DNA of 64,000 nt, from contig NEEC01000004.1 of assembly GCA_002189035.1 (NCBI GenBank), positions 310,001 through 374,000 of the forward strand, in the 5' to 3' direction. Each line of letters starts with the position of its first letter. Positions within the stretch are counted from its first letter, which is position 1. Below the pieces are notes generated by a model, which saw nothing but the letters and a program-made list of their open reading frames with translations, ran no database searches and was not told where the DNA came from. Below, piece by piece: positions 1-64,000 of the stretch. This DNA is from Utricularia gibba. Lineage: Eukaryota > Streptophyta > Magnoliopsida > Lamiales > Lentibulariaceae. Position numbers and translations under genes: made by a program.

Positions 1-6
1 TGGAAG

Positions 7-2209
7 ATGGCGAATGAGGGGGAGGAGGTGACGCTGACGTCTTCGTTGTTGGAGAATCCCCAGTCATCGAATTTGATTGTGGGATTTTCCGAGCGGCAGG
101 TTTTTCTGGCGAGTGTGTGGACTGAAACGCGGAAGCTATGGAGAATCGTCGGTCCGGCCATCTTCAGCCGGCTCTCCACATATACGATGTTCCTCTTAAC
201 CCAGGCCTTCGCCGGCCACTTCGGCGACGTCGAGCTGGCCGCTATGTCCATCGCTACTACCGTCATTGCGGGCTTCGATTTCGGCCTCATGGTACCCCTA
301 CAGAAGGGATTTTTGTTGATTTTACGATCGGCGGTCTTTGAGATTTTCTTGTTTTTCAGATTGGGATGGCGAGTGCTCTGGAAACTCTTTGTGGGCAAGC
401 TTTTGGGGCGAAGAAGTATTATATGCTGGGTATTTATCTTCAGCGTTCGTGGATAGTCCTTTCACTCTGCGCTGTTCTGATTCTGCCGATGTTCATCTTC
501 GCGACTCCGGTTCTCAAGTTTCTTGGGCAGCCGGATGACGTGGCGGAGCTGACCGGAGTTTTAGCACTATGTTTCATTCCCTTGCATTTCAGCCTTGCTC
601 TGCAGTTACCGCTTCAGAGATTTTTGCAGAGCCAGCTGAAAAACAGCGCAATTGCTTGGGTTAGCTTCGTAGCCTTGGTCATTCACCTTTTTGCAAACTG
701 GTTGTTTATCGTTCATCTCCGGTTGGGAATCGTCGCAACGGCGCTGATCTTGAGTTTAAACTGGTGGGTGCTTGTGTTCGGCCTTTCGGCTTACACCCTT
801 TGCGGCGGATGCCCCCTTACGTGGACGGGCTTTTCCTCGGAGGCCTTCTCCGATCTATGGGGGTTCTTGAAGCTCTCTCTTTCCTCCGGCGTCATGCTAT
901 GGTAAAAATTCTGGATCCAGTTTACCGGCTGACACCTTTTTCCATCATCTTTTCTAAATTGGGGTTCGCTGCACCATCTCCATGAGTTTACTAACAAGTT
1001 GACTGTGTGTGTGTGCCTGTTTGATTTTTCCTTGTAGCTTGGAGAATTGGTACTACAGAATTCTTATCTTGATGACCGGTGGTCTAGAAAATGCTAAAAT
1101 TGCAGTGGACGCATTGTCAATCTGGTAGGCAAGCTTCTTCTTTTCTCACATACGTAACCAGATCCATTTCATAAATTCTGCAATAATTCGTTCTTCTGTG
1201 TTATTCAGCATGAACATCAACGGCTGGGAAATGATGATTCCATTCGCATTTTTCGCCGGTGTCGGGTAACATTCTGCCATTCGTTTCTTCCATATGAAGA
1301 CGAAACCGCACTGAGTATCACTGAAACAAGGCACAGGGATGGTTTACAATTGTTTGTCCTATTCTCAGGGTGAGGGTGGCTAACGAGCTGGGCGCCGGTA
1401 ACGGAAAAGGTGCGAAATTCGCGACGGCGGTGGCGGTGGCGCAGTCAATACTAATCGGTCTGGTCTTCTGGTTGCTGATAATATTTTTCCACGGAGAACT
1501 GGGGATGATATTCACCTCCAGCCAGCCCGTTCTCGACGCCGTCAAAAAACTCTCTCTTCTACTAGCTTTCACCGTCCTCCTCAACAGCGTTCAGCCCATT
1601 CTTTCCGGTAACCATCTATATACCCCTTTTTTTTAACAAAAAAAAAAAAAAAAAAAAAAAAGCGGAAGAAGGGACAGCATTCGGACGACAGTGTCTGCTC
1701 CAGACGAGACGTTTAAAAAAATGGGGTTGTTTGGATGAATGCATATGATGATGCGGTGCAGGGGTGGCGGTTGGGTCCGGATGGCAGGCGCACGTGGCGT
1801 ATATCAACCTTGGCTGCTACTACTTGATTGGGCTGCCCCTCGGCTTCCTCATGGGCTGGGTTTTCCATCAGGGCGTCATGGTATGATGATGATGATGATG
1901 CTATATTACATTGATCTCGAACACAATTAACAAATGATAACTACCTGATTAGGGGATCTGGGCGGGAATGATCTTCGGAGGAACCGCCGTGCAGACCGCG
2001 ATTCTCGTCATCATTACAGCGCGGTGTAACTGGGACGAGGAGGTAATCAGTTCAATTCAATTACGCCTTAATGACGATAAATGGTTTAGAAGTTGGAAAT
2101 AGAAACGTGCATAAAACAAACCCGTCTCTGATTTCGGCGCCGTGGCGTGCAGGCTGCCAAGGCGGTCAAGCATGTGGACAGATGGTCCAAGTCGTTGGGG
2201 AAGGCGTGA
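7..2209 (+). CDS. MATE-family efflux transporter (DETOXIFICATION type)
   Basis: Eight exons: 7-291, 360-901, 1038-1124, 1209-1265, 1369-1607, 1762-1880, 1953-2042 and 2153-2209. They sum to 1476 nt and encode 491 residues, the usual length for plant MATE proteins. MATE proteins are multi-pass antiporters that export secondary metabolites or xenobiotics, or load them into the vacuole, using an H+ or Na+ gradient. Visible family signatures are [20 protein letters not shown] at the start of exon 2, [14 protein letters not shown] in exon 3, [16 protein letters not shown] in exon 4, and [10 protein letters not shown] at the start of exon 5. Hydrophobic helices run throughout and a short basic tail ends in [13 protein letters not shown]. 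All introns are short GT-AG; intron 5 contains a long poly-A tract. The start at 7 is the only upstream Met and gives a normal cytosolic N-terminus, but the promoter lies outside the window. The sequence resembles the DTX27/29 branch from memory; the substrate is unknown. Confidence 0.93.
1637..1662 (+). repeat. poly-A tract in MATE intron 5
   Basis: An uninterrupted run of about 25 A lies inside intron 5 of the MATE gene, preceded by a T run. Its length is likely to be unreliable in any assembly. It does not touch the splice sites. Confidence 0.85.
1878..1900 (+). repeat. ATG/TGA trinucleotide microsatellite at a splice donor
   Basis: A short (ATG)n run begins at the last codon of MATE exon 6 and continues into the intron straight after the GT donor. 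Repeat-length changes here would alter the first intron bases rather than the protein. Confidence 0.7.
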
Positions 2210-5200
2210 GAGCGATTAGCAGATGGAAGCTATCGAACTGGGAATCTGAATCACCAAACGCTACCCAGTTACCACTCCATGAAGGAAAGGAACACACGTG
2301 TGTTTTGTGGACACAGAATACTACTACTGTTAATGCTCCTTCGCGAATCCTCGGGGATCATCTTCCTGAAAACTGTGGATTGATCCCCTGAAATGACATT
2401 TTTCATTGAATAAGCCATTTTTGTCGTCCACTGGGTGGTGAAGAAAACAATGCACCCCACATGATGGACATATAATAAAAGGGTTTCGTAAATCCTGGCC
2501 CTTCCTTTTTGCGTTTTTGTTTCTCCTTTCAATCACGTGGTTTGACTCGTTGATCGACAACGAAGGCGATGGGCTAACCGCTAGACCAGAAACGTTCCAA
2601 TCGGCAGAAACAGATGATGAAATCCTCCCGTGTTGCTTTTCATCCTCACACACTTGACAGCGCAGTTATTCCGGCGCATCAAGTGGTGGCTCATCCAGAA
2701 GAAGCGTAGATGGATGGATGAACACGGACTCATCCTTGAGCTCGACAACCCCAACCCTGATGCATGGAGGGAAGAATGAAGCAAACCAGGCATACCAGTG
2801 ACTGATTCATTCAACATAAAAAGATTAGAATCCACTGCCAAAATGGGATGCACAAACCCCAAAATCAAACTCATCATTATCATTTTCACTGTTTGAATTC
2901 AATGGAGATCAGAGATTTGGAGGAGAATTGGAGCAAACTCATCATTTCTTATGCTTGACCTGTGGCAGAGCCACATGATGTACACATTCTATTGGCGTAG
3001 AGCACTTTGGGCCTCCAGCCCAATAAGTTGTTCCATACCATACTCAACAATTTGCCAATAAAGCCCATCAAATATTGTACTATAGAAATCAGACATAAAA
3101 AGCAGCATCCCAACTAAGAATTTTATTTCATAAAGTTTTAGATTAAATCCATTAAGCGTTGGGTAGATAATTGGAAGCATTTCACCATTATTTTATTTAA
3201 TAAAGTTTCCAATTTTATGTACTACAAAAAACGTAATGGCTACGAGGTGAGTATTAAATGTTTATTTAGAATAGTTTATGTTATAAAAAAAAATCCAGAA
3301 ATATTTTAAATTTTTAAAAATCATTTCCCGAAAAAGTAATTTTCAATAATTTACTATCATGGCTTCGGGAGTCCATCTTTGACTTGTATTGACGAGGCGC
3401 GGGCCCCATGACGTTCCGTAATTAAGAGTTTAGGGCCCATTTATACAATTTTTTTTAAAAAAAAAGAGGTAGCATGAGATGACAAAAAGGGGGTGAGGTT
3501 AGGTTGTGACTTTGCAACATCACATCCATAAAAAAAAAATATAATCAATTCGTCCAATAAATGCATTTTCATTTACGCAAGAATAAAATACTTCAGAATT
3601 TCCACGTGGCGTTCTTGATTGAATTGAGCCCTGTTGCTACACATTTTCATATAAAACCAATGTTTTTAAATTTGGGTCCAAATTTCACATTTTTTTTTCC
3701 GAAATTAGAAGATGGTCTACCATAAATCGAAACTCGGATCCGTACGAATCCCACAAAATGGTTATTAAATAAAGACAATAAAGTAAACAAGAGGAAGGAC
3801 AAGTTTTTCATCGTTTTTGTTGTGCTGTTGGTGGAGGTTGATCTTAGAATTCGAAACCCTCCTTGCCTTTTAATCATCAGCAATTCACATTCCTAAATGT
3901 GGAGTTAGTCTATTTGTACATCTTTTAGATGGGGTTTGTGAGTTAACTAAAATATATTTATTTGAATTTATTTTTATTAAATACAATATAGTTTACTAAT
4001 TGTGTGTATAAAATTATAACCACACATGGGTTTCCCTGCATTAAAAATCGCCCATGGGAATGGTAATAACCAAATACTGCAAATCTACATAAATGTGTTT
4101 AAGAAAACATTTTTCCGGCGTTTTATATTATTCAAAAATAAAAATGATAATAAATAAAACTGGGTCACGGCGACTGCGGTGTGACGGGATCTTTTTCTTT
4201 TTTTTTTCTTTGCAAATGGGGAAAAAAAAAAGAGCAGGAAGAAGAGATGCGGGTGCCGGTCCTAGTAGTAATGGTCATGGCGCAAGGACAAGTACCCGTT
4301 GTGTTCAAAATGGGGACGTCGGGTTTGTTTGCATTTAAGAGCGAAAGCGAAGGATGGCATGCTTGTCTGGTGCATTGGCGCCTTTGTAACTGTCGGGAAA
4401 TTTCCCAGTAAACGTCGAGATGTGTGTGCTTATTTGCGCTGGTCCTCCTTTGGACCACTTGTCTATCCAGCTCCGGTCCGGACAAGCAACAAAGCTACAT
4501 GAGAAAGTTGGCGAGTCATCGACATTTTGATCTCGACGTCCCCAGGGAGGCCCATGCCTTGTTCAAATTGCATCGCGAAAACGATATCCCTGTAATCACA
4601 CTCTTTTAAGCTCCGGGGTTAGATATTGACAGTCAGTTCCCTGTGCTATTTGGGCTGCCAATCATCATACTCATACGCCTGCCTGCTCGCTCGCTTGCTA
4701 GCTCCATCTCCTGCTGCTGCTGCTGCAGCTGCAGCTGTTTTGTTTGGATGGAACTTCACAGTCCACAGTACACAGGATGTTTATTAATTTGAAAAAGGGA
4801 AACAGAATCGTTTGTTTTTGTACCTGAGTTCTTCCCTGATAACAGGGAGAAAACACTGAGTTTCGTTTTGGGGTACTGCGGGAGCTTGCTGGAAGATAAC
4901 TCTGAGTTCCACGCTAAGGGACTGCCTGCACCAGCCACAGAGTAGCAGAGCCGATGGATGGGTGGATGGATGGATGATTCCCTGACGCCACTGAAATCTG
5001 GAGGGGGCAGAGGACCGGCGCGTAGACCGACGCGCGCCGGATCACAGCATGATCGTGCGCTGCATCTGCAAGCGATGATGACGGATCCAAGACAGGGACA
5101 TGGCAATCGCATGTGGGATGAATTTAGGATCATTTCATTTGAGCATCCACGGAGATAACCTAACCCTGGTTACAATCTAACCGCACAAATGCATCCAACC

Positions 5201-5728
5201 CTGGTTGGGTGGTTTATTAAAATACAAGCATTTTTTTATATCGTGGGACAGTTCACTGATATTCTTCTTCTCACATCTCCACTCCACGGCTTCTTCTCCA
5301 TCTCGTCTAAACTTGCTCTCTCAGACCGCTGTTGATGTCAAGGAAGAAAGTGTAAGAAATGGAGGAGTTTTCATTTCCTTGATGCTTTGGTTGGTGTTGT
5401 GTTGGGATTCAACTGGAATTGGGTGTCCCCGAGTTTTGATCTTTCCTTTTTCCCCTGCTCTCCACTTTCTTGAAGCTAATTTTTTTATATTCCTTTAAAT
5501 GTGTGTTCTTTAGAGATGATAGAAAAAGGAGAAGAATGGAGTACCCAAGAAAGAGAAAAAGCTGTGAAACGATTCCTAGGTAACTGTGCCCCTTGGGATT
5601 GTCTATTGCTGGACGTTGCTGCTGTGCTGCATCTTCCCTGTAAAGGGATTGGTTCCTAGAAAAAAAAATACCCTCAGCTTGGCTTTGCGGTTTCTTTGAG
5701 GAGACCTGTAAAAAGGGTGCGATAACTC
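2210..5728. other. Intergenic: MATE 3' UTR, AT-rich spacer, HD-Zip promoter and leader
   Basis: No gene is supported here. The first ~270 bp probably form the MATE 3' UTR, with AATAAA-like hexamers near 2471. A CTG/CAG-rich stretch lies at about 4709-4736. The last ~450 bp contain a CT-rich stretch from about 5260 that looks like the transcribed leader of the HD-Zip gene. Open frames around 4093-4609 and 4756-5133 are short, low in complexity and match no family I know. Confidence 0.6.
5516..5659 (+). promoter_or_regulatory. 47-codon upstream ORF in the HD-Zip leader
   Basis: An ATG at 5516 opens a 47-codon frame that ends at TAG 5657-5659, 70 bp before the HD-Zip start codon. If the leader is unspliced here, this would be a sizeable uORF. 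A donor-like CTAG|GTAACT at about 5580 means part of it could instead be removed by a 5' UTR intron. The peptide matches nothing I recognise. Confidence 0.4.
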
Positions 5729-6801
5729 ATGAAAGGACTTGCCGATCCTGATCTTTTTGCTGGTTCAGGTGTGTGAATTCAAAACTTTATTCCATTCTGC
5801 ACCTTCCAAATCATGATCTCTATTTTCAGCTTCTGTTGCATACACCAGCCTTACTTCTGGTTTACATTTGGAGTAGTGTGTCCTAGAGCAAATTCCCATC
5901 TTCTTATTCTCTGTAGATGGGCAAAACCAAGCAAATAAGGCCGTCCACATGAGGGATTTTCATGCCATGTTGGATGAAGAAGCAGAAGAATCATGCCAAG
6001 TTATGGAGAAGAAGAGGAGATTAAACTTTGATCAAGTCAAGGCATTGGAGAAGAACTTTGAGGTTGATAACAAGCTTGAGCCTGAGAGGAAGTTGAAATT
6101 GGCTCAAGAACTTGGGCTGCAGCCCAGACAAGTAGCTGTCTGGTTCCAAAACCGCCGCGCCCGCTGGAAAACCAAGCAATTAGAAAGAGACTACGGCGTC
6201 CTCAAAGCTGAGTATGATGCTCTGAAGCACAGCTTGGAGAAACTCCACCATGAAAACGAAACTTTTCTGAAAGAGGTAATCGTGTTATGTATGAACACAC
6301 ACTTCAATGACTACTGATGAAAATTGGCTTCTGGGGTGTGTTTAGATTGAAGATCTGAAATCTCAACTGAAGGAAGACAGAGAAAATGGTGATGATCTGA
6401 AGAAGCAGACGCTGGTCACTCACCCTGGTGCTGAGATGAATGTAGAAATCGCTCTTACTTCCCAAGAGTCGCCAGCGGAAATGAAGATTGAGATCAGGAA
6501 GGAGATATTGGGAGGAAATTCCGACAGTGATTCCAGTGCAATCGTGAACGAGGACAACAGCAGTAGCCCCACGGCGGCGATTTCTTCCTCCAACGCGCAT
6601 CAGGTTCCGGGATCTGCTCCTCAGATCAACCCAAGTTTCGAAATTTATGACGGAGAAACCATCTTCGCAGAGGCCCACAAAGCTTATTGCCACCCACATT
6701 TCGTCAAGATCGAAGAACCCAACTTTTTGTGCGAAGACTCATGTAGCAGTTTCTTTGCAGAGGATCCAGCCCCCAGCCTTCACTGGTACGAGTGGAACTG
6801 A
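5729..6801 (+). CDS. HD-Zip class I transcription factor (ATHB5/6/16-like)
   Basis: Three exons: 5729-5768, 5917-6275 and 6346-6801. They sum to 855 nt and encode 284 residues. The homeodomain covers about residues 44-103, with recognition helix [11 protein letters not shown]. It is followed directly by a leucine zipper of four to five heptads (about 104-145), the HD-Zip I arrangement with no START domain. The 13-codon first exon reads [13 protein letters not shown], matching the MKRL-type N-terminus of the ATHB6 group, and the [13 protein letters not shown] stretch matches the acidic patch before the homeodomain in that group. The C-terminus ends PSLHWYEWN, the aromatic tail typical of the clade. 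Class I members bind pseudopalindromic CAATNATTG sites as dimers and usually act in ABA, drought or light responses; that role is inferred. The start is chosen by splice phase and family similarity, not by the first ATG of the leader. Confidence 0.92.
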
Positions 6802-6959
6802 GAACGGGGAGAGAACTGATGACGCGTTGACTTCTTGTATGAATGGAAGGCAAAATGGGCATCCCACATCGAATTTAAACTTGTGTATTTCATTAAGCTG
6901 CCCCTCAAACCTGACAATTAAAAGGGGTTCCAGAATGCAACAGAATGGAACGTCGATTC

Positions 6960-8857
6960 TCACTTTACGATGCATATCTTGATAACAGAAGCACCACCAA
7001 TACGATGAAGAGCAACCACAGCATCACCTGGCACGCAGAGCCCCTTTGAAGTTGCCAGCTTCAGTGCACGTTCAAGAATGGCTTCAGTTGATTCTGCATC
7101 CGTCGCCCTGGCGGAGCCCTCGGCAAGAACTGGAATCAGGCCCCTGTAGACAAGGCTCTGCAATGCAGGAGTTTCATCACTGACTGACCAGTCAAAGGAG
7201 TCGGTGCTCAGAACAGGGACGACGACGGACAGGACTGGAACCGCAGGGCGGTACTTGGCCACCAGCTTGGCCGTCGTCCCACCGCGTGTCATTACCACGA
7301 TGAGCTTCGCTCTGGCTTTGTATGCAGTCCGCACTGCAGAGGAAGCCAGAGATTCCAAGGGGCTCATGGGCAGTGGGGTTGACTGGATCATGGATTTGAA
7401 GATGGATGCATAGTCGAGGGAAGACTCTGCCTCAACGCAGATCCGGGCCATAATCTTGACGGCAAGCTCTGGATAGGCTCCGGCAGCACTCTCCCCGCTG
7501 AGCATCACACAGTCGGTGCCATCCAGGACGGCGTTCGCCACATCGGTTGCCTCAGCACGCGTGGGACGGGGCGACTTGATCATGGATTCCAGCATCTGTG
7601 TGGCTGTTACCACAGGCTTACCTGCAAGGTTGCACTTGTATATCATCATTTTCTGGGCGAGAAAGATCTTTTCAACTGGAATTTCCATTCCCAGATCACC
7701 ACGAGCAACCATAAACGAGTCCGTCTCATGCAGAATATCATCAAAGTTTACAATCCCCTCCTGATTCTCAACCTGGAAAAACGACATCAATCTGAAGTTT
7801 GATGTATCATACAGAAAAGGAACGCAGTGTTAATTCAAGCAAACCTTTGACATCAGCTGTATACGCTTGGCATGAGGTCCAAGAACTTTCCTCACATTCA
7901 CCAGATCAGATCCTTTGCGTACAAACGAGAGAGCAATCATATCGATGTTATTCGGCACACCCCATCCAAGGATGTCTTCTTCATCTTTCTCCGTAAGTGT
8001 GGGAAGATCAACAACAATGCCTGGTAAATTGACATTCTTCCGCTCACCTAGCATGGCGGTGTTCTGGCAGCGGCATCTCACTGTCCCTGAAGCAGGGTCG
8101 CATGACAAAACATACAGTGTAATGGTACCGTCAGAGCAAAGAATTGTGTTTCCAGGTTTCAAGTCCACAGGTAATTTCTTGTAGCTCATAGAGATCATGC
8201 TCGTGTCTCCTTTGATGCTGTAATCGGTTGTTATAGTAATTTCTTGTCCTTCCTTCAGCTGAATAGGCTTCCCATCCTTTAGGAAACCAGTCCGAATCTC
8301 TGGACCCTGGTCAAGAATACAAAAGAACTAAGAAAGAATGCAAAGACTGAATATCATCAAATTTGAAGCATCACTTCCTATCCACTCAGCTCACAACCAT
8401 TCCATGAAATATGATGCTCGAGTATCAACATCACAGTACACAGGCTGTCAGCCATAGAAGATTATGGCTATAACATCAAACTAAAGTCTTTACCCTAGAA
8501 TGGGCATCAGCTGAAACATTACGTAAACATAGACTAGCTGCCAAGTAGGAAAAGCCATGATTCAAGTTGTTCAGGGAATAGACAGTAAGAATAAACCTTA
8601 GTATCAAGCATGACAGCACAGAGAATCTGGGTATTATGCATTGCGATTCTGAGATTGTTTAGAGTTTCCTGATGGTACTCATGGGTACCATGGGAGAAGT
8701 TGAATCGAGCGACATTCATCCCAGCACGAAGGAGATTCTCCAACATCGGCGCTGTCCTTGAAGCGGGCCCCAAAGTGCACACAATCTTCGTCTTCGGGAT
8801 CCGCATATCCGGCACCTGCTGCCCCTTGAGGATTTCCTCAATGTCTATATTCGCCAT
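6960..8857 (-). CDS. Pyruvate kinase, cytosolic isozyme
   Basis: Three coding exons on the minus strand: 8857-8597, 8306-7845 and 7772-6960. They encode 511 residues, the standard length for plant cytosolic pyruvate kinase. The enzyme transfers phosphate from phosphoenolpyruvate to ADP in the last step of glycolysis, as a tetramer needing K+ and Mg2+. Visible signatures are KTKIVCTLGPASR near the N-terminus, NFSHGTHEYH, DTKGPEIRTG across the exon 1/2 junction, and the active-site stretch MVARGDLGMEIPVEK. Further on are the substrate-loop region SPRPTRAEATDVANAVLDG, MLSGESAAG and a complete C-terminal domain ending VIKICIVK. There is no transit peptide, which fits a cytosolic form. A TTTGCAG acceptor 10 nt upstream of the ATG suggests a 5' UTR intron with a leader exon around 9100-9200. 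It converges on the HD-Zip gene with only 158 bp between stop codons. Confidence 0.95.
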
Positions 8858-9751
8858 CCTAGTTCACTGCAAACGCAAAAGGATACAAACCCATCTAAGC
8901 ATATGAAGTTTAAAAAAAACACATCTTGCAGCGACCCAGTTAGACCCAATTACAACCCAAAGCGATGTGCAAAGGCCCCAAATCGATTAACATCCCGAGT
9001 GCTGGGAAAAAGAACAGTAAAACTTGAAGAAGAAGAAGAAAAAAGGAAAAGCAGAAGACATACAGAAAATCTATGGTCACAACAGGAAGGCCTAACCTCG
9101 TCTCCTAAGGGGAGCAACTGGATCCGATCTTGACCTCCTCCTCTTCTTACAGCAGTAACACGATAGTCAATGAAAGAATACACGCTTCAAACGACACGGA
9201 ATATTCGGCTTCGTCCGTCTTTTTTCTCCAAAAAAACCCAAACAATAAAAGGTTCAAAATTTAAAAATGTTGCGTTTCCTTGGAAAAAAGAAAGTATTTT
9301 GTAACGACTCTATAATCACCTTACCCATTCCCTTTGTTTTTTTTTTTCTGGAAATTCGTCGGTCCAGTAGCATTCAATTAAACATGGAAGCTGAACAGAA
9401 GCAGAAGCAAGTGAACGGGAAACAACCAACCATGTCACAAATACGAAGCCACCAAACCAATAACTTGAGCCATTATAAAGTATAAACCACCCTAGTTCTC
9501 TTTAATGTATAGAGTGGGCACACACGATCCTTTTCTTCTTCATAGTTCTGGTAAAAAGAAAACAGTGAATGTTGAAATAGAGATCAAACAAATGGGGCTG
9601 GGGCTAAAGACTATGTAGCATCAAAGGCCACCCAAAAGGAGATGTAATGTCGAATAATCAATTCACACACAGCATTTCTTCAGTCAAATTGCAAAAACGA
9701 TAGCAGCAGTAGTAGAAGAATGAGAGGAAAGGAGTGTAGGATGCTCAAATC
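8858..9751. other. Spacer between 14-3-3 3' end and pyruvate kinase leader
   Basis: No coding gene is supported. On the minus strand the part near 8865-9200 appears to hold the pyruvate kinase 5' UTR intron and leader exon. The candidate donor is GAG|GTTAGG at about 9097, and CT-rich leader sequence lies beyond it. The remainder up to 9751 is likely 14-3-3 3' UTR and pyruvate kinase promoter. Confidence 0.5.
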
Positions 9752-11046
9752 CTAGTCATCGTCCAGCTTCGGTGCTTCTTTGATGTCCTCAGAGTTATCA
9801 TCCTAGCAAAGAAACACAAGGATGAGTGAGGATCCCAAACAAATTCTTCATCTCTTGTTGGAGAAAGAATTAATAGCCTCACAGGTGATGTGTTTGAAAA
9901 GCTATGTTTTTAAGCAGGGAAAGAGAAGGACCTGCATGTCAGAAGTCCAGAGAGTAAGGTTGTCTCTCAGAAGTTGCATAATCAGTGTGCTATCCTTGTA
10001 TGACTCCTCTCCAAGGGTATCCAACTCCGATATTGCATCATCGAAAGCCTTGAGAATTTAGAAGCAAAACTTACAGAAATCAAACATGTACCAAGTTCGA
10101 AAAAGATGTGTACACTGTGGAGCATCATAAGCAAGGCTACCTGCTTGGCAAGGTTGCAAGCACGATCAGGGGAGTTCAAAATCTCGTAGTAAAATACAGA
10201 GAAGTTGAGTGCCAGGCCAAGGCGGATTGGATGAGTTGGAGGTAACTCACTGTTTGCAATGTCCTGCAGCCCACCCACAAGATGATTATCGGTAGTTAAC
10301 ATTTTGTTTTACTATTGAAGGATACGAAAAGTTCGCAGAGAATTGAGCAAATAATGAGGCAGCAGGAAATGTCTGCATTTCAGAAATTCAGTAACCCTAA
10401 GGATCCGTACTGACAAACAAAAATAGCCACAGAGAACTGCGTCAACTGAACAAAATTTGCTCAAAATTAACATTATCTAATGTGCGAATTTGGTGGCAAG
10501 CATTCCAGATCCGGCTTGTGGCCAGAAGAAAGCAATAACAACAGTTATCTAAAAATTGAGAATGGAAACCTGGGCAGATTTGTAGGCAGAGAGGGTGTTC
10601 TCGGCTGCATCCTTCCGTTCTGCACCGATCTTAAATTCAGCCAGATAACGATGATAATCGCCTTTCATCTTGAGGTAGAAGACCTTGGAATCACCGGTGG
10701 CCGCTGAAACGACGAGTCTCTCGTCGAGTAATTTCAAAATGCCGCTGCAAATGGAGGAGAGCTCAGATTCGATCTTAGATCTATAGCTTTTGATGGCAGA
10801 CACGTGACCTTCGTTGCCACGACTCTCCTCCTTCTGTTCGATCGACGAAATGATCCTCCAGGAAGCGCGCCTAGCGCCGATAACATTCTTGTAGGCGACA
10901 GAGAGAAGGTTACGCTCCTCGACGGTGAGTTCCTCGCCGCTGACGGAACCGACGACCTTCTCCATAAACTCCACCATTTCCTCGTAGCGCTCGGCTTGCT
11001 CGGCGAGCTTCGCCATGTACACATTCTCTTCCCGTGGAGACGCCAT
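9752..11046 (-). CDS. 14-3-3 protein (non-epsilon group)
   Basis: Four exons on the minus strand: 11046-10570, 10263-10141, 10048-9932 and 9802-9752. They encode 255 residues. 14-3-3 dimers bind phosphoserine/threonine motifs and control client activity or location, for example plasma-membrane H+-ATPase, metabolic enzymes and transcription factors. All nine helices are present. Diagnostic stretches are [20 protein letters not shown] in the amphipathic groove, [30 protein letters not shown] and [19 protein letters not shown]. The variable acidic tail is [16 protein letters not shown]. The four-exon structure is what I recall for non-epsilon plant genes, whereas epsilon members usually have more introns. 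All three introns are phase 0 GT-AG. Confidence 0.96.
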
Positions 11047-12041
11047 CTTCAGATCTGCTCAAGGATTCGAGTGGACGTTCCCTTTGCGCGGAGAGATGCG
11101 ACTCCAGAAATGGTGAAGGATGCGGTTTTTGGTCATCAAATATCACTTCTTTTTTCAAAATAAATACAATATAAATTATATCTTAATTCCTCCCCATTCC
11201 CTAGCACATGCTGCTGTTCCAGCCCTAGTTTTGAGTTTCCTTATCCCATTATACGTGTGAATAAACGAATTATTATAAATATTGATTTTTTTATTTAATA
11301 TATAAAAAAGGAAAAAAAATCTGAATTAGGATGTGTGGTTATGCCAAAGATAAATGACTTGTCCCTAGAGAAAGACCATTTTACCCCTACTCTATTCTTT
11401 TACACAAAATGTGGGCTATGATTGAGGTTGACTTTTTAGATGTCTAGTTTCGTAATTTGACCAAGGAGACTAATTAATATATAGGTAGGATAGGATTAGG
11501 AGTATATTTGCCTTTCTTGATATATTAATTTAATATTAAAAATGACTATAATTTATATTGTTTTATAAATGAAAATAAAATTTGATGATTTAATGGAGAA
11601 AATAACAGCCGGAAAGGTACTGAGCATAAAGCAGTACGTATTATTCGTTAATTAGTACTGAGAGGCATTAAATGGGAAAAATAATATTAATAAAAAAAGA
11701 AGCGCGTTACATTATGAATCTCCGTTCCAGGTGGTCCATTTGGCCCAAAGGAATTATTGGGTCAATAGCCCAAAGAATCTACTGCCAGGCCCACAAATAA
11801 TTCAACCGTTTCTATTTTTATATGATTTTCAGACGGTCAGCATGACTGCCGTGGCAGTGTTTGGGACGCTTGTCGTGTTGTACCTTGTGGGCCCTCCATT
11901 CACCGAAAGGCACAATCATTTTAGCCCTTAGGCATCTCATCAGAATTTAATACAAACTATTTTGTGCTTTTTTTAATTTTATCAAATTAATACAATGCCA
12001 TTTTTTTAGTGGTATGGTGAGTTTTTAATTTTGTTACTCTT

Positions 12042-12072
<31 letters not shown>

Positions 12073-12170
12073 AATATATTAAATGGGGTTATATAATGGG
12101 GGGTGGCTCATCATTTTACCTGCGGAGTTCCGAGCTGGTCTCTGAAATAAATGGATAGAGACGGTGATGA
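11047..12170. other. Divergent intergenic region between 14-3-3 and the EPF-like gene
   Basis: This region serves as promoter for both genes, which point away from each other. It is AT-rich with no supportable ORF. The right-hand end carries a TTA microsatellite, two TATA-like boxes and two short upstream ORFs, listed separately. Confidence 0.6.
12042..12070 (+). repeat. (TTA)n microsatellite next to TATA-like boxes
   Basis: About nine TTA/ATT units run directly into TATATAAA at 12067-12074; a second TATA-like TTATATAATG lies at 12089-12098. Either box would place a start site a few tens of bases before the EPF-like ORF. Repeat-length polymorphism would shift the promoter geometry. Confidence 0.65.
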
Positions 12171-12178
12171 ATGAATGA
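12151..12178 (+). promoter_or_regulatory. Two overlapping minimal uORFs at the EPF-like start
   Basis: uORF 1 (12151-12174) is seven codons, and its TGA shares two bases with the ATG at 12171, giving an ATGA overlap. uORF 2 (12167-12178) is three codons. Both are in other frames than the peptide. If the transcript begins upstream of 12151 they should reduce or regulate initiation at 12171, or favour the later Met codons at 12180 and 12216. Confidence 0.55.
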
Positions 12179-12512
12179 CATGGTTTCATTCCATGCGGCA
12201 GCACCGCCTCTGTTGATGATACATCCTCTTATCCTCCTCCTCCTCCTCTTGTCGTCCTCGTCGTCTCTGGGTTGGAATTCCGATCGTCTTACGGCGGAGG
12301 AGAGCTCGAGATTGGGGTCGAAGCCACCGAGTTGCCACAGCAAATGCAACCAATGCCGACCATGCACGCTGGCGCAGGAGCCGTTGTTGACCGGAGATGG
12401 CAGCTCGCCTGTGGGTGACGATGATCCACCGCCGCCGCTCGGAGGGAGGCACTCTAACTACAAGCCTCTGGCTTGGATGTGCTTCTGCCGTGGCCGTTTT
12501 TACAACATTTGA
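12171..12512 (+). CDS. EPIDERMAL PATTERNING FACTOR-like secreted peptide precursor
   Basis: A single-exon frame of 113 residues. A strongly hydrophobic leader (about 16-34, poly-Leu/Ser) forms a signal peptide. The mature part begins around RLGSKPPSC and has six cysteines at about 55, 59, 62, 65, 104 and 106. This C-x3-C-x2-C-x2-C ... C-x-C spacing, together with GSKPPSCHSKCNQCRPC and the tail WMCFCRGRFY, is the EPF/EPFL family cystine-knot pattern. Family peptides are processed in the apoplast and bind ERECTA-family receptors with TMM to control stomatal spacing or organ growth. The 38-residue loop between Cys4 and Cys5 is Asp/Pro-rich, and this loop sets receptor behaviour in the family. 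Met1, Met4 and Met16 are all possible starts; Met16 gives the most conventional signal peptide. Subclade assignment is uncertain. Confidence 0.85.
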   Translation: MNDMVSFHAAAPPLLMIHPLILLLLLLSSSSSLGWNSDRLTAEESSRLGSKPPSCHSKCNQCRPCTLAQEPLLTGDGSSPVGDDDPPPPLGGRHSNYKPLAWMCFCRGRFYNI

Positions 12513-14448
12513 AATCTCCTTACAGCACGTCATTCTTCTGGGTAAGGCCTTCTCCTCATTCTAACACCTGTGCTTTTGAATTCTGGGAACACTTTAACCA
12601 TGAAACAGATTTATATTTTATAATGAAAATCAATTGTGTGTGCACAACACACTACGAATTTTAAGACTGGAGCAGTACTTCTTCCATTCTAATAAAAAAT
12701 GAGAATTTTGTTTGTGTGAACTGTGAAGTTCAGTTTGCGCACATCAGTTCACTGTTGCTGATACTTTTGAAATGGGCCACCCGCCTCGTTTGGACCACTC
12801 GTTTAGTGGGCCACACAGTCCTCGGGCTTTTCCTCATCATAATGGCGTTCTGAATGTGACGATCAGCACTAGATTCTCTTGCTCCAAAAGCTTTTTGCTG
12901 TTTTATTTCTTAGTTTGCTACAAAAGCTTTCGCTTTTCCTCAACAAAAAGTGATTTAAGATCGAAACAACCCTTGAATCAAGTAAAACTGTGCTCCAATG
13001 TAGCACTGATAACATCAGAAAACAAGGTTAAGCAAGCAAGCTCAGTTCCATCAACGAGTATGTATTCTTGTGTGTGTGAAAGTGTGAAAGTACGTAACTG
13101 CGCCGAGATGCCCTCATGACAAAGTTGAAATACAGGCCACTTTTGGAGCTGATTCTTACCAACTCTTCGTTTAGTCCTACTGTTAGGGCACAAAGCCTTC
13201 ATGGTTGCTAAGGGTCAATGTCACTTGACTTCTCACCCCTGGGGTGTAAATCATGAATGTCAGTCCCACGCTTGTCCGATATTCTTCTCCAATCACTAAT
13301 GTCACAACCGGCGAATCTATCCGTGCCTCTGTGTTCACTGTGCTGATTTGAAGTGTGGGGTGTGCGGTTTGGATGGAATTAAGTATATAATAAACATAAA
13401 TAACATTAATTATGATTTATAATTTCTTATATACTTAATTATCTTAATTTCATTTTTCGATATGGTATTATGTATTCTAAAATTAACAAGTTACTTCTTC
13501 CTTTTGAAATACTCTCTGAGGTCTGGTTTGTGCCAACTCTCGCGGATTAGGTCAGTGGTTTGGAATTTGAAACCCTGGTTCCGTTCCATGATCCACGTGG
13601 ACGCCCTGGCTGCTTTCACTTGTCTTGTTGAGAAAGAATGCGGATGCTTATTCCATCGGCGGGGGCCCTCCCGACTCCCAAGTCTCATCATTGCATTCGG
13701 AATCTTGTTTTCTCATCTCGTCTATTGACTTTCAATGCCTCAGTCAACTACTCCTGAATCGACAATCTCTCTATTTTCTTATACTTTATTTCATTTTCTT
13801 ATAGCCCCCACATTTTTAGTTAACGAAAAATGTATCGTTTGGTAAAAATAAAAAGCGTACTTTGTATATAAATTTCACGAATATATATTTAAAATAATAC
13901 TATATTTGATATATCTGCGTTTTAAATAGATTAAAAAAGATAGATAAATCTAGTTTGATTAATAGAATCCATGTAGTACAAGAGTTTAAGAAAATGGTTA
14001 CAGAGATTATGCAATTGTTTATAAATCAGGATGTAACATGCAAAAACGTAATTTTCAAAACATAGGTATTTAAAGGTATAAACAAACTTATCAAATATAT
14101 TTAAAGATTATAAAACTGAAAAAAAAAAGTAATTAAATCACTTTCGTATGTGCCCATTTTATAAATTTAATATTAAAATTTATATTCTTTATTAAACCGT
14201 TGATTTAGGTAACACAAAGATAAGCATCAAACAGAAGATGAGATTATCTATGCACAGAAGCTCGTAACTGAAACAACAACATGGTTGGTTATTTTAGGTT
14301 TAGATTTATGTAATATGTACATGGGAAATGTGAACGTGAAAAGTGATTCAGCTTCAAATCTAGCATGCGGATAGAGACACATGAACAGGTTTATTTGGAC
14401 AGGATGAGTGCTGTATCAGAGTTGAAGTGAATCACTCTCAGCGGATCC
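12513..14448. other. Convergent spacer between EPF-like and MYB genes
   Basis: No gene is supported. It holds the 3' ends of both genes and an AT-rich centre. A 14 bp perfect inverted repeat near 13377-13440 is listed separately. The open frames at 12772-13119 and 13462-13728 have no recognisable domain. Confidence 0.6.
13377..13440. repeat. Perfect 14 bp inverted repeat, possible foldback element core
   Basis: Arms at 13377-13390 and 13427-13440 (AATTAAGTATATAA and its reverse complement) enclose a 36 bp AT-rich loop. It could be a small MITE-like foldback, because the left flank carries GGTTTGGATG, a common type of plant MITE end. I see no clear target-site duplication. Confidence 0.5.
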
Positions 14449-15790
14449 CTATATTTCCGTGAAAAAGTGGTCATCCAGAAGATCAGACCACATTTGTGAA
14501 CCTCCATAGCTGGATGAGCTGCAGGCATCCCCAACGCCAGCTCCAGAATCAGCTAAAGGCACCGGAGCCAAGACCATTGAACCTACAACAAGAGATTAAG
14601 AGGAAAAGTTACAGTATTAGAGTGTATGCTACACGTTCTGTTTTCGTATGAGTAAGTAGGACACAATTAAGAGTATGGAAAGATTGGAAGCTCGAACCTG
14701 GAACAGGGGAGGGAGTCTGCTGCGGTGACTTCTCTCCTTGAGCTACACCTTCAAACGCAGGACACTCAGCCGGACCGCCGGTGCCGGTCTGAGGTAGTGT
14801 GCATGGGATTTGTAACTCAGGCAAATGGAGCAAGGGCATGGACTCGTAGAGGAAGCCGTCAGACGGGGGCGGAGGTGGTGACGCTCCGGCGTCGAGGTGG
14901 CTAAGGACGGAAGCCTCTTTCAAGGTATTCAAAAGGCTGAAAGTTGCCAAATCAGGGAAAGTTTGTTGAGGGAAAGCTGGCTGTAGGATGGACTGTAAGG
15001 AGGTGTTTAACCTAGCCAACTGAGCAGCTTCAGCTTGTAGCCTCATGGCCTTCGCATGCTCATCAAAATGAGGGTTTTCAATGAGCTCCTTCAGACTCGC
15101 CAAGGCGATCAGATGTGGGATGCTCGAGAAGATATCCGTTCTTGGCTGATGAGTCATCGGATCGATTCCCATTTGGAGCAGCTTCTTCTTCAGATGTGTG
15201 TTCCAGAAATTCTTTATCTCATTATCTGTTCTCCCGGGAAGATGAGTGGCAATAGCTGACCACCTAGTAGAGCAAGCAAATTCAAGAATATGATCAGACC
15301 TGAGCTGCTTGTTTCTAAACAGCTTGCCTTTATGAAGCAGTTACTTGTTTCCAAGAAGGGAGTGAAGATTGAGAATGATTTGTTCTTCTTCTTGGGAGAA
15401 TTTGCCTCTCTTGATATCTGGTCTCAAGTAGTTGGTCCATCTAAGCCTGCAACTTTTCCCGCATCTGTTCAATCCTTCATTCATCAACAACCAAACCAGA
15501 AAAACAATCAATTCCCACAATTTTCTAAATACAATCAACCAACTCCCGGAAAATAAACAACCTTCAAAAGTCAAGTGTTTACACGGGGGAAATTCAACAC
15601 ATTACACTACCCGCCTAAGATCACACTACACGCGTGTTTGTGAGTGTTCATCTGTACCGGCGTGTTTAGGGAGTGCTCTCCAGCTGCCATGGCCGTGCTG
15701 CTGGATGTAGTTGATGAGCTTCTCATCTTCTTCGGGAGTCCAGGGGCCCTTCTTCAGACCGCTGTCGTCGCAGCACGGGGACCTTCCCAT
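14449..15790 (-). CDS. R2R3-MYB transcription factor (subgroup S24, MYB53/92/93-like)
   Basis: Four exons on the minus strand: 15790-15658, 15474-15345, 15263-14698 and 14582-14449. They encode 320 residues. Exon 1 (133 bp) and exon 2 (130 bp) have the classic R2R3-MYB sizes. The protein opens [21 protein letters not shown]2 and R3 carry the regular tryptophans, including [19 protein letters not shown] and [20 protein letters not shown]. Just after R3 comes [19 protein letters not shown], which I associate with S24 members that promote suberin deposition in root endodermis and lateral root control; that role is inferred. The last exon encodes a Ser-rich segment then [16 protein letters not shown], an acidic probable activation tail. 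Reading on through the last donor gives an alternative 3' end without that tail, so a retained intron would shorten the activation region. Confidence 0.93.
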
Positions 15791-18700
15791 GTGCTTCTTC
15801 TCTTTGTGACTTCAATGGCGGTTCTTTCTCTCCAGCTGGAATACTCCCCCATCCTCACCTCACTATATATAGAATAAGATTGGATCATGCATGGAGAAAC
15901 ATATGAAATGACGAAAATAGCCAACGTCTGAATGCTCATCCCCATTCTTACAAAGGTCAAATGGGGAAGTTACGTACACGTGTACAGGAAAAAAATGCTC
16001 ACACCTGATGAGAGTTCTAAGTCATAAAAATTTGAAAATATTAATTACCCATGATATAAATCGATTGGATATAATCATCTTTTCATTCAATCGGATGATC
16101 GAAAAGATACCATACACCCGATTTCCAAATGGATCAAAAGAGTGGGCAGTTGGAGTTTCAGTAAAAGAAGATCACCGGTTTCCTCCATGCACGCAACGCC
16201 ATCGTCACTCGTTTCATTTTCACTGCATGCAGATTTAATAATATAATATTGCAATGATTCGAACCACCCCTTAAATAAATCATGAGATAAATGTGAGCAA
16301 GTTCACAGGATCCAGATAACTGCTTAGTACAAGGTAAAAACCTAGTTCTTTTTAGATGCATTCCTCGTGTACCAGGATTCTTATGTAAGAAACACTGCAG
16401 AGTATTTTAATGTGGGTCTTAGCTTATTTAACTTAAACGACGTCGTTGTGAGATGGAGATGTGTGTACGAGGTACATGACCAACTTGTTACGTTCCAATG
16501 AAGGTGCACCTACCTAGCTTATAAAAAAGGATTAGAGCAATAATGTAACAAAAGGTAATTTTTTAGCAGTTCCCTGTCTTTAATCCTCAATTTGTGTGTG
16601 TTTTTTTTATAGTCTAAACTCTCTTAACTATGGAATTTAATGACTGTTCCATCGAAACTTCTTGTGGGTTCGAGAAAGGTTGGGATGGAGTCTGACTCCG
16701 ATAATCAATCTTTGCATAAATGTGTTTAGGGTTTTCTATGACCACAACACTTAGACCAAAACCTAAATCATTCACATTTAGTACTCAAAAAAAAAGTAGA
16801 TGGATTTAGTACTCAAATAGGTGACTTGTAGTGGATACCTCTTGCATTGTAAACTTAGGTTTCGATTCAATCCAGTATGATATACAAATAAGTTCAAATG
16901 GGAATTGGTAAGAGAAATGATGTGTTTAAACAGATGAAATGAACGTGTTAGGAGATCCTTTTGTTACTGCAAGGACTTTGAAAAGGAGCAGCTACAGCCT
17001 AGAACGGAGCCACCCGACTCTTTCCAAACCTAAAACAAGAGTGTTGATGCGTCAACATCGAGGAATGACGTCGGCAATTTCAGGTCAAAGCTGCAAGAAG
17101 GGAGGACAGATCACTGTCCTACCCTCTCCTACTGCAAGAATCTCATAGTTCGTGTGTGTCTATGTGTGTGTGTTTTTTAACCGCTCATCAACACCTCCCA
17201 GAAGTCATCCACTTAAACCAGCTTGGTTTCGTCATCTTTTCTATGTAGAGTTGACATTGAAAAATGATGGCCTTGATCCTGTTTCTGAAATCATGGCACA
17301 CTGAAACATTGTGAAAATCATGGCCTTTATCTTTCTCCTCAATTTGGTTTCTGTGGGTAAGTTTTGAAAGATCGTTTGTTTGTGGGTCTAGATATAGACT
17401 TTCAATTTAAAAATGGGACTAGCTCCCATTGACTCATGATTGCTTGTGCGAGTATCACACGTGGAATCTTGTATCTCACAACGTCGTTCTTACAATACTT
17501 GTTCGATCCAGCGTTGCCATATTTCCCAACTGTTTCGCCCGTTCCTGGGAGCCGTTGGAATCTACAGAAATACTGTACTCTAATAATACTACATCTGCAA
17601 ACTCACATTTAAGTTCACGCTTTCATAGTAAATGTTCTCTGGGGTGCATCGGAGTCCCTGCAGTCTTCAATCTACCGTGAATGTGGTCGTTTTCACTGCG
17701 GTAATACTTGAGATCATGCCTGACATTCAACTGCGTAAATACTCATGTTGCTCCAGAAAAAGGCGTGGGGTGAAAAACAAGCGAGGGATTACGCAAGTTA
17801 ATTCCGGGAGCGTGGACTGGATGAAGCGAGTGCTCAGTTATTAGGTATACTAATCACCCAACCACTACACTGATTAGCCCTTCTACTTCTTCAATAAAAA
17901 TGGGTTAAGCCCTAAGGTTATCTACAAATGGTCCCCGTTGCACCAGCCAGAGTTAACTGGTTGAAGGACACTCAGAAAGAAGGTTATCTTTGGTATACTT
18001 TATCAAGAAATGTTTCTGAAAAAATAAAATTTAGGGTTTTCAACTTTTAAAATATAAAAATCAATTCTAAATTTTAAAATTTTTTAGAATAAAATTCGTT
18101 CATGTTTGATAATAAAACTATTACGAATTTTTTTTTTTCAAAAACAGAAACAAATTAGAAGTGGTGTTTTTATATTAAATTATTAATTTTACTAAGAGAT
18201 GAATTTAACCTCATGCAGACATCTTTTGAATAATCATATTAGTTGCTTATTTGTTCCGATGAAATAGCATTGGAGCTCTCTTGGGTCCTGATTTCAATTG
18301 GTTGATTTATTTTGATCCAATTTTTCAATGAGTAAAATTTCCTTTGATTCCAAATGATGCTTCCCAATTTTGTAGGATTCCTCTTTCACTTGGAGAAAAC
18401 TATTTGCATTATAGTGTTTTCCCCATGATTCCCAAATCATATGGGCACTATCTTAAAACTAGTATATTATAAGATCCCTTGATAAATTTTAAAGTCAGAG
18501 GCATCACTATAATACCATTTCATGTATTGGGGATTATCTACACTTTTGGGTTCTATGGACTCATCTGTGAGCTCAATCGTGTTCTTTTAGTCAGTGTTAG
18601 CACAACATCACGCTTCCAATAAGAAAAAGTTGATACTGATGCGCGGTGGGTACAAAGAACTGATCTTTGATGCGCATTTATGCAACTGGGGGAGTATGCA

Positions 18701-20099
18701 TTATGAACATTGGACTGAGGATCAATGAAGCTGCTGTCTGCAGAAATCATGGTCTTGAGTTGAAGAAAAAGCAAACACAGGGGTGGATGTAATTGTAATG
18801 CTTTTGGAGGACTGATTCATCACCATTAGCTCTACTTCTGCAAATCTCAAGCTTCGACCCCCAAGTTGTATCTATTCCCGAATGAAGCAATCTCAAAAGC
18901 ACTGATTTGACATCTATTTTGTCTAGTGTCGATGGAGCAAAATTTGCCTTTGTCCCATCTTATCGACCTCTGCTTCCTCTCTTCCCTTTCACGACTTGAA
19001 ATTTGATCCACTCGTATCCACCACCAGTAAAGCGAGATTGCTCTTTGCAAAAAAATGTTTTTTTTTCTCATATGCATTTCCTTTTCCCCATGATCATGCG
19101 CGTCGATATCATGTGGGGAGATTAAGGGCTAAGCGCCAGTAGTTTTGTGGGTACTGCACAGTGTGCGGTGTAAAAGAAAACCAAAACCAGATAAACAATA
19201 CACAAAGCATTTGAAAAGAAACCCACTTTTTTTTTCTTACTTTAATCCCCGCAAAGCTCCAAGAAACCATCATCCATCATAGCTCTGCACCAGGCCTGCC
19301 GTCTTATCCTCCTAGAACTTGCATATTCCTTCCTCACGATTATTTTTTTTTTGTTTGATCTTCACGATATTTGTAAGGAATTCCTTGTCCATTGGATGGA
19401 TAAGGAGTGATCTTAGAACCCTCATCCGAATCTTGTTGCTGATATTCTCAGAGATTCCATTTGGTCAATTCACTTTCGGCTAACAATCTTTACATATATA
19501 CACATGTCTTGCAGGATCCTACAAGTGCAGAGAAACACATCTAGGACTATTTCGATAGAGAGAATTCGCTGCACTGAATATTCCAATTTACATATGGCAT
19601 ATATCTATCCAAATTAAAGGGGTTTCACCTTTTCTCTCCCAAAGAGCATATATCGTGAAGATTTTACAAGACACCCATGTTTTTCTGTGGAGTCGAGCAC
19701 GGGTCGGGTTTCTTAAGGAGATAGTATCTCCACATGCATGGGCTTCGTTCCTAAAGCGTCGGTCACCTGAGGTGAAAATTTGAGGGCCAGGATCCCAAAG
19801 GACGCCAAAAAGTATGGAGGGGGAGCTGATCTGGCTTGGCGATAAATACAAACCAGAAAAGAGAAAGGACGAAGAGGTGAATAAGCCGGAAGCACAGGGA
19901 GCCTTTTGCAAATGTGTATCCCCCCATGTCGCCTCCCTATAAAGATGCTCAAGCACTCGACGCCAATTACCAATTCGTTGCCGGCTTTTTCTTCTGTCGC
20001 CACTCCCAGCCCTTTTCACATCTTTTCCCCTTCAAAAAAATTCTCATTCTATATTCTGTAATAACATCCTTTTCCCAAAGCAAAGTTCTGATTTCCACT
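15791..20099. other. 4.3 kb divergent intergenic region between MYB and GA20ox genes
   Basis: It provides promoters for both flanking genes. Small open frames (for example 16939-17148 and 17429-17844) have no recognisable domain, splice structure or convincing composition. A TATA-like ATATATAC occurs near 19494. The last ~300 bp are likely GA20ox leader, with a run of pyrimidines just before the start. I see no tRNA or transposon. Confidence 0.55.
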
Positions 20100-21411
20100 A
20101 TGACCATCATTCTCCCCACGCCTCCATCCAGCATCAAGCGCGAGACGACTCCGGCGCTGACCTTCGACGCCACCGTTTTACAGAATGCCGCCCCCATACC
20201 CTCCCAGTTCGTCTGGCCGACCCACGAGAGACCCTGCTCCGACCTACCGGAGCTCCACCCCTCCTACGTTGATTTGTCAGGGCTACTCGCAGGCGACCAT
20301 GATGCCGTCCGCGAGGTGTCACGTGTCGTCGGAGAAGCTTGTTTGAAGCATGGTTTTTTTCTAGTGGTTAACCATGGTGTTAGCGCCGAGCTCCTAGCGG
20401 AGGTGCACCGATGCATGGACCATTTTTTTCGGCAGCCGCTTGATCGTAAACAGAAGGTGGAGAGAAGACTTGGTGAGCATTGCGGTTACTCTAGTAGCTT
20501 TACTAGAAGATTCTCTTCAAAACTTCCATGGAAGGAAACACTTTCGTTCGAGTACAAAGAGACAAATGGCGGTTCCAACAACGTTGAAGAGTACTTCCGT
20601 CGAAAGCTGGGCGTTGAATTCCCCACTTAGGGTAAGAATCATACTGTTCTCATTCAAGCAACTAAGCCATTCATAAGCTCTTACTTGCAAGTTTTAACAC
20701 TTCACTTTCAGGAAAGCTTACCAGGAGTATTGCCGTGCGATGAGCAAACTTGCACTAGTGATAATGGAGGTTCTAGCTTTGAGCCTCGGAGTAAGGCCGG
20801 AGAAATTTAGGGAGGTTTACGAAGAGCACGAGTCGATAATGAGACTCAACTACTACCCGCCGTGCAGGGAACCGGATCAGGCACTCGGAACCGGCCCCCA
20901 TTGTGATCCGACCACCATTACTTTACTTCATCAAGACAAAGTCCCCGGGCTTCAAGTCTTCTCCGACTATCAATGGTGGTCCGTAAACCCAAAGTCCGAC
21001 GCTTTCGTCGTCATCATCGGCGACACCTTCACCGTAAGAGTTCTTTCCTCCAGACTTATAATTACAAATTATGAAGGATGAGTTTACAATTTGGAAACTT
21101 AAAGGGCTTTGTTTGGGCAGGCGCTTTCGAACGGAAGATACAAAAGCTGTCTGCACAGGGCGGTGGTGAACAGGCAGAATCCTAGGAAATCACTGGCGTT
21201 TTTCCTTTGCCCGAAGAAGGACAGAGTGGTTGCCCCACCAACGGAGCTGGTGGATTCGGGTCATCCACGGCTGTTCCCTGATTTCAGGTGGGAAAATTTC
21301 TTAGCTTTCACGCAGAAGCATTACAGAGCCGACACTAAAACCCTGGAAGCATTTTCGGAATGGATTACCGAACAGCAACAGTGTAAGAACAGTGACAGGA
21401 GCACACTATGA
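20100..21411 (+). CDS. Gibberellin 20-oxidase-type 2-oxoglutarate/Fe(II) dioxygenase, one-base frameshift at the end of exon 1
   Basis: Three exons: 20100-20631, 20712-21033 and 21121-21411. GA20ox performs successive C-20 oxidations of GA12/GA53 to GA9/GA20 in the cytosol, the rate-limiting step of active gibberellin synthesis. Family marks are FVWPTHERP near the N-terminus, LPWKETLSF, and [20 protein letters not shown], which supplies the iron-binding His and Asp. Others are the second iron His in CLHRAVVN, the 2OG-binding Arg in [13 protein letters not shown], and [16 protein letters not shown] near the end. Exon lengths sum to 1145 nt, one short of a whole number. Exon 1 reads correctly to GVEF, then a run of four C (20621-20624) where five would be expected throws it into TAG at 20628-20630. 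With five C it would continue into the family-typical HLG before KAYQEYC. This is either a pseudogene lesion or a sequencing error. With one more C the protein would be about 381 residues. Confidence 0.85.
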
Positions 21412-24123
21412 CAATGGGGAATTTCTCCGATCACTTGTAACCCACGACTGTTGGCTGTTGTATGTATCACGTGCTTTTTTATTTTTTTTCATAATTGCAA
21501 TGGCCATCCATGTCCACCTTTTCTTGTGTCTCCTCCGTCGTATTTCTGCCATCTTTTTAGCTTGTCAAACCAAACGGACTCGAAAAAAATACATCTTTAC
21601 GAAATGAAAGGTAGCAAAAGATAAACTTTTGTCAAAAGTTCAAGAATTCGTCTTTATTTTCCACCCGATGTTCTTCTGGGATTCCAAAATCGGTCTATCG
21701 GGGTCGAATGAACCCATTAATCAACACTCCAATCTTAATTTTCCAGGCATTAAATGCAGAATTCGTAAACCTTCGCTCGCAGACAACGTGAAGAATCAAA
21801 CAATGACATGAAGTCCGTGTAAAGCGTGGTGCTTGTCGTCAACAAAAGTAGGGAGGGTTAAAGGTGCTATTAACCCTTTTGGTTCTTTGTCTTCTTCATC
21901 AAGGCTGGAGCAGTGTGTCACATTAAATTATCATTATGGTAACAATAATTCATTTTCGTACGGTTCTGACTCGTCACACGATAACCCTACCCTGACGCCA
22001 CGTTAGGAAGAAGATTCCCATTAGAAAAAAAAAAAAATTAATTGGGAGGGTAGATGATACAAAACCCTTCTTGATTCGTGTGGTTTCGGCATTTATTTGG
22101 ACCCCAAAAGAGGCTGCGTTGATTTGGAAGCTGGAAAAATGACACAGCCCAAGGGCCAACTCCAGCATGTGCATTGGCAGAGGAAACATCCACCGTCAAT
22201 ACATTACAAATCTGGTGTTTTATAATCTGGGCATTCAGGAACCCGATTGCATAAAGTTGCATGAAGACGTGGGTATGGTGCATGGCCAGAAGCAATTTTA
22301 TTGACCTCCATTTCTGTCCTTTCCTTGTTGCTCACCTGCATCCATTGAATCTGTAATACGAGTGATTCAATGGATCCTTGTTGTTCTTCCGTAACAGTTC
22401 GAAACCGTGGTTCTGTGAGCCGGTTCTAGTCGAACAGTTTGGAAGTCTGTGGCGGGCTGAAATGGCCATGGAGCTAAGTCCCGATTTCATGGACAAAAAA
22501 TGTGCGTTTAACACAGTAAACACCAGGAATTATCAGGGTTTTTGACGAGGAAACCATGATTTTTCCCCCGTGGATTTGTATCAGCGATCGGCGGCGATGA
22601 AGTATACTGCTGTCGGCGGTGGGAACACACACTGCATCGGCCGGTGAAACAACATGAGCCCTTGTGGTTGAGTTCATCAGGTTACTAGATTTTTGCCTTA
22701 TTTTCTGATTATAAACACACAATACATCAAATTAGCTCTAATAAATAAAAGGTGAGTTTTTTATTCTTATTAAAAATTAAAAACAATGTTTTTCTTAAAT
22801 AATAATGACTGATAATCGACAATAAAAATGATTCTATCAAACCTTTTTTGTGTGTTTTCCTGACGTCCACGTAGGTGCTAATTCACCATCCGACCGCCAG
22901 CGATGGAGGTGTTTATTATTTATTCTTCACCTTTTTTTCTTGAAATAATAATTAATATTTTTGGGTCCCACAGGACACCGTGGTGGATCTCGGCAGGGAT
23001 TCCACCTGCTCGCCCATCCCCCTCTTTGTCTCTGTGTCTGGCTATCATTCCCATTTTTCTTCTCTTCTACAATTGCGAATTTGTGGGTTTCCAAAACGAC
23101 ACGACTCCTTGTCGTTTACACCTCGACCCCATTCCTCCTCCAAATCAGCTAAAAAACAAGCCTTCCAATCACTGTGCTTGGCCTTTTTCCACAAGCCTCG
23201 TGTGACGAGGCCAAGATTCAGTCTTTGCCCACCCACCCCCATTGTTGTTTACCAATGCTCTGGCGCATGACGTATAATACCCTGCCCAAGGTAGCTTGGA
23301 AGTATCTTAGACAAATCCAAAATCTGTTAAGAACGGAATATCGGATGAAATTGAGTTGAGTAACGACACAAATTTAATCTTACATAAGGTATTTTACCAA
23401 GTATTGAAGAAGGTTATTGGTAGAAACTTTAAAATTAACCGTGTTGGATTGAAATAATTTGAGAATGAATGATCTGTTAGAAAAGCAGACCCAAAAATGT
23501 AAGAAACGTAAGAACATCAACATTATGTGTTATAATATCATGAAAGTATAATGTAGATCATTATAATGGCGAATGGAAGAGAGCATGAAATATTCTCAAA
23601 TAAATTAATCCGCTTTATTGCCTGCATTTTTCTTTTTTACTAATTTTATAGGATTTTATCCTATGAATAACAAATCTGGTTACTTTAACCTACTTAATGA
23701 CTAATTATCATTAGAAAAATTGAAGGCGCTCTTCAGATATTGGTAAACGAGTAGATTCATCGTCTCTATTACGTCCAAGGGAATAGGAGACGTTAGTGGA
23801 GGCATCGGGATCCGCTGTGTGAATTGACGGAAACACCCCTAACCAGACAAATTTATTTTTCCCAAATCAAATACTATTATAATCACCATAATAGTATCTG
23901 TTGCGGGATGACGCCAGTGTACGGCACAAAATAACAACTTCACCCCCAGCGGATTGCTTGTTCTTATGAAGAATATAATATTTCTGATATTTTGGAATTT
24001 AAAAAGCAAGGTGGGCCTTGGACTACGAAGTTGGGCCCATGGTGCTTCTTGGGCTTAGACTCATTTGGACTGGTTTGTTACCAGGGATCCAAATTGAAAG
24101 CCCTATCGAATAAACATATACTT

Positions 24124-24139
24124 CCACGTGCACGTGACG
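24124..24139. promoter_or_regulatory. Back-to-back G-box / ABRE-like cluster
   Basis: CACGTG occurs at 24125-24130 and again at 24131-24136, followed by a TGACGTG overlap. Such pairs bind bZIP and bHLH factors in plant promoters. Here it lies downstream of both flanking genes, so its role is unclear: it may be chance, or mark an unannotated transcript. Confidence 0.45.
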
Positions 24140-24887
24140 TGTTGATGACGTTAATCGTCGTCTGACTAATCAAATTAATGCAAATTTGATTAATTTACGG
24201 GAAGGGTGTCTATCCCATTAGATGATTTACTCAAGCAAATAATTTAATATTGTGTAAATAATAAACTGCTTCACACACAACATCTTAATATGAAATAGAA
24301 ATATCTAATGACCAGATTTTTAAATAATGATGTGTTGCAATTCTAATTTGGATGTGAAGATGAATGGATCTTGGTTCATTGAAAAAAAAGAAAGAGAATA
24401 TTTTTTTCAGATTTTAGTGGGGCCCGTGAGTTTGAAAGGAGGATCGAAAAGGTGAAAGTCTAAAAAGAGTGACCGCAGTTGAAATTGGGTGACGGGTGGT
24501 CAACAGAGGAACCCGGTTCACACGGGATACGAGCTGGTGGGGCATTCTGGTCATTGCACAGCCAGCGGAGAAAACCGACTGTACCGGCCCATGTAGGCCC
24601 CCACACTTGATAAATGAAGCCCGTTACTGTGACTGCACAGCTCTCGATTAAATGATTGAGGTGCGCACCGTGCACCACGTCGGATAGTTTTAATACAAGC
24701 TTCGCTTTCGAAAATAATTACCATCAATTATATATAAATAATGAATTAATTATTATTTTTTTGTCCTGGAGTGGACACGTCATATCTCCATCAGTATCAC
24801 GTTTGTGTTTTCTGGGATGATGCTGCCGATGGCCAATGCGCTCTCCTCTTCTAAAAAATCAAGGATAAAATCCCAAACAATCCACCA

Positions 24888-24913
24888 ACACACACACAGG
24901 CACACACACAAGA
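24888..24913 (+). repeat. CA-rich microsatellite
   Basis: Two short (CA)n blocks separated by GG lie within the bHLH 3' UTR, close to its stop codon. Confidence 0.7.
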
Positions 24914-24924
24914 CACGCAGAAAC

Positions 24925-25787
24925 TCATCCGAAGGTTATCACATTCACCAGTTTTTGCTGCAGCTCTCCAAAGTGAACGCCTCCAGAACCATTCACCTAA
25001 CAATCAGAAACAAATGAAGGGTATCATTTATGGTGTAATAGGCAAACAGAAGGACGAGGTTCGATCACCTGGGATTGGATACTGTAGAGAACTCGATCGT
25101 GGGCTTTGGTGGAGATGCAGCAAGTGATGGTGAGATCGGAGTTTATGAGTTCGACGAGGATTCTTGACAACGGTATCCCTTCTTTGTTCTCGCTGCTGAT
25201 CAAGACATCCACTCCGGAGCCTCCTCCTCTGCAGGAGGTGAGGCTCACGTGAAACGACGCCGGATTGGGATGCTTCGAGAAACAAGGATGATTGGTGTTC
25301 GTCTTGTCTCTTTTCTCACGCAGCTCCTGAATCTTCTTTTCTGTGTTCTTGATGTAATTCATCGTCTCCTGCATATGATCCGAGATCGATCTCTTTCCCT
25401 GCGAAACACATAAATAAATGAAGAGATGAAGGAACGAAATCAAGACCGGTGGAGGAGGAGAATGCGCCGGCAGCAGACCCGAATGTACTCTAGCGGAAGA
25501 AGTGATCGGAGACAAGTGTAGAGAGCAGTCATTTCTTGTCGGCGCTGCCTCTCGATATCTCGGTGCATAATCCTCCTCTTCATCAGGAATTCATTCTCTT
25601 CTTCCACCCCTCCCGCTCTCTCATCCCGAGAACGCTTTTTCCGGACACCGGAATCCTCCGTACAGGCGGCGAAATTCTGCTGGTAAAGGGCGGGTGGGAT
25701 GTTGAGAAGCAAGTGTTGGTCCGGAAAAGAAGGGAACATCTTTGGTTGTTGGATATGGCGGTGCTCCTGCTGTTGATGCTGGTGCAT
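24925..25787 (-). CDS. bHLH transcription factor (bHLH36/118/120-like)
   Basis: Three exons on the minus strand: 25787-25479, 25398-25069 and 24996-24925. They encode 236 residues. The basic region HRDIERQRRQEM contains the E/R pair needed for E-box binding. It leads into helix 1 (YTCLRSLLPLEYI), a loop spanning the exon 1/2 junction (GKRSISDHM) and helix 2 with a short coiled coil (NYIKNTEKKIQELREKRD). An ACT-like fold may follow. The N-terminus is His/Gln-rich and the protein ends LQQKLVNVITFG, as in bHLH118/120-type proteins. An in-frame TAA lies 14 codons upstream of the chosen Met, so 25787 is the first possible start. Members near this clade are often stress- or iron-responsive, but I cannot assign a function. 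Confidence 0.88.
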
Positions 25788-27768
25788 ATAATAAATAAGA
25801 GAAGGATGCCCCGATTTTTCAAAACTTTAAACCCCAACATTCACAATAAAAACATGAGCCATACGATTTCCAGCAGCAACAAAATATTCAGAAACATAAA
25901 ACTCATGGGGGACAAAGTTTTTTAAAAAAAGGGGGCTGGGCCTCATCCTCATCACATCGTCGGAGAAAGGTTTCTGAAAAATTCGATAACGGGCCCGCGG
26001 CGGTCATCACACGCTTTTTCGAAATGATACCCACAACTCATTTGGACACCAGAAACTTCCGTCCAGATCCATCACCAACTCCAGTGTTAGTTGTGTTGAC
26101 CGAACCACCAATCGGGGGTTCCTTGCCTCCATGTAATAACTTTTTTTCACCAATCATTTCAAGGAGGAGGATTTTAAAGAGGAAAAATACACAGGAACGG
26201 ATACGCTCTCGCACGCAGGCAGGGACACCTTGTAGGGCTTGTTTGATATGAGGTCATAAGATTGGTTTATGATAATTTTAATAAAATTGTATTATTTGAT
26301 ATGTTAGTATAATTATACTTTATATATGGGTATAATAATTATTATACTCATATAATATCCTTATATATAGATATATGTATAACTAAGGGAAGTATGAATA
26401 TTTTTATATCTACATATTTGGGTTTAGTTAAACCCAAATAATCTAAACTCATTAACAATTAAAACACATCAACCAAACAAAGTGCTAGTATTTTGAGCAA
26501 GAGAAGGGGTTGTTACGCTGGTGGTTAGGACTGATGTGTAGTGAAATTATTGGGGGGTCCCAGTTAAGGCAATTTATGGGGTACGGTACGTGCGTGGGGG
26601 AGGGAAGGACAAGGGCAGCCCACTCATGTCTCCTCCTCCTGTTCCCAACGGGCAACAGGTGCAGTACCGGCACCCGACCCTCCTCGCATATATAAAATAA
26701 CTTGTAATTGATTCTAATTGAAGTGGGGAAATCTTTTTTTTTTTTTCACAGCCGCCGGGATGGGTTCGGAGTTACTGGGACAATTATCCCGGTTTCTGGT
26801 CGTATTTAGAATTCTAACAGAATGAAAAAACTATAAAAAGGAAACCCATTTCCCCATGCCGTTGAAGAAGAGGATGATCTGAAGGCTGAACAGATTCCCT
26901 CCCACCGACTGAGTATTCGCTCTACACCGTCCTTGGGGAGAGGTAAAAAGACACCCCACCCCAGGTGACTGCTCTTTGACTTGGGGTGTTCAAAAAGCAG
27001 TTCATGGAATTTTAAGGGTGGATGCCGTCGTACCAAAAAAGTCATTTATAAATTTTACTATCTTTTATTTTTTTATACCCTAAAATAAAATTGACTACTT
27101 TTTTCAAATACCACATACCACCAAAACCAACACAAAAAAACATCACACTGGGAGATAAAAGTGTGTGCCTGGAGGAGTTGAGTTGGGCGATCCAACACAA
27201 ATAATAGATATAATAATAACTAATGAGAATAATAGGGGAATTTTGAATAATAATAATAATAATAGCAAAAAGGCAGTTGTAGGTCAAAAAGACCTCAACA
27301 AGAACCCCCACCATAAGATGTCAAGCTTTTTGTCCACCCCCACTGTCCAAGGGATGCCCCAATTTTTCAAGCCATTTAAAAAATATATAATATAAAATAG
27401 TTTTTCATTTTTTCTTTTTTTAAAAGAAAATTCCCCTCTTCGGATATTTATTTGTAGCTTGTCATATTTCATTTACTTTCGGGGTCGTGTTGGGCTTTCT
27501 TGCGGTGTCGGCCCAATAAGCCTGGAATCAGTTTCAAGGATGTCCAGAACAACAAAAATGAGACAGACAGATGGGTGGTTGTCGGTTGATTAAGCAGTAA
27601 CACCTTTTCTTCTTCTTCTTGCTGTATAAACAGTTACATACAAACCACTGGTCACAACTATTCAGAGGGTTATTGATAATATTAAGAACCACGGTGCGGT
27701 TTCCCAGCAATCAAAAACTCACAAACCCACGACCCTCCCAACAAACAGAAGCTATCCAACAGATGGGG
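25788..27768. other. Intergenic: bHLH promoter, AT-rich foldback, RLK 3' flank
   Basis: No gene supported. A palindromic AT-rich element near 26230-26488 is listed separately. An (AAT)n microsatellite lies at 27238-27262. Open frames at 26024-26251 and 26510-26695 are unconvincing. Confidence 0.55.
26232..26488. mobile_element. Possible MITE-like foldback element
   Basis: About 255 bp of AT-rich DNA has ends that are imperfect inverted repeats: GGCTTGTTTGATATG on the left and, reading inward from the right, GCACTTTGTTTGGTTGATG. The outer edges share only TAG. The centre contains a perfect 18 bp palindrome (26330-26347), extendable with one mismatched pair to 26323-26354. This looks like a small non-autonomous DNA transposon, but the target duplication is too short to be sure. 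Confidence 0.45.
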
Positions 27769-29894
27769 TCACCGGACTCTTCTCTGTGGTGCTTTGAACC
27801 GCAACCGGGATGGGGGAGATGGCGAAAACTCAACCGGAAGCTGTGGAGATACCAGGTCTCCGGCCAGCATACCGACCACCTCCTTCATGGAGGGCCGCTT
27901 GGAAGGTGATTTCTGCAGGCAGAGTAATCCCACTGTGATGCATAGCAGGGCTTGTTCTTTGTTCAGGGATTGGATCCTCTGATCCACCAAGTCGAGAAGC
28001 TTCCCGGTACGGGCAAGCTGTCGAGCCCACGACAAGAGGTTGGCTCGTTGGAACTCGGACATGGGGGAGCCGGTTACCTGAAGAGGCCTTCGCCCTGCAA
28101 TCAGAACTAATAACAGCACACCAAAGCTGTAGACATCGCACTTCTCGGATAAGTCATCGCCACCCCCGTATTCTGGTGCAATGTAGCACACCGTTCCTCG
28201 CATGCTTGGCGTGCTGCTGATGCCTCCACTTCGTGGAATCTCCCCGCTGATGGAATCGTAGCTATTCTTGCGTGCTCGCCACAGGTCACTGCTAAGACCA
28301 TCAAACCACCAGTCCGTGCTGCCTCTACTGTCTCTGCTCCTGCTCCTGTTTCTTTTCTTCTTTCGATCGGAGTAAAACTCGTCATCCCTCGCCCAACAGC
28401 CATCCGTGTTTTGATATTCCTTCATTAGTGCTTTTGTTTGTTTCTTCTTCTTTCTTTTCTTCCGCTCAAGCTCTTCACAGTACTCCTCCTTCCACCACTC
28501 TCTTGCAGGTCTTCTCTTTTCTTTCTTCGCATTCTTGTCATCATCCAATGACACCCACCAATCTAACTGTCTCCTTTCCTTCTTCTTCTTCTCCGGTTTT
28601 ACGAGTACTCTCGAGCTGGATGAAGCGCCAATACCATTACGACTCTCCCTCTTGATGTCACTCCCAATCCATTCCATCACATAGTCCTTAACTCTCCCTG
28701 GTTCACCATCTGGTCCATTGTCCTGCTTCCACCACCAATCCTTCCCTGCGATATTCTTCTTTGTCACTTTCTTCTTCCACACGCTCCTTTCAGTGGTACT
28801 CTCAACGTTTTCCCGATCAACATTCGGCTCGGAGATGATGATGCTTTTCTCTAATCCCTCAGAAGGCGATGCCAGTGCAGCAAGTGTTCTAGGAGACACG
28901 GCGGGTGCAGCTTCCGCTTCAGGCGATAGCTCGATCCCAGGGAAGGTCTCTGGAGAAGCCTCAATCCCAACTACTACACTCTCCGGTGACCTCTCGATAC
29001 CACCCAAGTTGTTAACTTCTTCAAAACCACTGGTTGTGATTACACTTTCAGTATCCTCGGCCACCGATCCATTATCCTCGACACCATTTCCATGTCCATC
29101 TCTCTTAATATCAGCTTCCACAACAACATTATCATCCGGCTTAAACCTCGCCAACCCGAAATCACCAATCTTGGCATTAAACCCCCCATCCAATAGAATA
29201 TTGCTAGGCTTAATATCACCATGAATAATTGGTGGATCACAGTAATGATGTAAATACTCCAATCCCTTAGCAACGTTAAGAGCAACCAAGAACCTCTTAT
29301 CCCAACTCCGTAATTCCTCAGAATTTTTGTGAAAGAGACAATCTTGAAGGCTACCATTATCCATAAGTTCATACACCAAAAGCATCCTGCGCCTCCTCGG
29401 ATCCGACGAAAAACCCATAACAGAAACTATGTACCTGCTATCGATCTTCGATGAAAAAAGCAGTTCATTTTGAAATTCACGCTCACCTTGCAAAGATCCT
29501 GAATCCATAACCTTCACCGCCACATGGGAAGAACTGTAAACCGATTCTTTCGGCAAATTGAGCCCCGATTTGAGCTCAGCACGGTAGACTGAGCCGAACC
29601 CACCCTGGCCCAATCGGAGGGCGGGCGAAAAATTAGCCGTCGCGCGGCGAAGCACAGAGTAGGAAACACTATGCGGAGGTTTCTTCGAATCCGTGTCAGA
29701 AGCCGAAGGAGCGGTGCGTTTCTTTCTGATCTTACGGAAGCAGAGGGTCAGCAACAACAAAAAAGAGAAGGCCGCCACTAAACCCCAGCCAACGGCGCAC
29801 CAACATCGTGGGTACGGCGATGGGATGACAACGACGACGGCGGCGGCGGCGGCAGCGGCAGCGGCGCATCAGAAAGGAGGCGTCGGTAAGGCAT
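27769..29894 (-). CDS. Receptor-like Ser/Thr kinase (At4g25390/At5g51770 type), probable one-base frameshift near the 5' end
   Basis: The main minus-strand frame (29780 to 27769) has no upstream ATG. An ATG at 29894 in another frame opens MPYRRLLSDAPLPLPPPPP, the Pro-rich N-terminus expected for this family. That frame meets TAG just where four G (29783-29786, C on the + strand) occur and five would join it to the kinase frame. After the join come one membrane helix (VAAFSFLLLLTLC) and basic residues. The kinase follows: G-loop GQGGFGSVYR, the catalytic Lys in VAVKV, HGDIKPSNILLD (non-RD type), DFGLARF, IAPEY and DVYSFGVLLLVLIAG. Between DFGLARF and IAPEY lies a ~310-residue insert: an acidic/SPE-rich half, then a Lys/Arg-rich half with repeated WW pairs. 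The ectodomain is only ~40 residues, so it is unlikely to bind a ligand alone. Apart from the frameshift it is uninterrupted. Confidence 0.87.
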
Positions 29895-30649
29895 ATGCGA
29901 AAGCGTTGAAGGGGATATAGGTACAACAAACAGCTCACCAGAAGAGTTAATAGAGCGAAGAGGGAAAAGGTGAAATTAATGGAGGAAGAGACAGATGTTT
30001 TGTGAAAGAGAAACCATCAAAACCAAAGAGCGAGCAGCAGGAAGCGCCTCCATTGGATTTCAAGTCTCAACACCCCCCGGCCTCGAAGATTCTCCGCAAA
30101 TCCCCAGATCTCTGCATCTTCCATTTTTGGTCTGAAACCACCATTATCGTTTTCTCCTTCTGTGCTCTGCCCCCAAAATTAAAGCCCCTCTTCCCAAGTC
30201 AATTGCCCCCATTCCTCCTCTCCCCAAAAAAACCTAATTTTTAATGCGATTTACAGCTACAGAGGCCATGAATTATTGCGTGAGGTTGTTGACCCATAAA
30301 TACCTTCTACACTTCACATCACAAAATTGTTGCCTACTCAATTTTTATATATATTAATAATCAATTATGAATTAATCAATTTCTCCTATTGTATTTCTAT
30401 TACATACAATAGAATTTCCATACCGTTACTTTCTAACAAGATCCAAGAGCAATAATGGCCATATTCATGCACACGTGTGAATCCCATGACGACAAAAATG
30501 TTTGTTTAGTAAGAAAGAAAGCCAGTGATTATTAGGAAAGGGAAAAACATAAAAGCCCATTAATGGCGGAAGAAGCCCGTTCTCGAAGTTCAAACCAGAA
30601 GCAGGGGAGCGAGGAAAGACAACAGGGAAGCAAGATTTAAAAAGTACTG
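29895..30649. other. RLK leader/promoter and spacer
   Basis: No gene supported. The first ~300 bp on the minus strand are CT-rich and likely transcribed leader. The rest is AT-rich. Confidence 0.55.
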
Positions 30650-31045
30650 TTATTTTTGGCATTCGCCGGGAGGATTCAATTGCTGAAGGTGTGGGCGCCC
30701 GCCGTCTTTCCATATGATCGATCCAAACTCCGGTGGGGTTTTGTCTGGTCTTGGGGAGAACTCTAGATTTGGAGGCTTAAGTTTCAGAATCGTTCCCTTG
30801 TAGGGCGAGATTGCTGGGTGGTAAGAGGTTTTTGGTCGCCGTCCGCCGCTGGGTAACCAACGTGACGTTCTCCGTCTTAGGGAGGAGATCGCTGGATAAT
30901 TGAGGTCTGCGGGTTCTGACGACAGGTTCACCGGGAAAGTTTGGCGAATGCGGCGAGCTCTGTGGAGTGGAGAGACCGTCTCATCCACGACATACTTCGA
31001 TTTGAATAGTTTAGGAAGCTCCGTGTCTACCGCCATGTCGGACAC
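30650..31045 (-). CDS. Hypothetical small basic protein, unrecognised
   Basis: An uninterrupted 131-codon frame, longer and less AT-rich than expected by chance here. The protein begins MSDMAVDTELPKLFKSKYVV. It is Arg/Lys/Pro-rich in the middle (SLRRRTSRWLPSGGRRPKTS) and has no signal peptide, membrane helix or domain I know. An alternative start is the Met at residue 4. Two other frames overlap it on the opposite strand, but they are shorter. It could be a lineage-specific gene or a chance frame; transcript evidence would decide. Confidence 0.42.
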   Translation of the reverse strand: MSDMAVDTELPKLFKSKYVVDETVSPLHRARRIRQTFPVNLSSEPADLNYPAISSLRRRTSRWLPSGGRRPKTSYHPAISPYKGTILKLKPPNLEFSPRPDKTPPEFGSIIWKDGGRPHLQQLNPPGECQK

Positions 31046-31414
31046 TTACTGTGCGCCTTTACTGCGGCACCGGAGTCCCGCTCCATCTCCCCGTCAAGGC
31101 AAAGCATTCAATTCTCAATTCTGTAAATCATGCTCCACCATGTATATCTAAAAATTATTTATTTATGTGGATGTCATTTTCCTTAAAAAGTACTTTGGAT
31201 ATTATCAATTAGGATATGATTTTCCATGCTTAGATCACGAAAAGTAAATAGTTCTGCATCTCTGTGCCAAAAATTTCAACTGTTTGGAATTCATGTGCAA
31301 CTCTGTCCAAATTTGTGGGCAACGGTAATGGAGACGTTACTGGTAGTTTCTTAGACTCTGATGGAGGCCAGAACACTCTGCTTTGAGCAAACCAATGAAA
31401 AAGGCCACGTTGGT
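31046..31414. other. Short spacer before the PKS-like gene
   Basis: Contains the probable promoter of the small minus-strand ORF and the 3' flank of the PKS-like gene. Nothing else seen. Confidence 0.5.
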
Positions 31415-32386
31415 CTACTGGGGAACAGGAGGTGATGTGGCGTTCTGCATTCTTCCGTTTGAGTTTCTCAGCTCAGGCTCTCTGGGGGCATCTCGTGTTG
31501 CTCTTGGTGTGTCACAGCCTGAAGGGATTCTGGGTTGCCTGAGATTTGAAGTTTCGGAACTGCTCTTTAAGTTTTGTGGATGATGCCACCTGACCGGAAT
31601 TCGGGACCATTGAGGAGAATTCTGCGGTGCTGCTTTGATCACTCTCCAGGAAATGCTTGCTTCATTCCGAGAATACCACTTTTCCGGTGGTTGAAGAAGG
31701 ATATCACTACCTGATTCGGGTTTCTGGTGAGAAGGGATGATGCCTTTTGATATGCTGTCAATCTCGAATAAATCTGAACCGGAATCACCCTCATCGTCGT
31801 TATACGATTCAGAAAAGGGAAGTTGAGGAGGGTGCCTGACCTCTCCTCTTTTCTGTAAAGGTATTGAAAGCCATTGTTTCAGGGGTAGTCCCTGAATTCC
31901 GATTTCGTGGGTGAAAAGAGGAAAGCTGGGTATTTTCTGTTCCAAAACTTTGTCGTGGCGAAAAACTCGCCCAAAATTTTCCGATCTTTTGGTGCATTTG
32001 TCTGAAGAGACGTAATCATCATCTTCAGGGGAGTTGTTGTGTCCACAAGAAATGCTGCAGCAGATTGCACTAAGAATCTTCTTCTTGTGTGTTTTTCTGG
32101 CATGCAGTAACGAGCCTTGGCCGCTGCTAGTGGAGTCCCCTTCCACTGACCAAATGCGCAGTGCCTCCACTACTGGAGGTAGTGGCTTAGTTGCAGAAAC
32201 TCCCTTTCGCTCATTTTGAGGCATCGCACTTTTATTTGGACTGAAATTCAACCCCTCTTTCAAGTACTCTGCAGCATCAAATACATCGATTTCGTCGTCA
32301 TCATCAGTAGGGCTCTCTCCAGGAGGAGTGTGAGAATCCAGAGGTCCTCGCCATTTGGGATCCAAGTTGCTGCTCCAGACACGCAT
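31415..32386 (-). CDS. PHYTOCHROME KINASE SUBSTRATE (PKS)-like protein
   Basis: A single-exon frame of 323 residues. Three spaced motifs identify the family: DDEIDVFDAAEYL near the N-terminus, SGSDLFEIDSIS in the middle and NEASISWRVIKAA toward the C-terminus. They match the EIxVFxAEKYF, DLFEIES and PSEASIEWSVVTA blocks of PKS1-4. PKS proteins sit at the plasma membrane, bind phytochrome and phototropin complexes, and act in phototropism, leaf positioning and hypocotyl growth. A Cys-rich patch (ICCSISCGH) may be palmitoylated, fitting membrane attachment; this is inference. An in-frame TGA ten codons upstream makes 32386 the first in-frame Met. The N-terminal FSSYL/AEETFV block of many PKS proteins is not visible, so the N-terminus may be diverged or a short upstream exon may be missed. 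Confidence 0.8.
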   Translation of the reverse strand: MRVWSSNLDPKWRGPLDSHTPPGESPTDDDDEIDVFDAAEYLKEGLNFSPNKSAMPQNERKGVSATKPLPPVVEALRIWSVEGDSTSSGQGSLLHARKTHKKKILSAICCSISCGHNNSPEDDDYVSSDKCTKRSENFGRVFRHDKVLEQKIPSFPLFTHEIGIQGLPLKQWLSIPLQKRGEVRHPPQLPFSESYNDDEGDSGSDLFEIDSISKGIIPSHQKPESGSDILLQPPEKWYSRNEASISWRVIKAAPQNSPQWSRIPVRWHHPQNLKSSSETSNLRQPRIPSGCDTPRATRDAPREPELRNSNGRMQNATSPPVPQ

Positions 32387-32799
32387 GAAACTTGAGAGAA
32401 CACACTGTTTTCAATGGTGTCACCTGCATTTGCGAGACTGCGTGCGCTTTGTCTTGGTGATGGAGCCAATGAGCAAACAGGCATAGACATTCTTCTGGAG
32501 AAAAAGCGAAGAAAAAATAGCAGAACCAATCACTAATCAAGATAAGGCATTACAAGGTCACATGAAATTGTTAGAAATGTGTAGCAGGTGGCAGTATCTA
32601 AAAGAGCCTCAACAACGAGGGGGAGATGAACCTTGATATGACTCCAGGACAGACCATTGACAGGTTACGTGTAACCTTCTAACCGATGGAAAAAGGTGAT
32701 TAGTAGTGGTACATGGTGATGGGAGTAATGATCAAACACAGACAACCACTCATCCCTTTCTTCTATCAAATGATTTTAGGTGTCTTTTCATGTCTTATT

Positions 32800-33749
32800 G
32801 GAGCATTTCGGGTGATTTTGTTAAATACCATTATCAGAACATATTTATTACTGATTTACATTTTACTCTTTAATTCATTTGTTCTTTACCTTTTTTAACA
32901 TTTTTTATTGGCATTTTACCTTAGTTATTCTTTTTCTTTGTATTTTACATTTTTTTTACATTTTCATTAATAATTTATTTTTAATACTCATCTATATTAG
33001 AAATTTATCTTTATTTTCATTTTTAAACTTTAAATTCTAAAATAATATTTCAAATTATAAGTTTAAATAATCTAAATCATAATCTTGAATTGAAACCTTA
33101 AAATCTGATATTATAACCTTAAACTAACTAAATCATAATAATAAAAATTATTTACGTTTATTTTAATCTCTAAAATTTAGAAAACCTTAATATTATATTA
33201 TAACTAAAATATAAATACTGAATTTAAATCTTCAATTGAAACTATAAAGTCTGAAAATAAACTATATTTTTAATAATATTAATGTATGAACCATAAATCA
33301 CTAAATTATAAAATATAATCATGAATTTCGAAAAAGTAATAGTATACTATTACTAAAGTATAAATACTTAATTTAAACTTTCAATTGAAATCTTAAATTC
33401 TGAAAATAAAATATATTTTTAATAATATTAATATATCAAAAAAATGTATCCAATAAATTTATTAAAACACAATATATAAAAAACTATAAAGATAAGATAA
33501 AATGAAAAAATAACTCTATTTTTGTTAATATTACAAAATTTGTATAAAGTTAACATAAATGAAAAAAGTTGAGGTATTTACCCATTTAATCTTTTAATTG
33601 AGGTAATATAAAAATAATGACAAAAGATAAGGTATATTACTAATTTTATTTAAAAACTCAGGTAAAATAATAATAAATTTAAAAAGTAAGGTAATATGAA
33701 AATGTTTTTAAAAAAGTAGAGTATTTCACTCATTTCCTCGGAGCATTTC
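32800..33749. mobile_element. Non-autonomous Mutator-like element (~930 bp) with 10 bp target-site duplication
   Basis: GGAGCATTTC occurs at 32800-32809 and again at 33740-33749, flanking extremely AT-rich DNA. The ends are imperfect inverted repeats: the left starts GGGTGATTTTGTTAAATACC and the right, read inward, is GAGGAAATGAGTGAAATACT. They share the GTNAAATAC core. A 9-10 bp target duplication with degenerate AT-rich ends fits Mutator-like (MULE) non-autonomous elements. There is no ORF inside. The flanking DNA on either side joins smoothly if the element and one repeat copy are removed, supporting insertion. Confidence 0.65.
33052..33436. repeat. Diverged ~148 bp tandem repeat, about 2.5 copies, inside the AT-rich element
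   Basis: Copies at 33202-33286 and 33351-33435 align over ~85 bp with few mismatches, offset 149 bp. Shared cores include TATAAATACT, TCAATTGAAA, TCTGAAAATAAA and ATATTTTTAATAATATTAAT. A third, weaker copy centres on 33085-33110. Confidence 0.7.
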
Positions 33750-34200
33750 ACCTGGCATCCAGCCATTGGTGCTGAGGGAGAGTAGTCTTTGTATCTAAAC
33801 TGAAGGGGGATCAAGAAAGAGCCGGTATTAGAAAACAAGGCAATGCTGTCTTGAAACTCGGCCTTCCCAACGATGTAGAACAACAGATAACCGAGCTCTT
33901 GGAGACAGCCAAAATGCTGCACTGACTCCTCCAGCAAGGGATTGTGAATGCAGGACAAATTACAGATCGGAGGTAATGGCTGACTTTTGTGGCTGCGGCT
34001 AAGCTATCATCTCTCCGAGTCTCACCAGCAATACACACAAAGAAGTGCCTTTGGAAACTATGCTGGTTGTTGAGAGATGGTCCTTGTTGTTTACCTTGCA
34101 GTATCGTGAGTTTTGTGTATGAGTGGTCTCCTAAGGCTGTGCTTAGTTGTTGGCATCTAACCCTGTTTCACATTCAGCAGCACCATACATGATCTCAGGT
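33740..34200 (-). other. Coding-like island, possible gene remnant
   Basis: This block is clearly less AT-rich than its left neighbour and reads in overlapping minus-strand frames, one up to 34038 and another up to 33958. Fragments such as GETRRDDSLAAATKVSHYLR and YLLFYIVGKAEFQDSIALFS look protein-like but lie in different frames. I cannot name the family. It may be a decayed exon interrupted when the adjacent AT-rich element inserted. Confidence 0.3.
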
Positions 34201-34535
34201 TGACTTTCCTTTCTTGAAAGTGTTAACTTTAGAATTACAATCATGTTGATTCTACATGAGTTCACTCTCGTTGCTATATCATTCCTGTACCCCATATCTA
34301 AGATTTATAGCATCTGTGGTGCTGATCAGTGTGCTCTTGATCATCGTTCCTGATAGTAGTAAAAGATGAGGCGAAAAGTAAAAATTCCAGGGAAAAAGAA
34401 CACATATGGCATCAATGCTGTTAGCTGTACACCCAAAGGTTCAGAATCCACAAACAATCATTCTCCTTGACCCTTCCTTGTCATGCACAATGTCCTTTGT
34501 TGTTATTTGTATACCCCAAACCTTCAAATCTATCA

Positions 34536-36819
34536 TCACCAGCAAGAACACTTAGCAGCGCACAAGCATGAGCAGATTCTGCAGCGGCATGAACAGCTTG
34601 TGCAGCTGGGCTCAAAACATGCAGGCCTCCGGATGGTGCATTTCGGGTATCTGCATTTTAGCCAGCTCTTCAGACTCAACAAGCAGTTCTGGCAATTGGG
34701 GAGCTCCCAGTGGATCATCTTGGGGCATTTCATGCAGCTACACTTTGATCTCTTTTCAGATGCCGGAGGTGGTCGGTTTTTACTCAGCCGTAGTCGAGTG
34801 GTCATGCTCTCCATTTCTTTAACAAACCGGAAAAGATGGCGAATGTAATCGGAGTAGAGCTCCAAGTTGCAGTGGCCACCTCCCTTGATCCACAGGGGCT
34901 CGAAAGGCTCCCTTGCCATCTTCCACAGTCCATTTCCATGCATCCAGCTCACCACATCATCATCTGTTCCCTGAAGGTGGAGACCGAAATAAGCATGGAA
35001 CACGCATTCAAATTTGAGAAGCTACAAGGATCCCAATATAGCAGCAACTTACATGTATAACTAGCACAGGACATTTCACTTTCCGAATCTTCTTAACATT
35101 CTGCATTGTCAAACAAGCGCTTCAAGTAAAAGAAGCAATATGCTATCATAGAAATCCATCAGCTAATCATGGATGGCTAACAGATTGATAGATTGTGCTG
35201 ATTTCTACACATACTGACTACACTCCGTTATCATGAACAATTAAACCATCAGAAAAACATTCCATTTTACATCAGTGGCAATAAGTCATTCGCTTGTTGG
35301 GACAACAAACAGATCCAGGGCATCACCGAGTCCATGTCTGAGATCAGGCGACTTGCAAAAGCTTTTTGGAAGACACATACCTTGTAAATGTCACAACAGA
35401 GAGTGAACTTCACATGGCAGAGGACTCGGAGGCCAGAAAGGATGGCGCTATGCAGAACTACACCTCTCAATCTTGGGAGTTTGGCTGCTAGATGCAATGT
35501 TGGGCCACTCCCAACAGACTGCCCATATAGAATAAGATCCTCTTGGCTGACTCCATATTCTGTTTGAAGACACTCGTATACTGCTTCGATGTCGGCATAT
35601 GTGTTATACTCACTCGGCTGCACCTCATCAATAAAATTCAGTGTAAGCCAGCATCCCAAGTACTAGTTACAGACAACGCAAGCAGAGTGGTGGTATTGAG
35701 GATTGGAAGCATGGGAACAAACATGTCTCAAAATTGGGTTCAGCATTTTTTTTTCTGGAAGTTACTCGAGCAACATTTGAAACTGACGAAAGAAAAGGAT
35801 AATGCTTTGAAATAGAAATTATCTTAGAATATGAAGACATGTTGAGGTGATAGGATCATCACATTACCTTCCCAGTAGAAGCTCCATAACCGGAATAGTC
35901 GTATCTGCAACAAAAAAACAAGATATAACCATCAATAATCTCTCGAACCCACGAGGCACTGCTGCACTGAAGCATGGAAAGAGAAACATAGAAAAGGACG
36001 AAGGTAGCAGTTTAGAAAGAGGACAACAGGGAAAAGCGAATCACACTACACGTTTTCACAGTCCAATTATCACCGGTAAAATTATCGCCCACGACGTCCC
36101 AGCGTGAGAAGAATTACAGTCATAATTGAGTGGGAAGGTGAAAGAATTACTTGTACCCGTTAAAAAGCAATTATCCAATGGAGAATGTTAAAGTTCTGCA
36201 GTAAAGGAACGAATTGTTCTAAAAGTAGAGCTGTTTTGTCCCATCATGCTTGTAGCATTAGATCTAAAGAGCCCCCGTCATGAGAAGAACATACATCTTG
36301 GCACATCTCTCCCCCCAATTTCAAATTCTAAAGACCAAAAGAGTTCGCAGGTACAGGCAAATAAATGTTGGTGGGTGAGGCACAGAAGGGGACACAGACA
36401 CACGAACCAAAGGTACAGAAAGGCCTTCACCAAACGAAAAGATAAAAACTTGCAAAAAGAACCCATGATTTTCGAACAAGAACAGCCGTTGGAGCTAACC
36501 CAATAAGATTAACTCTGAGATTGGCTTTGAGTTGAACGTAGAGGTCATAAAGCTGGCCCAGATCAGCAGCATTTCCGTGTGAGTAAAGCACGGTGAGTCT
36601 CGCGTAGGAGTTCCGGAAGTAAAAAGCTACAATCTTGTTACCCCTTTTAGTCCGTATGGATAACACATCAAGAGAAGAATCATCTACCGCCAAGGGCCGA
36701 GATGAGGAAGTTGAAATGGCTACCAGAGTTCCATCGTCTCTTTTCTTGACCTGATAAGTGGGAGGTGAAGGTGGGAAGAAGGCAAATTTCGCTGCCAACT
36801 GAGACACCAAACACCCCAT
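34536..36819 (-). CDS. ABHD17-type alpha/beta hydrolase (candidate depalmitoylase)
   Basis: Five exons on the minus strand: 36819-36500, 35904-35868, 35617-35381, 35100-35053 and 34970-34536. They encode 358 residues. The start is placed at MGCLVSQLAAKFAFFPP, three codons inside a longer frame, because MGC matches ABHD17 proteins and supplies N-acylation (G2, C3). The fold shows YSHGNAADLGQ (oxyanion region), YDYSGYGASTGK and nucleophile elbow YGQSVGSGPT (Ser). The acid is in VIHGTDDDVV (Asp) and the catalytic His in GGGHCNLE. Animal ABHD17s remove palmitate from signalling proteins at the plasma membrane; the plant substrate is unknown. The last ~70 residues are extraordinarily Cys-rich (CSCMKCPK ... 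SCTSCSCRCRICSCLC). Such tails occur in plant homologues and may be multiply acylated or bind metal. Confidence 0.9.
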
Positions 36820-39005
36820 AAACCTCAAATAAGAAAGATTCTTGCTTTCCTTAGTCGAAACACAACCAGTGGCAGCAAAACCAGTAACCCAGTTGAGTAT
36901 CGATGGTGAAAATGAACACCAAAACTCATGAATGCATGAGAGAGCTGGCTACAGAAAGGAACAGTATCGGGGAGGCGAAGGGTGGAAAATGGGAAACAGA
37001 GAGAGAGAGAGAGAGAGAACCGAGTGATGGGTAAAGTGAAATAATTAAAATGCACGAGAGAGATGTAGCAGCAGCAGTAGTAGTTATGGAACCCCCGTTA
37101 ATTAAGTGAGCTTTCTATAAGACATAAGATTTCACAGTCCAACGTTCCCACCCAGGAAGAAGACAATTCCTCAACCGAAAAAAAACTCAAACCTCTGTTA
37201 AAGTAAACTGAACCAGAGCTTAAGCTGGTCGGAATCTGGGATTTGAATCCACAAAAGAAAAAAAAGCTTTAGATTTCTAGATTTTGGATCATGATAATGA
37301 CAATAATAGAATGATGATTGTGTGGAAATCACCATAAGCAAAATTGAATGCAGAAAATGGTGGGGTCTGCGTGGGGTGAGGGACAGTGCAGAGAGCTGCA
37401 GACGGTAAACCTCTCTCCATCACATGGAAACACTGTCAGAATGGGATGGGGGTAAACCAACCCAAGAGCAAATAAAATAGAAAACAAAACCCAAGTTTCA
37501 AACAAAAGAGAAAACGTATTTATTGATTTGTGTGTGTTTGTGGGAGGGAGTGGGGGGCTTTCACTTGAAGAGGGCCTGGAGATGGAAAATGGCGAGACAT
37601 CAACATTTATGTCCCAGTAGGAACCCACGCCAAACATCCATCCCCGCTTCTTCACCAAACTCTCCGATTCTCTTATCTGGCATCATTTAGATTCTACTTC
37701 ATAAAAAAAAAAAGGGAATAACTGGATTCAACACACGATTGGGAATCATCTACATCTACCATATGTGTTTCAGAATGCTGCTGCTGCATACATCTTTTTG
37801 AAGTTGCAGTGCAGAACCTTTCATCCTCTCCCATGAATACGTACACCATGCGCTGAGCTGTGAAAGTTACTGCAGGGAAATAAAGTCACTGATTCCATAC
37901 AAAAGAAATTAAACCATAATGACTAATAAGATAAAGAAACATAGAGTGATGACACTTGAAACAAAAGAAGTAACCAGAGTTGAAGATTGAAAAACTGGTA
38001 CCGTACATGGAGCCCAAACGTTTGTGATATCAATGTGGTAACACAACACGTCACCAAGAACCAAAGATTTGCATAATTATTTTTCATTTTTCTCTCATAT
38101 ACTTAACTGAAAAGTTTTATATTTTATATTGAAGTTGATTATTTTTTATACACATATCATTAGATAATCAAATTTGTAGGGTTTTCTTGATAACACAACA
38201 AATCATTGATGGATTAGAATTAGAAAATCAAACTGTTATTGTAATCACAACACACACGTTGTTTATATTTTATAACAGTTTTTAATTTCACTATCTCCTA
38301 ATATTGTAATATTGTAGGATGCATTTTTTCGGAAAAGGGAAAATATAAAATCTTGAAATTTAAATGTACTAAAATAACAATATGATACAATTATATCTTA
38401 CCAAATTAATTATACATTTTAAAAATATATATAATATGTAATTTTCTGAAAACGTGGAGTATTAATGAGGGGGATCCATTTTGGGTGAGCCTGAGCTGTA
38501 TCCCTCTTCCCTATTCCTTCCTACAGAGTGTTGTACTCTCCTTGGAATAAATGAAGAACCCGCTTTTCCCCTTAAAAAATGGGAAATCAAAATATGTCAA
38601 ATACTTCCAAATGAAGGAAATGTTTATTAGTTTTTGGATTTGAGGTACGTACAAACACCTCTAATGATGATCCCGGTACAAAGGTACACGTGGTGCTGGG
38701 GCGAAAATGGATTTGATTTTTTTACAGAAGTCACGTGACTTGCAGGTGGGCCAGACAGATGGACAGAGGGATACAGTGGATGGGTCACTTTAAATGCATC
38801 TCCGGGCCAATGGGATGCGGTGCATGATTATAGTATAATGTTAATGAGATTGTCACAATACCAACTCCAGTATTGTAATGATAATGAATATATTTTCTAT
38901 TTGCATCTGCTAAACACAACAGACTTCATTCTAAGGTAAAGCAGGATAATGCAAAAAGTATGCTGTCTCCCATACAATGAACATTAGGTGGCTGAGGATA
39001 CCTTT
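36820..39005. other. Spacer: ABHD17-like leader and ASPM 3' flank
   Basis: On the minus strand the first ~900 bp likely contain the ABHD17-like 5' UTR, including a CT/GA microsatellite. A 109-codon frame at 37329-37658 has no domain and is probably leader sequence. From 38050 to 38460 the DNA is very AT-rich with no recognisable feature. Confidence 0.5.
36997..37019 (+). repeat. (GA)n microsatellite in the ABHD17-like leader
   Basis: About 11 GA units, read as CT on the transcribed minus strand, lie ~180 bp upstream of the start codon. CT-rich leader repeats of this type are common near plant core promoters. Confidence 0.75.
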
Positions 39006-42000
39006 TTAACTCTTTTGGGCATGTGAGACAAGCCTGAGGAGCTCAACGACTTCCTTCAGTCTTTTGTCTGCATTTTCTCTTGCCGGTCTTGGAGTCCTAA
39101 GTAAACATCAGCATAACATGATTTCAATCTTCGGTTGCTTAATTAGGCAATGCAGTGATTTATCTTGACCAACCTCTTATCTTTAGCGGCCTTCCTTGTG
39201 AGCTCCTGGGCAAGGTTGGTTAGTCTCTTGAGAAGGGCTGGTGACTTGCGAATAGCATTTGCACCAACTGGTCTGAAGCACATTTTCTTCAGGAGGTCAG
39301 CAGCAACGAAGTATGCATCTTCTTTGTTTCTGCCAAATCAGGAGCACGAAATCTGAGTCGTAAATATATTTTTTTCTGATTGTTGAACAATGTGTATTGT
39401 AGTATCTTTACCTCAGGAACTCCATGACAATGGTTTCCATGCAGTGAGGGCATTGAACCAATATCTCTGTAAGGTGTGGATAGCGGGCGAGGTTCCTGAG
39501 AGTGGAGATGGCATGCTTGAGAACTTGCTGGTCTGGAATGCTCCGGCTCACAGACCTGATCAACTTTAGCAAAGTGTATATGGCTCCTGCGGCAACTAGC
39601 TCTTCACAGCATTTCTGCGACAGCTCTGTGGCCATGTCTGAATGAACATGTAGTGAATGCACTATGTGAGTTGTTTTGTTTTGATCCGTTTGAAAGTAGA
39701 TTGTTTTACCTAAAGTTGCACAAGTGTGCAAAATGTTGGTCACACTTTTCATGCTCAAAAGTTCAGACAGTGCTGCAATAAGGCGGTTGATTAATCGCCG
39801 GCTCTCATCTACATTTGCAGCCGATTTTTCCATTCTCAACCGCAGGTCAAGAACTTGGGTTTTTGCATGTTTTCGAGCAAGATAGCCTTTCCAGTACGAC
39901 TGTCAAGATTCAATTGGTTTCAAATACTAATCTGTGACTGAAGAAAATGCAGTGATGCATGCAGTTTCATGAAGTCGAAGTGGCTCACTTGAATCAAGAT
40001 TGCAGACTGCAGTTTCCTTTTATCAAGTTGCTTTGCCATCCAACCCCGGAAGTATAACTGAATCAGCACTGCAGCATTTGTTGCCTTCATTTGTAGAACA
40101 TATCTCCACCATCTTTGCAACTTCACTATGCAATGGATCATATTCTCATAGCCTGCTTGTTCTAGATAATTATTGGGAGTCGTACCAGAGCAGAACGATG
40201 CTGCACATTCAACGTTTCAGGATGGCCAGTTGATCCGTAAAGCGCTTGTGAGAATATCTTGAAAAGGAGTATACATACCTGGAAGCTTTCTCCTAAAGTT
40301 TTCTCCTCTGATAAACGCTTGCAAAACAGCTGCTGCAACCCTGTGAGATAAAAATGCATTACGACAACTCATGCAGTGAAAAGTGCTCTTGATCTTTGTG
40401 ACTGCATTTTTTTGGAGCAGCAACTTCTTCCTTTGCAACCATGCCCTGCAGAAGCCTTGAAGTTTAATGATAAGATTTTTTTTTCTCAGGGCTTTTTTGC
40501 GAGACACCCATCCACGAAAATGGGACTGTATAAGTGTTGCCGCCTTTTCTTTTTCCTTTTGAATCCTGAAATTTCTCATTCTCCTTGCATATCTAAAACT
40601 CATCTGTATTGTTCTTATAGCCATCTTTTTTCTGGTATAACTCCTCCTGATCAACCAACCAAGAAAATAACTCTGGATTTTACTCGCTGCAATGTGCTCC
40701 TCCCTTCTAATGGATTTGCAAATGAAAAACTTCTTCCACGCTTTCTGTATTTTGATAGCTGCTGCCATTTGAAGTGCGGCCTTCATTTTTGCATATGCAG
40801 ATCTCGCTAACCATCCACGAAAATGGGATTGTATAGCTGTTGCTGCTTTCTCTTTCTCTTTGTGAATCCTGGAATTTCTCTTTCTTCTGAAATACCTATA
40901 ACTTATCTGGATTGTTTTGATAGCCAGCATTTTTCTTGCGAAACTCCTCCTGATCAACCAACCAAGATAATGGCTCTGGATTTTTTCTGCCGCATGGTGC
41001 TTATGTCTTTGAATGGACTTGCAAATCAAAAAGTCCTGCCACGCCTTTTGAATTTTGATAGCTGATGCCGTTTGAAGTGCGCACTCCCTATTTGCATTGG
41101 CAGACCTTACAAACCATTCGCGAGTGTACCTCTGAATTACAGAAGCAGCCTTGATTTTCAAATGCATTTCATTTCCAACCCTCCTTTCAAAATGCCTCTG
41201 TGCAATCCATGACCTTATTGCCTGCTGAATGACTATCCCTGACCTTTGTATATTTACGAAGTATCGCCTGTCAACCAGAAAGGCAACATGCGACGTGATT
41301 CTGCAAATGTCCCTTGCTGCAAGTTAGCAAGAAACCAATAGAAAAAGTTAGACATGGAGGGGCAGAAACACACCAAAATTAAGCAAGTTTTTCATTAAAA
41401 AAGATTTGAGACGGACCTTTTCTCGCCATAAGATCCTCCACAGTCAGTTTCTTCTGCACCACAAGCCATGCATAAGCATATTTTTGCAAGATTAGAGCTG
41501 CATTTCTCACCATCACATAATTCCTCCGGTCTGATATTTTTCTTTGATGGGATTGTATGATTATTGCAGCTTTCTCTGCAAATAAAAGAAAGCTCGACAG
41601 CTTAACTAAACGAAACTTAGTTCCAACAAACTGATTACTTACACTACTAAAAGCTAAAATATTGATGCACACACCTCTCGTGATGCTGCTGCTGGTCTTT
41701 CTACCGTTCATCAATTCCTTCCAAGTAAAAGCCGCCTTGGTGCCCTTTCCATTCTGTTGAGCCATGTCTTTCCACCAAGCCATTATAGTTGTAAAATCTC
41801 TTGAACAAACTGCCAACCATTATACAAGACAAAAACTTCATTATTAGGATCCATGTAACTTTGCCTAATTGCAAAACATCAGCGTTCATCTAAACTACCA
41901 TGAAGTGATACCTACAGAGAACACGTTCTTAAAAGAAAAGATACTTTATAGTATAGTTGCATATAGCATAATTCACCGTATCTCGGAAAGCTTTCATGAA

Positions 42001-45000
42001 AATTGAAAATGAGATTAACCTTCTTCATTGTTTGAGTCTGTGCTAGCCAGCCTACGGAGTGAACTTTGGCAACTCAGACCCAACTTATGGTAATTTAATT
42101 CATCCTGAAACGAGACAAGAGCATCTGCATTGTAGATATCTAACAATAGCATTTCAACTCATGGTTTAGTGTACTTACCGTGTTTCTTTTGACAAGAAGT
42201 TGAACCGAAAGAAACACGAGGAGGATAGCCACACTCTTCCAATTGCAAGCACCCTTGTTTTCTATTATGTCGCTGACTTGTAAAACCTGTGTTACAATCG
42301 CACTTTAAGTGAACATAATAGTATAAGAAAAGGCAAAGAAACCTATATCGGTATAATAAAACAAATTAGTATAAAAAGTTCATTCTTGATAATTCTTTCC
42401 CTGAATAGCACTGACCATCCACATAGCACGTATTGGTCTATGAAAACTATGATTTAATTGAAGAGCATTTAAAGTTTCCTTTTATAACCCCATCTTAAAA
42501 CAGAACAAGAACAATATATATACAGGTTTTATAGGACCTTGTAAAAAGTAGCTCGGCAGTCGGTAATCCTAATCATTTGGGAGTTTTAAACAGGTTTCAA
42601 CATCGACTAGATGCAACATATACACCTATTCCTAATTTGGTAAGCCGAAATAACTCTTACCTCAGGAAAGTTACCCAACAGGGAGGTCAATTTCTGAGAA
42701 AGTAAGAAGTTATGGACGGCATCTGTGTACTCAATTGCTGACATTATGGAAACTTCTTTCCTTGTCCCACATAAGTCCTGCCACACCAAGGTCCGATACC
42801 CTCAAGTCCATTATAAAAAAAATCAAAATTCTTAAAGAAAAAATATATTACCTTACAAGAACATGAACAGTCATGCTCCTTGCGAAAATAATAATCAAGC
42901 AGACACCACATGGCCTTTCCATCCAACAAGGAAGAGTAGCTTTCAACATTCAACTCGTATGTATCACAAATTGCCTGAAAAAGTGCAGGTTGACTAGCGC
43001 CTGGATTTATTGGAAATGTTCCTTTTTTGGGTTAATTTAATGGAGTTCTAATCAGTTTCCAGTACATAGATCTGCAACTGGTTTGGAACTCGAAAGCTAA
43101 CCATCCCAAAAAAGAATCAGGGTTCAACAATCATGTTATAGCGGTGTATTCTATTTGATTCTTGAGTATTGAGTTCACCTGAATAGTGGGGGATTTATCT
43201 AACTCAAAACAGCGATTCCTTTTAAACTTTCACAGGCACGCATATATACGTAGGTGAGGAGGGGAATAAAACAATTACCTGAATCCAACTGAGAAGCAAA
43301 GTTAAGGGCGTCTTATTGCTTGCATCATCCTATAAAGCAACAAATGCAGCAAAATGACAATGCAGAAAACAACAAAGATGACGGTCAACAATTTTGATTC
43401 AGTTGAGAAATTTTTTTCAGAACCGAGAAAATGCTCTATAAAATCGTACCACATCATGGCCCTTAAGAGTTGAAATCTCTCTTGAAAGAATTTCTTTATC
43501 GATCAGGAGAGGCAGCTACACATACGAAAAGTTAAACGAACTCAGTTTCTTCTGGTATACAGCATCAAACTGAAATCAAACATGACAAAATGATATATAG
43601 CTCTTAAATGGGAATCCAAGTGTGATCAACCAACCTGAAGCTGTACAAAAATGTTCCATAACAAGGAAACAGTAAGTTCCTTATCCCCATTCACGACATC
43701 TTCAGGGATAATTTCAACTCCATCTTCATCAAACAATGGAACTCCTGCCTGTTTTAGATACTGCAAGGCGAGAGCAGCATTGGATATGCCCTTTTTTGGG
43801 ATTCCTGAAGGATCCAGCGCTTTCTGTTTATTCCATGAATCATTACATCAGTATTAGTTAGACTAGAAAAAATTTTAGAAAACAATTTAGGCGTCTAGCA
43901 TGCAAAAAACCTGGAAAATGGAGGGATCACCCGTTAAGAGATAAACAGCTCGGCAAAGCCTTAGCCCATCTTGGACATCTTTGAATAAATCACTAATTTT
44001 GAAGTCATACTCAATCAACGGACTCTGCAACAAAAGAAAGTAAGGCGTAAAACTTTTACAACATTATGCAAGGCTTGAAGCATAGACAAGGGTACTTACT
44101 TGCTGATAGGTTACTTTAAATCCAACGGTCACAAGATGTGCAACAACATTGCCTTCACCATGCATCACATCCGAAGTTAAAAACTCTAGGATGGAAAGGG
44201 ATTTCAACATTAGGCGCAATGAATCCATATGACCTTCCAAAAGTTGATCAAGTGAAAGAAACTCACCAGATATGAGATCCCGGCTTGATTTAATGGTATT
44301 TATTGAGGAGAATAACATAGGAGATCCACCATCCAAACCATCAATTCCGTATTTAAGGGGAAGGCTTGTTTGAGTCTTGGCTCTGTCCATTATGATAACA
44401 AGCAACAAAAATCTCTTTAATATAACATTTCCAAGCTTTTCATAGTAACCTGGCCTGTATAAACCTTCAACTAGCTTATTATAAGCATGCGCTTTAGCAA
44501 GGCCCTGGTGTGCAAAAAACTGTTTTTCCAGAACTGCCCTTAGAAATGCTTTTTCCTGCTCACAATTGTCATCACCATTTGATAACAAGGAGTCACCACC
44601 CAAAATCACATATAAACCAATACGAAGCCAAACAGGGTTGTAACACATGAGAGTTTTCAATGCCTTCTCCTTCATTCCTACATCACTCACAATGGGGCAT
44701 CCTGCCCTCATTTTTAGCCTTCCTCCATCAATCGTCTGAAATTAGACAAAAATTGGAATACTCAGTATATTAAAACTGTCCAGACAAAATACCAAAGACA
44801 GCAGCACGGCATTTTGCGGCTTATGAGTGCAACATAACAAAAATGTTCATATCGAGCAACATAATCTAGCATAAAATCAAACTAACACACATCTAGCGAA
44901 ATTAGAATACTCAGTAATGTCAAAATCGAACCTTTGCTACTAACGTCATCGCCTCAAATATCTCTTTACAGCTATCCAAACTCAAATGCATTCTCATTCT

Positions 45001-45702
45001 TTCAGTGAGATCTTCTAAGCTACATATTTCTTGCAATGATTTCTTCAACTCCCAAAACATGGAATGTGAAAATTCCTTGTCTCCTCTCCAAAACGAATCC
45101 CTACGCCTCTTTGGCGCCCTCCATAGACCCTCAACACCCACTGAAGAAGCTGGCGCACTTCCCCTTTTACCAGTATTCACTACATGCCTATTTGTTTTGC
45201 AATCCACGTTCAAATCAGCACCACCGTCTTCCCCAATGACTTTGGCTGGATCGCAACCACACATAGCCGGATTATCGAACAAAAAGTTCAACCACACCGT
45301 TAGAGATTTTGATAAGGATTTAAGCGATTTTTCCTTCTCCATTTGAAGCTTCCGTGCGGACTTCAATTGCTCCAGCTCAATAGCCTTCAATGTGCGGGTA
45401 GCTTTTGATTTCATAGCTGAACTTTTGAAGCCACGGCGTGAAAATGACGGAGTGTTCTTTGAGGCAGTGAAGAACATGGGAGAAGCATCGAAAACAGGAT
45501 TCTTCGATCTATTTTGCGGGGTTCTCATATTTGAAACGTCCCTGAAGATTGCCGATGGAGGAGGCTTAGGCAAAGGTGAAGAGGGATGGGAGAAAAAAAT
45601 TGTACTAAGTTTGCGATTTCTCGACTCCATTTCACGAAATCTTGAATCCGAGGAGTAATCTTCCGGGAGTTGTCCGGAGGAAGAAACAGAAACGGCAGAC
45701 AA
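39006..45702 (-). CDS. ASPM-like abnormal spindle protein with IQ repeats
   Basis: Eighteen exons on the minus strand: 45702-44932, 44735-44100, 44024-43911, 43823-43635, 43515-43450, 43329-43279, 42974-42852, 42777-42661, 42286-42179, 42104-42020, 41809-41675, 41578-41417, 41316-40279, 40200-39989, 39899-39710, 39637-39412, 39329-39174 and 39096-39006. Lengths sum to 4470 nt, giving 1489 residues in consistent phase. The N-terminus is Ser/Pro-rich and carries LNFLFDNPAMCGCDPAK. Exons 2-8 (about 258-690) form the calponin-homology region, including KDVQDGLRLCRAVYLL. Exons 12-14 hold many IQ calmodulin/myosin-light-chain sites (pattern IQSHFRGWLAR), and exons 15-18 form a helical C-terminus. 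Animal ASPM focuses spindle poles; a spindle or phragmoplast role in plants is inferred. Exon 13 includes a 101-residue tandem duplication. Small terminal exons are assigned by phase and are the least certain. Confidence 0.88.
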
Positions 45703-46047
45703 AAAATAAAGAGCTCGTCGTCAGTTGTCGTTTGAATTTGAACTACCCCTATGGCGGTAAAAAGAAGCTCAGACATTTCGACCCGTCAAAGGAAGCAACT
45801 TGGTCTGCAAGTGATGGGCTTTGGACACTGAGATAAGCCCAGAATACAAAAACTGTTCTGTAACCAGCCCGATTCTAGCCTGAATAACCGACGACTGATC
45901 CTATTCTGGGACTTTGGGGATGTGAATTTTTCTGAAAAAAGTGAACTAAATAGCACATAAATGAGAGAATGCGTCCGGCGACAACACATGAAAGAACGTC
46001 TTACAGGCAGATGGTGGACGCATTTCAGAGCAGGGACAGTGTAATGA
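45703..46047. other. Short spacer between trihelix 3' end and ASPM start
   Basis: Only 345 bp separate the stop of the upstream minus-strand trihelix gene from the ASPM start. It must hold both the trihelix terminator region and the ASPM promoter. No other feature seen. Confidence 0.6.
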
Positions 46048-47379
46048 TCAGTTGCTATTGAGCTCCATCTCCTTCTTCTTGAGCTCTAGCGCCATGCGCT
46101 CGTTTGCCAGCTTCATTCGTTCTATCTCCATCCTGGCGAAGTCCAGTTCCCTGTCCTTCTTCCGGCAGAACCTCTGCCATTTGAACCTCTCCTTTTCAAG
46201 TTCCAGCATCCGGGTTTCTATTTGGAGCCTCTGCTCTTCTAACTGGACACTTCTTTGGCTGATCCACTGCTTCTTTGATACGGAATTTATTTCCATTCCT
46301 TCTGGTGAGACGTGGTCTCCCTCATAGTCAACGATTTTATTGCAGTCTAAAGAGTGTACAGGAGGTGGCTTCTTTAAGCTGAAATCCTCAGGTCCCTGGG
46401 ATGATCTCGTTCTTTTTGGAAGATTTTGCATCATGCCATATGCTGCTGCTTCACCAGAATCCTCGTGGTCATCATACTCCATTTGGTGATCAAACTCATC
46501 GTTATCTTCAAGAGGATGGCATTTGGAATCATGTTCCTCGTGATCATCTCGAGTGCCAAGGGCCAAGTGCAGAGATCGCTGTAACTCTGGATCATGAGGT
46601 AGATACAACCGGTTCCCGTTATGATACGAACACATCTCCTCATAATGCAAATGCTTTGAGCTCAGAATTTTTCGAACCTCTTCTTTTGCTTTCTCAGGTA
46701 TGTGATCTACCACTTCTAGAAGTGAAGGATTCTCGACAACTTCGCAACAAGTCCCTCTTCCGAGAATCTCATTCAGCCTCTTGTAACGTTTGTTGAGATC
46801 ATTGAACTTATCCTCACACTGCTGTGGTGAAACAAAGAAACCTCTTTCAGCCAACACCTTAGAAACAGATTTCCATTTCCCTTTCTTCTGCAAGTTTGCA
46901 TGCTTCCTCCTCGAACCAATGCTGCTGTTTTCTGCACAGACAGCCTCCTCGTTTATGTATGATACAGCAGTGATCAACAGCCTCACCATTTCATCCGTCC
47001 ATTTCACACGCTGCCATGGAGATGAAGCCTTCTTCCCTTTTCTAGATTCAGAAATCTCTTCTGCAAAGCTTGGTTCATCCTCTTCACTTGCGGATTTTGA
47101 CTTCTCATGCTTGCTCAAGTCAGATAGAGAAACAGTGTGATCATGAACTTGGCTTCCTCCTCCTGCCACAAGGGGGAACTTCTTATGATTCGTGGAAACT
47201 AATGGAGGAGGCCCTTGCCTTGGATGAGAGCCATGGTGCGATGCAATAAATTGCTGCGGTTGCTGTTGTTGATGATGATGAACTCTGATAGGTTCTTGCA
47301 AATCAAAACCCCCAAAAGAAACATTGCCCTGCATCATATTCCTTGAAGACAGGCGATTCCCTTCCATTCCAAAGCACAA
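46048..47379 (-). CDS. Trihelix (GT-type) transcription factor
   Basis: A single coding exon of 443 residues. The N-terminus has His/Gln runs. The DNA-binding domain begins at about residue 120 (SPWQRVKWTDEMVRLLITAV), with regularly spaced Trp and hydrophobic residues continuing through GKWKSVSKVLAERG and QQCEDKFNDLNKRYKRLNEI. An acidic middle follows (about 290-330), then a putative basic nuclear signal near PKRTRSS. The C-terminus is a long charged coiled coil (about 375-440) rich in E/K/R/M. This layout fits the At1g21200/At3g10040-type trihelix proteins rather than double-domain GT-2. The Met five codons downstream (MEGNRLSS) is an equally good start. A 5' UTR intron is plausible upstream, since the leader appears to extend past 47.4 kb. 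Confidence 0.86.
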   Translation of the reverse strand: MCFGMEGNRLSSRNMMQGNVSFGGFDLQEPIRVHHHQQQQPQQFIASHHGSHPRQGPPPLVSTNHKKFPLVAGGGSQVHDHTVSLSDLSKHEKSKSASEEDEPSFAEEISESRKGKKASSPWQRVKWTDEMVRLLITAVSYINEEAVCAENSSIGSRRKHANLQKKGKWKSVSKVLAERGFFVSPQQCEDKFNDLNKRYKRLNEILGRGTCCEVVENPSLLEVVDHIPEKAKEEVRKILSSKHLHYEEMCSYHNGNRLYLPHDPELQRSLHLALGTRDDHEEHDSKCHPLEDNDEFDHQMEYDDHEDSGEAAAYGMMQNLPKRTRSSQGPEDFSLKKPPPVHSLDCNKIVDYEGDHVSPEGMEINSVSKKQWISQRSVQLEEQRLQIETRMLELEKERFKWQRFCRKKDRELDFARMEIERMKLANERMALELKKKEMELNSN

Positions 47380-49759
47380 ATTTTGCAGACAAGTTACTTA
47401 GAAAGAAGTAAACCGGATGTTTACAAAACTTCCCACTAAGAAACTTCAGGAATTCACAATAACTAACTCACAAAAAATCATCCCCAGATTTGGTTTACAA
47501 CACACTGCATATTGCAAAAACGCAACAACCCACCAGAAAACGTGGAAGACCCCCTGAATGACCAAAGAAGAACCAAGCTTTTTCCTCCAACAACTTACCC
47601 AGAAATCGAACAACCCAGATCAAAATCAGAGCTTGCAGCGGAAGAACGAAATGTCTTCGAACCCCAGGAAGCAGTTGGGGTAGAAAGTAATGGAAACAAG
47701 AATGACAAGCTTAGATTTTTAAATAACATAATAATTGATAGGTTTTTTTAGGAGGGGGTTGACCCACAAAGAGTACCTGTGAAGATCCAATTCCGATGAA
47801 ACCAGAGACCCTTAACAGAGTGGAATCAAGTCGGTGGAGCCACGGGAACCACTTTCTTTTCCTTTTTACTACACCCGACACACGCTACACGATTCAGACA
47901 AGCATTAATACGGTTCTTTAGATCCTCCCTCAATCTCCGAACACCCTCCGCCGCTTTTCTGATTTAACTGTGCTGAATTCTTCTCCTCTAGGGTACTCGT
48001 TTTCACACTGGGAATATGCCTTTGTGTAAACCAGTCCGGGGTTACTGTTCCTGTGCATAGTAAAAAGTCGCACAAGACTTGAGCTGAACCCCAACCAGGG
48101 AATACGCCAAGTAAGAAATCAAATGTCTGAATCCGAGGAATTTCAGACGAGAAGCTCAGATTTTTCTAAGCCAAAGAATTTCAAGCTCACACGCACAAAG
48201 CTTCCACACCATGGGACTTTCAAAACCATATGACTTCCCTTTACTATTAAATGCATTCAAAACAAAATTTGCTTTTGTCCGGGTTTCTTTATTGTCCGGT
48301 TTGTGGACAACACACACCCTAAGGAAACTCACATAATTGAATTTAAACATATTGAGAATATTTTAATATAGATGTATATTCAATTTAAAAATAATTGAAT
48401 AAAATGAAATATGTTTGGTTGATAGATGATAAATATCTTCATTATTTTTTAATATAAATAAAAGAAATTAAGTATAGAATTTTAAAAATATATTAAAATT
48501 GTAAGATATTAAATTTTTAATTCAAGATAAGATAGTGTGTGTGGACCTGATGATCTCAGGTGGGAGGACGATGGAAGGTATGGGCTGACCCAAAGGACAG
48601 CTGACCCATTTATATTGGATCTTAGTTGTCTAATTATATAGAGCCCATGTTGTTAAGATATTCTAAAATTGGAATCAGGCCCAATAGAGGCCGAAAAAGA
48701 TCAAGCCCCGTACCTCTCGGATACTGGAATCTTCCCCAAATCTCTCCACTAGATGTGATTTTATCAGAAATGTGAATGTTTATCGGGGGTTTCAACAGCT
48801 CGTATATCTGGGAGTGTTGTTTCTCTGATTATGATCCAATTTGATTGGTTTTTTTCTAAGCTAAGCAGTTTTCAGGGAATCGTAAAAAGGAAAACACGGA
48901 GGTTTGTTTCCTGAATCCTCAGTTGATGCCACTGTTGAAATTTTTTGTTTGATTGAAGGATTGGTAGAGATTTTTATCTGGTTCACGGCCATTCAGTTTG
49001 AAATTCTAGCTTTTTGTTTCCCTACGGTGTGGATTGATGATCGGTGTCTGAATTATGTTGATTCATAAATGATTGCGAGATGCTGTTGTGCTATGCAACA
49101 AAGGGACTAGTAGCGTTCGAGTTTAAGTAGTCTGCAACCACTAATTGTTTCGATCTTTCTGGGTTTCCTAGTGTCTGATATTTTATTTTCCTCTCTTTCT
49201 GCACTTCTTCGCCATATCAGTGTCATAATCTCGATGGTAAGGCTTTCGTTGCCACGATATCATAAATTTTGCCCTTCAAAGTTCTTCAGAATAGTCACAG
49301 AGTCGTATATTTTGACTGTTGCCTGGATTTAGCGCAGAAGCAAGCGATAAACATATTTGGTCGTGATTTTGAAATTTACTATCTGAACTATTTACTAGAT
49401 TTATAACAGCATCTATCCATGTTGAGAATAGTGTTGTTGGTTGAGTAGCGTCTTTGTGTTCCGGTATCGAGAAACTACGCTGCTATGGCGAATTATAGGG
49501 TGCAGCATTACGATCAAAGTGATGTCTTTGTTTTATTTAATGCATTAGAATGGATTGCTAGGCTGCCTTGTTGATCCAGGAAGACCCGCTGCACCACTTG
49601 TGTATTCGTGTTCCCTATTTTCCTGTGTTATTTTCATATGTTTTCGACTTCTTGGGCAGGTATTAGATGTGTGTGCATGAAGCAGGCAGCAGAAGATTTC
49701 GTGGCCTTACTCATGGAATAGCACCATCTTTTATTGACTAAAGATTCATTGATCTCCAA
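47380..49759. other. Divergent region: trihelix leader, AT-rich centre, LAZ1 leader
   Basis: The trihelix leader probably lies left of about 48.0 kb and the LAZ1-like leader, perhaps with 5' UTR introns, right of about 48.75 kb. Between about 48.34 and 48.54 kb is a very AT-rich block. No coding gene is supported; the frame at 47512-47751 is a likely leader artefact. Confidence 0.55.
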
Positions 49760-52217
49760 ATGGGGTGGACAGTGGTTTTAATTGGAATTCTTTGCCTTGC
49801 CCGCGTGGTTGAATCAACTGATAGATTGATGACATTGCTTCCATTTAAATTAATTTCTGGGGCATCATCTCTCCACGACTGGGCTATTATCAGTGCAGGC
49901 TTCTTTGTAGTGGTGGCCCTTGTGCTTTCTATGTACCTTTTATTTGAGCATTTAGCGGCGTATAACCAGCCAGAGGTTGGTCTGGCTCTTATATAACTGA
50001 TTTCTTTTGCATGATGGCATGACATGGGATAACACTTGCAACCACTTTTTCCATCTCGAGTTGCCTTTTTTTCAGTGTTTTGTTGGCCTTGTAACTGTTT
50101 TTATTCTCTCATTTCAGGAGCAGAAGTTTTTGATCGGACTCATTCTTATGGTTCCTGTTTATGCAGTAGAATCGGTAATCAATGGCTTCTCTAACAGTAG
50201 TCCTGTAAAAAATTATATAATGTGAGAAAAATATGCATACTGCAAGGATACTGTTCTTTTTCTCATATTAGTTTCTGTTATAAAGCCTCAGATTAGTACT
50301 GTAGTTTCTAGGATAAGATGATTTAAATACCAGAGACTATATGGTGTCAGGACCGTCAAACCTTGTTTAATGTGATGCTGGATACTAGGAGTTGGTTTCG
50401 TGTTAGTTTGTTTTGCTCCAGCATGACTTTTCATTGGCTCTATAACAGTTCTTATCACTACTAAACTCTGCTGATGGCTTCAACTATGAAATCATAAGAG
50501 ACTGTTATGAAGCGTTTGCCATGTACTGCTTTGAGAGATATCTCATTGCCTGCTTAGGTATGCACTGTACGGTTTAAGCTTTATTCTATGCTCCTTATTT
50601 AGAAAGATCTTAGTTGTGTGCCACTCATTTACATTTACGATGCAGTGTAACCCTTTGTATGGTTTCATGTAACTAGAGGTGTCTCCAATCATGCTGTTTC
50701 CTAATTTATAGTATTCAACTGTCTGAATGAATGCATTTTCGCGAATGAAAAAAAAATTATTCAATGCTCTTCAGGCGGAGAGGAAGATTGTATTGAATTC
50801 ATGGAGACGGAGATCTTGAACTTTTCTTCAGCAAGCGTACCTCTATTGGATGATGCTTATGCATATGGTGTTGTTGAACATCCGTTTCCATTGAATATAT
50901 TTATAAGAGACTGGAAACTGGGATATGACTTCTATAAAGCAGTGAAAGTGGGCATTGTTCAATACGTATGTCTGCCTTTTTAAAATAGAGTACTTGTATT
51001 CTCAGTTTTGTGTTCAATTGAGCATAACCTCACCCTTTATGTACAGATGATACTGAAAATGGTGTGTGCTTTGCTGGCTATGTTTTTTGACTTGTTTGAA
51101 GTTTACGGGGAAGGAAAGTTCGAGTGGACTTATGCGTAAGCTGCTCTCTGTAGTCCAGATTAACTTTTATTTATTTTTATTTTTTTAATTGAATGTGACT
51201 GGATATTTCGTCCGGGTTGTGATCTATTCTTTTTATTTCATTGCATTCAAAGCACTTTTGTTTTTCACAAGCTGTAATGAGCCTTTCATTTGTTTTTTCT
51301 TGCAGTTATCCATATCTGGCCGTTGTCCTGAATTTCAGTCAGTCCTGGGCTTTATATTGCCTTGTGTTGTTCTATTCTGTTACAAAGGTTAAGCTGGCCC
51401 CTATCAAACCATTGGCCAAGTTTCTAACTTTTAAGTCAATAGTATTCCTCACGTGGTGGCAAGGTGTTATTATTGCATTCCTTTTCTCTTTTGGTGCCTT
51501 GAACGGTACTTTGGCTCGTGTTTTGAAAACAAGGATACAAGACTACATCATTTGCATCGAGGTGTGTGGAAATTCCTTCCTTGGTGGCTGTCTTATAAGG
51601 TTTTTTTTTTGCCTGAGTGAAATTTCTTTTCCTCCAGATGGGTGTTGCCGCTATAGTGCATTTGCATGTTTTCCCAGCGTTGCCATACAAACGTGGAGAA
51701 AGATGCGTCAGAAATGTTGCTGTGTTGTCGGACTATGCATCCCTTGGAACCCCACCTGATCCGGAAGAGGTTCAAGACTGTGAAAGGTACACCAGAGTTC
51801 ACAATGAAGACACTAAGCAACGCCCAAGACTGCATCAAAGCGTCCGTGATGTCGTTTTAGGGAGCGGTGAAATGGTTAGCTCCCTCACCCTATCTCTTCC
51901 TCTTGTTACTTTCATCTCCTACCGCTTGTGTGACGTTTGGATGTCGTCAGATAGTGGATGACATGAAGTTCACCGTCTCACATGTGGTCGAGCCTGTTGA
52001 GAGAGGCCTAGCCAAGATCAACCGGACGCTCCACCAGATCTCCGAAAACGTGAAACGCTACGAGGAGAGGAAGAACTCAAAGGATGACAGTTACATTGTC
52101 CCACTGAACTCGTGGACGAGGGAGTTCTCCGATGCACAGGAGCACATCATGGAAGGCTGTGTAAGCGACAGTGGCTTACCCAAAGGTTCGTCTTCTCGGT
52201 CTAGACAACGACCATAG
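49760..52217 (+). CDS. LAZ1 homologue (DUF300/TMEM184, organic solute transporter alpha-like)
   Basis: Eight exons: 49760-49975, 50118-50174, 50449-50557, 50775-50965, 51047-51135, 51306-51561, 51638-51874 and 51951-52217. They sum to 1422 nt and encode 473 residues. The protein has about seven membrane helices, including HDWAIISAGFFVVVALVLSM, then the DUF300 signatures QKFLIGLILMVPVYAVES, RDCYEAFAMYCFERYLIACL, YLAVVLNFSQSWALYCLVLF and SIVFLTWWQGVIIAF. A long charged cytosolic tail follows with AHNED-like RVHNEDTKQRPR and a final Ser/Arg-rich end. LAZ1-type proteins localise to vacuolar membranes and affect brassinosteroid signalling and cell death in Arabidopsis; direct transport is unproven. 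It converges on TFIIF alpha, leaving 321 bp between stops. Confidence 0.93.
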
Positions 52218-52538
52218 AAGGCCGCGGCTGGCTAACTCAAACTCATGCTAACTACCCAAATCGTCACCGTTGGTGGGAGGTAGATGGTTATTTGACTCTT
52301 CTCACCATAGAAAATTGTATAGAAGCACAATGAGAACTCGTAGTTAATGCATATTAGTTGCTTCTTGCGAATAAAATGATGAGCCTTTTTTTTCCCCGCT
52401 GTTCTATGAATAATACTGAGCAATGCGTAAACACGAATCCATAGTCTTAGATTGCATGCTGCACGGCATGATACTGAAAGCACCAGCGTACCATGAGCTG
52501 AACATCTGTTTGGTAAGGAAAGGAAATATGCACACCTA
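52218..52538. other. Convergent 3' spacer, LAZ1-like and TFIIF alpha
   Basis: Only 321 bp separate the two stop codons, so the 3' UTRs probably overlap or nearly do. An AATAAA-type signal (GAATAAAATG) for the + strand lies near 52369. No ORF of note. Confidence 0.55.
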
Positions 52539-55500
52539 TCATCTCTCCCTCAAAACCACAAAGTTTGCGCCGTTTGTCTTCTGTATCTTGGATATTCTTC
52601 TCAGTATTGCAGCGAACGCGTCTTTATCCTGCATTATTCACAAACATTTTGTGAAATATTCACTTTGCACCGGGTAGAGAATAACATATCCCAGGGCAAA
52701 TTTTGTGGAATTCTATCACATTGATTCTAACGAGCACTACCGTCAAAAGCCTAGTTTCCAGGAAATGAAGGGGCAGCAGATGGACACATTGGTTCTACGT
52801 ATGGTTGTCTTCGGGAACATATATTCATAATACGAACTAGCTACCATTCTCTTAATCACCATATTAGAATAATCTGACAGCATAAAATGTAGGAGCGGAA
52901 ACTTGCCTCTTTCTGCTTAAGTCTGGATTTGAACTTGGAAACGAGGTCCTGGGTGGTAACTGGCGTCTTCTGCAAAAGGACTGCTCTGATCTCCTCTTCA
53001 GAAACAGGCCCAGAAGCCGTTGCTGCTCCAGCTTTTGATGTTCCTGGTGCGGATGCAACTTTAGTAGAACTGCCGTTATTTTTTGATGATGAAGCCATCT
53101 CAACTTTGGAAGTTTTTAGAACCTGATCACAAGATTACGAGCTTGAATGAGAAACAAAACCACATGAATGCACATGGGAAGAACTCTTAATAAAAACTTA
53201 AGCTGAAACATCCGCATATTGCAAATTCAACTACTCACATTTTCTACTTTGAGTTTCTTAGATGGTGTAGCAGTACTGTTCGCTCTGGATTCCTCAGCAG
53301 TACTCTTTCTTTTTGCCTTCGATGACTTTGCAGAAGAAGGGGTGCCACGACCAGCTCCAGGAATATTTGATTTCAGGGGGCTAATTGTCTCTGCTGGCTC
53401 TTCTTTAGGGGCTTCTTTCATTGCAGGAAGCACAGGCGATATATCATCTTCCAACTGAGAAAACATAGAAAAATGCAGTTGATAATGAGCTTGTACATAA
53501 ATCTATGATGACATGAAAAGGCTATGCTAGACATCTTAATAAGCATGCAAACTTCTTAATATCTATCTCCTTGACCTATGAACACAAAGCAATGCAATGA
53601 AGCAAGTATCAACCAAACATACATCATCGTCATCGTCATCATCATCTTCTTGATCTGAATCATTTAGTCCGTTAGTCCGGCCAAGCAGTTTCTTCAACTC
53701 TTTTCCAGATTTGCTTAGCCCTCCCTCTTCTTCTCCAGCTTCATCTTCATCTTCGTCATCCTGCAATATGCAGATGAGATACAAAAATAAATAACACAAA
53801 ATGACTATTACTAACATAACATAGCACACAAGCAATCAAAAAACATTTTTATGTATATTTGACGTTTGTCATAAGAGGAAAATGATTATGCAAAGTGTCT
53901 TCCGTGAAATGCATGCATCTTAACTTACACTCTGGTGTGTCACATTTTTAAGATGGCATGGCTATTTTCCATTGACAAACAAGTCATACGATGTCATAAT
54001 TTTCTACGAAAATATCACATAACATTACCTGTTTGATTTCTGGAGGAGCAGGAATTTCTGGTGCCAAATCTTCTCGTTCCTCAGCATTACCAACCGCTTC
54101 ATCATCATCAGTAAAAATCTCTTCATGCTCCCAATCATCACCTATATAGTAAGAAGATAATTGTTGTTATGAGCCTGAGAATTACTGATGTAAAAAGAAT
54201 CCTGATTGATAATTTGAAGAGCTTCAGAATTTAATGCATCAGGACTAGAAATACAAACAAAAGGTTTGTGAGTTGGTTAACGTGATTTATTATCATGAAA
54301 GGTAAATTTGTAACCTAGTTTTTTGTGTTCTCCTCCCCTTGTATGCCACACTTCCTTCCTTCTACATATGAAAAGTGTAAAAAATTTCTAGAGCTATAAG
54401 ATAAGAAAGAAACCACCTTTTTCAATGTCATCATCATCAAAGTCTAGGTCTCCTCCTCCTGGACCTTCTTCATCATCACCCCCACCTTTCTTGTTTAGCC
54501 CTAATCTATTTTTCCTTGACTGCTCTTCTTCTTCATCTTCCTCTCCTCTATCAGAAACATTGGCTTCTTCTTCATCCCCTGAAGGTTTTTTGCGACCCCT
54601 AGCACCACCATTACCTTCCCGATCATCAACTTTTTCAACTTCACCGAAGGCTGCAGGCCCATTATTTGCTGCTTTCATCATCCACCTCTGGTAACCATCA
54701 GCAGTCCTTCTTCTGTTCTTCATTTTTTCTTCCGCCTCCTCTAAAGTGAGCTGCTTATATTGCGCCACCTTGTTAAAATTATACCTACAATTAGCCAACA
54801 GAATTGAGTCGAAAAAAAACTACCATGCAGTATTTTAAATAACAAAATTACCATGAACCAGCAGGAATAGCCACAAACTCCTTCCCTTGAAGCATCAGAA
54901 GGTAATATGTAGCAGATTGTGAGCCCTCAAGCTGACCATGAAATTGATATTGCCCTGTTTCATCCTCTAAAAGCCATGGTTTGTTTTTGTACTTCTCCTA
55001 CATAATGCGATCACATGATCATTCTAACCAGATATGCACAGGAGTACATTACAAGCTAGGAAATACGGATAAAAACTTTATTTTGAATGCAACATAATTC
55101 CACTTAGCATCTTGTTTGATACCACTTAAGAAAAAAAAAAGAACAGAAAAATCAAAGCAAACGTAATCAAATTGAAAAATATCTTTGGGGCGTGAATTTG
55201 CCTTAACCTATAAACAAGTGTATGGCAGGAGAATTACTTGACGCTAGAATCCATAAGAATTTTTGACAATACATATACAGGAGATCTTAATTCATTCTAA
55301 CGTTTGATTCAGGATAAAACCATTAGGTGAGCATCATACCCGCAAAGCATCAGTGATTTGGCGGCCCTGCAGACCTTCTTTCTGCAATGACCATTTATTT
55401 TCATTCTTCTTCTTGAAATTTGGTAATCCAGTAGCAAATCTTCCGATAAAATAATTTTTGTCATTGCTGCTGCTTGCCCGGACATTGTATTCCTGTATAT

Positions 55501-56054
55501 GACATAAAAAACTTTTACCTCCAGAGCAGAAGATGTTAGGAGCGTTTTTCAGACGAATAAATGCATATTAAACGGGTCAAGGCTGCACAACTTTCCATTC
55601 ATTATGTATTAGTCCTACGTCAGCATCTGATTGGTGGGATCAAGTTAAATAGCCATCAAGCAAAAATACCCTAGTTTAATCACACATAAGAAACTACAGT
55701 TCTAGCCATGTAAGTACTAAAACCGTCATCTTGTAGGGAGAAAACGGCATCTGAAAAATTTATGGCACAAAGATCACATACGACACATTTCAATATCGAT
55801 TTTTATATGAGAATACAAAATAAATTCGATACAGATTCATAACTCCAAAAAGAATCCCCGGTTATTGAAAAAGAGATGCAAACCCTAATCAGGACAGTGA
55901 TAGGAGTGCCACACTCATAGCATTTTGTACGCTTCTCGGCCATAGTTTTCCCACAGCTGAGGCACAGGGTCAAGTGCTTGCATGTACTTCCATACAGCTC
56001 CACCATCGAACCACAACCACCGCATGAAGGCTTCAGTATCAAATCAATAGACAT
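52539..56054 (-). CDS. Transcription initiation factor IIF subunit alpha (RAP74)
   Basis: Nine exons on the minus strand: 56054-55884, 55492-55340, 54997-54852, 54784-54417, 54141-54029, 53760-53623, 53454-53239, 53122-52907 and 52628-52539. They sum to 1611 nt and encode 536 residues. TFIIF binds RNA polymerase II and helps preinitiation complex assembly and elongation. The plant-type N-terminus has paired Cys knuckles (CGGCGSMVELYGSTC, CLSCGKTMAEKR, CYECGTPITVLIR). A triple-barrel dimerisation region follows (GRFATGLPNF, GSQSATYYLLMLQGKEFVAI, WYNFNKVAQYKQLTLEEAEE). The middle is strongly acidic with a run of Asp, then Lys/Ser-rich. The C-terminal winged helix ends AAILRRISKIQKTNGANFVV. Exon 8 ends AAAGAG followed by GCAAGT: a GC-AG intron, needed to join QKE to DKDAF in frame and with family sequence. 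Confidence 0.93.
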
Positions 56055-56691
56055 CTTCCCTAATACCCTGTAGCATTCACCACAAAGCTTAACTTGAAAT
56101 CCCCAAAGACGGAAGGCATCGACCCTAGATGCCGGAATTCCGAGAAATTAAATCGTACCACGTGCAAATTCTGTCAAAATTGGTAAATTTTTCGGTCGCA
56201 AACTCAAACCTCTGAAAGACCAAACTGAAACGATCCCATTCTGTTTCACTCCAGCGGAAAAGTTCGACAGGAATTCAGCTTCTTCTCAAGGCCATCAAAT
56301 CACCCTTCTCGAAAATCTGCAACAACTTCCCGAGAATAGCTCTTCGGAATCTTGAGCCGCCACCACCTGCTGTGTAGCTTTTGAAGTACGATTCATCAGC
56401 CCTCTAAATTTATTCATTCCAGCAGCTTTGTGAAAATTTGGGCTCACCTTAAAACAAAATTAATATTTTAATTATATATATATAATATATATATATTTCT
56501 TCATATTACAAAATTTGCAAAAACTAATTAATTTGTGAAAACTTGCTCAAAGGGTAATATTGGGGATTAATAAACCACTATTGGCGCTAAAAAGATCCAA
56601 CTGCTACTGTAGATCTGCAAGCCACCGTTTAATTTGCCTGAATTGGAAAAGCGGCCGCCGTTGATCCTCGCCGTTGGCGCTGTTGTCTGCA
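56055..56691. other. Short divergent region upstream of TFIIF alpha
   Basis: Holds the TFIIF alpha leader and promoter and an AT dinucleotide-rich stretch (about 56474-56500). It would also have been the promoter of the adjacent transporter pseudogene. No gene seen. Confidence 0.55.
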
Positions 56692-58112
56692 ATGGTCGGT
56701 CTGAGAGTAGAGTTTAGGTCTATATTCTTATATATATTGCACTATCCAGTGGGTAGATCTTCTTTAATAAGGTTTTCCATTTCCCTATGTTTTTGAGTTT
56801 TTGTTGTTTAGCATTTCTTCAAGTAGAACAACGCTTTCTGAAAATATGGTTACTTTCTGGTTCCGCATAAAAAATCTCGGTTTTGTGAAATATTGCAGCA
56901 TTTTGACTTACTGATGAGCAATGATTTGTTGAATGTAGTGGGTTTTGTCATCCCAGGAAGTTGATTTTCCATATCCCCTTGCACTGACTCTGCTTCACAT
57001 GATGTTCTCCTCGGTATTATGTTTTATTCTGACCAAAGTTCACAAGGTAAGTGATATATGATTCAAGCATTTCAGAGAACTAAGGACGCGCTGCTTATTA
57101 TGTCCCTTATTTCAGATCATGAAGTTTGAGGAAGGGATGACTTTGGACATGTGAGTGGTAGTTTTTCCTTCTTATTTAGGATTGTGACATGATGCCATTG
57201 GTCTTGTTTGGCATTTTTCTCTGCAGATATCCATCTTCTGTAATTTCAATTGATGCAATGTTTGCCATGACACTTTGGCTTGGCAACACCGCTTACCCCT
57301 ATATTTCTATGGCATTTGCTCAGTGAGTGCATGAATAGAAATAATTGCTGTTTTCTGTTACCATTCTTATTTGGTCTTGATTATTCTATAGTGCCAGTTG
57401 CGGTTTTTATTCTTGGAATTGTAGTTGAAGTGGACTTGATGAGCAGGATGCTTTTCATAACATTATCAGATGGTAGGTATAGGTGTAGGTGTAGTCGGAG
57501 AAGCTCTGAGACTGATATTTATGGAGATTTTAGTCAAACAAAAGAATCCTATCTGTTATGCATTACATTAGCCTTGCAGACAAATGGTTTCTTGCATGCA
57601 TTTTTCGTTTGATCCTCTCCTCTATCCTACAAATTTAAGACGGATCCGTTTAATTGTGCAGTGCCGTCGTCTACTGATCCCAGGATCCTGCTATAGCCCA
57701 GGATGATGAAACAAGGGAATTGGAGCGTCAAAGCTCTGCTTCTGGTCCTTAATTCCCTCTGTACCTTCGCCCTCAATTTCTGTGTTCCTCGTCATCAGGT
57801 ACACGAGTGCACTGACCATTCGTGTGGCCGGGGTTATCAAGGACTGGATCGTAGTTGTCTCTGCATTTCTTTTTGCAGACACCAAGCTAACCCTTAAAAA
57901 TATTCTCGGCTATGTCATTAGTACGTGCACTTCCTAATGATTCAACATTTTTACTGTTCGCATTCAAAACTAGATTCCAATTCCAGTTGCAGCTAAGCAG
58001 GTGTTGCTGCTTACAGTAACACCAAGTTGAAGAACAAAGCAGCTGCTGCTCGTGTTAACACAGATGAAGACTCTTCAATCATTACCTGTTCAACCATCAT
58101 ATCATGCAGGTA
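56692..58112 (+). pseudogene. Decayed triose-phosphate/nucleotide-sugar transporter (TPT family, At3g17430/At5g25400-like)
   Basis: Recognisable exon pieces appear in order with mostly intact splice sites: YIALSSG-stop-IFFNK (56733-56771), WVLSSQEVDFPYPLALTLLH (56939-57046), IMKFEEGMTL (57116-57150) and MFAMTLWLGNTAYPYISMAF (57229-57322). Further right are VPVAVFILGIVVEVD (about 57390-57440), GVVGEALRLIFMEILVKQ (about 57486-57540), LLLVLNSLCTFALN then ALTIRVAGVIKDW (about 57730-57845), and VAAYSNTKLKNKAA (about 58002). Active members are Golgi or plastid antiporters with ten membrane helices. Lesions include CAG to TAG at 56754-56756, frame loss between the ATG at 56692 and the first helix, and loss of the MLKA segment before VPVAVF. 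Much of the central exon is also lost, and there is a frameshift within the NFCVP segment near 57780. The number and type of lesions argue against simple sequencing error. Confidence 0.85.
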
Positions 58113-58497
58113 GTAAATAAACTCACAGGAATGCTTTGTTCCATTTGTATCAATAGTGTGCATGCATGCATGTGTAGGGGGTAAAATTTTCCCTGGACCG
58201 ACTGTGTTACCGTAAGCAGTATGTGTAACCTGTGTTGCACTGAAAAAAGATCATTCTTTTACACTGTTATCGAAAGTCTGAACCTGATAAATGATGATAT
58301 TTTTTTTAACTCATGGTCAGTGTTACAAAGCGAAATACAGCTATGGTAGACATGTTAAAAGGTGGATTAAAACCCAGGGCCCGTGCTACGTGGGGACCTG
58401 GACAGCGTAGAGATCTAGCTCAACGTGGCAAAATATCTACCAATCACGCAGCAAAACATTTACCCACAACTGCCCGAAGACTCATATTGGCCTAGCC
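58113..58497. other. Spacer between the pseudogene and the TLC-domain gene
   Basis: Nothing supported beyond a probable short leader for the TLC gene. A 60-codon frame at 58313-58495 ends just before the TLC start and has no domain; it may be a leader uORF. Confidence 0.5.
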
Positions 58498-59657
58498 ATG
58501 GTGAAGAAGAAGGACGGGGAGCAGACTGTTGCAGCGGCATTTTTCGCATCTACTCTACTTCTCTGGAGTTTCTCGGTAGCATTCGAAATCTTCTTCAACC
58601 AGAGCTACCAGTTAATTCTCGTCTTCTCCAGCTTCATTTTCTTCCAATTCGCTAACGTTCTGGTTAGGAGATGCGCCTCGCGCGGTGCCCTCTTCGTCAA
58701 CACCTGCATCTCCCTCCTCCATGCCTCCATCATCTCCACCTCTGGTCAGAACAATCAACCAATTTTACTCATCAAACTTACTTTTCCTCCCATTTTGTAT
58801 TCCTTTGAGACACATGTTCCCATTTGGGGATGATTTAGGGCAGGGACTAGAGATTGGGTATATTTTAGATGGCGCCCACTACAATAACAAAATTCCATTT
58901 TTGGTACCCAAGTTTAGCTATTTTATCATTTCGATACCCAAGGAGTCCCTGATTAGCCTACTTTCCGATCATTTTGCTGAATGTCTTTGGGTTCTTGGCA
59001 GTGTTGCTGATCTTGATATATCAATGGAGGACGATTGGGATTAGCCAAATGTTCGAGCACTCACAGTTGGCGGCAACATGGCCATGGGCATACCAAGTAG
59101 TTTGCATCTCATGCGGTTACTTCGCATACGACCAACTGGATATGCTGCTTCATGGACTGTACAGCGGCCTGCTCCCACCAATCTTGCTCCATCACTTAGT
59201 CCTCCTCATCTGCTTCACTCTCGCGCTGTACCGCCGAACCACCATCAACTATCTGATCCTCACTCTCATCTGCGAGGTACCAGAACTACTTCCATCCCCT
59301 AGCCATGAAGTTTGAACAAGGGCACTCATTCTATACTTCGATATGCAGCTACATTCCGTATTTCTACATGTTCGGAAAGTTCGTCGGATGTGCGGGATCC
59401 GCGGCGTCGGAAGCAGGATGGTCAGGATGGAATGGATGCTCAACTGGGTGACCTTCACATCCGCAAGACTGATACCGCACACTGTGATCACAGTCAAGCT
59501 TATCAGAGATGCTCCACTGTTCGATAAGGGAGTCGGGCTTCCTCTTGCTCTGTTTGGAATGGCGGGGATGAATGTGCTCAATGTGTTCCTGGGTGTTGAT
59601 CTCCTCCATGCGTATCAGAGAGAAGCGCGGCCTCCAGAGAGTCATCGATGGCCTTAG
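58498..59657 (+). CDS. TLC-domain (TRAM/LAG1/CLN8) multi-pass membrane protein
   Basis: Three exons: 58498-58744, 59002-59276 and 59349-59657. They sum to 831 nt and encode 276 residues. Helices are visible in exon 1 (FFASTLLLWSFSVAFEIFF), exon 2 (WAYQVVCISCGYFAYDQLDM then PPILLHHLVLLICFTLALYR) and exon 3 (PLALFGMAGMNVLNVFLGVD). The HH pair with neighbouring aromatic residues is the TLC-domain hallmark. LHSVFLHVRKVRRMCGIR and MEWMLNWVTFTSARLIPH match the At1g31300-like plant group from memory. Ceramide synthase LAG1 motifs are not apparent, so it is probably not LOH-type; the biochemical function is unknown. The start is the first Met in frame, followed by a short KKK cytosolic N-terminus. 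Confidence 0.88.
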
Positions 59658-60104
59658 AGGCCTTATTTAGACATCTAATTTTTTTTTCATAGTTTTCTAT
59701 TGGAACTAGAACTTATAAACATTGAATTCGTGTTTAATAAATTTGTTTACAATTTCAATTATGTTAAATATGTTTATGAAATATAATATTATTTTAAATA
59801 TATGTTTATAATTATAATGTATAAAATTATCGGGGAATAATCCAGCCAGGGTTCTTGTACTTGAAAATGGGACTGTTCATTTTAACGAATACCCTTCCAA
59901 CCGTCGGATGATGTGAATCGGACGTTGAGGATGCGGCGAATTCGGCAGTCGAAAATGAATGGGAAACCCTCCGTGACCTAAAACCTTCACCTATGAAGAA
60001 GCAAATGAGGATGGTGCTCCTCCTCCGCTAACTGCAGCTGGGAACTGTGGATCGCGTTTGTGGTTGGAGTGAAAGCTCTCCTCGATTAGGGTTTTTCACT
60101 AGAA
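59658..60104. other. Spacer and ANGUSTIFOLIA promoter
   Basis: AT-rich 3' flank of the TLC gene, then a less AT-rich ~200 bp that is probably the ANGUSTIFOLIA leader. No ORF. Confidence 0.55.
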
Positions 60105-62644
60105 ATGCCTCATCGCGAAGCCTCTCTGTCTATGGCTCACTCGCTGCCTCTAGTCGTGACGCTCAATTGCATCGAGGATGTAGCGCTGGAGCAGGAGTGC
60201 CTGGCTGACGTTGCCCAGGTAGAGCACGTGCCTCTAAGTCGGCTAGCGGACTCGCGGATCGAGTCAGCGGTGGCGGTTATTGTTCACTCGCTCTCCTTCC
60301 TCCCACGCGCCGCTCAGCGACGGATCCGTCCATGGCAGCTCATTCTGTGTCTTGGGTCTGCTGACCGGGGACTCGACTCAGCTGTAGCTGCGGAGCTCGG
60401 ATTGAACCACTTGATTCATGTCGACGTGAGTAGAGCTGAAGAAGTTGCGGATTCTGTTATGGCGCTCATATTGGGGCTGCTTAGGCGAACGCATCTTCTC
60501 TCGAGGCATGCGCTGTCTGCATCTGGCTGGCTTGGTTCAGTGCAGCCGCTTTGCCGTGGAATGCGCAGATGCAGAGGACTGGTTTTGGGTATCGTCGGTA
60601 GATCTGCCTCTGCAGCGTCGTTGGCTGTAAGGAGCTTGGCGTTTAAGATGAGCGTCCTGTACTTTGACGTGCGTGAGGTACGGTGCATTTCTGCAGCCGT
60701 TATCTAATTATGGAGGGTTCTTCTGGTACTTTAATGCTTTTTATGTTACATTGTTGAACTTACCGCTATAGCAAAGTTGATTTTTTTCATGTAGGGAGAC
60801 GGTAAACTTAGCAGATCCTCGTTGAAATTCCCATCTGCAGCCAGAAGAATGGATACACTGAATGACTTGCTGGCTGCAAGTGACGTTGTATCACTGCATT
60901 GCGCAATTTCCAATGATACAGTTCAAATTATTAATGCGGACTGTTTACAGCATATAAAGCCTGGTAAAGTATAGTGTTTTTAGTTCTTTTTGTAGGATTC
61001 TTTCTCATTGTATGGTACTTCCTTGAAGGGGCATTTCTTGTGAATACTGGGAGCAGCCAGCTGTTGGATGATTGTGCCGTAAAACAACTTTTGATCGATG
61101 GTACACTGGCTGGCTGCGCACTGGATGGTGCTGAAGGACCGCAATGGATGGAAGCATGGGTATTACTTAACTTAGGCATGTAGTGTCATTATATGATTCA
61201 GAAACTTGCGATTCTTTTTTCCAGGTTCGGGAGATGCCGAATGTGCTAATTCTTCCGCGCAGTGCAGACTATAGTGAAGAAGTCTGGTCAGAGATACGGG
61301 AAAAAGCAATTTCCATTCTTCAAAAATTCTTCAACGATAAAGTTTTACCCAAGGATGCTGTGTCTGATGATGATTGTGGAAGTGAAGTTGGGTATGAAAA
61401 TGAAGAAAGTCAGAACCCTGATAATGAAGCTTCATTCCAGGGTTCAATTTGTGAAAAAACGGCTGAAGTTATTCCATCATTTGCAGAGAGCTCCCAGAAA
61501 ATGGCCACAAAAAAGCCGGAGGAGGCTTTGTCTCAAAGTCAAGCTTCTGTCTTGTCTGAAACTACGCACGTCCATACTGACGTAAAGCAAAGCAGATCTA
61601 GTAAGAAAGCAAAGAAAAGACACGGACGCCAGAAATCTCAGAACAAAGTGGATGAGGCTCTGAATTTTGAAAAAGAGAGTAGCTCATACAGGGAAGATGA
61701 TGCTTCTATGAGTGGCACAGAAAATGTCTTGACTCCTAGTCCACGCTTTGGTTCACCTGAAGATTCTAGGAGCAGGAAAACACCCATTGAATCCAAAAGT
61801 GATGTTTCTCCAGAGCTTATATCGAAATCAAGCAAGGAATTTAGTAGAAGATCAGAGTTTTTGCAAGACGGACATATAATAGCACTGCATGCAGTAGACC
61901 GCCCTGCATTATATGTTTCAAGGCAAAGAGTTCAAGGGGGTGGCTGGTTCCTTGACACGATGCTAGATATATCAAAAAGGGATCCTGCTGCACAGTTCCT
62001 TGTTGTTTTTAGGGGCAAGGTTTGTCCAGAAAGAGTTTACCATTTTTATCATGCACGTCACTGCTATATTCAGCATAGTGGCATTACAGTCCCCAAAACT
62101 CTAAGCGATTGATGAGGTTTGATTTCTTCAGTTTTTGCATTTTGTAGGATACGATTGGCTTGAGATCATTTACTGCTGGAGGGAAGCTGTTACAGGTAAC
62201 GCATGCCACCTTTATTAATATGTTTTACTGCCACATGCTATATATTCTTTTTTTAATGAGCATAAAAAATGAAGTGCAAGCAGGTGGCCAATGCATGTCT
62301 GTAATGGAAAATGTTATATATGCTAACACCGGAGCCCCTCTCAACTGTGATTAATCTTGCAGATAAACCGAAGGATGGAGCTGGTATTTGCGAGTCACAG
62401 TTTTGATGTTTGGGAAAGCTGGACATTTGATGGCTGTTTGGAAGAGTGCAGGCTGGTGAACTGCAGAAACTCCCATGTAAGTCTGTTTTCAAGTCACCAT
62501 TTATCCATCTCTCCGTTCGTAGCCTTCAAATAGAAGCAGTGCGTAATCATGTTGATTGTCTGTTTACCACAGGCCATTCTAGATGCTCGCATTGAGATAT
62601 TAGCAGCTCTTGGTGAAGATGGCATCACCCGCTGGCTGGAGTAG
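60105..62644 (+). CDS. AN: C-terminal binding protein ANGUSTIFOLIA
   Basis: Seven exons: 60105-60677, 60795-60963, 61029-61159, 61225-62019, 62148-62195, 62363-62476 and 62573-62644. They sum to 1902 nt and encode 633 residues, close to Arabidopsis AN. The protein resembles D-2-hydroxyacid dehydrogenases of the CtBP/BARS family. The nucleotide-binding area is recognisable as GLVLGIVGRSAS ... SVLYFDV in the plant-modified form. Downstream are DLLAASDVVSLHCAISNDT, GAFLVNTGSSQLLDDCAVKQ and RSADYSEEVW. A large Ser/Lys-rich plant-specific region follows, with a basic KKAKKRHGRQK nuclear-like signal, then FLQDGHIIALHAVDRPALYV and a C-terminus ending ITRWLE. AN controls cell-shape anisotropy, trichome branching and microtubule organisation, acting mainly near the Golgi. 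The Met at residue 10 (MAHSLPLVV) is an alternative start. Confidence 0.95.
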
Positions 62645-63178
62645 AGTAGGTCACCTGTAACTATGGGTTGATTGATTAACACCATTGTTATTGTCTGCTA
62701 AACCCTACTGTAATATGTTGTTCAGGATTTTGGCTTTCTAACATAGCCTAGTAAACAGGAATTCATTCAGCTTGTTGTGCGGGTATACAAAATCCCGTTT
62801 TCATGCTTTTCTGGTTTGCCCCATTTCCAACGCTTCATCTCTGTCGCCCAAAGGCGAACGTATCTCTATTTTACCTTTTAAGTTTGTTTTTAGAAAGAAA
62901 GATGATGTTACCCAACCCAGAAGTGTTAACTGGTTAAGTCGAACATCCCCAAGTAGTGCTCCCCTGATAAAGATTGATTGGTAAAATATGGAATCATTGC
63001 AAATCTCCCAGCAAAATCTGATTGGGAGATGATCATTGCGAAAGTTGAAGTGATCAGCTGCATTAAGTGAACGAATTCGAAGTGTTTCATTGTATGCGTA
63101 CGTTCCAGAAAATTCAGGCGATCTTGCTTGAATTGATTCCTTGGAGTTTACTGGATTTGTACGCGGTACTCCTTTTCG
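62645..63178. other. Spacer between AN and DUF1446 genes, with an opposite-strand ORF
   Basis: Expected to hold the AN 3' UTR and the promoter and leader of the next gene. A minus-strand open frame (63301-62801, 166 codons) covers most of it and is discussed under findings; it is not supported as a gene. Confidence 0.45.
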
Positions 63179-64000
63179 ATGGGAAAGTTCGTCGATGAAC
63201 CACCGGTGACTGGAGACTGTACAGTCAAGCAGGTTTAGTTCAATTCTATTTCTCTGATTCAGAGTTTGAACAAGATTGTGAGTGAATTTAGGATACTCCA
63301 TGCATGTGTATTTGGTTGCAGAGGCTGAACCCGAAAAGGCGAAAGGAGAAAGTAGTTATTGGTTGTGGTGCTGGATTTGGAGGCGACCGTCCTCTCGCAG
63401 CGCTGAAATTGCTTGAGAGAGTGAAAGAGCTGGACTACATCGTGCTTGAATGTCTCGCCGAACGCACTCTGGCGGAGCGCCACGCTGCGATTAAGTCCGG
63501 CGGGAAAGGCTACGATCCTCGTGGTACTTTTTTTTATCCGAGAAGCGAAATTTCAGTATATGTCGTAAAGATCATACTTGGGCTCTATGAGTTACAATAA
63601 AAGGAAAAATGCCCATTGTAGAGTGAATTATATAAACTAAATGTTTCCCATATCAGTTAACTTCCCGAAAGCATCTCCAAATGGGATGCCTTGATTTCCC
63701 TCCCATTAGGAGTTTGATGTTTCTTTGATCCGGCGTTACATGGTGTGTAATCTGTGTCTTACTGGATATGCAGTTTCAGAGTGGATGGAGTTGCTTTTAC
63801 CATTGGCTGTTGAAAGAGGAGTCTGCATTATTACAAATATGGGCGCTAGTGAGATTGAATTGTTCATCATCTGTAGGTTTGAAATTTTTGATTTTTTATG
63901 CTCATAAAAATATGTTGCTCGTTTCCCTGTAGAATCTCCTCATGGTGCTCAAGAGGAGGTTTTAAAAATTGCAAGTAAATTGGGGATTAGGCTTACAGTT
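63179..64000 (+). CDS. DUF1446 / acyclic terpene utilisation AtuA-like protein (3' end beyond window)
   Basis: Exons 63179-63232, 63322-63523, 63774-63848 and 63933 to the window edge. The first exon encodes MGKFVDEPPVTGDCTVKQ in phase with RLNPKRRKEKVVIGCGAGFG. Then come GDRPLAALKLLERVKELDYI, VLECLAERTLAERHAAI, SGGKGYDPR, EWMELLLPLAVERGVCIITN and SPHGAQEEVLKIASKLGIRL, all typical of the AtuA domain. In bacteria AtuA-type proteins belong to citronellol/geraniol catabolism. Plant homologues usually carry a second C-terminal domain (DUF4387), but their role is unclear. The start is assigned by splice phase; other Met codons in the intron-like 63304 region would give a shorter, less typical N-terminus. 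The protein is cut at the window end after about 124 codons. Confidence 0.87.

Follow-up and report, generated by a model that had tools for sequence, protein, structure and literature searches.

The gibberellin (GA) 20-oxidase gene described here, from Utricularia gibba, lacks a single base near the end of its first exon, and this frameshift is almost certainly an error of sequencing or assembly in a gene that is probably intact and most likely encodes an ordinary GA20-oxidase. This reading is favored because the same kind of missing base recurs in many well-conserved genes of the same assembly.

GA20-oxidases convert GA12/GA53 to GA9/GA20. The window, by which we mean the whole 64,000-nucleotide stretch that was analyzed (contig NEEC01000004.1, positions 310,001 to 374,000), contains the GA20-oxidase gene among a number of genes assigned by Pfam:

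342-905: MATE transporter
5877-6317: HD-ZIP
6960-7829: pyruvate kinase
10549-11058: 14-3-3
14609-15340: MYB
27769-29868: protein kinase, its kinase domain split by a long insert
40217-41323: IQ-motif protein
46048-47397: Myb/SANT-like (trihelix-type) factor

A preliminary description of the GA20-oxidase gene presented it as disabled by a one-base frameshift, which would be either a recent null allele or a homopolymer error. We examine the lesion itself, the paralogs of the gene, the selection acting on it, and the occurrence of similar breaks elsewhere in the genome.

Results

Gene model and lesion

Direct reading of the sequence and the list of open reading frames, from which the TGA coordinate was taken, give a three-exon GA20-oxidase-like gene at window positions 20100-21411, on the forward strand:

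20100..20631 (+): exon 1, 532 nt; DIOX_N, LPWKET; one base lost near the 3' end
20621..20624 (+): CCCC run, where the family reading frame calls for one more base
20628..20630 (+): TAG from the shifted frame, one base ahead of the end of exon 1
20632..20711 (+): intron 1, 80 nt, GT...AG; donor position common to six paralogs
20712..21033 (+): exon 2, 322 nt; 2OG-FeII_Oxy; NYYPPC and the HCD iron-ligand motif intact
21121..21411 (+): exon 3, 291 nt including TGA; distal iron His (CLHRAVVN) and 2OG-binding Arg (RKS) intact

The coding exons sum to 1145 nt (532+322+291), a total that would be divisible by three with one more base, and the frame is lost at the CCCC run, both as first described. 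Past this run the translation reads ...GVEFPT* and ends at the TAG, which had been placed eight bases before the donor but in fact leaves a single base of exon 1 after it, the donor GT being 20632-20633. Exon 2 is back in the family frame (KAYQEYC...), and a reading of the whole gene revealed no stop or frame break other than that at the CCCC site.

The features of the family, reported earlier as retained, were found both by Pfam and by reading the sequence. PF14226 (DIOX_N) matches exon 1 with an E-value of 2.8e-25, and PF03171 (2OG-FeII_Oxy), split over two exons, matches exon 2 at 3.4e-21 and exon 3 at 2.5e-07, giving the gene the two domains that mark a GA20-oxidase. LPWKET, NYYPPC, the His-Asp-His iron ligands and the 2OG Arg, which are the established motifs of the enzyme, are all present, as are the splice sites. 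The relatives of the product in the PDB are plant 2OG oxygenases, GA3ox2 and GA2ox3 among them. As judged from its sequence, 20100-21411 probably encodes an ordinary, functional plant GA20-oxidase.

Paralogs in the same genome

The closest paralog, on C1 (L050), shares 76% amino-acid identity with the window gene in exon 1 and 89% in exon 2, and at least five more GA20-oxidase-like genes are present in the genome. The position of the exon 1 donor is identical in all six paralogs compared, in the form GG|GTAAG, GG|GTATG or GG|GTAAA, and the gene model is therefore correct. At the site of the break the C1 paralog reads GAG TTC TCC CAT TTA GG|GT, where the window gene has one base fewer. The five-C reading proposed in the preliminary description holds insofar as the window gene is one base short of the family sequence, but since the C1 paralog has TTC TCC CAT TTA GG at this point, the missing base could be either C or T.

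A second paralog, L052 (C213:1589438-1590632), is short of one G within a GGGGGG run in its first exon and is otherwise intact, so that the same class of lesion is found in two of the seven GA20-oxidase genes. A search of the genome, which may be partial, found no second haplotype copy of the window locus.

Selection on the window gene

A codon model that took in the window gene and the C1, C244 and C213 copies gave an overall omega of 0.148. On the window branch omega was 0.18, against 0.14 elsewhere, both being rough estimates given the high synonymous divergence on all branches; a separate omega for the window branch fitted no better (2dlnL 0.3), and omega = 1 on that branch was rejected (2dlnL 8.9). 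Over most of its history the gene has thus evolved under purifying selection, and the relaxed selection expected of an old null was not found on its branch. Purifying selection and the lack of a second lesion together argue against an old pseudogene, and give no support to the earlier description of the gene as disabled. A null that arose very recently, however, would show neither relaxed selection nor further lesions and would leave no trace in dN/dS.

Frame breaks across the assembly

Abutting profile hits in different frames were gathered from GRAS, BAHD, UGT and 2OG-oxygenase searches of the same genome. By a scripted tally, 23 of the 28 pairs were of the type in which one base is lost and five were of another type, a count that is approximate, since a few of the losses trace to hits that are degenerate or align poorly (C416, C244:2106, C414:3398). 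No clear single-base gain occurred among the 28 pairs. The exceptions comprise a genuine intron (L090), two separate single losses (L091), a case on C414 consistent with two bases lost overall, a pair on C411 whose hits are 34 nt apart with in-frame stops in the gap, and a pair within a degenerate hit (C244:2105). An earlier hand count of 23 losses in 24, made before the script, which retains these explained exceptions in its 28, gave p = 1.5e-6 under equal probabilities of loss and gain, and p = 0.009 with loss three times as probable as gain.

The GRAS family consists of conserved transcription factors. Among 37 of its members that are otherwise normal, a hand count gives about 12 with a break, or approximately one loss for every 3 kb of coding sequence; at such a rate it is no surprise to meet an error in a gene of 1.1 kb. 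Applied to the 1145-nt coding sequence, this rate corresponds to about a one-in-three chance of one loss, which is an upper figure because the rate in other families appears lower, most PPR and UGT frames being long and open.

The sequences at selected break points were read directly, the exact base lost being judged by eye against the family frame. Most single-base losses at these sites fall in short G or C runs, beside conserved motifs. In L086, GGTCCCCCACTTTC interrupts GGPPTFRLTGIG, and three GRAS paralogs (L086, L087 and L089) have lost one base at the same conserved C run, which encodes GGPP and is a hotspot of error. Losses in C runs were also read in L094, L099 and L104, and losses in G runs in L095, L096, L106 and L108, while the breaks in L100, L101, L102 and L103 show no clear homopolymer. 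An independent scan of the extracted loci found single losses twice in a 2OG-oxygenase on C412 and also in the PPR genes L056 and L066; antisense and short-intron breaks flagged automatically were discounted as spurious or as introns.

Run lengths in the extracted loci, some of which overlap so that the counts are not fully independent, included one C run of seven or more against about nine expected from the shorter runs, and A/T runs of seven or more were in excess. The small contig C376 duplicates part of C413 (L110/L111 and L112/L113; C413:5391k-5406k) and is probably an uncollapsed haplotig. Over 1155 bp of one shared region the two copies show a pair of single-base indels and one substitution, and a second shared stretch is identical over 779 bp.

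Discussion

The same class of lesion occurs at a high rate, with a strong bias toward loss, across unrelated conserved genes, which is the behavior expected of homopolymer error. Of the two origins first offered for the lesion, the abundance of single-base losses in G/C runs throughout the genome strongly supports error. One base would have been dropped from a short C run of exon 1 during sequencing or assembly, leaving one of the numerous single-base deletions that persist in this assembly, chiefly in G/C homopolymers. Such a pattern is typical of incompletely polished long reads, which may have been the source of the assembly, and the reads or transcripts of the window gene would be expected to carry an intact frame.

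A very recent natural null allele in the sequenced plant is improbable. Translation would in that case stop after 176 residues, without the 2OG-Fe(II) domain; the transcript would probably be removed by nonsense-mediated decay, since the second junction lies about 325 nt past the stop; and GA levels would be buffered by the other GA20-oxidase genes. The stop is present in the sequence as given, at least six GA20-oxidase-like paralogs could compensate for the loss, and natural GA20ox2 nulls are known in crops, such as rice sd1 (PMC7570060). Against this, the window gene has no other lesion and no relaxed constraint, and about a third of the GRAS genes carry the same single-base loss; that a third of these conserved genes are recent nulls is not credible. 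A correct sequence rescued by another splice donor or by programmed frameshifting is very improbable. The active-site motifs are intact downstream of the break, but nothing else was found to suggest it. Use of another donor is disfavored by the conservation of the 20632 position in six paralogs, and since the TAG lies upstream of that position, any rescue would entail the loss of some exon 1 sequence. Programmed frameshifting is disfavored by the similar breaks in other families, which are scattered over many unrelated positions.

Apparent null alleles and pseudogenes in this assembly should not be taken at face value, given that breaks of this kind affect about a third of the GRAS genes studied, and claims of gene loss drawn from it require read support.

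Homopolymer-length errors are the commonest residual error of long-read-only bacterial assemblies, according to PMC8812927, and their frame-breaking effect is described in PMC12007338. The losses reported here, though their long-read origin is presumptive, resemble the deletion errors of these sources and PMC9262707 in that they are single-base losses, mostly in G/C runs, of otherwise intact genes and assembly-wide. The alleles of rice sd1 (OsGA20ox2) would be comparable, as losses of a GA20-oxidase gene, if the window null were real, but sd1-d is a 383-bp deletion (PMC7570060), whereas the window gene lacks a single base, in a genome where such losses abound. Compared with known plant GA20-oxidases, the window gene differs by the one exon 1 base absent from the assembled sequence, and is like them in its three exons, LPWKET, NYYPPC, HCD/H iron ligands, R-x-S 2OG motif and intact C-terminus.
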